From Acidimicrobiia bacterium (GTDB taxonomy: Bacteria; Actinomycetota; Acidimicrobiia; IMCC26256; PALSA-610): 48,175 bases of DNA. This document shows, piece by piece, positions 1 through 48,175 of the stretch. Position numbers and translations under genes: made by a program. The stretch's first letter is position 1. The number at the start of each line of letters is the position of its first letter. The stretch is from positions 1 through 48,175 of the forward strand of contig JADGOO010000214.1 of the NCBI GenBank assembly GCA_017882905.1, in the 5' to 3' direction. The notes below the pieces were generated by a model. That model did not search any database and was not told the origin of the DNA. It was given only the letters and a program-made list of their open reading frames with translations.

Positions 1-125
1 AAGTGCTGCGCACGTACCTGTTCACCGACGCGCCGATCACGGTCGTCGAACAGGTTGCCGAGGCCGGCGGCGCAGACAGCACCGCGGCCGCCCCGTCGCT
101 CGGCATCGGGAGCCTGCGCGCATGA
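1..125 (+). CDS. Encapsulin cargo protein, C-terminal end only
   Basis: Only the last 40 codons are in the window, read in the frame that stops with TGA at 123-125. The tail ends in SLGIGSLRA after an Ala/Ser/Thr-rich linker. SLGIGSLR is the classic targeting peptide that docks cargo enzymes inside family 1 encapsulin shells. The stop overlaps the ATG of the shell gene (ATGA), so the two are translationally coupled, as expected for a cargo-shell pair. The visible body, with LRTYLFTDAPITVVEQ, does not look like the end of a DyP peroxidase or of a four-helix ferritin-like protein to me, so the enzyme type is left open. Confidence 0.85.
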   Translation, partial: VLRTYLFTDAPITVVEQVAEAGGADSTAAAPSLGIGSLRA

Positions 126-931
126 CCGATCACCTGTTCCGATCACTGGCACCGATCACCGACGAGGTGTGGAGAGCTGTCGATGACGAAGCGGCACGCA
201 CGTTGCGCCACTTCCTCGTGGCCCGACGGCTGGTCGACTTCAGCGGTCCGGTGGGCTACGAGACCGCCGCGCTCGCAACCGGTCACGCCGAACCTCTCTC
301 GTCGCCGCTCGCGCCCGGAGTCGACACATCGCAGCGCACATCGGTGCCGTTGCTCGAGCTGCATGCCGACCTGCACCTGCCGCGATCGGAAGCCGACGCG
401 GTCGCTCGCGGTGCGGCAGACCCCGACCTCCAGACCGTCACCGACGCCGCGCGGCGGCTCGCGATCGCCGAGGACACCCTCGTCTTCGACGGCTACGAAG
501 CGGCGGGCATCCCCGGCATGGTCAGCTCGTGCCCGCACGACCCCGTGTCCCTCGGTGACGACTACAGCGCCTATCCCGATCTGGTGGCCCGCGCGGTCGC
601 GACGCTCCAGGACGCCGCGGTCGGCGGTCCCTACGCCGTCGCGCTCGGCCCGCGTGCCTACACGGCAGTCGTCGAGACCACGGAGAACGGCGGCTACCCG
701 CTCCTCAAGCACCTCCGGCTCATCGCCGACGGCGGGGTCTTCTGGGTGCCGGCCGTGAACGGCGCCATCGTGCTGTCGGTGCGCGGCGGCGACTTCGAGC
801 TCACCGTGGGTGAAGACGTCGCCGTTGGCTACCGGTCGCACGACCGCGAGCACGTCGAGCTGCGCATCGAGGAGACCGTCGCGTTCCGTGTGCACACCCC
901 CGAGGCGGCGGTCGCGTTACGGCACGGCTGA
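122..931 (+). CDS. enc: Family 1 encapsulin shell protein
   Basis: The 269-residue product has the linocin M18/CFP29 encapsulin layout. It begins MTDHLFRSLAPITDEVW, followed by a DDEAARTL helix and RLVDFSGPVGYE, which are hallmarks of the N-terminal arm and helix. The length matches the 260-280 residues usual for HK97-fold family 1 shells. Such proteins self-assemble into protein nanocompartments in the cytoplasm that hold enzymes tagged at their C-terminus. The gene upstream ends in exactly such a tag, and its stop overlaps this ATG. Family known from sequence pattern; cargo function not known here. Confidence 0.96.
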   Translation: MTDHLFRSLAPITDEVWRAVDDEAARTLRHFLVARRLVDFSGPVGYETAALATGHAEPLSSPLAPGVDTSQRTSVPLLELHADLHLPRSEADAVARGAADPDLQTVTDAARRLAIAEDTLVFDGYEAAGIPGMVSSCPHDPVSLGDDYSAYPDLVARAVATLQDAAVGGPYAVALGPRAYTAVVETTENGGYPLLKHLRLIADGGVFWVPAVNGAIVLSVRGGDFELTVGEDVAVGYRSHDREHVELRIEETVAFRVHTPEAAVALRHG

Positions 932-945
932 CGCCTCACAGCCGC

Positions 946-970
946 GGCGCAAGCGCGCCCGCGCTGCGCC
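946..970. terminator. Possible bidirectional hairpin between convergent genes
   Basis: GGCGC-A-AGCGCG pairs with CGCGCT-GCGCC with one bulged A. It sits in the 45-bp gap between the convergent encapsulin and acyl-CoA dehydrogenase genes. There is no T-run, so intrinsic termination is uncertain. Confidence 0.35.
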
Positions 971-976
971 TGCGCG

Positions 977-2119
977 TCAGGCGAACAGCTGCTTGGCGAT
1001 CACGACCCGCTGGATCTGGTTGGTGCCCTCGTAGATCTGGGTCACCTTCGCGTCGCGCATCATGCGCTCCGCCGGAAGCTCTCGCGTGTAGCCCACGCCT
1101 CCGAGCAGCTGCACCACATCGGTGGTGACGCGCATCGCGGCGTCCGACGCGAGCAGCTTGGCGACACTGCTCGCCCTGGCGGTACCCGGCCGACCCGCGT
1201 CGAGGAGCGCGCACGCTCGGTACACGACGAGGCGCGCGGCGTCGACCGCCGCGGCGAGATCGGCGAGCATGAACTGCACACCCTGGAAGTCGCCGATGCG
1301 CTGGCCGAACTGCTTGCGCTCCTGCACGTAGGCGACGGCGAGGTCGAGCGCTCCCTGCGCGATCCCGAGCGCCTGCGCGCCGACAAGCGGGCGGCTGCGG
1401 TCGAGCGCACCCATCGCGTAGTAGAAGCCGCGTCCTTCATCACCGATCAAGTTCGCGGCCGGAACCGCGCAGTCCTGGAGCAGCACCTCGCCGGTGGGCG
1501 AACCGCGCATGCCCATCTTGTGCTCGAGCTTGCCGATCGACAGGCCCGGCGTACCGGCCTCCACCACGATCGCGCTGATGCCCCGATGGCCGGCCGCAGG
1601 GTCGGTCTTGCAGAACACGGTGTAGTAGTGCGACACACCCGCGTTCGTGATCCACATCTTGGCGCCGTTGAGCACGTAATGGTCGCCGTCGCGCACCGCG
1701 CGCGCTTGCATGCCGGCGACATCGCTGCCGGCGCCCGACTCGGAAAGGCAGTAGCTCGCCTGATGCTCGCCGCTCGCGACGGTGGGCACGACGCGTTCGC
1801 GCAGCTCGTCGCTGCCGTGATCGAGCAGCGCCGTGAGACCGAGCTTGCTGATGAACGTGAACAGCGACGAGCTGCCACAGACGCGAGCCACCTCTTCCAC
1901 CGCGACCGCGTGAGCGAGGATCCCCGCACCCTGACCGCCGAGATCCTCGGGAAACGCGAGACCCGCGAACCCGGCGGCACGCCAGGCATCCCAGCTGGCC
2001 CGAGGGAACGACTCCTCGTCGTCGGCCTGCGCGGCGTGCGGCTCGATCTCGCTCTGCGCCAGCCGCCGCACCGACGTGCGCAGCTCCTCGATCTCGTCGG
2101 GGAGCTCGAACGGTGTCAC
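977..2119 (-). CDS. Acyl-CoA dehydrogenase
   Basis: A 380-residue flavoprotein of the short/medium-chain acyl-CoA dehydrogenase family, which oxidises acyl-CoA to 2-enoyl-CoA and passes electrons to ETF. Visible signatures are YCLSESGAGSDVAG, MWITNAG and, near the C-terminus, QIYEGTNQIQR, which carries the catalytic Glu position. I chose the GTG at 2119-2117 (protein VTPFELPDEIEELR) because it gives normal length and forms a GTGA overlap with the stop of the upstream gene. The long open frame reaching 2557 is antisense-type noise. Substrate unknown. Confidence 0.93.
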   Translation of the reverse strand: MTPFELPDEIEELRTSVRRLAQSEIEPHAAQADDEESFPRASWDAWRAAGFAGLAFPEDLGGQGAGILAHAVAVEEVARVCGSSSLFTFISKLGLTALLDHGSDELRERVVPTVASGEHQASYCLSESGAGSDVAGMQARAVRDGDHYVLNGAKMWITNAGVSHYYTVFCKTDPAAGHRGISAIVVEAGTPGLSIGKLEHKMGMRGSPTGEVLLQDCAVPAANLIGDEGRGFYYAMGALDRSRPLVGAQALGIAQGALDLAVAYVQERKQFGQRIGDFQGVQFMLADLAAAVDAARLVVYRACALLDAGRPGTARASSVAKLLASDAAMRVTTDVVQLLGGVGYTRELPAERMMRDAKVTQIYEGTNQIQRVVIAKQLFA

Positions 2120-2652
2120 TCGCCGGCGACGTCGCGCATCGCCCGCCGCCAGCCCGTCGCCGCGAGGCGTGCGTCGCCCGGCGTGCCGCGCAACAACGCG
2201 TCGGGCACGGCATCGACGAGGCGCCGCCGCGACGCGTAGTGATGCTCGGCGTCGTGCACGAGCCGCGCTCGAGCGGGCTGCCATTCGTCGTCGGCACCGG
2301 CGTCGTAGCCGAGCAACGCCACGGCGATGTCGACGTCGTGCTTGACCGGCGCGCGGCCGAAGCCGGCGGCACGCTTCATCGCGATCTCGGCCACCACCGC
2401 GGCCGCGTCGGCGAGGTGCTCGTGCGGCCCGAGCTGCCACGAGGCCTTCTGGCGCTCCACGAGCGTGAGCGCGAACCCGATGTTCGGACCAGGACGGCCG
2501 AAGAGCGCACCCGTCGGCTCGTTCGGGCCCACCTCGCCCGGCCGGTGGCGCACCCACGACACGGCCGGCGGAACTGCCACGCCCGCGGGCATGTTCTGCT
2601 TGTGGCGCGGCGAGTCGTCGAGCTCGGTGGCCACGTAGGGATCGGTCGGCAT
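2116..2652 (-). CDS. Hypothetical protein coupled to acyl-CoA dehydrogenase
   Basis: The 178-residue product is not recognised. It starts MPTDPYVATELDDSPRHKQ and is soluble, with no signal peptide or membrane segment; the middle (LGPHEHLADAAAVVAEIAMKRA) looks helical. Its TGA overlaps the GTG start of the acyl-CoA dehydrogenase, so the two are probably made together and may act on the same acyl-CoA pathway. That link is inferred from the overlap only. Confidence 0.7.
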   Translation of the reverse strand: MPTDPYVATELDDSPRHKQNMPAGVAVPPAVSWVRHRPGEVGPNEPTGALFGRPGPNIGFALTLVERQKASWQLGPHEHLADAAAVVAEIAMKRAAGFGRAPVKHDVDIAVALLGYDAGADDEWQPARARLVHDAEHHYASRRRLVDAVPDALLRGTPGDARLAATGWRRAMRDVAGE

Positions 2653-2710
2653 GACCCGAATCTACCGGGCGCCCACGCCGGTGCGGCCTACGCCCCGCCG
2701 CAGCGCCGGC

Positions 2711-4339
2711 CTATGCACCGCCGGGGGTGAGCTCGCTGCGCAAGAGTGCGTAGTGCACCGAGTCGAGCAGCGCCTTCCACGACGCCTCGATGATGTTCTC
2801 GTCGACGCCGATCGTGGTCCAGGCGCCGGTGCGATCGGCCGTGTCGATGAGCACACGCGTCACCGCACCCGTGCCCTTGTTCGAGTCGAGGATGCGCACC
2901 TTGAAGTCGGTGAGGTGCACCTGCTCGAGCGCCGGGAACGAGCCGTTGAGCGCCTGGCGCAACGCCGCGTCGAGCGCGTTCACCGGACCGTTGCCCTCGG
3001 CGGTGGCGATGCGCCGCACACCGTTCACGTGCACCTTGATCGTGGCTTCGGTGAACACCTCGATCGCGTGCGGATCGTCAGGCCGTTCACTCCCCCACGG
3101 CGCCCGGCCCTCACGCGTCTCGACCTTCCACGTCTCGATCGTGAACCACGACGGCTCCCAGCCCGTGGCGCGCCGCATCAGCAGCTCGAGCGAACCGTCG
3201 GCCACCTCGAAGTGGTAGCCCTCGTGCTCGAGCTTCTTCAGCGTGTCGACCACCTCGTTGAGCTGCGGACCGTCGAGTGAGAGGCCGAGCTGCTTCGCCT
3301 TCAGGCTCAATGTGCTCTTGCCCGCGAGCTCGCTCACGACGAAGCGCGTGCCGTTGCCCACACTCTCGGGATCGACGTGCTCGTAGGCATCAGACCGCTT
3401 GGCGATCGCGCTCGTGTGCAGACCGGCCTTGTGCGCAAACGCGCTGTGCCCCACGTATGCGGCCTGCGGGTTGAGCGGCATGTTCACCAGCTCGGCCACA
3501 TGATGCGCGACCGGAGCGAGACGCTCGAGTCGATCGGCCGGGATCGTCTCGATGCCCATCTTCAGCGTGAGGTTCGGGATGATCGTCGTGAGGTTGCAGT
3601 TCCCGGTGCGCTCGCCGTAGCCGTTGATCGTGCCCTGCACCTGCATCGCGCCGCCGCGCACGCCCGCCAGCGCATTGGCGACGCCGGTACCCGCGTCGTC
3701 GTGGAGGTGCACGCCCACACCGACATCGCCACCGAAGTAGCTGACGACCTCCGCGACGATGCGCTCCACGTCGAAGGGCAACGTGCCACCGTTCGTGTCG
3801 CACAGAACCAGCCTCGTGGCACCGGCAGCCGCCGCACCTTCGAGCACGCGCAGCGCGAACTCCGGGTTGACGCGATAGCCGTCGAAGAAGTGCTCGGCGT
3901 CGAAGAACACTTCGCGACCCTCACCCCGCAGGAACTCCACGGAATCGGTCACCATCGCGACGCCTTCGTCGAGCGTCGTCTCGAGTGCCTGCAGCACGTG
4001 GTAATCCCACGTCTTGCCCACGAGGCACACGACCGAAGTGTTCGCCTCGAGCAGATGGCGCAACGTGTCGTCGCTGTCGACCTTGCCCTTGACGCGGCGC
4101 GTCATGCCGAACGCCACGAGCGTGCTCGCGCTCAGCTGCAACTCGCGGCCGGCCCGGCGGAACATCTCGTCGTCCTTCGGGTTGGATCCCGGCCAGCCCG
4201 CCTCGATGTAGTGCACCCCGAGCCAGTCGAGCTGCTCGGCGATGCGCAACTTGTCGTCGACCGTGAGCGAGATCCCCTCCAACTGCGCGCCGTCGCGCAA
4301 TGTGGTGTCGTAGATCTCGACACTCCTCATCGCGGTCAC
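2711..4339 (-). CDS. cimA: (R)-citramalate synthase
   Basis: An alpha-isopropylmalate/homocitrate synthase family enzyme. It carries YDTTLRDGAQLEGISL at the N-terminus (the RDGAQ form typical of citramalate synthases), the metal-binding HLHDDAGTGVANAL region mid-protein, and a C-terminal LeuA-type regulatory domain ending near SVHYALLRSEL. It should condense pyruvate with acetyl-CoA to citramalate, giving 2-oxobutyrate and isoleucine without threonine. A GTG at 4339 overlaps the ilvE stop as GTGA (541 residues); an ATG at 4330 (539 residues) is the alternative. It is the last gene of the leuB-ilvE-cimA operon. Confidence 0.93.
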   Translation of the reverse strand: MTAMRSVEIYDTTLRDGAQLEGISLTVDDKLRIAEQLDWLGVHYIEAGWPGSNPKDDEMFRRAGRELQLSASTLVAFGMTRRVKGKVDSDDTLRHLLEANTSVVCLVGKTWDYHVLQALETTLDEGVAMVTDSVEFLRGEGREVFFDAEHFFDGYRVNPEFALRVLEGAAAAGATRLVLCDTNGGTLPFDVERIVAEVVSYFGGDVGVGVHLHDDAGTGVANALAGVRGGAMQVQGTINGYGERTGNCNLTTIIPNLTLKMGIETIPADRLERLAPVAHHVAELVNMPLNPQAAYVGHSAFAHKAGLHTSAIAKRSDAYEHVDPESVGNGTRFVVSELAGKSTLSLKAKQLGLSLDGPQLNEVVDTLKKLEHEGYHFEVADGSLELLMRRATGWEPSWFTIETWKVETREGRAPWGSERPDDPHAIEVFTEATIKVHVNGVRRIATAEGNGPVNALDAALRQALNGSFPALEQVHLTDFKVRILDSNKGTGAVTRVLIDTADRTGAWTTIGVDENIIEASWKALLDSVHYALLRSELTPGGA

Positions 4340-5259
4340 GACTCGCTCACCAGCTCGCACCACTCTTTGTACTTGTCGACCTGGCCTCGCACGGCCTTGG
4401 CGAACTCGTCGGCGATCGCGAGCGTCATCGGACCCGGGCACGGGATCTCGCGGTCGTCGACGGAGTTGACGGCGCTGACCTCGGCCGCGGTGCCACACGC
4501 GAACATCTCGTCGGCGACGTAGAGGTCGCTGCGCGACAGCTCGCCCACCCGCACCTCGAAGCCGAGATCCCTCGCGATCGTGGTGACGGAGTGCTGCGTG
4601 ATGCCCTGCAACGCGCCGGCCGACGACGGCGGCGTCACGAGCACGCCGTCACGCGCCACGAACACGTTCTCGCCCGGACCCTCGCTCACGAGACCCGCCG
4701 TGTTGAGCATCAGCGCCTCGTCGTAGCCCGCCTTGACCGCCTCGATGTGCGCGAGCGTCGAGTTCACGTAGTTGCCGGTGGTCTTCGACGCGGGCGGCAT
4801 GATGTTCTGGTCGTGGCGGCGCCACGAGCTGATCTTCATGCGCAGACCCTTCGTGAGCCCGTGGTCACCGAGGTAGCGGCCCCACGGCCAGCAGGCAATC
4901 GCCACGTCGACCGTGCACGGGATCGTGCTGAGGCCCATCTCGCCGTAGCCGTAGTAGGCGATCGGCCGCACGTAACACGACGGCTGGCCGCTCTCGCGCA
5001 CCACCGCCTTGCACGCCGCCACCAGCACGTCGACCGAGTACGGCATGTCCATCTGCATGATGCGCGCCGAGCGGTGCAGGCGCTCGATGTGCTCGGTGAG
5101 CCGGAACACTGCAGGGCCCTGCGGCGTCTCGTAGGCGCGGATGCCCTCGAACACGCCCATCCCGTAGTGCAGCGAGTGCGTGAGCACGTGGATGCGCGCC
5201 TCGTCCCAGTCGACGAGCTCGCCGTTCATCCAGATCTTCGGGGTGGGCGTGATGGGCAT
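4336..5259 (-). CDS. ilvE: Branched-chain amino acid aminotransferase
   Basis: A 307-residue fold-type IV PLP aminotransferase. ASKTTGNYVNSTLA contains the PLP lysine and VSEGPGENVF is the family signature. It interconverts 2-oxo acids and Ile, Leu and Val using glutamate. The start ATG is 27 bp from the leuB stop with GAAAGG upstream, and the stop overlaps the cimA start. Position between leuB and cimA fits a role in isoleucine and leucine synthesis. Confidence 0.95.
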   Translation of the reverse strand: MPITPTPKIWMNGELVDWDEARIHVLTHSLHYGMGVFEGIRAYETPQGPAVFRLTEHIERLHRSARIMQMDMPYSVDVLVAACKAVVRESGQPSCYVRPIAYYGYGEMGLSTIPCTVDVAIACWPWGRYLGDHGLTKGLRMKISSWRRHDQNIMPPASKTTGNYVNSTLAHIEAVKAGYDEALMLNTAGLVSEGPGENVFVARDGVLVTPPSSAGALQGITQHSVTTIARDLGFEVRVGELSRSDLYVADEMFACGTAAEVSAVNSVDDREIPCPGPMTLAIADEFAKAVRGQVDKYKEWCELVSES

Positions 5260-5286
5260 CGCGTTGGCCTTTCGGGTGACGGCGCG

Positions 5287-6282
5287 CTAGAGCACGCTGC
5301 GGATCGCGTCGCCGATCTGCGACGTCGAGCCAGTGGTGTCGGTGGTTGCGTTGACAGCTTTGCGAACACGGGCGGCGGCGTCGGACTCGCCCAGGAACTC
5401 GAGCATCATCGCGGCCGAGATGATGGCCGCGCGCGGGTCGGCGATGCCCTTGCCGGCGATGTCGGGCGCCGAGCCGTGGACCGGCTCGAAGAACGAGGCG
5501 CCCGTGCGCGCGGGGTTCAGGTTCGCCGACGCGGCACGGCCGATCCCGCCCGAGACCGCGCCGCCGAGATCGGTGATGATGTCGCCGAACAGGTTGTCGG
5601 TGACGATCACGTCGTAGCGCGATGGATCTTCCACGAGGTAGATGCATGCCGCGTCGACATGGTGGTACGCAGTGCCGACGTCGGGGAACTCGAGGGCCAC
5701 GGCATCGAACGCACGCTGCCAGAGATCGCCCGCGAACGTGAGCACGTTGGTCTTGTGCACCAAGGTGAGGTGCCGGCGATCCCGTGACTGCGCCAGCTCG
5801 AACGCATAGCGGATGCAGCGCTCCACACCCATGCGGGTGTTCACCGAACCCTGCGTCGCGATCTCGTGGGCGGTGTCCTTGCGCAGGAATCCGCCCTCAC
5901 CCGCGTAGGTTCCCTCGGTGTTCTCGCGCACGACCAAGAAGTCGACACCGTCGTTGTGGCGGTTCGGTCCGGCGAGGAAGGGTCGCAGGTTGATGTAGAG
6001 ATCGAGCGCGAAGCGCATCTTCAGCAGCAAGCCGCGCTCGAGCACGCCGGGCGGTACGTCGGGGGTGCCGACCGCGCCGCCGAGGATCGCGTCGAAGCCC
6101 CGCAGCTCCTCGAGCTCGTCGTCGGGCAGCACCTCGCCGGTGCGCAGGTAGCGGGCACCACCCAGGTCGAACTCGACGGTCTCGATCGCCACGCCGGTGG
6201 CGCGCACCACGTCGAGCGCGACCGCCACGACCTCGGGGCCGATCCCGTCTCCGCCGACCACTGCAATGCGGTGGGCCGTCAT
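5287..6282 (-). CDS. leuB: 3-isopropylmalate dehydrogenase
   Basis: A 331-residue isocitrate/isopropylmalate dehydrogenase family enzyme. It shows [11 protein letters not shown] at the N-terminus, LRPF and [15 protein letters not shown] in the middle, and [14 protein letters not shown] with metal-binding Asp residues. It oxidises 3-isopropylmalate in leucine synthesis and, in citramalate pathways, probably also 3-methylmalate. Neighbouring cimA makes the second role likely (inference). GAGGAG lies 6 bp before the ATG. It is the first structural gene behind the leader and attenuator at 6351-6450. Confidence 0.95.
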
Positions 6283-6350
6283 GACGCTCTCCTCGTTCGG
6301 CCTTGTCGCTTCATCGACCTGGTGTCCTCATCGGCCTGCCTCGGGGCATG

Positions 6351-6376
6351 AAAATGCCGCCCGGTGCGGGGCGGCA
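6351..6376 (-). terminator. Attenuator terminator hairpin before leuB
   Basis: Read on the minus strand, TGCCGCCC pairs perfectly with GGGCGGCA around a 6-nt loop and is followed directly by TTTT. It lies between the leader peptide and leuB, 70 bp before the leuB start, so it can stop transcription before the operon. The T-run is short. Confidence 0.7.
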
Positions 6377-6379
6377 GCG

Positions 6380-6407
6380 AGCGAACGCCGGGAAATCGGC
6401 GTTCGCT
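6380..6407 (-). promoter_or_regulatory. Leader RNA hairpin overlapping the leader peptide stop
   Basis: An 11-bp perfect stem (AGCGAACGCCG with CGGCGTTCGCT) around a 6-nt loop. Its 5' arm in the transcript begins inside the stop codon of the leader peptide and it ends a few bases before the terminator stem. A ribosome stalled or terminating on the leader would change whether it forms. Which pairing is the antiterminator cannot be decided by eye. Confidence 0.7.
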
Positions 6408-6450
6408 AAGGAATGACGATGATGGCGCGGGCGCAGCAGAGCGGTCGCAT
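6406..6450 (-). CDS. Branched-chain amino acid leader peptide
   Basis: A 14-codon frame encodes MRPLCCARAIIVIP and stops with TAG. Three Ile, one Val and one Leu in 14 residues, with Ile-Ile-Val-Ile next to the end, is the pattern of a ribosome-mediated attenuation leader. It is followed at once by two stable hairpins and then leuB-ilvE-cimA, whose products make isoleucine, valine and leucine. GGGTG lies just before the ATG. Such leaders are known before ilv and leu genes in actinobacteria; this peptide sequence is not one I recognise. Confidence 0.8.
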   Translation of the reverse strand: MRPLCCARAIIVIP

Positions 6451-6580
6451 CGTCACCCATCGTAGCCCAGGACGCCCTCGCCCGAGAGCGGATGCGCCGC
6501 GGTGAACCCCCGGCGGACCAGACTCGTACCTCGAACGATCGGCCCTTGCACCGGCGGGGCGAACCCAGAGGAGTCCCAGC

Positions 6581-7291
6581 GTGCGACCGCGTTCCGAGCT
6601 CGGCCTGATCCGTCTCTTGCTGCTCGTCGTCATCGTCGGCCTCGGGCTCGCCACCTACGGCGTCTACTGGTATTTCATCCGAGACGACGCGCCACCGAGC
6701 GCGACCATCCCCGAGCGGCCCACCGTCGCACCCACGAGCGGCGTCGCGGGCACGTACCACGTGACCCTCGGAGCCACCACCTTCGCCGGGTTCCGCATGG
6801 CCGAGCACTTCGGCCCGCTGAGTCGCGCCGCGGTCGTGCGCACACCGAAGGTGGCCGGCGCGATGTCGCTGTCGGCGACCACGGTCACCAGCGCGAACGT
6901 GGTGGTCGACCTCACCGCGCTCGAGAGCAAGGACGGCCAGCCGCCGGGCGTTCCCGACGTCGTGAACCGGCTGCGCTACCTGCAACACTCGTCTCTCGAG
7001 ACCTCGACGTTCCCCAAGACCACGTTCAAGCTCACCCATCCGATCAGCCTCGGCTCGGCACCGAAGGTGGGCGCGAAGATCACCGTGCCCGCCACGGGCA
7101 TCCTGGTGCTGCACGGCGTGAGCAAGACCGTCACAGTCCCCTTGACCGCCATTTGGAACGGCGCCGTGATCGACGTCTCAGGGTCGCTCCCCGTCAAGCT
7201 GGCCGACTACAGCATCAGTCAGCCTTCCGTGCCGTTCGTGACGGTGGATTCAAGCGGCACGCTCGAGTTCGAGCTCGAGTTCGCCAAGTAG
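6581..7291 (+). CDS. YceI-like domain protein with N-terminal membrane anchor
   Basis: A 236-residue protein starting at GTG with AGAGGAG upstream. Residues about 10-32 (RLLLLVVIVGLGLATYGVYW) form one membrane segment, followed by a Pro/Thr-rich linker and an extracytoplasmic YceI-type beta-barrel (TFAGFRMAEHF, then TLEFELEFAK at the end). YceI proteins bind isoprenoid or other lipids; the ligand here is unknown. It is transcribed away from the leuB leader, so 6451-6580 holds two divergent promoters. Confidence 0.82.
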   Translation: MRPRSELGLIRLLLLVVIVGLGLATYGVYWYFIRDDAPPSATIPERPTVAPTSGVAGTYHVTLGATTFAGFRMAEHFGPLSRAAVVRTPKVAGAMSLSATTVTSANVVVDLTALESKDGQPPGVPDVVNRLRYLQHSSLETSTFPKTTFKLTHPISLGSAPKVGAKITVPATGILVLHGVSKTVTVPLTAIWNGAVIDVSGSLPVKLADYSISQPSVPFVTVDSSGTLEFELEFAK

Positions 7292-7337
7292 CACCCGAGG
7301 TGGCGACCGCAACGGCCGACTAGCGTCAGCGACCGAC

Positions 7338-7805
7338 ATGGAACCGTTGTACCTCTCCCAGCAGGCCCTCGATCGGCTGACCGCCGAGCTCAAGGAGCGC
7401 ACCACGTCTCGACGCAAGGAGATCACCTTGCGCATCGAGGAGGCGCGCGCGCACGGAGACCTGTCGGAGAACGCCGAGTACGACGCGGCGAAGAACGAAC
7501 AGGGCCAGAACGAAGGTCGTGTCCGCCAGCTCGAGGACATGATCAAGCGCGCCGTCGTCGTGGAGGCCGCCGCATCCGACGGCGTCACCCCCGGGTGCCT
7601 CGTCGAGCTTCGCTACGACGGCGACGACGACACCACCACGTACCTCTACGGGTCGATCGAAGAGCGTCACGACACGTTCGAGGTGCTCTCCACGTCGTCG
7701 CCACTCGGTGTGGCACTCCTCGGCAAGAAGCCGCCGGCTCGCGTCACCTACCAGGGTCCGCGTCGCGAGCTTGCCGTCGAGCTCGTCGGCGTACGCGCGC
7801 TCTAG
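7338..7805 (+). CDS. greA: Transcription elongation factor GreA
   Basis: A 155-residue protein with the GreA/GreB layout: an N-terminal coiled coil whose tip carries HGDLSENAEYDAAKNEQ (with the acidic residues that enter the RNA polymerase secondary channel) and a C-terminal FKBP-like domain. It rescues backtracked polymerase by stimulating transcript cleavage. The DDDDT insertion in the C-terminal domain is slightly unusual. Its stop codon overlaps the stop of the convergent BKACE gene in a shared CTAG. Confidence 0.95.
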   Translation: MEPLYLSQQALDRLTAELKERTTSRRKEITLRIEEARAHGDLSENAEYDAAKNEQGQNEGRVRQLEDMIKRAVVVEAAASDGVTPGCLVELRYDGDDDTTTYLYGSIEERHDTFEVLSTSSPLGVALLGKKPPARVTYQGPRRELAVELVGVRAL

Positions 7806-8716
7806 CCCGTGTGACGCGCCCGGTGTGGCAGGTCAAGCAACGTCGCGGCTTGGGCCGGCGACGCGGCGGTGCGGCCGGCCGTTTCGATGATCGCCAGCGC
7901 TTCGCGCACGAGGCCGGCGTTGGTGGGTGTGCGCTCCGCCACGAGGTCTTCGAGGCCCACGTGGAGATGGCCGCCCGCGTCGAGCACAGCGCGCACGAAA
8001 TCCGGATCGGCCGTGAGGTCGCCGCCGATCACCGCGGCCGACCACGGCAGCGGGCAGCCGTCGAGGATCTCGAGGTAGGCGTCGAGCGCGCGCGCCGTGG
8101 GCGGCAGGCCGAACGGCACACCGCGGTGCGTGCCGCCGAGGTAACCGGCCTCGCCACCGAAGTACAGCTTCACCATCGCGCCGGGCGGCATCGCGCTGGA
8201 TTCCCACCACACCCGTGCAGCGCGCAGGAACCCGGGTTCGAAGATGGCCAGCTGCGGGCCGAGCCCCAGGCGCCGGTTGAGCTCCATCTGGTAGCGCACG
8301 TCGTCGTGACTGTTCGCGTACACGAAGCCGCCCCGCGGCACACCGTGATCATCGAGCGAACCGAAGTTCACCGAGCCGGGATCACACAATCCGACGCGCA
8401 TCGTGCACTGCTGAACGAGTGGTTCGAGGTGCGAGTACATCGCGGCAACGGAGCCGGCACCATTCACCGTGGGGTACAGCAAGGCGTCGGGACGCGCCGC
8501 GAACACGGGCTGCCAGCCTTCGAGATAGCGAGCCGCGGCATCATCGCCCGACACGCCGAACCGGTCGATGTGGTTGTGCACGATCGACGCGCCGGCTTCG
8601 AAGCACGCCAGAGCGTCGGCCGCGATCTCGTCGGGCAACACGGGAACGTGCGGATTGCGCGCCTTGGGTGTGGCCCCGTTGATGGCCGCTTCGATGATGA
8701 CCGCGTCGTTCGTCAT
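7802..8716 (-). CDS. BKACE family enzyme (DUF849, beta-keto acid cleavage)
   Basis: A 304-residue TIM-barrel enzyme of the 3-keto-5-aminohexanoate cleavage family. It begins with VIIEAAINGATP and has ASIVHNHIDRFG (the Zn-binding His-x-His) and VGLEDLV near the end. BKACE enzymes exchange the acid part of a beta-keto acid with acetyl-CoA. The ATG overlaps the stop of the nitroreductase gene upstream (ATGA). It is the last gene of the catabolic cluster that starts with the SDR gene. Real substrate unknown. Confidence 0.88.
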   Translation of the reverse strand: MTNDAVIIEAAINGATPKARNPHVPVLPDEIAADALACFEAGASIVHNHIDRFGVSGDDAAARYLEGWQPVFAARPDALLYPTVNGAGSVAAMYSHLEPLVQQCTMRVGLCDPGSVNFGSLDDHGVPRGGFVYANSHDDVRYQMELNRRLGLGPQLAIFEPGFLRAARVWWESSAMPPGAMVKLYFGGEAGYLGGTHRGVPFGLPPTARALDAYLEILDGCPLPWSAAVIGGDLTADPDFVRAVLDAGGHLHVGLEDLVAERTPTNAGLVREALAIIETAGRTAASPAQAATLLDLPHRARHTG

Positions 8717-9375
8717 GACGGCGACCAGAGCGGTTCCGCGATCTCGAAGCCGACGGGCGCTCCCCACTGATTGCGATACGACACCTCGTGCACCGGCCGG
8801 CGCGGCGCAATGCCCCACCGCCCCGTCGGGTAGCCGAACGTGACGCACGACGAGAAGAGCCAGCCGTCTTGCTTCGGCACACCGAGCACGTCGAGCACCG
8901 CGTCGAGCTGGAACAGGAAGACGCTCGTCCACGCGCTGCCCACGCCTTCGGCGCGGGCTGCGAGCATCGCCGACCACGTGGCCGGGCAGATCGAACCGCC
9001 GCTCGGGTCGTACTGCACGAAGCTGAACAGGAGCAGCGGGTAGGCCTCGAAGTGGTCGGCGAGGTGCTGCGCGCTGCTCCGAATGCTCACGAACTCGCGG
9101 GCGTCGGGCGACTCGGGATCGGCCTCCGCGGCTTCGGCCCGCTCCTTGTAGATCGTGACCCACAGCTGGCCGAGGCACTCGCGGTAGATCGGGCCGAGCT
9201 TCGCCTTCACGTCGGGGTCGTCGACCAGCAGGAACCGCCAGTTCTGCGTGTTGCCCCCGCTCGGCGCACGCACGGCGGCATCGAGGATCTTGCGTTGCAC
9301 CTCGACCGGGATCGGATCGGCCTTCACGCGCCGCATGGCGCGCGTCGTGTAAAGGGCTTCGTAGACGTCCATCAC
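8713..9375 (-). CDS. Nitroreductase family protein
   Basis: A 220-residue FMN-dependent nitroreductase-fold protein. Its start YEALYTTRAMRRVKADPIP with APSGGNTQNWRFLLV are the FMN-binding parts of the family, and the end SCVTFGYPTGRW is the usual C-terminal strand. These enzymes reduce nitro, quinone or enone groups with NAD(P)H. The gene starts 3 bp after the hydratase stop and overlaps the BKACE start. The MM start leaves a one-codon ambiguity. Confidence 0.9.
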   Translation of the reverse strand: MMDVYEALYTTRAMRRVKADPIPVEVQRKILDAAVRAPSGGNTQNWRFLLVDDPDVKAKLGPIYRECLGQLWVTIYKERAEAAEADPESPDAREFVSIRSSAQHLADHFEAYPLLLFSFVQYDPSGGSICPATWSAMLAARAEGVGSAWTSVFLFQLDAVLDVLGVPKQDGWLFSSCVTFGYPTGRWGIAPRRPVHEVSYRNQWGAPVGFEIAEPLWSPS

Positions 9376-9378
9376 CCG

Positions 9379-10209
9379 TCAGCCTTCCACACGGTCGGAC
9401 TTCTGCGCGCCTTTGACGGCGTCGAGCGCACGGCGCATCTGCTCGCGCACCGACGCCTGATGGCCGGCGAGTGCCTGGAGGTCGCTGCCGGCACGGATGG
9501 CGGCCCGCACGCCCATGATGTCCATCGCCCGGTGCACGGAGCGCTTGTTGATCTGCTGCAGATCGCTCGGGACGCGCGCCACCCGTGCCGCGATGTCGAG
9601 CACGGCCGCCTCGAGCGCGGCGGCGGGATACGCCCGGTTCACGAGCCCCATGCGCGCGGCTTCGTCGCCCGTGATCGAGTCGCCCGTGAGCAGCAGCTCC
9701 ATCGCGTGACGGATCCCCACGAAGTACGGGTGGAACTGCATGTCGGGCGGTGACAGCACCCGCGTCACCGGATAGCCGATCTGCGCGTCGCTCGCCGCGT
9801 AGGCGAGGTCGCACGCCGCCATCAGCTCGGTGCCGCCCGCGAGCGCGTAACCGTGCACCTGAGCGATCACCGGCTTCGCGAGATCCCACATGCCGAACCA
9901 GCCGTCGCTCACATGCCGCGACCACTTGCCGTCGCCGTCGGCGCTCCAGCTCGGCTTGTCACCCCAGAGCGACGAGCCGAGGTCGTAGCCCGACGAGAAG
10001 CAGGGCCCGGCGCCGCGGATCACCGTCACCCGCACGTCGGGATCGTCGTCGTGGACGTGCAGCGCGTCGAAGAGCTCGATGCGGGTGCGACCGTCGATGG
10101 CGTTGCGCTTCTCGGGCCGGTTGAGCGTGATGCGCGCCACATGCTCGACCGGACGGTCGACGGCGATGCGCTCGAGGCCCGGATCGTGATCGGCGTCGGA
10201 AGGCGTCAT
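9379..10209 (-). CDS. Enoyl-CoA hydratase/isomerase family protein
   Basis: A 276-residue crotonase-fold enzyme. ITLNRPEKRNAID is the N-terminal signature. GAGPCFSSGYDL and GYALAGGTELMAACDLAYA form the oxyanion hole. The usual catalytic Glu pair is not clearly present in the second loop, so hydratase activity is not assured. The ATG overlaps the LLM oxidoreductase stop (ATGA), which supports this start over the longer open frame. Confidence 0.9.
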   Translation of the reverse strand: MTPSDADHDPGLERIAVDRPVEHVARITLNRPEKRNAIDGRTRIELFDALHVHDDDPDVRVTVIRGAGPCFSSGYDLGSSLWGDKPSWSADGDGKWSRHVSDGWFGMWDLAKPVIAQVHGYALAGGTELMAACDLAYAASDAQIGYPVTRVLSPPDMQFHPYFVGIRHAMELLLTGDSITGDEAARMGLVNRAYPAAALEAAVLDIAARVARVPSDLQQINKRSVHRAMDIMGVRAAIRAGSDLQALAGHQASVREQMRRALDAVKGAQKSDRVEG

Positions 10210-11258
10210 GCGCGGGTCTGCTCCTTCGTGCCGGCGAGGTCGGCCATGAGCTCGAGCGCCTCGGGCTGATGCGTGCGCACGACGAGCGTGGTCGCGCCAC
10301 AGCCATCCCATTCCGCGAAACGTTGCTCGATGCGCTGAGGTGAGCCGATCAGGCCGCCTTGGTCGACGAACTCGTCGGGCACCGCCGCCGTCGCCTCGTC
10401 GCGCCGGCCGGCGAGGAACAGCTCCTGGATGCGCGCCGCCGCTTCGGGAAACCCGACGCGCGCCATCGACTGGTTGTGGAAGTTCATGCTCGGATGGCCC
10501 ATGCCGCCCACGTACATAGCGATGCGCGGCTTCGCCGCGTCGATCACCTTCTGCACGTCGTCGGTCACGTGCACGGTGACGCTCGGCGCGATCTCGAACC
10601 CATCGGGCCTCCCGCCGGCTCGGCGGGCGAACCCGGCCGCTAGCTGCGCGTCGTACGTCTCGCGCATCATCGCCGGGCGGAAGCCCATCGGGATCCAGCC
10701 GTCGCAGCGCTCTGCGGCAAGACCCACGTTGCGCGGGCCGCCGGCGGCGATCCAGATCGGCAGCTCCTCGGTGTGCAGGATCGACTTCAGCGGCTTGCCC
10801 ATGCCCGTGGCGTCGGCACCCGCGTAGGGCACGCTCAATGCAGTGCCGGCGTGTTCGAGGGGACCGTCGCGCCGCAACGCCTTGCGGATGATCTCGATCG
10901 TGTCGGCGAGCCGGGCGCCAGGCCGCGCCCACGGCGCGCCGTACCAACCCTCGACCACCTGCGGGCCCGACAGACCGAGCCCGATGATCGTGCGGCCACC
11001 TCCCGCCATCGCGTCGACGGTGGCCATGGCCATCGCAGTCGCCGTCGGAGTACGGGCCGACACCTGGATGACGGCCGTGCCGAGCCGGATCCGGTTGGTG
11101 TGCGCGGCGAGGAATGCGAGCGGTGTGATCGCGTCGGAGCCGTAGGCCTCGGCGGTCCACACGCTGTCGTAGCCGAGCGCTTCGGCCCGCTGGACCTGTT
11201 CGACCGGCACGCGCAGTCCCTTGCCCGACCAGAGGTCGAGCCCGAGACCGAGCTTCAC
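10206..11258 (-). CDS. LLM class (F420-type) oxidoreductase
   Basis: A 350-residue luciferase-like monooxygenase family protein, beginning MKLGLGLDLWSGKG. It contains RIRLGTAVIQVSARTPTATAM and TIIGLGLSGPQVVEGW, typical of coenzyme F420-dependent members in actinobacteria. The cofactor is inferred from family resemblance. It sits between the SDR gene (86-bp gap) and the hydratase (4-bp overlap), so it belongs to the same catabolic transcript. Confidence 0.9.
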   Translation of the reverse strand: MKLGLGLDLWSGKGLRVPVEQVQRAEALGYDSVWTAEAYGSDAITPLAFLAAHTNRIRLGTAVIQVSARTPTATAMAMATVDAMAGGGRTIIGLGLSGPQVVEGWYGAPWARPGARLADTIEIIRKALRRDGPLEHAGTALSVPYAGADATGMGKPLKSILHTEELPIWIAAGGPRNVGLAAERCDGWIPMGFRPAMMRETYDAQLAAGFARRAGGRPDGFEIAPSVTVHVTDDVQKVIDAAKPRIAMYVGGMGHPSMNFHNQSMARVGFPEAAARIQELFLAGRRDEATAAVPDEFVDQGGLIGSPQRIEQRFAEWDGCGATTLVVRTHQPEALELMADLAGTKEQTRA

Positions 11259-11344
11259 GGTGTCACCGACTTCGTCGCAGAGGTTGCACAGGTGGTCACG
11301 GTGCGCACCGTAGAGCGCGGCCGCTCAGTTGCGCATCCGCACGA

Positions 11345-12115
11345 TCAGGCGGACAGGCCTCCGTCGACGACGAGGGTGCTCCCGGTGATGAACGAACCGG
11401 CCCGGCTCGCGAGCAGCAGCGCCGCGCCGATGATCTCGTCGGCATCGGCGATCCGGTTCAGCGGTACTGCCGCTTTCATACGCGCCATGCCCTCGTCGCC
11501 GTTGGCGCGAACCATGTCGGTGAGGAACGGGCCCGGCGCGAGCGCGTTGACCCGCACGTTGCGGCCGGCGAGCTCGATCGCCATCGATCGGCTCCAGTTC
11601 TGCAACGCAGCCTTGTTCGACGTGTAGATGCCGAGGCGCGCCGCGCCGCGCAGGGCGCCGACCGAGATCACGTTGATCACGGATCCGCCGTACGGCGACT
11701 GCTCCAGGTACGGGAGCGCGGCCTGGGTGAGCAGCATCGGGCCGAAGAGGTTCACGTCGTAGCTCTTCTGCCACGCCTCTTTCGTGTACTCCCCCATGCT
11801 CTGGGCGAGCGCGTTGGCGGCATTGTTCACGAGCACGTCGAGCGCGCCGAAGCGGCCCACCGTGGCCTCGACGAGGGCGCGCAGCTGGTCTTCGTCACCG
11901 AGGTGCGTGGGCACCGCGAGCGCCTCGCCACCGGCGGTTTCGATCTCGGCCACCACGGCCTCGCACGCCGGGGCCTTGCGGCTCGCCACCACGACCTTGG
12001 CTCCGACAGCGCCATAGGCCAGCGCGATCGAGCGCCCGATCCCCCGCGATCCCCCGGTGACGACAGCCACCCGGCCGGTGAGGTCGAAGAGCTCATGGAT
12101 CTCCTGGCGCTGCAT
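11345..12115 (-). CDS. SDR family oxidoreductase
   Basis: A 256-residue classical short-chain dehydrogenase. TGGSRGIGRS is the cofactor-binding Rossmann motif, NNAAN the structural motif, YTSNKAAL the catalytic Tyr-x3-Lys, and the protein ends TLVVDGGLSA. The start MQRQEIHELFDLTGR is chosen because the longer frame to 12199 runs through the divergent promoter region. It opens the cluster SDR-LLM-hydratase-nitroreductase-BKACE. Confidence 0.92.
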   Translation of the reverse strand: MQRQEIHELFDLTGRVAVVTGGSRGIGRSIALAYGAVGAKVVVASRKAPACEAVVAEIETAGGEALAVPTHLGDEDQLRALVEATVGRFGALDVLVNNAANALAQSMGEYTKEAWQKSYDVNLFGPMLLTQAALPYLEQSPYGGSVINVISVGALRGAARLGIYTSNKAALQNWSRSMAIELAGRNVRVNALAPGPFLTDMVRANGDEGMARMKAAVPLNRIADADEIIGAALLLASRAGSFITGSTLVVDGGLSA

Positions 12116-12155
12116 GTCGGCTTCGGTCCGCCCCGTGGAGTCGTCGTCAAGGTCG

Positions 12156-12168
12156 CCGTAGACTACGG
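12156..12168. promoter_or_regulatory. 13-bp perfect palindrome between SDR and cyclase genes
   Basis: CCGTAG-A-CTACGG lies in the 130-bp divergent gap, 41 bp upstream of the SDR start and 78 bp upstream of the cyclase start. It is a possible operator; no cognate regulator is visible nearby. Confidence 0.4.
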
Positions 12169-12245
12169 AGGAACAATCGCCGCAGCCCTCGATCGTCACC
12201 TAGAGTGGTTGCGCGACCCCGCTACGCGTACCTGGAAGGCGAGCG

Positions 12246-15200
12246 ATGCCGACACCGGCGCCCGCATCCACCGATCTGCTCGGCCCCTTCCTCCCGAGGC
12301 TGGTCCACGACTGGCTGGCCGACGAACCCGAGGTGCGCTGGCGCGCGCTCGACGCCACGGTCGTGTTCGTCGACGTGTCGGGCTTCACCCGGCTCTCCGA
12401 GCGCCTGGCCCGCCGCGGACGCGTCGGTGCCGAGGTGCTCACCGACGTCATCAGCGGCTGCTTCTCGCACCTGCTCACGGTGGCCTACGCCGAAGGCGGC
12501 GGCCTGCTGAAGTTCGGCGGCGACGCCCTGCTCATCTTGTTCAGCGGCGACGACCACACCGAGCGCGCGTGTCGCGCCGCGGTCGGCATGCGCGCTCGCC
12601 TGCGCGACGTCGCGCAGATCGATGTGCCGGGCGGCGGCGTGCGGCTCCGCATGTCGGTCGGCGTGCATCGCGGCGAGTTCCTGCTCTTCCTCGTGGGCAG
12701 CTCGCACCGCGAGCTCGTGATCACCGGACCGGCCGCGACCGAGACCGTCACCATGGAGTCGATCGCCGACGCCGGCGAGATCGTGGTGAGCAGCGCGACT
12801 GCCGCGCGGCTGGATCCGGCGGTGGTCGGCGCGCCCAAAGGCATCGGCCACCTGTTGCGCCGCGCGCCCGGAACGGCGTCCGACGCGGTGGCAGTACCCG
12901 TGGCGCCGCGCGGCGTCGACCTCGCCACCGGCGTCCCCCTCGCGTTGCGGCCTCATCTCCTCGGCGACGCCGACGAAGCCGAGCACCGCGTGGCAACGGT
13001 CGCGTTCGTGCACTTCGACGATGTCGACGAGATCGTGCAGAACCACGGGCCGGCCGAGCTCGCCGACGCGCTCGACGAGCTGGTCTCCGACGTCGCCACC
13101 GCTGCGAACGAGCACGGCATCACGTTCCTCGGCACCGACATCGACAAGGACGGCGGCAAGATCATCTTGACGGCAGGTGTCCCGCTTGCCTCCGGCCAGG
13201 ACGAAGAGCGCATGCTGCACGCACTGCGCCGCGTCGCGAGCACACCGCACCGGTTGCCGATCCGCATCGGAGCGAACCGCGGGCACGTGTTCGCCGGAAC
13301 CGTCGGGCCTACATACCGGCGCACCTACACGGTGATGGGCGACACGGTGAACCTGGCGGCCCGGTTGATGGCGGCGGCCAAGCCGGGCCAAGTGCTTGCG
13401 ACACCGGCCGTCGTGGAGCAGGCGCGCAGCACGTTCGACGCGCAGCCTCTGCCGCCGTTCATGGTGAAGGGCAAGTCGCGTCCGGTGCAGGCCCTGGCGG
13501 TCGGCGCACCGATCCGCACGTCGCCGCTCGCGCCCGCCGCGCCACTCGCGCTGGTGGGACGGGCCGAGGAATCGGTCGAGCTGCGCGACGCGATGGAAGC
13601 GGCGCGGGCCGGGCACGGACGCATGGTCGAGCTGCGCGGCGAGGCGGGTACGGGCAAGTCGCGACTCGTGCACGAGCTGCGCCACGCCGCGCCCGACGTG
13701 ACGATGGCCACTGTGGCGTGCCTGCCGTACGAGACCACGAACCCGTACTGGGCGCTGCGCGAGCTGCTCGAGCAGCTGCTGGGCGTCACCGACGGCGATC
13801 GCGACGCGGTCGAGGCTCGCTTGCGCGAGTTCGTCGCCGAGCGCTCGCCCGAGCTCGTGCCGTGGTTGCCGCTGCTCGCCACACCGTTGCAGCTCGATCT
13901 TGCCGATACTCCGGAGACGGCTGCGCTCGCACCTCGTTTCCGCAAGCAGCGCGTCGAGGAGACCACCGTCTCGTTGATCGCCGCGCTGCTCCCCACCGTG
14001 TCGCTCGTGACGCTCGAAGACGCGCACTGGATGGACGACGCTTCGACCGACGTGCTGCGCCTCGTCGAACAAGGGGTCGAGTCGGGTCCGTGGCTCGTGT
14101 GCGTCACGCGCAACGACGACGACACCGGCTTCCACGCGACGCGACGCGAGTCTCGGGTACTGCACCTCGAAGCACTCGATCCGCACGACGCCGCCGACCT
14201 GGTGCGCGCCGCCACCGAAGAGCAGCCGCTTCGCCCACACGAGGTCGAACGCCTCGTGGAGCGAGCGGGTGGCAACCCGCGCTTCCTCATCGAGCTCGCA
14301 CGGGAAGCACTCGCCACCGGCACCACCGATTGGCTGCCCGAATCGGTCGACAGCCTCGTGTCGGCGCAGATCGATCGGCTGCCGCGCGCGACGCGCCGGT
14401 TCCTGCGCCACGCGTCGGTGCTCGGCCACGCGTTCGACACCGACCTGCTCGCCGCGGTGGTCGACGAGATCGACATGCCCCGCCGTCCCGAACTCGACCT
14501 CGGGCGCTATCTCGTGGCCGACGGTCCGGGCCGCCTGCGGTTCCGTCACGCGCTCCTGCGCGATGTGGCGTACGGCGGCCTGCCGTATCGCAGCCGCGCA
14601 CAGCTCCATCGCATGGCCGGTGAAGCGCTCGAGCAGTCACTCACCCGACCCGAAGATCAAGCGGCGCTGCTCTCGCTGCACTTCTTCCACGGCGAACGGT
14701 TCGACGCCGCGTGGCGCTACGGCCGGCTCGCGGCCGAGCGGGCGAGCAGCGGTTACGCCAACGTCGAAGCAGCCGAGCTGTACGAACGGGCAATCTCCGC
14801 GGCGCGTCGCGTCGAGGGTGTCGCGCCCGCCGACTTCGCGGCCGCGGCCGAGGCGTTGGGCGACGTGCGTGACCGAATCGGCGTGTACGACGGCGCCCGC
14901 GACGCGTACCGCATCGCGCGCCGGCTTCTCTCCGACAATCCCGTTCAAGGTGCGCAGCTCTGCCTCAAAGAGGCATGGATGGCCGAGCGACTGGGTCGTT
15001 ACTCGCTTGCAATCCGTTGGCTCGGTCGCGGCATGAAGCTGCTCGACGCGCACGCCGAGAACGATGTGGCGAACGCGTCGCGGGCCGCACTGAGTCAACG
15101 AGCCCAGATCGCAGTCTGGTATGCCGCGGTGCGCGAAACCGCGGGCCATCACCGCGAAGCCGTGCGCTGGTGCGAGACCGCGATCGAGCTCGCCCGCGCC

Positions 15201-16094
15201 TCCGATGATCGCGACGCACTGGCGCACGCGCTGTTCGTGCTCGACTGGGCCTACGCGGCGCTCGGCCGTCTCGACCTCGCCACGCACTCGGCCGAGGCAT
15301 TGCGGCTCTACGAGGAGCTCGGCAACCTCTCCGGTCAGGCCGTGGTGGCCAACAACCTCGGCGCGCTCGCCTACTACGACGGTCGGTGGCACGACGCGCT
15401 CGCGCTCTACGAGCAGGCGCGCGATGCCCGACTCCGAACGGGCGACGCGGTCGAGGCCGCACTGTCGAGTGCGAACATCGCCGAGATCCTCATCGAGCAG
15501 TCGCGCTTCGACGAAGCCGAAGCGCTGCTCCTCGAAGCGCGCCGTGTCTACCGGGCCGCCAACTATCGCAGCGGCATCGCCTGCGCTTCGGCGCGACTCG
15601 GGCGCGTCGCCGCGCGTACGGGTCGTCTCGACGAGGCCTACCGGTTGTTCGAGGAAGCCAAGCGGCTCTACGCGAGCGTCGAGGGCGTGTTCGAGGCCAT
15701 CGAGGTCGACAGCATGCTGGCCGAAGCGCTCGTGCTCGCCGGCGACGCCAACTTGGCGCTCGTGGTGGCCGACGCCGCGCTCGTACGCGCCCGCGCCGAA
15801 GGCGAGATCGGCGTGCTGGGCCCCGCGCTGTACCGCACACGCGGCTACGCGCTCGCGCAGCTCGGGCGCTTCGCCGAAGCCGACGACGCGGTCGACGAGA
15901 GCCTCACCCTCGCCCGCCAGCAAGGCATCGAGTACGAGGTCGCGCTCGACCTCGTGGCCTGCGAGCGCATCGACGGCTGGGCCGGACGCGCGCCGCGGCC
16001 GAGCGCCGAAGCCGTCGAGATCCTCGAACGGCTCAACGTGACCGAGGTGCCGGTGGCCTCGGAAGCACTCGGCGCGTCAACGATCTCGCTATAG
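12246..16094 (+). CDS. Double-cyclase/ATPase/TPR protein, soluble adenylyl cyclase-like
   Basis: A 1282-residue soluble protein. A first class III cyclase domain lies at about 35-190 and a second at about 245-420. An AAA/STAND-type ATPase follows (Walker A GEAGTGKS at 465-472, Walker B VTLEDAHW near 588-595), then a long TPR-like helical tail from about 790. The two metal Asp positions are in domain 1 (D43 in FVDVSGFT, D93 in KFGGDALL). Domain 2 has His at the first metal position but keeps K301, T362, N369 and R373, the base-binding and transition-state residues. This fits one composite ATP site, as in mammalian sAC. Function as an adenylyl cyclase is inferred. GGAAGG precedes the ATG. Confidence 0.88.
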   Translation: MPTPAPASTDLLGPFLPRLVHDWLADEPEVRWRALDATVVFVDVSGFTRLSERLARRGRVGAEVLTDVISGCFSHLLTVAYAEGGGLLKFGGDALLILFSGDDHTERACRAAVGMRARLRDVAQIDVPGGGVRLRMSVGVHRGEFLLFLVGSSHRELVITGPAATETVTMESIADAGEIVVSSATAARLDPAVVGAPKGIGHLLRRAPGTASDAVAVPVAPRGVDLATGVPLALRPHLLGDADEAEHRVATVAFVHFDDVDEIVQNHGPAELADALDELVSDVATAANEHGITFLGTDIDKDGGKIILTAGVPLASGQDEERMLHALRRVASTPHRLPIRIGANRGHVFAGTVGPTYRRTYTVMGDTVNLAARLMAAAKPGQVLATPAVVEQARSTFDAQPLPPFMVKGKSRPVQALAVGAPIRTSPLAPAAPLALVGRAEESVELRDAMEAARAGHGRMVELRGEAGTGKSRLVHELRHAAPDVTMATVACLPYETTNPYWALRELLEQLLGVTDGDRDAVEARLREFVAERSPELVPWLPLLATPLQLDLADTPETAALAPRFRKQRVEETTVSLIAALLPTVSLVTLEDAHWMDDASTDVLRLVEQGVESGPWLVCVTRNDDDTGFHATRRESRVLHLEALDPHDAADLVRAATEEQPLRPHEVERLVERAGGNPRFLIELAREALATGTTDWLPESVDSLVSAQIDRLPRATRRFLRHASVLGHAFDTDLLAAVVDEIDMPRRPELDLGRYLVADGPGRLRFRHALLRDVAYGGLPYRSRAQLHRMAGEALEQSLTRPEDQAALLSLHFFHGERFDAAWRYGRLAAERASSGYANVEAAELYERAISAARRVEGVAPADFAAAAEALGDVRDRIGVYDGARDAYRIARRLLSDNPVQGAQLCLKEAWMAERLGRYSLAIRWLGRGMKLLDAHAENDVANASRAALSQRAQIAVWYAAVRETAGHHREAVRWCETAIELARASDDRDALAHALFVLDWAYAALGRLDLATHSAEALRLYEELGNLSGQAVVANNLGALAYYDGRWHDALALYEQARDARLRTGDAVEAALSSANIAEILIEQSRFDEAEALLLEARRVYRAANYRSGIACASARLGRVAARTGRLDEAYRLFEEAKRLYASVEGVFEAIEVDSMLAEALVLAGDANLALVVADAALVRARAEGEIGVLGPALYRTRGYALAQLGRFAEADDAVDESLTLARQQGIEYEVALDLVACERIDGWAGRAPRPSAEAVEILERLNVTEVPVASEALGASTISL

Positions 16095-16142
16095 CGCGCG
16101 GCCGGCACCGGGCGCGAATCCGGGCGCGGCGTGGCGCGCGTG

Positions 16143-17582
16143 TCAGCGCTTGCCGAACGTGGGGTCGCCGGAGATGTACAAGATCTCGAAGGTCACCACG
16201 AAGTTGCCGAACGTCGGCTGCACGATCTGGTGATCGTCCACGCACGGATGCGGGACAGCCACACCCGCGCCGGGGTTCGTACAGGCTGGCACGGCCACCG
16301 TGTTCACACCGTCGAACTTGTAGATCGTGGCGTTGTACGAGTTGGCGGCGTCGATGAGGCTCTGGTTCGGGTGCTGCGGGTCGTTCGGGAAGTCGTACTC
16401 GAGCGAGAGATGGATCGGGTTCTGGGGGTCGGAGTAGCCCGCGAACGGCGAGATCGTGGTCGTGGGGCCGGTGCAGCCGCCCGGACAGAACGTTCCCGGC
16501 CCTTGCGTGACCACGATCGGCGCACCCGTTCCGGTGTCGGGCAAGGTGACCGTGGAGGGGTTGCTCCCACCCGTGGTGATCGAGCCGCCCGGGGGCACGA
16601 ATCCGGCACCGACGCCCGGTGCGGCCGCGACGATCGCGGTGTCCTGCGACGCCACGTTGTTCGTTCCGGGAGTCGCGGTGGCCTGGTCGGTGATGAAGCC
16701 GCTCACGGGAACCGAGCTCGGCGTAGTCACGACGATCTGCACCGTTGCCGATTGCCCGGATGCCAACGTGCCGAGCGAGCACGTGACGGGGCCGCTGCCC
16801 GGACCGGTGGGGCAGTCGCCCGGCGCGGGTCCGGTCGCCGACACGAACGTGGGAACGGGCAGCGTGTCGGTGACCTGCACGCCCGCGGTGGGCAACGCGT
16901 CGTTGTTGGTGACGGTCACGGTGTACTGCACGTCGTTACCGGCGGTGACCGGATCGGGCGCATCGGTGATCGTGGTCGACAGGTTGTACTGGTGCGCGGT
17001 GATGACGCGCATCTCGTCGACCGCGGTGGGCGTCTGGAACCGGAAGCTCACCGTGTGCAGATCGGCGGAGATCGTGAAGTAGTCGTGGCTCGCCGCGAGC
17101 TCGAGGCCGCGCGACCCAGTATCACCGTCGTACGTGGTGCCCGGCGCGCCCAGGATCGAGTCGGTCGACTCGAGTCTGTCCGGCGTGACGATCACACCGA
17201 GGATGCTTCCGTCGAAGGTGACCGAGCCGTTGACCGTGATCTGCGAGCGCTTCGGTGGATCGGTGTGCACCATGTGGCTGTCGACGACGGTGCCCGACGC
17301 GATGTTGCTCGTGTGCAGCGCCTTGGGCGATGAGTACTTGCCGGGCGCGGTGGCGTCGACCTGGACCGGGTTGGCCAACACGACGCCGCTGGCCTCGTTG
17401 AACGCGAACGCCGTGGTCTGCGACTCGAGCTTGTTGTAAGCAACCGATGGCGGCGGCGCGATCTGCTGGACCGGACCCGACGTGCCCGTGATCGTGGCAC
17501 CACCAGGTTGGATGCCGATGCCGGCCACACCGAGCATCGCTCCGAGCGCCGCGGCCAAACTTGCAGTCCGTCGTCTCGTCAT
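16143..17582 (-). CDS. Secreted DUF11-domain protein
   Basis: A 479-residue protein with an N-terminal signal peptide (RRRTASLAAALGAMLGVAG, cleavage probably near GGAT). A beta-rich N-terminal region follows, then a DUF11-type domain (TDAPDPVTAGNDVQYTVTV, DTLPVPTFVSA, GTLASGQSATVQIVV) of about 100 residues. The C-terminal part has four Cys in CPGGC and PACTNPGAGVAVPHPC contexts. No LPxTG anchor or C-terminal membrane segment is seen, so it may be released. Role unknown. It converges with the cyclase gene. Confidence 0.8.
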   Translation of the reverse strand: MTRRRTASLAAALGAMLGVAGIGIQPGGATITGTSGPVQQIAPPPSVAYNKLESQTTAFAFNEASGVVLANPVQVDATAPGKYSSPKALHTSNIASGTVVDSHMVHTDPPKRSQITVNGSVTFDGSILGVIVTPDRLESTDSILGAPGTTYDGDTGSRGLELAASHDYFTISADLHTVSFRFQTPTAVDEMRVITAHQYNLSTTITDAPDPVTAGNDVQYTVTVTNNDALPTAGVQVTDTLPVPTFVSATGPAPGDCPTGPGSGPVTCSLGTLASGQSATVQIVVTTPSSVPVSGFITDQATATPGTNNVASQDTAIVAAAPGVGAGFVPPGGSITTGGSNPSTVTLPDTGTGAPIVVTQGPGTFCPGGCTGPTTTISPFAGYSDPQNPIHLSLEYDFPNDPQHPNQSLIDAANSYNATIYKFDGVNTVAVPACTNPGAGVAVPHPCVDDHQIVQPTFGNFVVTFEILYISGDPTFGKR

Positions 17583-17646
17583 GATCGCCTCGATCTCGAT
17601 TGCCCCCGGCCGCGTCCGACGCTGTCGAACGCGCGACGGGATGCCC

Positions 17647-17676
17647 CCAACTACGCCATTGTGATGGCCTAGTTGG
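17647..17676. promoter_or_regulatory. Inverted repeat upstream of the DUF11 gene
   Basis: CCAACTA and TAGTTGG flank an inner GCCAT/ATGGC pair around TGTG, broken by one C-C mismatch. It lies 65 bp upstream of the DUF11 gene start in the 223-bp divergent gap with the amidohydrolase. It could be an operator or a 5' leader hairpin. Confidence 0.4.
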
Positions 17677-17805
17677 ATTGCGTCAAATGGGGCGCACGCG
17701 CGCTGGTCACCCTGGCGTCACCGCCCCGGTGGGCGCCGTGGCCCGGACCGATAGGTTGGGCGGATCACGCCGTCCCGGACGGGACGCCGCCTGCGAGGAG
17801 AGCCG

Positions 17806-19500
17806 ATGGTCGATCTGGTGATCCGCCATGCCGATGTCGTCGACGGAACGGGCGCGCCGCGCCACCGAGCCGACGTCGCTGTGCACGAGGGGCGGGTCGT
17901 GGCGGTCGGTGACGTCGACGAGAAGGGCACACGCGAGATCGATGCCGACGGCCTCGCGGTGACGCCCGGTTTCGTCGACGTGCACACCCACTACGACGCG
18001 CAGGTGTTCTGGGATCCAACCCTCGGGCCGTCGCCGCTCCACGGCGTCACCTCGGTGTTCAGCGGCAACTGCGGCTTTTCGATCGCGCCGCTCGTGGCGC
18101 GCGAAGCCGAGTACCTCATGACGATGCTCGCCCGGGTGGAGGGCATGCCGCTCGATGCGCTCGCGGCCGGTGTGCCGTGGAGCTGGCAGAGCACCGCCGA
18201 CTACTTCGCGGCGATCCCTCCCCTGTCGGTGAACGCCGGCTTCATGGTCGGTCACTGCGCGTTGCGCCGAGTGGTCATGGGCGACGCCGGCACGGCGCGC
18301 GCTGCGACACCCGACGAGATCGCGGCCATGCAGCAGCTGCTCCGAGACGGCTTGGCCGCGGGCGGCATCGGGTTCTCGTCGAGCTGGGCCGACACGCACA
18401 ACGACGCGCATGGCGAGAAGGTGCCCTCTCGGTTCGCCACACTCGAAGAGCTCGTCGCGCTGAGCGGCGTGTGCCGTGAGTTCCCCGGCACGTCACTCGA
18501 GTTCATCCCGACCGTCGGCGAGTTCAACGAAGACCACTACGACGTGATGACGCGCATGTCGGCGGCCGCCGGGCGGCCGCTCAACTGGAACCTGCTCACG
18601 GTCAACGCCAAGAACGGCTCCGCCGTCGAGCAGCGACTCGCGGCGGGTGATTGGGCACGCGCGCACGACGGTCGCGTGGTCGCGCTCACGGTGCCCGAAG
18701 CGCCGCGCCCACGCCTCAGCTTCCTGTCGGGCTTCGTGCTCGACGCGCTCGCGGGTTGGGCGAAGCCGATGTCGCTGGCACCCGCCGACAAGCTCGAGCT
18801 GCTCACCGACCCCCAGCGCCGCCGTGAGCTCGCGCAGTCGGCGGAGGGCACGTCGGGCCTGATCCGCAGCATCGCGTTGTGGCAGATCCACGAGATCATC
18901 GAGACGTTCACACCGGAGACGAAGCGCTTCGAGGGCCGCACCGTCGGCGACATCGCCGCCGAGCAGGGCAAGGAGCCGTTCGACGCGTTGTGCGACATCG
19001 CCGTCGCCGACGGCCTGCGCACCGCGTTCTCGCCTCCGGCCGTCGGCAACACGAAAGACGACTGGGCCGCGCGTGTGGGCGTGTGGCGCGACGAGCGTGC
19101 GGTGATCGGGGCGAGCGATGCCGGCGCGCACCTCGACCTGCTGGCCACGTTCAACTACACCACGACGGTGTTGGCCAAGGCAGTGCGCGAGCACGAGGTG
19201 CTGTCGCTCGAAGAGGCCGTGCACCTGATGACCGAGGTACCGGCGAGCCTCTATGGCATGGTCGACCGGGGCGTGCTGCGCGCGGGTGCACATGCCGACC
19301 TCGTGGTGCTCGACCCTGCGACGGTGGCGCCGTTGCCGGTGCAGACGGTCGACGACATGCCCACTGGTGCGAGCCGCGTGTACGGCGGCGCCGCCGGCAT
19401 CGAGCGGGTGTTCGTGAGCGGCGAGGAGATCGTGCGCGGCGATGCGTTCACCGACGCGCGTCCGGGTCGCGTGCTGCGCAGCGGCGCCGACACGCGCTGA
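17806..19500 (+). CDS. D-aminoacylase-type amidohydrolase
   Basis: A 564-residue amidohydrolase superfamily enzyme close to N-acyl-D-amino-acid deacylases. TPGFVDVHTHYDAQVFWDP gives the His-x-His metal site, SGNCGFSIAPL holds the Cys seen as metal ligand in D-aminoacylase, and GASDAGAHLD gives the late catalytic Asp. It ends with the usual second strand of the small beta domain. GGAGAG lies before the ATG. Substrate uncertain; many actinobacterial homologues are annotated only by family. Confidence 0.88.
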   Translation: MVDLVIRHADVVDGTGAPRHRADVAVHEGRVVAVGDVDEKGTREIDADGLAVTPGFVDVHTHYDAQVFWDPTLGPSPLHGVTSVFSGNCGFSIAPLVAREAEYLMTMLARVEGMPLDALAAGVPWSWQSTADYFAAIPPLSVNAGFMVGHCALRRVVMGDAGTARAATPDEIAAMQQLLRDGLAAGGIGFSSSWADTHNDAHGEKVPSRFATLEELVALSGVCREFPGTSLEFIPTVGEFNEDHYDVMTRMSAAAGRPLNWNLLTVNAKNGSAVEQRLAAGDWARAHDGRVVALTVPEAPRPRLSFLSGFVLDALAGWAKPMSLAPADKLELLTDPQRRRELAQSAEGTSGLIRSIALWQIHEIIETFTPETKRFEGRTVGDIAAEQGKEPFDALCDIAVADGLRTAFSPPAVGNTKDDWAARVGVWRDERAVIGASDAGAHLDLLATFNYTTTVLAKAVREHEVLSLEEAVHLMTEVPASLYGMVDRGVLRAGAHADLVVLDPATVAPLPVQTVDDMPTGASRVYGGAAGIERVFVSGEEIVRGDAFTDARPGRVLRSGADTR

Positions 19501-19518
19501 GGCGCGACGGCCCGAACG

Positions 19519-20187
19519 TCAGTCGAGACGGATGCGGTATGCGCAGCGGCTGTCGCCGCTGAGCAGATGCTGCTCGCGCTCCACGCGCACATCGTCTCCG
19601 AGCGCGCTCCGGAACAGCTCGAGCTCGCCCCGACACAGCCCTTGGCACACAGTCGCGGCCGCGCACACTGGGCAGTGGTGCTCCACGAGGATCCAGTCGT
19701 CGCCGTCGCGTACCGCTTCGGCCATGTAGCCCTCCGCACTGCGCCGGCGCGCGAGCGCTTCGACGCGCTTGCGGGCCGGCGCCTCGCGGTCGATCACGCG
19801 CCGGTAGCCGTCGATCTGCACGGCGGTGCGGGCCGCGATCACCGCGTCGAGGCCATCGTCGCCCATCGCGGCGCGCAGCGCCTCGATCAGCTCCACCGTG
19901 AGGTCGCCGTGACGGTCGGGGAACAGCTCCGTACCGAGATCGGTGAGCACCCATTCCACGGGCGGGCGACCGCGCCCGGCTGCCGCTCGGTCGCGTCGGG
20001 CCACCAGGCCGTGACCGGCCAGGACGTCGAGGTGCAGCCGAACTGCCGACTCCGTGATGGCGAGCTCGACCGCGAGCTCGGCGGCGGTGAGGCCGTCGGC
20101 CCGCTTCAGCCGGTCGAGCAACCGGCGCTTCGCTTCGGACAGCACGGGCTCGCCGTCGTGGTGGTCGGCGATCGGCGCGGCCGGCAT
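19519..20187 (-). CDS. SufR/Rv1460-like iron-sulfur transcription regulator
   Basis: A 222-residue DNA-binding protein. A winged helix is at the N-terminus (LTAAELAVELAITESAVRLHLDVLAGHGLV), and the C-terminal sensor part has CPVCAAATVCQGLC and RCAYRI. Counting the first Cys as i, Cys falls at i+13 and i+43; the 13-residue step equals the spacing in mycobacterial SufR (Rv1460). This suggests it senses an Fe-S cluster. Start MPAAPIADHHDG is preferred; an upstream ATG at 20214 would run into the operator region. It faces the Rieske gene across a perfect palindrome. Confidence 0.82.
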   Translation of the reverse strand: MPAAPIADHHDGEPVLSEAKRRLLDRLKRADGLTAAELAVELAITESAVRLHLDVLAGHGLVARRDRAAAGRGRPPVEWVLTDLGTELFPDRHGDLTVELIEALRAAMGDDGLDAVIAARTAVQIDGYRRVIDREAPARKRVEALARRRSAEGYMAEAVRDGDDWILVEHHCPVCAAATVCQGLCRGELELFRSALGDDVRVEREQHLLSGDSRCAYRIRLD

Positions 20188-20218
20188 GTTGACAGCATCG
20201 CAGAACGAGCGCATTATC

Positions 20219-20234
20219 GCAAGTGTTCACTTGC
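20219..20234. promoter_or_regulatory. Putative operator between SufR-like and Rieske genes
   Basis: GCAAGTG-TT-CACTTGC is a perfect 7-bp inverted repeat, 32 bp upstream of the regulator start and 34 bp upstream of the Rieske gene start. Its position suits autoregulation and control of the divergent gene by the SufR-like protein. Confidence 0.65.
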
Positions 20235-20267
20235 TGAAATCGAGCGCACGAGAGAACCGAGGACGCG

Positions 20268-21992
20268 ATGGAGACACGAGCGCTGGCCGGCAGCCGAGAG
20301 ACCCTCGTCAAACAAGGGCGTCTCCTCACGAAGCTCGGTTCGCTGCCCGTGGTGGTCTTCGCCGACGGCGACGACGTGTTCGCCATCGAAGACCGCTGCC
20401 CACACATGGGCTTCCCGCTACACCGGGGCACGGTCGAGTGCGGTCTCGTGACCTGCCACTGGCACCACGCGCGCTTCGATCTCGCCTCGGGCGGAACGCT
20501 CGACCCGTGGGCCGACGACACCCGCGCCTTCGACGTGACGTTCGAGGGCGACGACGTGTTCGTGCACGCGCGCATCGACGACGAGATCGGGCGCCTGCAC
20601 CGCCGCCTGCGCGAAGGGCTCGAGGACAACCTCACGCTCGTGATCGCCAAGTCGGTGCTCGGCTTGATCGAGCACGGCGAAGCTCCCGACGCGATCCTGC
20701 GCACCGCGATCGACTTCGGCACCCGCTACCGCAGCAGCGGTTGGGGCGCCGGCCTCACCGTGCTGGTCGCGATGACCAACGTGCTACCGGAGCTGGCCGA
20801 CGACGACCGCGCCGTTGCCTTGATCCATGCGCTGCGCTTCGTGGCGCTCGATACCGCCAACCATGCGCCCCGGTTCCCGGTTGCCGCGCTGCCCGGCGCC
20901 GATCTCCCGGTGGAGCGCGTCGAGCAGTGGTATCGCCGCTTCATCGACACGCGATCGGGCGACTCGGCCGAGCGATCGTTGCGCACGCTCATCGATGCGG
21001 GCGCGCCGCTCGACGCCGTGGAACGCGTGATGGTCGCGGCCGCCACTGACCACATCTTCATCAACGAGGGTCACACGCTCGACTTCACGAACAAGGCGTT
21101 CGAAGCGCTCGCCGCGCTCGGTCGCGACGACGCCGGCGTGGTGCTCACCTCGCTCGTGTCGCAGACCGCGGCCGCCGACCGCAGTGAGGAAGGCAGCGAG
21201 TGGCAGTACCCGCACGACCTGGTGGCGCTCGTGGCGCGCGCCAACGCCGTGCTCGCCGGCGCCCCTTCGGGCGGGCACGGCGGCTTCACGGGGGTCGGCG
21301 AGCTCGCGTGGGCGTTGCTCGGCGACGATCCGGAGGCGAGCATCGACGCGCTGCTCGACGCGTTCCATGCCGGGGCCACCGATGAAGACCTCGGGCGCGC
21401 CGTCGCGTACGCAGCCGGGCTGCGCATCACGCGCTTTCACACGCAGAACGATCACGCCGACTGGAACACCGTGCACCATTCGTTCACGAGTGCGAACGCA
21501 CTGCACCACTCGCTCCAACGCGCGCCAGGCCCGATGTCGCGCCGCGGGCTCGTGCACGCCGCGCTGCGCGTGTACCTCGACCGCTTCCTCAACATCCCGG
21601 CCGCGCGGCTGCCCGTCGCGACCACGGGCGACCTCGACGCGCTCACCCGATGCTTCGAGGTGCAGGGCGAGGTCGACGCGGCCGGCAACCTCGCCTATGG
21701 CTTTCTGCAGGGTGGCGGCACGCGCGCCGAGCTCGTGACCACGCTGGGCCATGCGCTCCTCTACGAAGATGCGGAGTTCCACTGGTACCAGGTGTTCGAA
21801 GCGGCAGTGCGCCAGAGCGCCGCGTGGCCCGAAGGTTCGGCCGAATCGGCGCTCATCCTGGCTGGATTCGCGCGTTTCCTCGCTGCGCACACACCCACCC
21901 GCCGCGAGCTCCCGAACGTGATCCGCATCGCCACCCGCCTGCGCCGGGGCGACGAGCTCTTCGAAGACGACGATGCCGGCGCCACCGGCTAG
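20268..21992 (+). CDS. Rieske [2Fe-2S] domain fused to a helical His-rich domain
   Basis: A 574-residue protein. Residues about 10-105 are a Rieske domain with C44-P-H46 and C63-H-W-H66, the four [2Fe-2S] ligands. The remaining 470 residues are mainly helical and unlike the StAR-type catalytic domain of ring-hydroxylating oxygenases. They hold His-rich stretches (TDHIFINEGHTLDF near 268-281; FHTQNDHADWNTVHHSFTSA near 390-409, then ALHHS) that could bind a metal. I do not know its reaction; the pattern faintly recalls questin-oxidase-like proteins. Divergent from the SufR-like gene. Confidence 0.82.
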   Translation: METRALAGSRETLVKQGRLLTKLGSLPVVVFADGDDVFAIEDRCPHMGFPLHRGTVECGLVTCHWHHARFDLASGGTLDPWADDTRAFDVTFEGDDVFVHARIDDEIGRLHRRLREGLEDNLTLVIAKSVLGLIEHGEAPDAILRTAIDFGTRYRSSGWGAGLTVLVAMTNVLPELADDDRAVALIHALRFVALDTANHAPRFPVAALPGADLPVERVEQWYRRFIDTRSGDSAERSLRTLIDAGAPLDAVERVMVAAATDHIFINEGHTLDFTNKAFEALAALGRDDAGVVLTSLVSQTAAADRSEEGSEWQYPHDLVALVARANAVLAGAPSGGHGGFTGVGELAWALLGDDPEASIDALLDAFHAGATDEDLGRAVAYAAGLRITRFHTQNDHADWNTVHHSFTSANALHHSLQRAPGPMSRRGLVHAALRVYLDRFLNIPAARLPVATTGDLDALTRCFEVQGEVDAAGNLAYGFLQGGGTRAELVTTLGHALLYEDAEFHWYQVFEAAVRQSAAWPEGSAESALILAGFARFLAAHTPTRRELPNVIRIATRLRRGDELFEDDDAGATG

Positions 21993-22039
21993 CGATCTGC
22001 CCCGGGAGCTGCAGGCGCCGCCGGTACGGTGGAGCGCAG

Positions 22040-22113
22040 GCGCTCGTAGCTCAGTTGGATAGAGCAGTGGACTTCTAATCCTCAGGTCGCAGGTTCGAAT
22101 CCTGCCGGGCGCG
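22040..22113 (+). tRNA. tRNA-Arg (anticodon UCU)
   Basis: A cloverleaf can be drawn: acceptor GCGCTCG with CGGGCGC (one U-G), D-arm GCTC/GAGC, anticodon loop CTTCTAA with UCU, T-arm GCAGG-TTCGAAT-CCTGC, discriminator G, no encoded CCA. The anticodon stem has one T-T mismatch (28-42). Two partial copies of its 3' end lie downstream, so it is an island integration site. Confidence 0.95.
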
Positions 22114-22114
22114 C
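22072..22114 (+). repeat. Direct repeat copy 1 (attL, inside tRNA-Arg)
   Basis: This 43-bp stretch from the anticodon loop to just past the tRNA 3' end is repeated exactly at 23934-23976, and its last 26 bp again at 33330-33355. It is the probable attachment site of tRNA-targeting elements. Confidence 0.85.
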
Positions 22115-22142
22115 AGGGCCGTCGTTGGTGCGATCGCGCAAG

Positions 22143-22177
22143 GCGGGCCCGGCACTGCGCTGTGCCGGGCCTGCTTT
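22143..22177. terminator. Strong hairpin after tRNA-Arg
   Basis: GCGGGCCCGGCAC pairs with GTGCCGGGCCTGC with one mismatch around TGCGCT, followed by TTT. It can end the tRNA transcript and, read on the minus strand, the pilin transcript. Confidence 0.65.
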
Positions 22178-22204
22178 GCACTTGTCACGGAGATCCGTGT
22201 GGGG

Positions 22205-22681
22205 TTACCAGCTGGCGAGCCAGCCGCTCGGGGGAGCGGTGCCTGCGCTGCAGGTGCCGGTGCCCTTGCCGTATTGCGTGCCGGTGGTTGCTGCGTTGTC
22301 CTGGATCCAGAAGCACGTGCCCGACTTCGACAACCCGGCGAGGATCACCGTGTTCGTGGTGGTCGCCACGCTGAGGTTGTTCGGGCCGGTCGACGCCGTC
22401 GCCGCAGCAACGAACGACAAGCTGGGCTCGTTCGCGGCGAGCGCAGCGACGGTGGCCTGGGTGTAGTCGGACTGGTCCGTGAAGATGGTCTTCGCGGATG
22501 TCAGGCCGTTGCGCAGGCTCGACTGGCTCGCGCGGTCCTGGGCTCGCTGACGGGCACCAAGGAAGGTCGGGATGGCAATCGCGATCAGAATGGCAATGAT
22601 GAGCACGACAACCATCAGCTCGATGAGCGTGAAGCCTTCCTCACTGTCCCGACGGCGGGCCGCAATCTTTGCTGCAATCAT
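22205..22681 (-). CDS. Type IV pilin-like protein
   Basis: A 158-residue prepilin. A short leader ends in SEEG and is followed by FTLIELMVVVLIIAILIAIA: the prepilin peptidase site after Gly16, Phe+1, Glu+5 and the hydrophobic assembly helix. The C-terminal globular part has two Cys (TCFWIQDN and GTCSAG) likely forming the D-loop disulfide. GAAGGA precedes the chosen ATG. No pilus assembly genes are in the window, so it would need machinery encoded elsewhere. Confidence 0.9.
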   Translation of the reverse strand: MIAAKIAARRRDSEEGFTLIELMVVVLIIAILIAIAIPTFLGARQRAQDRASQSSLRNGLTSAKTIFTDQSDYTQATVAALAANEPSLSFVAAATASTGPNNLSVATTTNTVILAGLSKSGTCFWIQDNAATTGTQYGKGTGTCSAGTAPPSGWLASW

Positions 22682-22990
22682 GTGCGGTCCTTCGTTCGAG
22701 TGGGTGAATGCGGCCCACGGTGCCGGGCCACCAGCCATGGAGGCTGTTGCTCGTCATCCGTAGATCTCGCCGCACCCGATATCGACACGAAGTGCCTGAC
22801 CTTGAACAAGTTCGCCGCCCGGTGTGATCCGTCGCAGTTGGAGTGCTGGTGATGGACATGACTTTGCTCGTCGTGGCCGGATCACGCAGCTCATCGCCGC
22901 TGTGTTGTGTGCGGCGAGACCCGGCCAGACGAAAGCTTGACGGACGAAGAACGTGACGAGTTGCCGCGCCTTGTCGGTCTCAGCGGGCCC
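22682..22990. other. Gap without a recognisable gene
   Basis: This 309-bp stretch holds the pilin promoter region next to 22681. I see no convincing gene, RNA or repeat in the rest. Codon-phase signal is poor on both strands. Confidence 0.5.
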
Positions 22991-23170
22991 TCACACGCCC
23001 GGACACGCTGATGTGATCATGGTGTGCGCGGCGTCGAAGTCCACCGGTGTGCCGATCCCGAAGGTTCCTGACCGCGCCGCCTCTGACGACGTGGTCCCGT
23101 CGCGGAAGGTTCGAGTCAGTGCGCTCGCGTCGTGGCCCACCGCGAACCCACCAGTCGCGGTCAGCGGCAT
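22991..23170 (-). CDS. Possible small protein of 59 residues
   Basis: An ATG with GAAGGG immediately upstream opens a 59-residue frame, beginning MPLTATGGFAVGHDAS and ending TSACPGV. Composition is protein-like, rich in Ala/Thr/Gly and with few Arg, unlike the Arg-rich shadow frames nearby. No family recognised. It could be the remnant of a longer gene, since the neighbouring DNA is decayed. Confidence 0.3.
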   Translation of the reverse strand: MPLTATGGFAVGHDASALTRTFRDGTTSSEAARSGTFGIGTPVDFDAAHTMITSACPGV

Positions 23171-23236
23171 CCCTTCGCAGCAGGGGCGGTCAAGAACACC
23201 TTGCCCCCGGCGCCGTGATGTCGAGCCCGGATCCGC

Positions 23237-23530
23237 TCACCACAGCGACACGCGGTCGTCGGTGACCTCTTGCGTCCACGAGGCGACGACATGGCCTTCG
23301 TCGTGGCGGTAGAAGCCCAGCGTGTTGAGCAACGGCGAGTACACGTGGATCGACAGCGCGAGCGTGTCGTCGAAGTTCGACAGGGCATGGATGCATCCAC
23401 TCGCGCACGTCGCGACGTGGCCCGCGGGCAGCACACGCCAGCCCGGCTCTTCGAGATCGTCGTGATGGTGCCCGTCGAGACGCGTCTCCACAAGTCGCCG
23501 CACAACTCCGCCCCGTGTTCCCCGGACCCT
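23237..23530 (-). pseudogene. Cysteine dioxygenase C-terminal remnant
   Basis: About 97 codons up to the TGA resemble the second half of type I cysteine dioxygenases: a LVETR strand, GWRVLPAGHVA, CIHALSN (third iron His) and LSIHVYSPLLNTLGFY (with the YSP motif). The first half, with the two other iron ligands in a His-x-His motif, is missing in every frame upstream. The frame continues open but without family features to 23824. It therefore looks like a truncated, inactive copy within the island. Confidence 0.6.
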
Positions 23531-23933
23531 GAAGGTCCGAGCGTCCGCGAGCCTCAGGTCACTGCGAGATGGGTTTGGGGGGAACGTTGACGTCGCGCTC
23601 AGGTGGACCGGTTCGATCATCGCTGTCGTATTCGGCGGCGAGGCACAGCTCCTCGACGGTTGCGAACGCGAGCGCGCCGACGCGACGACGATGTGCCGTG
23701 CGCGAACGACCTCGTCGCGATCGACGCTGCTTTCGTTCACGTTCTCGAAAGTGGTCACGAAGTACGCTGTTATCAGCGGTCGTGATCGCGCCGCAACGCA
23801 CGCCAATTCCATCCCATCCGTCATCCCATCTAAGGGGAAATACGGTGCGGTCGGTGCGGACGCCGCGGCACGAACGTCCAGGTCAGACGAACCGTGCGAA
23901 CGTAGCGATACGCATCAAGTTGCTATGCGGTCT
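23531..23933. other. Decayed sequence left of the second tRNA repeat
   Basis: A stretch of about 400 bp with less GC than its surroundings and no frame that reads like a real protein. It probably holds the lost 5' part of the dioxygenase gene and the right end of the first island segment. Confidence 0.45.
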
Positions 23934-23976
23934 CTTCTAATCCTCAGGTCGCAGGTTCGAATCCTGCCGGGCGCGC
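23934..23976 (+). repeat. Direct repeat copy 2 of tRNA-Arg 3' end
   Basis: Exact 43-bp copy of 22072-22114, from the anticodon loop to beyond the acceptor stem. It lacks the D-arm and 5' acceptor, so it is no functional tRNA. It marks the junction between two island segments. The stop codon of the GT87-like gene on the minus strand lies in it. Confidence 0.88.
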
Positions 23977-25283
23977 GGTGGAGTCCAGTGCTCGGGTGCG
24001 ACCCGCGGTCGGCCGCGCGGCAACGCCTCAGCCCCACGTTCCGTGGGAACGGTCACGAACTCCGGGCGCTTCACCACGAGCACGGCCAGCGCCAGCAGCA
24101 ACGCGACCGACGTTGCGGCCGTGAAGGCCCCGTAGCTCATGCCCGGTCCGCCGATCGGCGTGTGCAGCACGACGGTGGCGATGATCGGTACCGCGACCAG
24201 GAACGCCCGTCGCGACTGCGCCCACGTCGCGGCGAGCGGGACCACCAACAGCACGAGGTCGTAGTCCTGGTGTGCAACGCACAGCAGCGCGGCGACCATG
24301 ACCGTCAACGTCACCGACGCGCCCGGCGGGGAGCCGGGTGCGCGCAGTCCCGACACGACGGCGACCGCCATCGCCATCAGGATCACGAGCGCGGCCGCCA
24401 CCGTCACCGCTCCGTTCGCGCTTCCAGTCGATCGCGACACCACGCTGGCGAGATCGACTCTGGTGGGCACGCGCGGTGCGATCGTGTTGAACAAGCGCAC
24501 ATTCGACGTGACCGACTTCCAGAGCGCCCCCGCGCTCCCCTCTGCCCGGAGGAGGGCAATTCCCACCGGAACCGATACGACGGCTGCAACGGCAGTGCCG
24601 CGCGCCAGCAGCCGCCACGATCGTCGCGCCACGAGTGCGACAACTATTGGGATTGCGAAAGGCGGTTTGCCGTACACAAACGCGAGCGCGAATGCAGTGG
24701 CCCAGCTGTCTTCGGGCCCGCTCCACGCGATCCAGCACAGCGGCACGTACCACAGTGTCGGTTGACCCAAGACGACGGCGCTGTAGCCGGATCGCGACAC
24801 GAGCAGCACACCGAGGATGATCCCGGCCATCGGAAGCGTGACGCTGCGCGTGACCAGCTTCGCGGCCCACGCGCAGTACATCGCGAGGAGCACGACGCAT
24901 GTGACTTCCCACAGCGCTCCCGCGGTTCGAACCGGAGCCAGTGCCAGGAGCGCGGCAAGCACGAGGTGCGGAGGGCCGTAGGGCGGGAACGGGCTGTTGC
25001 CGGAGCCCTGTGCGTCGACGACCCCAGGGCGGTACGGATCGTGTCCGTGGAGCAAGGCTCGTCCCGGCGCCCAGACGGCCGACCGAAAGTCGAGGCCCGT
25101 CGCGGTCAAGCCGTGCCGCACGGAGATCGCGCCTGCCGCGAGCGCGACGCCCGCCGCTCCCCACGCCAGTACGCGCGCAGACCGATACGGCAAGACCGCG
25201 CCACCCACGCGCGGAATCGTAGATCGCGGCGCAGGAGCACCCGTGGCTTCTCTAGCCCGAAGGGCGCGGATCCTTGACAGCAA
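23937..25283 (-). CDS. GT87-like membrane glycosyltransferase
   Basis: A 448-residue polytopic membrane protein with about ten hydrophobic helices. Features of the DUF2029/GT87 polyprenyl-phosphate mannosyltransferase type are the early periplasmic LDFRSAVWAPGRALLHGHDPY and the VLGQPTLWYVPL segment. It probably transfers a sugar to a cell-envelope lipid or polysaccharide. The last 12 residues (ARQDSNLRPED and before) are antisense of the tRNA repeat, so the C-terminus was made by integration. The ATG at 25283 overlaps the neighbour by 32 bp; a GTG at 25208 is an alternative start. Confidence 0.75.
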   Translation of the reverse strand: MLSRIRALRAREATGAPAPRSTIPRVGGAVLPYRSARVLAWGAAGVALAAGAISVRHGLTATGLDFRSAVWAPGRALLHGHDPYRPGVVDAQGSGNSPFPPYGPPHLVLAALLALAPVRTAGALWEVTCVVLLAMYCAWAAKLVTRSVTLPMAGIILGVLLVSRSGYSAVVLGQPTLWYVPLCWIAWSGPEDSWATAFALAFVYGKPPFAIPIVVALVARRSWRLLARGTAVAAVVSVPVGIALLRAEGSAGALWKSVTSNVRLFNTIAPRVPTRVDLASVVSRSTGSANGAVTVAAALVILMAMAVAVVSGLRAPGSPPGASVTLTVMVAALLCVAHQDYDLVLLVVPLAATWAQSRRAFLVAVPIIATVVLHTPIGGPGMSYGAFTAATSVALLLALAVLVVKRPEFVTVPTERGAEALPRGRPRVAPEHWTPPRARQDSNLRPED

Positions 25284-26166
25284 GCAGCCCGAAGCTGGTG
25301 GTCACGAAGCCTTCGTAGTACACCTTCAGATGCACCTTCTCGTCGTACGGCAGGTAGTCGATGCGCCGGTCGTGCGGTGCGGTCCCCGTAGCGAACACGA
25401 TCCTGATGTCGTGTCCGGCCGCCGAGGTGCGCGCAACCAAGGCCTCGAGGTCACCGCGGCGAAGGAGCACATCGCTGCCGCCAGTGACGGTGCGCGCGTT
25501 CGACGAGACGTTGTACTCGGTCGTGTGCACGGCGACGCCGCCCGGCCGCAGACACTCGAACTGTGCGAGGAAGAAGTCGATGGCCGCGTCGATCGAACCG
25601 AGGTGCTCCATGGCGCATGACGACCACGTGAAGTCGAAGTTACGAAGCTCCGCCGGGATGGATCGCATGTCGACGTCGCGGTACTCAACTCGTTCGGCGA
25701 ACGTCGCGGCATCGCAGATGCCCCATCGGTTGAGATCCCGCGACTCGCGCACGTGTTGCCCTGAGTTCAACCATTCGACCGACGAGCCGGCCTGCATCGC
25801 GAGGTCGGTCGCGAGCACACGACAGCCCCGAGTCGCCAACAGCGACGGGATCGGTTCGACGCCGACGCCGAAGCCGAGGCCGACCGCCCCGGCGCGGAGC
25901 GCTCCGTAGACCTCGAGGCACTGCAAGATGTAGCAGTACTCCCACAGCTTGCGATGCGGCCACACGTCGTGATGGATCGCACTGGCCCAGGCGGCAAAGG
26001 CCGGCGACTCGAACTGCCACGCAGTGCAAGCCTGCGAGATCGGCTCGTCGAAGCTCGGCTCGGGCTGATCAGTCCGCCCCCATCGCCGCTGATACCCGGG
26101 CCAACCCGTGAGCGCCGCCATCCGCGCTCGCTGACGGAGCTGGCCGCGCTGGTCGAGCAGCCGCAT
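25252..26166 (-). CDS. SAM-dependent methyltransferase-like protein
   Basis: A 304-residue protein with a class I methyltransferase core: GAVGLGFGVGVEPIPSLL as motif I, VLATDLA as the acidic strand end, FTWSSCAMEHLGSIDAAIDF and LRPGGVAVHTTEY as motifs IV-V. Substrate unknown; pairing with a GT87-like gene suggests a sugar or lipid. The start MRLLDQRGQ is chosen because the longer frame runs into the hydrogenase promoter. It is divergent from the hydrogenase operon. Confidence 0.72.
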   Translation of the reverse strand: MRLLDQRGQLRQRARMAALTGWPGYQRRWGRTDQPEPSFDEPISQACTAWQFESPAFAAWASAIHHDVWPHRKLWEYCYILQCLEVYGALRAGAVGLGFGVGVEPIPSLLATRGCRVLATDLAMQAGSSVEWLNSGQHVRESRDLNRWGICDAATFAERVEYRDVDMRSIPAELRNFDFTWSSCAMEHLGSIDAAIDFFLAQFECLRPGGVAVHTTEYNVSSNARTVTGGSDVLLRRGDLEALVARTSAAGHDIRIVFATGTAPHDRRIDYLPYDEKVHLKVYYEGFVTTSFGLLAVKDPRPSG

Positions 26167-26335
26167 CCGTGGAGCATACGGTGAGACCGCCTCGCAGAGC
26201 TCCGCGGCTCGGCCGTCCCGTGCTGACGCGCAGCTGAAGGCTCGAGCGGGCCGGCCACGGTGCGCCGGGTACCTCGCAGGCGGCAATGTGACGTTCGGGC
26301 CTTGTTGTGATGTGGCCTGGGGCATACACAGAGAT

Positions 26336-27463
26336 GTGACACTGAGCGACGGCGCCCTGCTGATCGATCGGCGCGGCTTGGAGACGCTGTTCCAGGCGCT
26401 TGGATCGCAGGGCTACACGGTGATTGCGCCGACGGTACGCGATGGCGCGATCGTCTACGACGAGGTCGACGGCATCGAAGAGCTCCCCGCGGGTGTCACT
26501 GACATCCAGCAGCCAGGTTCGTACCGGCTGTCGACGCGCGACGATGGCGCGCTGTTCGGCTATGCGGTCGGGCCCCACTCCTGGAAGAAGTACCTGTTCC
26601 GCTCAGAAGCCGTCGTGTTCCGGGCACGGCTCGACGCCGAGCGCGGCTTCGTGCCATCGGAAGCAGGCGAGCCCGCCGCCACGCGGTACGCGTTCGTGGG
26701 AGTGCGAGCATGTGAGGTCGCGGCGATCGAGGTCCAGGACCGCGTGTTCCTCGAGGGCTCGCACCGCGAGCGCGACTATGAGTCGCGCCGTGATGGAGCG
26801 TTCGTGATCGCGGTGCAGTGCGGGGAGCCGGGCGGAACTTGCTTCTGCGTGTCGATGCACACGGGGCCTCGCGCCGAGTCCGGGTTCGACCTCGCGCTCA
26901 CCGAGCTGGTGGATGCGCAGCTCCATGAGTTCGTCGTCGAGGTCGGTTCAGCGCGGGGCGGAGCGATCATGGCCTCGGTTCCCTCGCGGCCCGCACAGTC
27001 CCGCGATCTCGGTGCCGCGCGAGCAGTGAGCGACAGGGCCGCCAGCCGTATGGGCCGGACGATGGAGTCCGACGGGCTGCCGCAGCGGCTCGCCGAGCTG
27101 CTCGAGCACCCGCAGTGGGACGACGTCGCGTCGCGTTGTCTTTCATGCACGAACTGCACGCTCGTGTGCCCCACGTGCTTCTGCAGCAGCGTCGAGGACA
27201 CAACCGATCTCACGGGCACCGAGGCGATTCGCACACGTAGATGGGATTCGTGCTTCACGCTCGATCACTCGTACATCCACGGCGGCAGCGTCCGCGCGTC
27301 GACGCGAGACCAGTACCGACAATGGCTCACGCACAAGCTCTCGACCTGGGTCGACCAGTTCGGCACCTCGGGGTGCGTTGGTTGCGGTCGGTGCATCACG
27401 TGGTGTCCGGTTGGAATCGATCTCACGGCCGAGGTCGCCGCGCTGCTCGCGCCGGCCGATTGA
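26336..27463 (+). CDS. hydB: Group 3b [NiFe] hydrogenase beta subunit (4Fe-4S dicluster)
   Basis: A 375-residue electron-transfer subunit like HydB of sulfhydrogenases. The C-terminus carries two [4Fe-4S] sites: CLSCTNCTLVCPTC and CVGCGRCITWCP, separated by the family segment RWDSCFTLDHSYIHGGSVR. It links the diaphorase gamma subunit to the small subunit. I prefer the GTG at 26336 (VTLSDGALLIDRRGLETLF) to the GTG 48 bp upstream. First gene of a nine-gene operon. Confidence 0.92.
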   Translation: MTLSDGALLIDRRGLETLFQALGSQGYTVIAPTVRDGAIVYDEVDGIEELPAGVTDIQQPGSYRLSTRDDGALFGYAVGPHSWKKYLFRSEAVVFRARLDAERGFVPSEAGEPAATRYAFVGVRACEVAAIEVQDRVFLEGSHRERDYESRRDGAFVIAVQCGEPGGTCFCVSMHTGPRAESGFDLALTELVDAQLHEFVVEVGSARGGAIMASVPSRPAQSRDLGAARAVSDRAASRMGRTMESDGLPQRLAELLEHPQWDDVASRCLSCTNCTLVCPTCFCSSVEDTTDLTGTEAIRTRRWDSCFTLDHSYIHGGSVRASTRDQYRQWLTHKLSTWVDQFGTSGCVGCGRCITWCPVGIDLTAEVAALLAPAD

Positions 27464-27477
27464 CAGGAGCCGCAACC

Positions 27478-27951
27478 ATGAGTGAGCGCGGGATGCATGA
27501 TCTGCTCGGCGAGCATCCCTTCTTCGCGGGCATGCCGTCCGAGTACCTCGAGCTGCTCGCCGGTTGCGCCCGTAACGAGGTGTTCCGAGCGGGCGCCCTG
27601 ATCGGGCGAGAAGGCGATCCGGCCGAGCGCTTCTATGTTGTGCGTAGCGGCCGCGTTGCTGTCGGCATCCATGTCCCGCAGCACGAGCCACTCGTCATCG
27701 CGACTCTCGGCCCGGGTGACGTGCTCGGATGGTCGTGGCTCTTCGCGCCGCATGCATGGCGATTCGATGCGGTAGCGACACACGAGACGCACGCGATCGG
27801 CCTCGACGGTCTCTGTCTGCGCGCCAAGTGCGACGCGGACCCCGCACTCGGCTACGAGGTGGTGCAGCGCTTCGCTCGGATCCTCGTGCAGCGTCTCGAA
27901 GCAACCCGCGTGCAGCTCGCCGACCTGTACGGCAAAGCCGATGCGCGCTGA
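27478..27951 (+). CDS. Cyclic nucleotide-binding fold protein without HTH
   Basis: A 157-residue Crp-like beta-roll (FFAGMPSEYLELLAGC, FYVVRSGRVAVGIH, IATLGPGDVLGWSWLF) plus a helix, but without a DNA-binding domain. The phosphate-binding cassette, usually Gly-Glu-x-Ala...Arg-x-Ala, reads GWSWLFAPHAWRFDAVA and lacks the Glu, so cAMP binding is doubtful. Similar proteins with a GWSW motif occur, as I recall, beside group 3b hydrogenases. CAGGAG precedes the ATG; it overlaps the next gene by 11 bp. A structural or regulatory role in the complex is inferred. Confidence 0.85.
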   Translation: MSERGMHDLLGEHPFFAGMPSEYLELLAGCARNEVFRAGALIGREGDPAERFYVVRSGRVAVGIHVPQHEPLVIATLGPGDVLGWSWLFAPHAWRFDAVATHETHAIGLDGLCLRAKCDADPALGYEVVQRFARILVQRLEATRVQLADLYGKADAR

Positions 27952-28786
27952 AGACCCTGGCGAGGACCCGATGCGACCACGACCGCATCAAGTGCTCGAG
28001 GTGAAGATCGAGACTGCCGACGTGACGACAATTGTCGTCGCTCCGATCGACGCCGAGCCTCCGCTCGTTGCCCGGGCCGGACAGTTCAACATGCTGTGGA
28101 TGTTCGGCATTGGTGAGGTGCCGATCTCGGTGAGCAGAATTCGACGCGACGGTGCGCTGGTACACACGATCCGCGCGGTCGGCGTGGTCACGAGCGCACT
28201 GGCCGGTCTCGACGCGGGCGGCGTTGTGGGTGTGCGCGGACCGTTCGGGACCGGCTGGGACGTCGACTCCGCGGCCGGCCGTGACCTCGTCGTCGTCGGT
28301 GGCGGCATCGGGTTGGCGCCCCTGCGCCCTGTGGTGGAGCACGTCCTCGCGAACCGAGGTGACTACGGCCGGGTCAGCGTGCTCGTCGGTGCGCGCACGC
28401 CCAAGGACATCGTGTTCGGCGAGGACATCGACCAGTGGCAACACTCCGATCTTGGTGTTGACGTGCAGGTGACCGTCGACGTCGCAGGCGCAGAGTGGCC
28501 CGGCCACGTGGGTGTCGTCACCGATCTCATCGCGAGCGCGCACTTCGAGCCGGCGCGCACGATCGCGTTCGTGTGCGGACCTGAGGCGATGATGCGCTTC
28601 GCGACGCGTGCGCTGCAGGAGCTGGCCGTACCCCTCGAGCGGATCAGGCTGTCGGCCGAGCGCAACATGCAGTGTGCCATCGCGCAGTGCGGCCACTGCC
28701 AGCTCGGCGACGTGTTCGTGTGTCGTGACGGCCCGGTCCTCGCCGCCGCGCGGCTCCTCCCCCTCCTGGCGGTCCGGGGTCGATGA
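27941..28786 (+). CDS. hydG: Group 3b hydrogenase gamma subunit (FAD/NAD(P)H diaphorase)
   Basis: A 281-residue ferredoxin-NADP reductase-like subunit. ISVSRI is in the flavin-binding region, [20 protein letters not shown] binds NAD(P), and CGPEAMM is the usual C-terminal motif. A [2Fe-2S] site lies in [20 protein letters not shown]. It exchanges electrons between NAD(P)H and the hydrogenase. The stop overlaps the next start (ATGA). Confidence 0.92.
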
Positions 28787-29592
28787 ACACCCCGGAGGTG
28801 CCGCGCAAGCCGTCGATCGCCGTCTGGAAGTTCGCGTCGTGTGACGGCTGCCAGCTCACGTTGCTCGACTGCGAGGATGACTTGCTCGCGGTTGCCGGCG
28901 AGGTTGAGCTGGCGTACTTCCTCGAGGCGGGACGCGCCTCGGTCGGTGGCCCATACGACCTGTCGATCGTCGAAGGCTCGATCACGACAGCGGGCGACGC
29001 CGCGCGTATCCGCGAGGTGCGCGCCATGTCGAAGCGGCTGGTGACGATCGGGGCGTGCGCCACCGCCGGCGGCATCCAGGCCTTGCGCAACTTCGGCGAT
29101 GTGAAGGAGTTCCTTGCGATCGTCTACGCGCAACCGCAGTTCATCTCCACGCTGACCGACTCGACGCCTATAGCTGCTCACGTACCGGTCGACTTCGAGC
29201 TGCGCGGCTGTCCGATCACGAAGACCCAGCTGCTCGAGGTGATCGGCGCGTTCCTGCACGGCCGGCGGCCCAACGTCTCCCCCCACAGCGTCTGCGTCGA
29301 GTGCAAGCGTGCGGGCAACGTCTGTGTCACCGTGGCGCACGGCACACCATGCCTCGGGCCCGTCACGCAGGCCGGCTGCGGCGCGCTCTGCCCTTCGTAC
29401 AACCGGGGCTGCTACGGCTGCTTCGGCCCGATGGAGAACCCGAACCTGCCGTCGATGGTGCAGACGCTGCGCTATCAAGGCGTCGACGACGGCGGCGTCA
29501 TCCGCATGCTGCGCACCTTCAATGCCGGCGCGCCGCCGTTCCGTGACGCGAGCGAAGCGATCGAGGCCGAAGCAAGGGGGAGCGAAGCATGA
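28783..29592 (+). CDS. hydD: Group 3b [NiFe] hydrogenase small subunit
   Basis: A 269-residue small subunit. [15 protein letters not shown] is the proximal-cluster motif, followed by [14 protein letters not shown] and [12 protein letters not shown]. The C-terminal half is Cys-rich ([41 protein letters not shown]), giving further Fe-S clusters. It passes electrons from the NiFe site to the beta subunit. Coupled by ATGA overlaps on both sides. Confidence 0.93.
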
Positions 29593-30893
29593 CCCATCGC
29601 AGCCCAGCGAGCCGCACGCTCAAGGTCGACGCGATCGCCCGGGTCGAGGGCGAAGGCGCGATGTTCGTCGAGATCCGCGACGGCGAGGTGCACGACGTGC
29701 AGCTCCGCATCTACGAGCCGCCGCGGTTCTTCGAAGCATTCCTGCGTGGGCGGCGCTTCACGGAACCGCCCGACATCACCGCGCGCATCTGCGGGATCTG
29801 CCCGGTCGCGTATCAGATGAGCGCCTGCAACGCGATCGAGGCGGCGTGCGGCGTCACCATCGACGGCCAGCTGCTCGAACTGCGGCGGCTCCTGTATTGC
29901 GGTGAGTGGATCGAGAGCCATGCGCTGCACATCTACCTGCTCCACGCGCCCGATTTCCTCGGCTACGACAACGCCATCGACCTCGCAGCCGATCACGCGG
30001 CGATCGTCGAACGAGGCCTCCAGCTGAAGAAGGTCGGCAACGAGATCCTCGAGCTGGTCGGCGGACGCGCGATCCACCCGGTGAACGTGCGGGTCGGTGG
30101 CTTCTATCGAGTGCCCACCCGCCGCGAGCTCGCACCGCTGCGCGAACGACTCCTGTGGGCCCTCGACGCGGCGCGCCAGACGGTGAGCTGGGTGGCAGGA
30201 TTCGACTTCCCCGACTTCACACATGCGCTCGAGCTGGTCGCACTGCACGACGCCGACGGCTACGCCGTACTCGGTGGACGTCTCGTGTCGACGCGCGGCC
30301 TCGACATCGCCGCCGAGGAATTCGACGCGCACATCGCCGAAGAGCACGTAGCCCACTCGACGGCGCTCCATGCGCACTTGCTCGAACGCGGTGAGTATCT
30401 CGTTGGTCCCCTCGCAAGGTTCGCGCTGAATGCCGAACAGCTGGCGCCCGACGCGCGCGACTCGGCATCAGCGGCCGGCCTCACGGCCGACGAGCGCAAC
30501 CCGTTTCGCAGCATCGTGGTGCGCGCGGTCGAGATCGTGCATGCTTGTGCCGAGGCCCTGCGCATCATCGACGCGTACGCTCCACCAGAACATCCCGCGG
30601 AGGCCGTCGAGCCGAGGGCCGGTGTGGGCTGCGGCTGGACCGAAGCGCCGCGCGGCACGTTGTGGCACCGCTACGAGCTGGCGGCCGACGGCACCATCCT
30701 CGACGCACGCATCGTGCCGCCCACGTCGCAGAATCAACCAGCGATCGAGCACGACCTGTTCCACTTCGTGGAGGCCAACGCGACGCTCGACGACGACGCG
30801 TTGCGTCACCGTTGCGAACAAGTGATTCGCAACTACGACCCGTGCATCTCGTGCGCGACGCACTTCCTCGACATGCGGGTGGAGCGCACGTGA
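29589..30893 (+). CDS. hydA: Group 3b [NiFe] hydrogenase large subunit
   Basis: A 434-residue catalytic subunit. L1 is [11 protein letters not shown] (C68, C71) and L2 is [10 protein letters not shown] (C419, C422), giving the four NiFe ligands in the form typical of cytoplasmic group 3b enzymes. Maturation should remove the nine residues after His425. It catalyses reversible H2 oxidation coupled to NADP(H). The protease and HypC genes that follow directly fit this need. Confidence 0.95.
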
Positions 30894-31363
30894 ACGCGGT
30901 CGTGGTCATCGGCGTCGGGAACCGCTATCGCGAGGACGACGGTGTCGGGCCGGCCGTGCTCGATGCACTGTCCGCGGCAATGGTCTCGAGCTCCGCGCGC
31001 CTCGTCGAGCTCGACGGCGAGCCCGCGCGGGTCGTCGATGCCTGGACGGGCGCCGAGCTTGCCATCGTGGTCGACGCGCAACGATCTGATCGTGTTCCTG
31101 CCGGCACGGTCTGCCGGCTCGAGGTCGGCGTCGATGACGGAGTGCTCGGCGCGTCGCCGAGCGGGGCGGGCGGAAGCCACGCGCTCGGCATCGGCGCGGC
31201 CGCGGCGTTGGGCCACGCTGTCGGCCGCATGCCCGCGCGCCTCGTCGTGTTCGCGGTCGAGGGCGCCACCTTCGGCCATGGCGAGGCGCTCTCGGAACCC
31301 GTTCGGCGCGCCGTCGCCGACGTATCTGCCAGCATCCGCGACGAGATCGGCGGCACCGGCTGA
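30890..31363 (+). CDS. Hydrogenase maturation protease
   Basis: A 157-residue HyaD/HycI-type endopeptidase, starting with GTG in a GTGA overlap with the large-subunit stop. [19 protein letters not shown] is the N-terminal signature (an acidic residue that senses nickel), VVDAQRSD gives the second acid and SHALGI the His. It should trim the large subunit after NiFe insertion. Confidence 0.9.
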
Positions 31364-31611
31364 TGTGCCTGTCGATGCCGGCGCGGGTGCTGGCCGTCGA
31401 CGAAGCCGGCAGAGAAGCCCTCGTCGACATCGACGGCGGCGAACGCCGCGTGTCACTCGCCGTGCTCACTCTCGACGGGCGGTCCGTCGAACCAGGTACA
31501 TGGCTCCTCGTGCACACCGGCCTCGCCGTCGAGACGCTCGAGCCCAGTGAGGCCGCCGAGCTCGTAGCGCTCCACCGCTCGTTGCATGCCGCACAGGAGG
31601 ACATTCCATGA
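31363..31611 (+). CDS. hypC: HypC/HybG/HupF family hydrogenase chaperone
   Basis: An 82-residue protein beginning [13 protein letters not shown], the HypC signature with the essential Cys2, followed by the small beta-barrel with VEPGTWLLVHTGLAVE. It carries the Fe(CN)2CO precursor with HypD and docks on the large subunit. The start overlaps the protease stop by one base. Other hyp genes (A, B, D, E, F) are not in the window. Confidence 0.93.
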   Translation: MCLSMPARVLAVDEAGREALVDIDGGERRVSLAVLTLDGRSVEPGTWLLVHTGLAVETLEPSEAAELVALHRSLHAAQEDIP

Positions 31612-32537
31612 TTCCGCGTACCCGCACGGCGGGCATCGTGCTCGCACTGATCACCGCCGCGATCAGCGGCGTGTCGATCTTCGTGAACGGCTACGGCACC
31701 AAGCACTTCGCCGACGCGACCGTGTACACGACGAGCAAGAACCTCGTGGCCGCGGTCGCGCTTGCGGTGCTCGCCTTCGGCGCACGGCGAGTGCACCCCT
31801 CGCCCGATCGACACGTGCCGCTGACCATTCGCGACCGATGGGGCTTCCTCGCGGTCGGCATCGTGGGCGGAGCCGTGCCATTCGTGCTGTTCTTCGAGGG
31901 TCTGAAGCGCGCGAGCTCGACCGACGCCGCGTTCCTCCAAAAGACGCTCGTCATCTGGGTTGCCGTTCTCGCGGTGCCCTTGCTGCGCGAGCGGCTCAAC
32001 TGGGGGCATCTCGCCGCGATCGTGTTGCTGATCGTCGGCCAGGCCCGCCTCGCCAGCGGGTGGCCGACACTCCGCGCCGACGCCGCGTCGACGCTCATTC
32101 TGGCCGCGACGCTGTGTTGGGCAATCGAAGTCGTGATCGCCAAGCAGCTCCTCCCGCGCCGCTCCGCCCTGACGCTCGGTGCCGTCCGGATGGGCGTTGG
32201 CGTGGTCGCGCTGCTGGGATGGGTCGCGGTCACCGGCCGGCTGCACTCGCTCGCCAGCCTCGGCGCCGGCGCGTGGGGCTGGGCGCTCCTCACCGGCGGA
32301 TTGCTGTGCGCGTATGTGGCATGTTGGTTCGCCGCGCTCGCCCGTGCCCAAGCCGTCGATGTGACGGCCGTGCTCGTCGGTGGCGCGATCGTGACCGCGG
32401 CATTGAACGCCGCCGCGCAAGGGGTGGCGCTGCGCCCGCAGGCAGGCGGCTTGGTCCTCATCGGCGTCGGCGTGGTCGTCGCTTGTCTCGCGAGCGTGCG
32501 CGCCCGCCCGCCTGTCGTCTTGGCGTCGCCGCTGTGA
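31608..32537 (+). CDS. EamA/DMT family transporter
   Basis: A 309-residue membrane protein with about ten helices in two EamA repeats (ITAAISGVSIFVNGYGTKHF; FEGLKRASSTDAAFLQKTL; the second half from ILAATLCWAIEV). Such proteins usually export metabolites or amino acids. Its ATG overlaps the hypC stop, so it is made with the hydrogenase, which is unusual. The substrate is unknown; a link to metal or redox supply would be speculation. Confidence 0.88.
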   Translation: MIPRTRTAGIVLALITAAISGVSIFVNGYGTKHFADATVYTTSKNLVAAVALAVLAFGARRVHPSPDRHVPLTIRDRWGFLAVGIVGGAVPFVLFFEGLKRASSTDAAFLQKTLVIWVAVLAVPLLRERLNWGHLAAIVLLIVGQARLASGWPTLRADAASTLILAATLCWAIEVVIAKQLLPRRSALTLGAVRMGVGVVALLGWVAVTGRLHSLASLGAGAWGWALLTGGLLCAYVACWFAALARAQAVDVTAVLVGGAIVTAALNAAAQGVALRPQAGGLVLIGVGVVVACLASVRARPPVVLASPL

Positions 32538-33304
32538 GCCTTGCCCCGGGCCCGACGCTGTTCGCTCGCTTCGCCTATCCGCCGAACGCGTTGGGCTACT
32601 GCGGCCCGGACGAGCACCGCACGATGCTCGAGTACGCATCGTCGGGTGTGGTCGACGGTGACCTGCGCGGCCTCGCGCGCGGATTCGACGGTGCGTGGCC
32701 ATACCTCCAGCTGATCGCCGCGGCGAACGGCATCGGCGACCCGCTCGATCAACGTGTTGTCGAGGCGTACTGGATCGGCAACGGGCTCCTGAACCACGTT
32801 CCGCCTGCGATGCTCGCCGCGTCGCTCGAAACGCGCTTCCGAGCGCCCGCGGGTCGAGGCTGGCCGCGGCTGGCCGAGGCCATCACCGCGTCACCGCTGC
32901 TGCAACACGGCTTCCACGTGTTCGCCGTGTATCCGTGGGTCGGACTCTTGCGCGGCGGCACCGGTGGCGAACCATTGCGGGTCCTCGACGGCTGCCGCAT
33001 CCGTTGGGGGTGCGTCGAAGACGTATCGGGCGACCGGGCAATGGTCCGCGTGCGACCGCTGGTCTGGGACGGCCGCACGCTGTCTCTCGGCCCGTCGGCA
33101 ATGGAGAGCGCGTTCGTCGCCCGCGACGGCTATGGATTGGCCGGCCCGCTGCGACGCGGTGACGCGGTCGCGTTGCACTGGGAATGGGTCTGCGACCGCA
33201 TCACGCCGCGCCAACTCGCATCATTACGGGCCGCCACCGCGTCGCACCTCGACCTCGTGAACCGCCGCCTTCTCCATTCGCCTCCGCAGGCAGTGCTTGC
33301 CTAA
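32534..33304 (+). CDS. DUF6390-like protein of hydrogenase operons
   Basis: A 256-residue soluble protein starting at a GTG that overlaps the transporter stop. Motifs are FARFAYPPNALGYCGPDEHRT, FDGAWPYLQLIAAANGIGDP, YWIGNGLL and HGFHVFAVYPWVGLLRGG. I recall it as DUF6390, a family found beside group 3b hydrogenases in actinobacteria; the number should be checked. The conserved Cys and His suggest a maturation or metal role, which is only inferred. Its stop is 25 bp from the last tRNA repeat. Confidence 0.78.
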   Translation: MSLAPGPTLFARFAYPPNALGYCGPDEHRTMLEYASSGVVDGDLRGLARGFDGAWPYLQLIAAANGIGDPLDQRVVEAYWIGNGLLNHVPPAMLAASLETRFRAPAGRGWPRLAEAITASPLLQHGFHVFAVYPWVGLLRGGTGGEPLRVLDGCRIRWGCVEDVSGDRAMVRVRPLVWDGRTLSLGPSAMESAFVARDGYGLAGPLRRGDAVALHWEWVCDRITPRQLASLRAATASHLDLVNRRLLHSPPQAVLA

Positions 33305-33329
33305 CACCCAACGCCATCTGGATCGCGCA

Positions 33330-33355
33330 GCAGGTTCGAATCCTGCCGGGCGCGC
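33330..33355 (+). repeat. Direct repeat copy 3 (attR), tRNA-Arg T-arm and 3' end
   Basis: Exact 26-bp copy of the tRNA 3' end from the T-stem on. The next 12 bases match those after copy 2 with one mismatch (23980 versus 33359), which is not the sequence after the real tRNA. It marks the right end of the hydrogenase island. Confidence 0.85.
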
Positions 33356-33658
33356 GGTTGAGTCCAGCTCAGGCTTCGGGCCGCGGCCTCGCTCCGCGCC
33401 TGAACGACCTGCGTCAAGCGCGGCGCTTCGCTCGCCGATCGTTCAAGCGTGCACAAGCGGGGGCTCGTCCGGGTCGGGGCGATCGTGGCGGCCGGAATGG
33501 CGCTCCTGCCGGCAGTCGTCCCGTTCACCGTCGCGGGCGACGACATCGCCCGACGCACACGTCGAGGTCCAAAGCGCGTCCGCACCGAGCTACCGCGGCG
33601 GCCGGAGAACTCGGCGCCACCTACCTCGGCCCGGAAGCCTGACGCGTAGTTTCGAGCC
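33356..33658. other. Junction right of the island; possible small ORF
   Basis: This gap holds the flank of the last repeat and one weak frame at 33449-33649 (GTG start, 66 residues). Its N-terminus, LVRVGAIVAAGMALLPAVV, looks like a signal or membrane segment, but the rest is Arg/Pro-rich and no ribosome site is clear. I do not count it as a gene. Nothing else is seen. Confidence 0.4.
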
Positions 33659-34318
33659 GTGCGTGAGGAAGACCACGTTGCTGCGGCCCGAGCCGTCTAC
33701 GACGCTTCGGCTGAGCGGTACGTCGAGTTCGTGGGTACGGAGATCAGCGCGGCGACCGAGGCCACCGTCGACCGGTCGATGCTCACGGCGTTCGTCGACC
33801 TCGTCAGAACCGCTCCCTCAACCCGCGTCGCCGACGTCGGCTGCGGACCGGGTCGTGCCGCCGCGTTCCTCGCCGCACATGGTCTCGACGTCGTCGGGCT
33901 CGACGTCTCGGTTGCGATGCTCAGCGCCGCGCGGCTCGCTCATCCGGAGCTCAGCTTTGCAACCGGACGACTCGACGACCTTCCCATCGACGATGGATCG
34001 CTCGGGGGTGTCGTCAGCTGGTACTCGGCCATCCACACACCGCCCGAGCGTCTCGGAGCCGCCTTCACCGAGCTCAAGCGGGTGCTCAGCGCAGGCGGAT
34101 ACCTGCTGTTGGCCTTCCAGGCTGGTAGCGGTGAGCCGGTGCACCGGGACAACGCGCACGGCACCGGCCTCTCACTGACCAGCTTCCGGCACAGCCTGAG
34201 CGATGTGACGCGTCGCCTCGAGATCGCCGGGTTCGAGGTGCACGCCACTGCGCTCCGTGAGGCTGAGCTCGACCACGAGACAACACCGCAGGCGTTCGTG
34301 ATCGCGCGCAGCCTCTGA
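33659..34318 (+). CDS. Class I SAM-dependent methyltransferase
   Basis: A 219-residue Methyltransf_11/25-type enzyme, GTG start. VADVGCGPGRAAAFLAAHG is the SAM-binding motif I, VVGLDVS the acidic loop, and LKRVLSAGGYLLLAFQ motif VI. Substrate unknown. It lies just outside the island and has no operon partner. Confidence 0.9.
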   Translation: MREEDHVAAARAVYDASAERYVEFVGTEISAATEATVDRSMLTAFVDLVRTAPSTRVADVGCGPGRAAAFLAAHGLDVVGLDVSVAMLSAARLAHPELSFATGRLDDLPIDDGSLGGVVSWYSAIHTPPERLGAAFTELKRVLSAGGYLLLAFQAGSGEPVHRDNAHGTGLSLTSFRHSLSDVTRRLEIAGFEVHATALREAELDHETTPQAFVIARSL

Positions 34319-34353
34319 TCGGTACCGCTCGACGTCGCCGTCGAACGCGAAAC

Positions 34354-34950
34354 TCACGCGGCCAGAGCGAACGGCGGATACTCGTCGGTGAGCAATCCGG
34401 CGTACGCGCTCACGCGAAGGCTGTAGCGGTACACATTGACGAGGAAGTCGCGGGCGCCGAGCGGGTATTCGCCTGTGAAGGCGACGGCGAAGAACCCGCC
34501 GATGACCACGAAGAACGCAGCAATGGTGAGCGCGATGAGCACGACGTAGTGCGGGATCGCGAGGAACCACTTGTACAACGGCTTCCACCTGTTCAAGCGC
34601 TCCGGGTAGGCGATGCTGAGACGCGTGTGCGGCTCAACGCCGTCATCGTCGGCCGCGGGTTCGAAGTCGAACGGTGGGTAGTCCTCGTGGAGGAAGAGCG
34701 CATAGCTCAGTGCTCGCCACTCGTAGCGGTAGGTCATCGCGATCATGTCGAACAGCGGTCGCGGGATCTGCTCGGTGAACAACACTGTGAAGAAGCTGAT
34801 GAGGGTCAGCACGCTGCGCAGCGAGCTGAGGGCTTGCGCGATCAGGAGCTGCGGGATGGCCAAGAGCCATTGGACCAGCGGACGCCAACGGCTGATGCGG
34901 CGGTCGGCGTCGAACTCGAGTCGAGCGGGATACGCAGTGGACATCGTCAC
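34354..34950 (-). CDS. DUF4389 membrane protein with two internal repeats
   Basis: A 198-residue protein made of two similar halves. Each has YP-x-R/L, a RWRPLVQWLLAIP or RWKPLYKWFLAIP motif, two hydrophobic segments, and a YRYEWRALSY or YRYSLRVSAY helix followed by DEYPPF or HEDYPPF. This is the DUF4389 pattern of small actinobacterial membrane proteins; function unknown. Start is MTMS or the Met two codons later. Confidence 0.82.
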   Translation of the reverse strand: MTMSTAYPARLEFDADRRISRWRPLVQWLLAIPQLLIAQALSSLRSVLTLISFFTVLFTEQIPRPLFDMIAMTYRYEWRALSYALFLHEDYPPFDFEPAADDDGVEPHTRLSIAYPERLNRWKPLYKWFLAIPHYVVLIALTIAAFFVVIGGFFAVAFTGEYPLGARDFLVNVYRYSLRVSAYAGLLTDEYPPFALAA

Positions 34951-35129
34951 AGCGGGCCTCCTTGCAGCGAGTCCGGGGCTCCCATGGCCGCCGGCATCTC
35001 GTTACAACGATGCGTCGTTGTCCCGCTTTGGCACTAGGGCCAAGGGTCACGCACGAGCCGACGAGCGTCCCGAACGCGACCCGGAGCGGCTGGCGGCCGG
35101 AGCGGACGGGCGCGGCATAGCTCCGCAGG

Positions 35130-37106
35130 TCACCGTCCCGACCATGCCGCGACGAGCAACGGCCAGAGCCGTTGGACGGCCCAGACGCTGGTCGTGTCGG
35201 TGAAGTGGCCGCCGTCGTTGGGGCGGGGCACGACGCCGTCGATCGTGCGGGGGCACGGCTGGCCGTTGGGGCAGAGCACCGCTCCGAAGTGCGCGACGCC
35301 CACATCGCGATGCGACTGCGCGAAGGTCACGAGCACCGCGTTGTAGTTCGCTGCGGTGTTGTCCATGGTGGCGCCACGGAGCGCAGACAGCGCGCTGGGG
35401 ACCACATCGACGAACACGATGCGGGCGCCGAACTTGTGCAGACGCGCGTACAGGTCGTCGAGTCGGGCGAGCACTTCGGCACGCCACGCAGCCGTGCCAT
35501 TGGCGAGGATGTGGCCGTTGACGATGCGGTCCGAGGTCTCCCAGGTCGAGATCACCACCACCACATCGGGCCGGTTCTTGTCGATCATCGCCGAGATCGA
35601 CGGTGGAATCACCTTGGCGCAGCCGTAGCTCCACGGGACCGGCTTGCCGTCGGCGGCGACCGCGCCGGTGGCGACACCGCAGCCGGGCTGCGCGAACGTG
35701 ATGAGCCCGATCTTGTCGGCACGCGCTTTGGCGGCGAAGCCGTTCGTGAGCGTGAACGCGACCGAATCACCGACGACGGCCAGGAGATGGGGCGTGATGT
35801 CGGGGTGCGTCACCGGACCGGTCGATGGCGACGGAACGCTCGTTGGGACCGTCGGAACCGTCGGCACGACGACCGAGACCGACGGTGGCTTGCTGCTCGT
35901 CGGGTTGAGGGCCGCGAGCGGCGCGACCGCACCGGCGGTCGACACGAACACGGCGAGCAGCAATGCCGTGGCACCCGTGAACGCAGTGGCGCTGATGCGG
36001 ATCGCTGGGACGGTCATCCGGCGGGCCGGCATCTCGATCAGCCCGTACGACACGTCCGTGCAGACCAGCGTGACCGCCACCCACAGCAGCTGCAGACGCC
36101 ACCCCGACACACCGGTGCGGACAGGATCGAGGACCACCTGGACGGGCCAGTGCCACAGATACACGCCGTAGCTGACCCTTCCGATGGCGCGCAGCGGTGG
36201 CAGCGAGAGCAACGCCCGCAACGGACCCGCCTCGATGGTCGCGACGATCACCAGCGCGACGGCCACTGCGAACAGCGCAAAGCCACCGCGATACATCGAC
36301 AGATCCGAGTCGTGCACACGGATGACCGTGACCGCGACCGCGACCGCGGCGAGCACACCGACGACCTGCCGTGCCGCTCGCGCACCGGCCCGCACGGTCG
36401 GGCGCCGACCGTGCAACACGCACGCGGTGATGACACCGATCAGCAGCGCGTGGGCACGCGTGTCGGTGCCGTAGTACGCGCGCGAAGGGTCACCCGACCC
36501 TGTGAGCAGCCACATCTCCACGATCGACAAGGCCGCGAGCGCCGCGCACACGCTGCCGAGGCGCAGGGCGAACCGGTCGCGGCGTCGGCCGAGCGCCAGA
36601 CAACCGACCGCGAGGAGCGGGAACAACAAGTAGAACTGTTCTTCGATCGCGAGCGACCACATGTGGCGCAGTGGCGACGGTATGGCAAAGAGCTCGAAGT
36701 AGCTCAGCTTCGAGAAGATGAAGCGCCAGTTCGCGACGTACCCGAGCGTCCACACGAGGTCGCCACGAAGCCGCGAGAGCGTGTCGCGCGGCGCCAGCCA
36801 TGCCGCGTACGCACACACGCCGAGCAGCAGCAGGCCCAACGCCGGCAACAGCCGCTTCGCGCGCCGGATCCAGAACTGTTGGAGTGAGATCCGCCCGCGC
36901 GTCGCCGCCTCCGCGAGCAGGAGGCCGCCGATCAGATAGCCCGACAGGACGAAGAAGATGTCGACGCCGAGGAAGCCTCCCGGTGCGCTGTGCGGGACGT
37001 AGTGATACGCCACGACCACGATGACCGCGACAGCTCGCAGACCGTCGAGACCTGGACGGTGCTCGAAGCCCCGCGCGCTCGCGCCGCTCGGCGCTTCACC
37101 AGCCAT
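35130..37106 (-). CDS. Acyltransferase 3 (OafA-like) with C-terminal SGNH domain
   Basis: A 658-residue membrane enzyme. The first 400 residues are the acyltransferase-3 domain with ten or more helices: HRPGLDGLRAVAVI, VVAYHY with the catalytic His, VDIFFVLSGYLI and HMWSLAIEEQFYL. After a Thr/Pro linker comes an SGNH-type domain (VVGDSVAFTL, then DGGHFTD with the Asp-x-x-His pair). It probably O-acetylates an envelope polysaccharide or lipid. Start at the Met before AGEAPSGASARGF is chosen; the longer frame is Cys-rich and unlikely. Confidence 0.9.
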   Translation of the reverse strand: MAGEAPSGASARGFEHRPGLDGLRAVAVIVVVAYHYVPHSAPGGFLGVDIFFVLSGYLIGGLLLAEAATRGRISLQQFWIRRAKRLLPALGLLLLGVCAYAAWLAPRDTLSRLRGDLVWTLGYVANWRFIFSKLSYFELFAIPSPLRHMWSLAIEEQFYLLFPLLAVGCLALGRRRDRFALRLGSVCAALAALSIVEMWLLTGSGDPSRAYYGTDTRAHALLIGVITACVLHGRRPTVRAGARAARQVVGVLAAVAVAVTVIRVHDSDLSMYRGGFALFAVAVALVIVATIEAGPLRALLSLPPLRAIGRVSYGVYLWHWPVQVVLDPVRTGVSGWRLQLLWVAVTLVCTDVSYGLIEMPARRMTVPAIRISATAFTGATALLLAVFVSTAGAVAPLAALNPTSSKPPSVSVVVPTVPTVPTSVPSPSTGPVTHPDITPHLLAVVGDSVAFTLTNGFAAKARADKIGLITFAQPGCGVATGAVAADGKPVPWSYGCAKVIPPSISAMIDKNRPDVVVVISTWETSDRIVNGHILANGTAAWRAEVLARLDDLYARLHKFGARIVFVDVVPSALSALRGATMDNTAANYNAVLVTFAQSHRDVGVAHFGAVLCPNGQPCPRTIDGVVPRPNDGGHFTDTTSVWAVQRLWPLLVAAWSGR

Positions 37107-37395
37107 CCCGCGCCCACCAGAGCAAGCACGCTGCCAAAGGTCCATCACCGCAATGGCGCAGCGTGCCACACATACGACGATCGTGCGACGCACCCGCCTC
37201 CGCGTGGAGGGCCGAACGGCCCGCCGAGCGCCGCCGCACTGCCCGATCGGGCTCGCCGCGCACGACCACGCCGGTCACCGCGCCGGGCCGAGAGTCCGCG
37301 TCGGCCTTCGAGCGGCCGCCGGGGCTCAGCCGCGCTCGAGGCCGAGGAGCGACCCCATCGGCCGGCGAGCGTCAAGTGGGTAGACCCGACGCGGT

Positions 37396-37821
37396 ATGAG
37401 CCTTGCCTCCGGAGCAAACCCCGATGATCGGACGACTGCGAGCCAGGAACCGGGTCTGAACACGTTCAGTCGCGCCGTGCACCGAGTGGATCGGGGCACC
37501 TCGCGGCCGGCGAGCGCCGTCGTCGTGACCGCGCTCGTGATCGGGTTCGGCATCGCATTGGCGATCGCCCAGTTCCCGACCACGTGGGAGACATCGTTCG
37601 CGGCCGCGTGTGCGGCGGTCACGACGATCATGGTGTTCGTCATCCAACACACCCAGAAGCGAGAGCAGGCGGCCACGCAGCTCAAGCTCGACGAGCTGAT
37701 CCGGGCGCTGCCCGGGGCCGACGATCATCTCGTGCAGGTCGAGGCCGCCGACGACGCCGAGCTCGCCGAGATCGGCCAGGCGCACCTCGAACACCACCGC
37801 TCGGTGCGCGCCGACGATTGA
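37396..37821 (+). CDS. Low-affinity iron permease-like small membrane protein
   Basis: A 141-residue protein with two hydrophobic segments (SAVVVTALVIGFGIALAIAQF and FAAACAAVTTIMVFVIQHTQ). The second segment and VIQHTQKREQAATQLKLDELIRAL match the conserved part of the Fet4-like family annotated as low-affinity iron permeases. Real transport function in bacteria is not established. A 289-bp divergent gap to the acyltransferase shows no other feature. Confidence 0.8.
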   Translation: MSLASGANPDDRTTASQEPGLNTFSRAVHRVDRGTSRPASAVVVTALVIGFGIALAIAQFPTTWETSFAAACAAVTTIMVFVIQHTQKREQAATQLKLDELIRALPGADDHLVQVEAADDAELAEIGQAHLEHHRSVRADD

Positions 37822-37831
37822 CGCGGCCGCG

Positions 37832-38314
37832 TCAGGAGCGAGCGATCGTGCGGCGCTGCGCGATCTCCGCGCAGATCACATCCTGGCCGACGCCGCGTCG
37901 CGCCGCGGCCACCCGCACGTAGATCACCACGGCCGCGAACGCGTACTCCCACAGGTCGTCGGAGCGCCACCATCCGCTCTCTTCCGGGCGGAGACCGGCG
38001 CTGATCAACACGGCGCCCCACAGGGCGAAGAGGCTCTTCTCGTGGGCGGAGTGGCCGGTCACCCGCCATTCCGGCAGCTGGCCTTCGCGGAGACCTTCCC
38101 ATTCGATCGGGTGGTCACGATCGGCTCGACACGCCTCGAATGCGTCGGCCGCCACCTCGAGCAGGACCTCACCCGGGAAGCTCGATCCGACCTCGTGCAA
38201 CGCGCCGACCTCGCCGCGCAGATCGACATAGTCGCGACCGGCAGCCAGACCGTCGAGGACCACACGCACCACGGCGGCGCGCATCTCCTCGGTCGGCGGC
38301 TCGGACGGCTTCAC
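37832..38314 (-). CDS. Hypothetical protein, 160 residues
   Basis: Starts at GTG (VKPSEPPTEEMRAAVVR). Soluble, mixed alpha-beta composition, Trp-rich middle (LPEWRVTGHSAHEKSLFALWG; EESGWWRSDDLWEYA). No family recognised. It converges with the iron permease-like gene, 10 bp apart. Coding is supported by protein-like composition compared with the opposite frame. Confidence 0.6.
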   Translation of the reverse strand: MKPSEPPTEEMRAAVVRVVLDGLAAGRDYVDLRGEVGALHEVGSSFPGEVLLEVAADAFEACRADRDHPIEWEGLREGQLPEWRVTGHSAHEKSLFALWGAVLISAGLRPEESGWWRSDDLWEYAFAAVVIYVRVAAARRGVGQDVICAEIAQRRTIARS

Positions 38315-38448
38315 CCGCCAACCCTACGACGACCCGAACCCGTCGATCTCACACGAGGGGTGGGCACCGGGAGTGTGGTCGGGCGCCAACCTGCTCGGCA
38401 GCAGTGCCGCACCGAACCGCGCGCTCGGCCGTGCGGCAGAATCGGTTC

Positions 38449-38784
38449 ATGGCCTTCGACGAAGATCTCGCCGACCGTATTCGCGAGCTCGTCGCGTTGG
38501 AGCGCGGCGTCACGGAGAAGCGAATGTTCGGTGGGCTTGCGTTCCTGATCAACGGGCACCTCGCGGTGAGCGCAAGCCGTCTCGGCGGGTTGCTCTTGCG
38601 CGTCGACCCCGACGACACGCACGCGCTCGTCAGCAAGCCGCATGCCGCGCCATTCGAGATGCGCGGGCGGCCCATGAACGGATGGCTGCGCGTCGACGCC
38701 GAAGGAGTTCATACCAAGCGACAGCTCGAGCGTTGGGTTGCGCGCGGCGTCGGCTATGCCCGCTCGCTCCCGCCGAAGCGATAG
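38449..38784 (+). CDS. TfoX/Sxy N-terminal domain protein
   Basis: A 111-residue protein matching the TfoX N-terminal domain: EKRMFGGLAFLINGHLAV, LLLRVDPDDTHAL and MRGRPMNGWLRVDAEGV. Stand-alone versions are common in bacteria that do not use competence regulation; function unknown. Start ATG just after GCAGAATCGGTTC; the longer frame has no support. Confidence 0.88.
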   Translation: MAFDEDLADRIRELVALERGVTEKRMFGGLAFLINGHLAVSASRLGGLLLRVDPDDTHALVSKPHAAPFEMRGRPMNGWLRVDAEGVHTKRQLERWVARGVGYARSLPPKR

Positions 38785-38803
38785 GCGATCGGGCGGCGCG
38801 CCG

Positions 38804-39808
38804 TCAGCCGAACAGCTCTCGGTTCAGACGCCGGCAGAGCGGCCAGGCGCCGTCGGTGCTGTTCGAGATCACCGTGCAGGTGAGGTCGGCGGCTGGGTCG
38901 TGCACACTGCGGAACGACACACCTGCGTCCATTCCTTCGAGCAGCACCACTTCGAGCGACGCGTGCAGCCAGAAGCCCAGTCCGTAGCGCGCCGCGTTCG
39001 ACGGCACATCGCTGCGAGGCTCGATCATCGCGGCCACCGTCTCCGGCGCCACGATCCGACCCGCGAACATTGCCTGCCAGAACGATCGGAAGTCGGCTGC
39101 AGTCGAGTAGATCCCGCCGTCGCCACTGCCCCGCACGGGAAGGTGCAGCGCGTTGGTCCGCAACCCCTCGGCGTCGATGTACCCGACGGCCACCTGCCCC
39201 GGAAGCTCGTCGGAGCGCAAGAAGGCCGTGTCGCGCATCCCGGCAGGGCCGCACACTCGCTGCGCCACGAGCTCGGCGAACGGCGTCGCGCTGGCGCGTT
39301 GCGCGAGCAACGCCAAGACGACATAGCCGCTGTTGCAGTAGGCGAAGCTCTGGCCGGGTGGGAACTTCGCGTCGTGACCATCGAGCACGCGCACGTAGTC
39401 CTCGGTGTCGGCCAGCTCGTGCACCGCCACCGGAAGGTGCCACTCGTTCACATCGAGATCGGCATCTTCGTCGAGGTAGTCGCCGATTCCCGAGCGGTGG
39501 GCCAGAAGGTGCTCCACGGTGACGCCGTCGGAGATGCGCGGCAGATCGGCGCCGAGCCACGACCTCGCCGTGGTGTCGAGGGCGAGGTGGCCGTCGGCGA
39601 CGAGGCTCATGATCGTGAGCGCGGTGAGCCCCTTCGTGCCGCTCGCGATGCCGAATTGCGTGTCGTTGCGGTTGGCGATGTCATACGCGCGGTTCGCCGC
39701 GCCATACGCACGCTCGACCTCCACGGTCGCGCCGCGATCCACCCGCACGACGCCCGTGAACCGCGACTCGGCGGCAATCTCGTCGACGATCGCGGGCAGG
39801 TTCGGCAT
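38804..39808 (-). CDS. Serine hydrolase, beta-lactamase class C family
   Basis: A 334-residue beta-lactamase-like hydrolase. FGIASGTKGLTAL contains the Ser-x-x-Lys active site, YCNSGY is the Tyr-x-Asn motif, HLLAHRSGIGDYLDE the conserved helix region. No signal peptide is seen, so it is probably a cytoplasmic esterase or peptidase rather than a resistance enzyme. Confidence 0.9.
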   Translation of the reverse strand: MPNLPAIVDEIAAESRFTGVVRVDRGATVEVERAYGAANRAYDIANRNDTQFGIASGTKGLTALTIMSLVADGHLALDTTARSWLGADLPRISDGVTVEHLLAHRSGIGDYLDEDADLDVNEWHLPVAVHELADTEDYVRVLDGHDAKFPPGQSFAYCNSGYVVLALLAQRASATPFAELVAQRVCGPAGMRDTAFLRSDELPGQVAVGYIDAEGLRTNALHLPVRGSGDGGIYSTAADFRSFWQAMFAGRIVAPETVAAMIEPRSDVPSNAARYGLGFWLHASLEVVLLEGMDAGVSFRSVHDPAADLTCTVISNSTDGAWPLCRRLNRELFG

Positions 39809-39836
39809 CGGCGCACCGTACCGGGACCCGCTCCTC

Positions 39837-40307
39837 TCAGGCGGTGACTTGCACGGTGACGGTGTACCGATTCGTGGGCGGCTGGCATTGCAGCGCCTCG
39901 CCACATGTCTCCCGTGACGCCTGCAGATGCACGGTTCCCGGCGCCACCGCCTTGTACGTGGTGGTGACGGTGCCGCAGCCGATACCGGGTGGGCAATGAC
40001 CGGCCTGTTGCACCGGGGCTCCGGTCGCGGTCAGGACTCCGCCACGATCGGGGCCCACGATCTGCCAGTACGTGCTCGCCAGCTGCAGATGGATCACGCT
40101 GCCCACGCGCACCGTCACGGTTCGGCCCTTGTCGGCGTCGCGGACCGTCACCGCCGCCTGTTGGCTGGTCGTAGGACTCGTAGTCGCACTCGTCGTGGGC
40201 TGTGTGCCCGTGCTGCTGCTCGAACCGCACGCGGCGAGCACGAGCGTGAGCAGCAAGCCTGCGGCGAGCACGGCAACGCCTCGGTGTCGGAGCTTCGCAT
40301 CGTTCAT
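39837..40307 (-). CDS. Lipoprotein with possible chagasin-like domain
   Basis: A 156-residue lipoprotein: signal LAAGLLLTLVLAAC with the lipobox LAAC, a Ser/Thr linker, then a beta domain. VTVRVGSVIHLQLASTYWQIV and VAPGTVHLQASRE resemble inhibitor I42 (chagasin-like) folds. Four Cys in the domain (HCPPGIGC, ETCGEALQC) may form two disulfides. The assignment to I42 is tentative. Confidence 0.72.
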   Translation of the reverse strand: MNDAKLRHRGVAVLAAGLLLTLVLAACGSSSSTGTQPTTSATTSPTTSQQAAVTVRDADKGRTVTVRVGSVIHLQLASTYWQIVGPDRGGVLTATGAPVQQAGHCPPGIGCGTVTTTYKAVAPGTVHLQASRETCGEALQCQPPTNRYTVTVQVTA

Positions 40308-40407
40308 AGTGCCTACGACGGCCGGCGACAGGAGCCAGTTCCCGGACGGAGCCGTCGTGGCGCCGGCCGTGGCGCCGGTCGTGCCGTCGGTCACGCGACC
40401 GCGCCGT

Positions 40408-41412
40408 TCACGGGCGCACGTTCAAGACCGCCGCGCCAGTGAGCCGGTCGTGCGCGATGTCGCAGAGCGCGGCTTCGGCGGCGTCGAAGTCGTAGGGCAC
40501 TGCCGTCACCTTCAGGGGAATGCGCGCCGCGAGCTCGAGCAGCGCTTCGCCATCGCGCCGGGTGTTCGCCGTGGTGCTCGTGAGCGTGCGCTCCTCGAAG
40601 AGCTCGGTGGCGTAGTGCAACGGAGGCGTGTCGGTGAGGTGGATGCCGGCGACGCTCAACGTGCCACCCCGATCGAGGGCCTGCAACGCCACCGGCACGA
40701 GCTCACCGACGGGGGCGAACAGCACCGCCGCATCGAGCGGCTCCGGCGGTGAACCCGCGGCTTCGCCCGCCGAGTGGCAGCCGAGGTCGAGTGCCAGCTG
40801 CTGCGCGGCGCGCGAGCGCGTGAGCACGTGCACGCGTGCGCCTTCGTGCAGGGCAATCTGGGCGGCGAGGTGCGCCGATGCACCGAAACCGTAGATGCCG
40901 AGCCGGCCACCCGGCGGCAACGCGCTGCGGCGCAACGCGCGATATCCGATGATGCCCGAGCACAGCAGCGGCGCGGCGACCTCGTCGGCGAAGGACGGCG
41001 GCAGCGCATACGCAAAGTCCTCGTGCACGACCGCGGCGTCGGCGAAGCCGCCGTCGCGATCCCAACCGGTGAACTTCGGCGTGATGCAGAGGTTCTCCGC
41101 GCCGCGCCGGCAGTAGGCGCACACACCGCACGTGTGCGCGAGCCACGCAACACCCACTCGCTCGCCGAGCGCGAAGCGTTGCGAGCCCGCACCGAGCGCA
41201 TCGACGACGCCGACGATCTCGTGACCGGGCACGGTGCGCGCCCGCCGCGGCGCGAGATCGCCCTCGGCCAAGTGCAGGTCAGTGCGGCAGACACCGCAGA
41301 CGCTGACCCGCACTCGGATCTCGCCCGGCCCCGGTTCGGGCATGTCGCGCTCGACGCTGCGCAAGGGATGCCCGTCGATCGGACCGCAGCTCTCGACGAC
41401 CCAGGCGCGCAT
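40408..41412 (-). CDS. Zinc-binding alcohol dehydrogenase family protein
   Basis: A 334-residue MDR dehydrogenase. VCGVCRTDLHLAEG and GHEIVGVV give the catalytic zinc ligands, CGVCAYCRRGAENLC the structural zinc site, and LGIYGFGASAHLAAQIA the NAD(P) site. AdhA-like members oxidise alcohols or reduce aldehydes. Alone on the minus strand between the lipoprotein and the P450. Confidence 0.92.
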   Translation of the reverse strand: MRAWVVESCGPIDGHPLRSVERDMPEPGPGEIRVRVSVCGVCRTDLHLAEGDLAPRRARTVPGHEIVGVVDALGAGSQRFALGERVGVAWLAHTCGVCAYCRRGAENLCITPKFTGWDRDGGFADAAVVHEDFAYALPPSFADEVAAPLLCSGIIGYRALRRSALPPGGRLGIYGFGASAHLAAQIALHEGARVHVLTRSRAAQQLALDLGCHSAGEAAGSPPEPLDAAVLFAPVGELVPVALQALDRGGTLSVAGIHLTDTPPLHYATELFEERTLTSTTANTRRDGEALLELAARIPLKVTAVPYDFDAAEAALCDIAHDRLTGAAVLNVRP

Positions 41413-41469
41413 GCGCCGAACCTACGCCTCGGGCCTGCACCGCGCCCGAGCCGGCTGATGCGTCGGGCG

Positions 41470-42648
41470 TCAGGCCGCGACGAACGGGACGCTGGCGAAC
41501 CCGTGCACGTTGCTCATGTGCACGCGCCGCGTGGCCGCCTCGTCGACCTCGTAACGCGGGAAGCGCGCGGCGAACTCCTCGAGAGCCACTCGCCCTTCGA
41601 GACGGGCGAGCGCGGCACCGAGGCAGAAGTGCACTCCGTGACCGAAACCGATGGGTAGGTGCGCCGCTCGAGTCACGTCGAAGCGGTCGGCGTCGGCGTA
41701 CTCGCGCTCGTCACGGTTCGCCGAGCCCGTGAGCAGCAACACCCGCGAACCGGCCGGCATCGTCACATCGTGAGCCCCGACCGTGTCGGTGAGCACACGG
41801 CCCTGGTACTGCGACGGCGCCCAGTACCGCAGCGTCTCCTCCACGGCACCGGGGATGACCGAGCGATCGGCGACGACCTTGGCCCACTCGCCCGGGTTGC
41901 GCTGGAACAGCACGACCGCGTTCGCGAGCAGCTTCGTGACGGTCTCGGTGCCGGCCGCGCCGATGAGACCGCAGAAGCCGAGCACCTCGTCGTCGGTGAG
42001 CCGATCGGTGGTCCCGTCATCGCGCTCCACCTCGACCGCGCAGAGCCGGCTCACCATCTGGTCGTCGGGGTGGGCGCGCTTGTCGGCGAGCAACGCCGTC
42101 CAATACTGGTCGCTTTGCACCATCGCGTCGATGGCATGCGCGGGGATGTGCGGCGGCTCCTCGGTGCGATCGAGGCTGCGATCCATCCAGTGGCGGAGCG
42201 TGTTGCGGTCTTGGGCAGGTACACCGAGCAGCTCCATGATCACGTTCATCGGCAAGCGAGCCGAGAACTGCTCCACGAAGTCGCCGCCGCCCTGTTCGCG
42301 CAACGTGTCGAGAAGCTCGATCGCGGTCGCGCGCACGTATGGTTCGAGCTCGGTGACCGCGCGCGGCGTGAAGGCCCGACTCACGAGCCGCCGTTGCACG
42401 TCGTGGTCGGGCGGATCCATGAAGATCATCATGGGCCGCATCCCGCCCGTGTTGATCGGCTCGATCGTCGTGCCCTCAGCCGAGCTGTAGAGCAAGGGTT
42501 GCTGCGATGCTTCGAGCACGTCGTCGTAGCACGACAAGGCGTACCAGCCCTGCTGTTCGTTGCGGTAGCAGGGAGCATTGTCCCGCAACCACCGGTAGAC
42601 CCGGTACGGGTCTTCGTGAAACTCGTGGGCGAACGGATCGAGCTCCAT
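41470..42648 (-). CDS. Cytochrome P450
   Basis: A 392-residue bacterial P450. GFGHGVHFCLGAALARLE is the heme-binding loop with the Cys thiolate, EETLRY the Glu-x-x-Arg motif and LIGAAGTETVTKLL the I-helix with the oxygen-activating Thr. The start MELDPFAHEFHEDPYRVY fits the usual N-terminus; a Met six codons upstream is possible. Ferredoxin partner not seen nearby. Substrate unknown. Confidence 0.95.
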   Translation of the reverse strand: MELDPFAHEFHEDPYRVYRWLRDNAPCYRNEQQGWYALSCYDDVLEASQQPLLYSSAEGTTIEPINTGGMRPMMIFMDPPDHDVQRRLVSRAFTPRAVTELEPYVRATAIELLDTLREQGGGDFVEQFSARLPMNVIMELLGVPAQDRNTLRHWMDRSLDRTEEPPHIPAHAIDAMVQSDQYWTALLADKRAHPDDQMVSRLCAVEVERDDGTTDRLTDDEVLGFCGLIGAAGTETVTKLLANAVVLFQRNPGEWAKVVADRSVIPGAVEETLRYWAPSQYQGRVLTDTVGAHDVTMPAGSRVLLLTGSANRDEREYADADRFDVTRAAHLPIGFGHGVHFCLGAALARLEGRVALEEFAARFPRYEVDEAATRRVHMSNVHGFASVPFVAA

Positions 42649-42696
42649 CGCCAGACTCTCGCACATCGCCGTGTCGTCTGGCGATGAACGACCCGA

Positions 42697-43086
42697 TCAG
42701 ATCGTGAAGTGCACCACGTTGCCGCCGCGGGTGTGGTCGACGGACCAGCGTTCGGCGAGCTCGTCGACGATGTGCAACCCGAAACCGCCCACCCGGTCGC
42801 CCCCTGCCGCCACGGTCACGCGCGCAAAGCGGCGGCCGCAGTCGCTCACACAGCCCGAGAGGCTTCCACGACTGGCCGCCAGCTCCACATGCACGCGGTC
42901 GCGGGTTGAGCGGCTGCCGTGCAGCACCGCGTTCGACACGATCTCACTCACCACGATCTCGGCCCGCTCGAGCCGCCTTGCGTCGAGCTCGCGGGCGACG
43001 TCGCGGACGAGGTGCCGGACGACGCCGACGGCGGCCGGATGGGCCGGTAGATCGAGGAGATAGCGCATCTCGTCGATGTCGTTCAT
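42697..43086 (-). CDS. RsbW-like anti-sigma/ATP-binding regulatory protein
   Basis: A 129-residue HATPase_c_2 domain. The N-box is IVVSEIVSNAVLHG, followed by DCGRRFAR (G1-like) and GGFGLHIVDELAERW (G2). Such proteins bind ATP and act as anti-sigma factors or switch kinases. AAGGAGG lies 11 bp before the Met of MNDIDEM, which supports this start. The cognate anti-anti-sigma gene is not in the window. Confidence 0.88.
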   Translation of the reverse strand: MNDIDEMRYLLDLPAHPAAVGVVRHLVRDVARELDARRLERAEIVVSEIVSNAVLHGSRSTRDRVHVELAASRGSLSGCVSDCGRRFARVTVAAGGDRVGGFGLHIVDELAERWSVDHTRGGNVVHFTI

Positions 43087-43248
43087 GACTCGATCGCCCT
43101 CCTTGGCCGCGGTCGGGACCATTGCGTCGTGCACACTGCCGTGTAACACGAATCCCGTCTACCGCGTGGCGCTCGCACCTATGCCTCCGATGAGCGCAGC
43201 TCCATTGAGTCGTCGTTGTGTCGGTGACACCTCGCTTGGGTAGGAACC

Positions 43249-44799
43249 ATGGCGCACGCGGTCGCGAGCCGGTTCGGCGCGACGCGACGTGCCTTACTCG
43301 GACTTGGAGAAGAGCCCACTGTGACCCTCGTGCACCGCGTGCTGGCACCCTCACCGATCGAGAACCTCGACGCCTACCGGCGAACGCACGGAGGCGAAGG
43401 CCTCGACGCGGCGCGCACGATGACGCCGGAGGCGATCATCGCGGAGATCACGGCCGCGGGCCTGCGCGGCCGCGGCGGTGCCGGCTTCCCCACCGGACGC
43501 AAATGGTCGACGGTCCTCGCGAACTGCTCCACCGCGGAGCCGACATCGGTCGTGGTGAACGCCGCCGAGGGCGAACCGGGCACGATGAAGGACCGCACGA
43601 TCCTGCGCGTCAACCCATACGCCGTGCTCGAAGGTGCGCTCATCGCCGCCCGCGCCGTGGGCGCCGACGAGGTGATCATCGCCACGAAGGCGACCTTCTC
43701 CGACGAGATCGGGCGCCTGCGCGGCGCGATTGCCGAGGTGCTCGACGCCGGATGGGCGGGCGACGTTCGCCTCACCGTGTTCGAGGGGCCCAACGAGTAC
43801 CTGTACGGCGAGGAGACGGCGCTGCTCGAGTCGATCGACGGCCGCTATCCGTTCCCACGAATCGCGCCGCCGTACCGGCGTGGCGTCCACGAGCTCGTGG
43901 ACTCCGCAGCCGACGTCGGCTCCGACAGCGGCCTCTCCGCGCACGTCGAGCTCGCCTCGTCCGATGCCGCGAGCGACGCCGCACCGACGCTCGTCGACAA
44001 CGTGGAAACCCTCGCGAACGTCGGACGGATCCTGGCGCGCGGGGCGAGCTGGTTCCGCACCGAAGGCACCGAGCAGTCGCCCGGAACGATCGTGTGCACG
44101 ATCACCGGGTCGACCCGACATCACGGTGTCGGCGAGGTGCTGATGGGGACACCGCTCGGCGAGGTGATCGAAGCGATCGGCGGTGGGGCCCGACCGGGCC
44201 GTTCCCTCACAGCCGTGCTGCCGGGCGTGTCGAGTGGCTTCATCCCGGCGTCGCTCTTCGACACGCCGGTCAGCTACGAGGCGCTCGCGGCGATCGGGAG
44301 TGGCCTCGGGTCGGGTGGGTTCGTCGTGTTCGACGACAGCGACGATCTCGTAGCCGTCACGGCCGGCGCATCGCGGTTCCTCGCGGTGGAGTCGTGTGGG
44401 CAGTGCACACCGTGCAAGACCGACGGGTTGGCGATCTCGGACCTGCTCGCAAAGCTGGTGCGGTCGGAAGCCGACGACCGCGACCTCGCCACCCTGCGCC
44501 GCCGAGTCACCACCGTGGCCGACAGCGCGCGGTGTTCGCTCGCCACGCAGCAGCAGGTCGTGGTGTCGTCACTCCTCGACGGCTTCGCCGACCAGGTCGA
44601 CGCGCACGCGAACGGCAAGGCGTCCGGGACCGAGCCCGCGCTCGTGGCCGAGCTCATCGACATCCGCGACGGTGTCGCCGTGCTCGACGAGCATCACGCG
44701 GCCAAGCAGCCCGACTGGACGTTCGACGCGCAAGATTCCGGCCAGGCACCGGCGGCCCGCCTCGGCGAGCATCGGGCGCCGCAAGCGCTCTCGGAGTAA
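43249..44799 (+). CDS. Stand-alone NuoF-like NADH dehydrogenase subunit
   Basis: A 516-residue protein like NuoF/51-kDa subunits. LRGRGGAGFPTGRKWS and NAAEGEPGTMKDR bind FMN/NADH. GPNEYLYGEETALLESIDG is conserved, and ESCGQCTPCKTD plus a later SARC give the [4Fe-4S] ligands. No other nuo gene is near, so it probably transfers electrons from NADH in a separate system. The last 60 residues are an extra, low-complexity tail. A GTG at 43321 is an alternative start. Confidence 0.85.
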   Translation: MAHAVASRFGATRRALLGLGEEPTVTLVHRVLAPSPIENLDAYRRTHGGEGLDAARTMTPEAIIAEITAAGLRGRGGAGFPTGRKWSTVLANCSTAEPTSVVVNAAEGEPGTMKDRTILRVNPYAVLEGALIAARAVGADEVIIATKATFSDEIGRLRGAIAEVLDAGWAGDVRLTVFEGPNEYLYGEETALLESIDGRYPFPRIAPPYRRGVHELVDSAADVGSDSGLSAHVELASSDAASDAAPTLVDNVETLANVGRILARGASWFRTEGTEQSPGTIVCTITGSTRHHGVGEVLMGTPLGEVIEAIGGGARPGRSLTAVLPGVSSGFIPASLFDTPVSYEALAAIGSGLGSGGFVVFDDSDDLVAVTAGASRFLAVESCGQCTPCKTDGLAISDLLAKLVRSEADDRDLATLRRRVTTVADSARCSLATQQQVVVSSLLDGFADQVDAHANGKASGTEPALVAELIDIRDGVAVLDEHHAAKQPDWTFDAQDSGQAPAARLGEHRAPQALSE

Positions 44800-44805
44800 C
44801 GCCGC

Positions 44806-46029
44806 TCAGAGCGAGAAGTGCCAGCGCGCGAGCATGCCGATGCGCATGAACGCGACCACGTCGGGTTCCGACTGCGGCGCGGCGTTGCGATCGACCTCCA
44901 CGTCGACCACCACGGCCCCGTCGCGCACGTCGACCTCGCGCGCGCGGGCACGCGGGTCGATCGGTTGCACGATGCCCTGCACGCCACGGCACTCGCCGCG
45001 CGAGAGGGCACCGATCCAGCCGGTTTGCTCTGGATCCAGCAGCGCCGGGCTCTCTGGGCGCAGCGTGCATCGGATCCGAGTCGTGTCGCCGGCTTCCTCC
45101 ACGTGGACCTCGCGCTCGAACCCCGGCGGGATCGCGGGGTGCAGGGCCAGCAGCGTTGCGATGTCGGCACGGTCACCGAACAGATCACGAAGACGTTCGC
45201 TCGCCACCCACGCCGTGGCGAGCCACGCGTCGGCCATGAGGTCACGGGCCCGTTCAACACCGAAGTGCTCGGCCAGCGCGACCTCGCCCGAGCACATCAA
45301 CAGGTGGTTCTGCACCGAGAACTCGCGCATCACGGCGGCGAGCGTGGCATCGGAGAGGTCGCCGAGATGGAGCTCCGGCGTGAACGCCTGCTGGTAGCCG
45401 TCGCCTGCCGGTCGCGGCTCGATGTGCAGGGCCGCGAGCGGCAGCTCGCTGATCTGCTGCGTGAGCCGGGCCGGCCCCACGGGCTCGTTGTCGGGATCGA
45501 TGATGATCGTCCAGTGGCAGTGCGGCACGCGATCGGCGGGCAGGCGCGGAGGCCGATGGATCGGTCGAATACGCGCCCGCGGGTTGGTCGCGTACGCCGT
45601 CGCGTCGAACGTCGGATCTTCGATCGTGTGGCACATGCCGACCACGCGTTCCTCGCCGTGCGGCTCCACGTTGATCAGCGCGCCGCAGTGCTCGAGCCAG
45701 AACGCGCCGTGCAGCGGGTCGGTCACCTCGTAGTGCACCTGCATGTACTGGTGCACGAACCCGACATCGAGCTGGAGTGCCTTCATGATCGCCGGCACGT
45801 CGTCGCCGACGATGCCCATGAGGCGTCGCATCCGGTGCGTGTAGACGGGGCTCGCGCCCATCCACAGGTCGATCGCGACCTGGTTCAGATCGTCGAGCGT
45901 GCCGCCGGCCACGATCGTCTGCGGCAGCGTCGCCTGGTTGGCGAGCATGCCGAGCAACATGTACTCGTGGGCGAGGCCCACGAGATCGTGGCGTGACAGC
46001 TCAGCGACGGTGGGCGTAGAGGTCGGCAT
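44806..46029 (-). CDS. Conserved-looking hypothetical protein, 407 residues
   Basis: Not recognised. It begins MPTSTPTVAELSRHDLVGLAHEY. The N-terminal half is helical (LGMLANQATLPQTIV, DLWMGASPVYTHRMRRLM). The middle has MCHTIEDPTFDATAYATNP and a PHCHWTIIIDPDNEPV segment with His/Cys. GGGAG lies 8 bp before the ATG, and a 15-bp palindrome sits 31 bp upstream. It converges with the NuoF-like gene, 6 bp apart. Confidence 0.72.
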   Translation of the reverse strand: MPTSTPTVAELSRHDLVGLAHEYMLLGMLANQATLPQTIVAGGTLDDLNQVAIDLWMGASPVYTHRMRRLMGIVGDDVPAIMKALQLDVGFVHQYMQVHYEVTDPLHGAFWLEHCGALINVEPHGEERVVGMCHTIEDPTFDATAYATNPRARIRPIHRPPRLPADRVPHCHWTIIIDPDNEPVGPARLTQQISELPLAALHIEPRPAGDGYQQAFTPELHLGDLSDATLAAVMREFSVQNHLLMCSGEVALAEHFGVERARDLMADAWLATAWVASERLRDLFGDRADIATLLALHPAIPPGFEREVHVEEAGDTTRIRCTLRPESPALLDPEQTGWIGALSRGECRGVQGIVQPIDPRARAREVDVRDGAVVVDVEVDRNAAPQSEPDVVAFMRIGMLARWHFSL

Positions 46030-46059
46030 ACCAGTAGCTCCCGGGTTCCGGCTCGAGAT

Positions 46060-46074
46060 TGCATACTGTATGCA
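46060..46074. promoter_or_regulatory. 15-bp perfect palindrome upstream of the 407-residue gene
   Basis: TGCATAC-T-GTATGCA ends 31 bp before the start codon of the minus-strand gene, where an operator would lie. It is AT-richer than its surroundings and of the form bound by GntR-type repressors. No such regulator is in the window. Confidence 0.6.
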
Positions 46075-46124
46075 CATCGCCTGGCGGCGCGCCCGGGAGC
46101 GCGCCGCCCGCGATCACCTGGGCA

Positions 46125-48175
46125 TCAACCGAGCCCGAACCACAGTGCGTCGGGTGACGTACCGGGCCCGTACCAGAAGATGTCGGCGTTACCGTCGCCG
46201 TTCACATCACCCGCGATCGGCACTGCCGTGGCTCCCGACTTCGTGACGCCCGCGCCGCCCCGGAAGCCGGTCGGTGTGCCGCGCCACAAGTAGTCGGCAC
46301 CGTTGCCCGGTCCGTACCAGAAGATGTCGGCGAGGCCGTCGCTGTTGTAGTCGCCTGCGACCGGCACGAACACACCGTTCACGTTCACCGCCGGCCCAGC
46401 TGTGAACCCACCGGTCGCGCCGCGCCACACGTAGTCGTGACCGAGCCCGGGGGCATACCAGAAGATGTCGGCCATGCCGTCGCCGTTGAAGTCACCGACG
46501 ATCGGCTTGTACACACCGTCGAGGTTCACCGACGGCCCGGCCACGAAGCCGGCCGCGGTGCCCCGCCACATGTAGTCACGCCCCGGACCCGGTGCGTACC
46601 ACATGATGTCGGCCTTGCCGTCGCCGTTGAAGTCCCCGACGATCGGCGTGTAGATGCCGTTGATGTTCACGGCCGGACCACCGACGAAGCCGGTCGTCGT
46701 GTTCGACGTACCGCGCCAGAGGTAGTCCTTGGCGATGCCGGGCGCGTACCACAGCACGTCCATGTGGCCGTCGCCGTCGAAGTCTCCGGCGATCGGTCGG
46801 TACACGCCATTCACCACGAGACCAGCTCCCACTGAGAACGTGGTGCTCACTCCGGAGCCGCTCGCGGTGGTGATGTCGAGCGTGTGCCCGATCGTGCCCG
46901 TGGCGCCGTCATTGTCGGTGACCGTGAGGCTCACCACGTAGAGCGCACTCGACGAGAAGGAGTGGCTCGCCGTGGGACCGCTCGTCCCGGGGCTGCCGTC
47001 ACCGAAGGTCCAGTGGTACGAGACGATCGTGCCGTCGCTGTCCTTCGACGCCGTGCCGTCGAACGTGCACACGAGTGCGGTACACGTGGTCGTGAACGTC
47101 GGGATCGGGATCAGGTTCACCGCGGTGACCGTCTTGGCGAGCGACGTCGCCAGACCGAGGTTGTCGGTGACCGTGAGCGTGATCGTGTACGTACCGGCGG
47201 CGGCGTAGGTGTGCCCGCTCGTGACGCCGCTGCTGGTGCTGCCGTCACCGAAGTCCCAGTGGTACGAGGCGATCGTGCCGTCGGGGTCCGTCGACGCCGT
47301 CGCGTCGACGATGCAAGCGAAGTGCGAGCACGTCTTGGTGAACGATGCGACCGGCGGCAGGTCGGTGAGCGTTCCGAGCTTCACGTTGCGCGCGAACTCC
47401 GACGTGCTTCCGGCCGGGTTGGTCGCCGTGGCCGTGATCACCAGGTTCGATGCCGACGCCGGCAGCGTCACGTGCGCGAGGCCGGTGCCGTCGGCGACGC
47501 CGCTCGACAGGTACGTGATGCCCGCGCCACTGGCGCCCTGCGCCTGATCGGCGACGAATACCTCCACGGTGCAGCCGGCGCAGGTCTGCGCGTCGACGGC
47601 CGTGCCCGTGGCGTTGCTCAACGTGGGCGGCAGCATCCCGTCGTTGATGTTCGGGTCGGCCGTGGCCGCGGTGTTGGTGACACCGAACGGGTAGAGGTCG
47701 ATGCCGAGCGCGACCACACCGTTCGCTCCGTTGTCGTGGATCGAGTTCTGCGTGATGCGGTTCTGGTTGGTGAGCGACTCAGCCGAGTTCGGGGGCTCGA
47801 CACCCAGTGCTTCGATCTGCAGGCCGTTGGGGTTCCAGGCGATCTCGTTGCCCTTGATCGTGGTGTTCACCGCGCCGGCGTTGAGGTTGATGCCGAAGCC
47901 GTTCTTCGTGACACCGTTGCCGGCCGGTGTGCCGTTCAGGGTGACGCCGATCTTGTTCGACGTGATCGTGGTCAGCTGCACACCCTTGTCGACCAAGAGT
48001 CCGCCCATCCCGGAGTTCACGATCACATTGGAGATCACGCTGTTCTGCGTGGCGTCGAGCGGGCACGGGGCGTTGTTGCAGTCGGGGAAGCCTTCAACGT
48101 GGGCGCCCCACTGGCCGTTCGCCGCGTAGGCAGGCGCCGCGTTCCCGGTGAGGTCGGTGCCGATGAGGTTGCCCT
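46125..48175 (-). CDS. Large secreted beta-helix/PKD/FG-GAP protein, N-terminus outside window
   Basis: The frame is open to the window edge (about 682 codons visible). From the edge inward there is a right-handed beta-helix with GNLIGTDLTGNAA and NRITQNSIHDNGANGVVALG. A Thr/Ala-rich region follows, then two PKD-like domains (near 47365-47110 and 47110-46860, each with WDFGDGS or WTFGDGS), and five FG-GAP/VCBS-like repeats at the C-terminus. Such proteins are exported surface or matrix proteins. No anchor is seen after the last repeat, so it may be released. The N-terminus and any signal are not visible. Confidence 0.88.
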   Translation of the reverse strand, partial: GNLIGTDLTGNAAPAYAANGQWGAHVEGFPDCNNAPCPLDATQNSVISNVIVNSGMGGLLVDKGVQLTTITSNKIGVTLNGTPAGNGVTKNGFGINLNAGAVNTTIKGNEIAWNPNGLQIEALGVEPPNSAESLTNQNRITQNSIHDNGANGVVALGIDLYPFGVTNTAATADPNINDGMLPPTLSNATGTAVDAQTCAGCTVEVFVADQAQGASGAGITYLSSGVADGTGLAHVTLPASASNLVITATATNPAGSTSEFARNVKLGTLTDLPPVASFTKTCSHFACIVDATASTDPDGTIASYHWDFGDGSTSSGVTSGHTYAAAGTYTITLTVTDNLGLATSLAKTVTAVNLIPIPTFTTTCTALVCTFDGTASKDSDGTIVSYHWTFGDGSPGTSGPTASHSFSSSALYVVSLTVTDNDGATGTIGHTLDITTASGSGVSTTFSVGAGLVVNGVYRPIAGDFDGDGHMDVLWYAPGIAKDYLWRGTSNTTTGFVGGPAVNINGIYTPIVGDFNGDGKADIMWYAPGPGRDYMWRGTAAGFVAGPSVNLDGVYKPIVGDFNGDGMADIFWYAPGLGHDYVWRGATGGFTAGPAVNVNGVFVPVAGDYNSDGLADIFWYGPGNGADYLWRGTPTGFRGGAGVTKSGATAVPIAGDVNGDGNADIFWYGPGTSPDALWFGLG
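46128..46840 (-). repeat. Five tandem FG-GAP-like coding repeats
   Basis: Units of about 46 codons of the form VNG-x-Y-x-PI-x-GDFNGDG-x-ADI-x-WYAPG-x(4)-DY-x-WRGT. Each has an Asp-rich Ca2+-binding loop (DFDGDGHMD, DFNGDGKAD, DFNGDGMAD, DYNSDGLAD, DVNGDGNAD). Repeats are alike also in DNA, suggesting recent duplication or strong constraint. Confidence 0.9.

Follow-up and report, generated by a model that had tools for sequence, protein, structure and literature searches.

The locus considered here raises the question of how the leuB-ilvE-cimA operon of an Acidimicrobiia bacterium is matched to the availability of its end products. In the window, i.e., the whole stretch of 48,175 nucleotides that was analyzed, the operon lies on the minus strand and consists of leuB, encoding 3-isopropylmalate dehydrogenase (5287..6282; NCBIfam PRK03437 equivalog, 497 bits), ilvE, encoding the branched-chain aminotransferase (4336..5259; NCBIfam PRK06606 equivalog, 413 bits), and cimA, encoding citramalate synthase (2711..4330; NCBIfam citramal_synth TIGR00977 equivalog, 651 bits), with the start of the latter being set by homology at the ATG of MRSVEIYDTT. 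The first gene controlled would be leuB, and the upstream neighbor is a divergent YceI-like gene on the plus strand (6581-7291). The answer favored here, to which we assign a probability of about 80%, is that the operon is preceded by a ribosome-mediated transcription attenuator, in which a hairpin on the stop codon of a leader peptide would act as the switch.

Architecture of the leuB leader

The element is encoded on the minus strand, as is the operon. A -10-like hexamer TACGAT (6459..6464), without a good -35, places the probable transcription start 0-3 nt before the ATG of a near-leaderless leader ORF of 14 codons (MRPLCCARAIIVIP, 6406..6450), which runs from the ATG at 6450 to a TAG stop at 6408-6406, with an in-frame GTG at 6456. 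The codons ATC ATC GTC ATT (6412..6423) occupy positions -5 to -2 before the stop and are assigned as control codons from their position-specific conservation and from the gene-dependent swap described below, whereas codon -1 (CCT) is a free codon. Hairpin A (6380..6407; AGCGAACGCCG-ATTTCC-CGGCGTTCGCT), with 11 bp and a 6-nt loop, starts inside the stop codon, its first pairs taking the A and G of the leader TAG; it was assigned by folding and by compensatory changes in relatives. A linker of 3 nt (6377..6379) separates it from the intrinsic terminator B (6351..6376; TGCCGCCC-CGCACC-GGGCGGCA-TTTT), with 8 bp, a 6-nt loop and a short U-tract (TTTT), which was assigned by a consensus scan and by covariation. 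The 14-residue leader, the hairpin on its stop, the hairpin with TTTT and leuB behind them are thus present as described in the initial annotation, and the start predicted from TACGAT lies upstream of 6380 rather than downstream of it.

Terminator B is the sole terminator-like site that the consensus scan finds in 6200-6700, where 0.2 would be expected. Furthermore, a codon-free descriptor of the layout (a stop codon; a hairpin with 9 bp or more whose start is 0-3 nt away from the stop; a gap of 0-6 nt; and a terminator hairpin with a U-tract) has one match in the whole window, namely the leuB leader, and 60 dinucleotide shuffles of that sequence give no match. Taken by itself, the 188-nt leader has an unremarkable global folding energy (z = -1.1), so that the case for the element rests on its layout and conservation. 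The locus combines a short ORF, predicted to be translated and rich in end-product codons, before biosynthetic genes with an intrinsic terminator between this leader and the first gene, as is characteristic of the functional class of attenuators.

Conservation across the class

Upstream regions from 60 relatives were fetched by LeuB homology and not by RNA. The same layout is present in 50 of the 55 fetched leuB loci, each of these 50 having a short ORF whose C-terminus is of the same type, so that the leader frame and the hairpins are both conserved. The five exceptions are three loci of one genus (L039, L042 and L045), L041 and L056; in L039 and L045 the upstream gene reaches leuB, so leuB is not the first gene, and the genome of L041 has the module before cimA instead of leuB. 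Among 47 aligned leuB leaders (alignment A1, with one of the two identical rows L023/L025 left out, which shifts the row labels after L024 by one but does not alter the counts), compensatory changes occur in both hairpins. The covariation and the conserved Ile and Val codons that the initial annotation proposed to look for in related Acidimicrobiia are therefore present.

In whole-genome searches, a covariance model built on leuB leaders only (R1) has matches in 53 of the 61 relatives and in 46 of 396 genomes spread across the phylum. With a broader model of 82 diverse copies (R2), the module is detected in 232 of 296 genomes of the class, frequently in two or three copies per genome, and in 92 of the 396 genomes of the phylum sample. 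Both models include codon columns, and copies with very different codons may be missed. R2 matches at E values of ~2e-5 to 1e-3 without branched-chain genes (L309, L314-L317, L328 and L329) are taken as false positives. In the 82 diverse copies, compensatory changes are seen at 20 of 21 base pairs, with a covariation score of 0.51 compared to 0.19 after shuffling, in an alignment that was fitted to the structure and hence leans towards it. Named relatives with the module are Acidimicrobiia, many of them labelled Ilumatobacteraceae or Acidimicrobiales. The combination of an attenuator with a citramalate operon, which had seemed new, does exist, but it is general in the class and not peculiar to the genome of the window. 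The sequence right after the U-tract (UUUUUCGUUGUC or near) is conserved beyond the needs of a terminator in most copies, for example in L016.

The geometry of the element is kept strictly. Among the 165 copies that were measured, the distance from the first base of the stop codon to the start of hairpin A is always 0-3 nt, the linker between A and B is always 0-6 nt long and the two hairpins never overlap; the loops vary in length, as does the spacing to the gene. Hairpin A mostly begins at the third base of the stop codon, which accounts for the near-universal TAG. All control codons precede stem A completely, in the window as in every copy measured. For a ribosome with codon -2 in its A site, counting from the first base of the P-site codon puts the last base of the stop codon at +12. 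Given the position of the ribosomal helicase, this is approximately the distance at which a downstream stem would just be able to form. A ribosome moving on to the stop codon would melt the 5' arm of hairpin A.

The initiation region is similarly constrained. A -10-like hexamer has its first base 12-16 nt before the leader ATG in ~100 of 129 ATG-start leaders, and TTGACA-like hexamers cluster at -39 to -36 from the ATG in the same set. Judged from the position of the -10-like hexamer, transcription would begin ~1-4 nt upstream of this ATG. Corynebacterium and Streptomyces also have leaderless leaders (PMC11857589, PMC8079986).

Control codons follow the downstream gene

R1, although trained on leuB leaders alone, also matches leaders of ilvB, leuA (two types), leuS and cimA, and R2 finds further copies before ilvB, leuA, leuS and cimA. 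The last codons of the leaders follow the target: Ile for cimA, Val or Leu for ilvB, and Leu for leuA and leuS. At codon -2, Ile is found in 74 of 77 leuB copies and in all 43 cimA copies, Val in 21 of 23 ilvB copies and Leu in all eight leuA/leuS copies, and the mutual information between this codon and the gene amounts to 0.80 bits (at most 0.16 in 2000 shuffles). Codon -1 is a free position across the copies, and the N-terminal parts of the leader peptides are not conserved. The genome of the window itself holds three copies of the module, i.e., the one before leuB (leader ending IIVIP) and two outside the window, before ilvB (G000 contig C93:1382-1460, L117; GIVVT) and before leuA (G000 contig C66:18285-18365, L274; GLLLI).

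The bias towards isoleucine that was noted initially holds in its pure form (~97%) only for modules sitting directly before cimA; at the last four control positions of the leuB copies, the codons are mixed, with Ile at ~52% and Val at ~38%. Within the same three-gene cluster, the module precedes leuB in 23 named loci, whereas in 39 named genomes it is placed after ilvE and before cimA (where cimA is on the contig). The latter arrangement, with almost pure Ile codons, is that of the Ilumatobacteraceae. CimA commits to isoleucine, and near-pure Ile before cimA is the pattern that would be expected of an end-product sensor. The initial proposal that leuB-ilvE-cimA is under isoleucine control by ribosome-mediated attenuation is well supported by codons and covariation, with valine to be added as a second signal. 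The two Cys codons of the window leader, previously listed as needing an explanation, are absent as a pair from relatives; as they are not conserved, a second signal through Cys was discarded.

The control positions are occupied by weak, rare codons. Compared to the neighboring genes, ATT at codon -2 is used in 83% versus 21% (97 of 117 Ile cases), GTT in 78% versus 12% and CTT in 60% versus 9%, and GTA makes up 42-50% at positions -3 to -5 versus 4.5%. Codon -2 ends in T in most of the high-GC genomes whatever the amino acid, for which slow wobble decoding or an RNA constraint are both possible.

Several copies or similar elements occur at other genes or in other classes. The leucyl-tRNA synthetase gene leuS carries the same module with Leu codons in other classes (L141, ending GLGLM, and L297, ending SLLLT). 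Hairpin pairs resembling the module lie directly before isocitrate lyase-like genes in another class, in two genomes that belong to one family (L298 and L301); the leaders there end SVSAS and FVAIA and have no clear branched-chain control codons. A similar two-hairpin element (L142, G094 contig C78), with the leader MKLTRRSNK and its stop outside the hairpin, precedes a class V aminotransferase for which the closest NCBIfam model, aspartate-glyoxylate aminotransferase, is below its cut-off. Finally, a module with a leader ending VLLIT (L143, G115 contig C11) precedes a 92-aa ORF that is followed by a likely prephenate dehydratase.

Search for an antiterminator

When hairpin A is masked step by step, terminator B persists in almost all folds. 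Free-energy models form B both with A covered and with A free, so thermodynamics cannot reveal the switching step. The best pairing of the loop and 3' arm of A with the linker and 5' arm of B has a mean of -5.6 kcal/mol, compared to -5.8 kcal/mol in shuffled sequences. The specific candidate, an antiterminator of the A 3' arm with the B 5' arm (GGCG-U-UCG with CGA-C-CGUC), is no stronger than in shuffled or permuted sequences and was rejected. A permutation test, in which segments were exchanged between genomes, was applied to module copies only. It shows strong selection for hairpins A and B themselves (z -7 to -17), but the A3'-B5' pairing of the native sequences is weaker than after permutation in leuB copies (z +4.8) and cimA copies (z +2.5) and does not significantly exceed the permuted level in ilvB copies (z -1.6). 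Nor is any helix between A or B and the leader ORF, the downstream tail or the 5' UTR maintained. A complementarity of the A 5' arm to the sequence after the U-tract (UUCGUU) was likewise dismissed, being broken in many relatives. Taken together, the pairing tests find in the module no mutually exclusive antiterminator helix of the kind that marks the classical alternating structure. As this textbook helix was looked for and not found, the element is not filed as a classical attenuator, even though in outline it very probably works like one.

Proposed mechanism and alternatives

Control of the operon through the charging of Ile- and Val-tRNA is highly likely, judged from the codons and their conservation. 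In the model, a ribosome would begin on the almost leaderless transcript. With charged Ile- and Val-tRNA, it would reach the TAG and unwind hairpin A, and RNA polymerase would stop at B. When charging is low, the ribosome would stall on ATC-ATC-GTC-ATT, hairpin A would stay formed ahead of it, and transcription would enter the operon. The state of hairpin A would thus decide whether B terminates, and A is probably the ribosome-gated switch. The simplest physical reading is that an intact A, 0-6 nt upstream, hinders the closing of B in the exit channel of the polymerase; this steric obstruction of the abutting terminator is put forward tentatively. Hairpin A would refold after the ribosome leaves the stop codon, and the model needs a synchronized polymerase and ribosome. 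Evidence against codon sensing comes from the ilvB leader of Streptomyces coelicolor, where changes of the candidate codons were reported to have no effect on regulation (PMC1262725).

The main alternative is that A acts by timing, pausing the polymerase and keeping it in step with the ribosome. If A were purely such a pause hairpin, the decision would fall to a factor not apparent from the sequence, such as Rho, NusG or a coupled ribosome. Pause hairpins overlapping the leader end are standard in attenuators, and A is conserved in position rather than in sequence, as a pause hairpin could be; however, it is left unexplained why, across operons, the 5' ends of A and B keep a locked distance to the last control codon and to each other, which makes this version rather unlikely. 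Slightly more probable, but still not the expected outcome, is an alternating structure of the classical type as proposed for Corynebacterium glutamicum ilvBNC, in which base pairing through an antiterminator would make B and all or part of A mutually exclusive. The gene class, the leaderless leader and the order of the parts are shared with ilvBNC, an overlap of 3 nt has been argued to be sufficient there (PMC11857589), weak alternative helices of ~-6 kcal/mol do exist in single sequences, and a short pairing may have escaped detection here. This is opposed by the alternative pairing being at shuffled strength, by the permutation results for A3'-B5', the leader and the tail, and by the 0-6 nt between A and B.

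Two further explanations are much less probable. An arrest of the nascent peptide at the stop codon, instead of stalling at hungry codons, would agree with the short hydrophobic C-termini and with the stop codon being part of the element, but it is made very improbable by residues that change among Ile, Val and Leu according to the pathway encoded downstream, by the selection for rare synonymous codons and by the variable N-terminal parts of the leaders. Least credible of all is that the small ORF is there by chance and the hairpins serve simply as a pair of terminators or as the binding site of a protein. In favor of this, B does qualify as a good intrinsic terminator; since the upstream gene is divergent, however, B cannot end an upstream transcript. 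Moreover, the ORF, codons and stop are conserved to near 1-nt precision relative to A, and the sequence of A varies while its pairing is kept.

Relation to known attenuators

Attenuators of the enterobacterial trp, his, leu, thr and ilv operons combine hungry-codon logic, a leader peptide and a terminator with four overlapping segments that include an antiterminator. The first three features are shared by the module, whereas an antiterminator is undetectable in it. For ilvB, leuA and leuS, ribosome-mediated attenuation is established or has been proposed in other Actinobacteria (PMC1262725, PMC10272879, PMC11857589, PMC13236596, PMC8079986). The mode of regulation by actinobacterial ilvB leaders has been called unclear (PMC1262725). 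A close likeness is to the Corynebacterium ilvBNC leader and the ilvB-II motif, which are actinobacterial and share a leaderless leader with branched-chain codons, a hairpin followed by an intrinsic terminator, and a branched-chain gene downstream (PMC10272879, PMC11857589). However, the uORF of ilvB-II spans most of the first stem, while here the control codons lie before A and A starts in the stop codon; the uORF within stem P1 upstream of ilvB by which ilvB-II is recognized is not found in the window, where the gene is leuB. In ilvBNC, the antiterminator and terminator share three bases, unlike the non-overlapping A and B, and the targets here include leuB-ilvE-cimA, cimA, leuA and leuS.

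The uORF of the mycobacterial ilvB1 attenuator also ends in regulatory codons of the LVVI type; in the model proposed there, a ribosome positioned at its stop covers the antiterminator, so that a Rho-independent terminator can fold, and transcript ends support this terminator (PMC13236596). Compared by description, that system assumes a mutually exclusive antiterminator and differs in gene set and class. Streptomyces has short leaderless ORFs containing Leu or Ile/Val/Leu codons upstream of leuA, ilvB and leuS (leuL, ilvL and the leuS attenuator), with no cimA or leuB leader among those given (PMC8079986, PMC1262725); Streptomyces leuA has a LEU pseudoknot, in which Leu codons pair with the leuA Shine-Dalgarno sequence, without a typical terminator, whereas the leuA copies of the module have a terminator. 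Scans with Rfam 15 show no family above its gathering threshold at the window site or in 12 representative loci and no T-box match in either; the sub-threshold candidates at the element were implausible and were set aside. In the open-access papers that were searched, no such leader was found for cimA, for leuB-ilvE-cimA or in Acidimicrobiia.

Significance

The module may perhaps represent a class of attenuators without a base-paired antiterminator, in which a stop-codon-gated hairpin abutting a terminator would decide read-through by obstruction or timing, and in which one cassette would be re-aimed at Ile, Val or Leu by four pre-stop codons. A large family of predicted branched-chain attenuators, outside Rfam 15, is thereby added in a mostly uncultured class, and isoleucine sensing would be tied to the threonine-independent isoleucine route through CimA. 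The family comprises well over 100 naturally occurring versions of a single cassette, in which the control codons change from operon to operon. As its hairpins lack alternative pairing, it makes it testable whether ribosome-gated termination needs an antiterminator.
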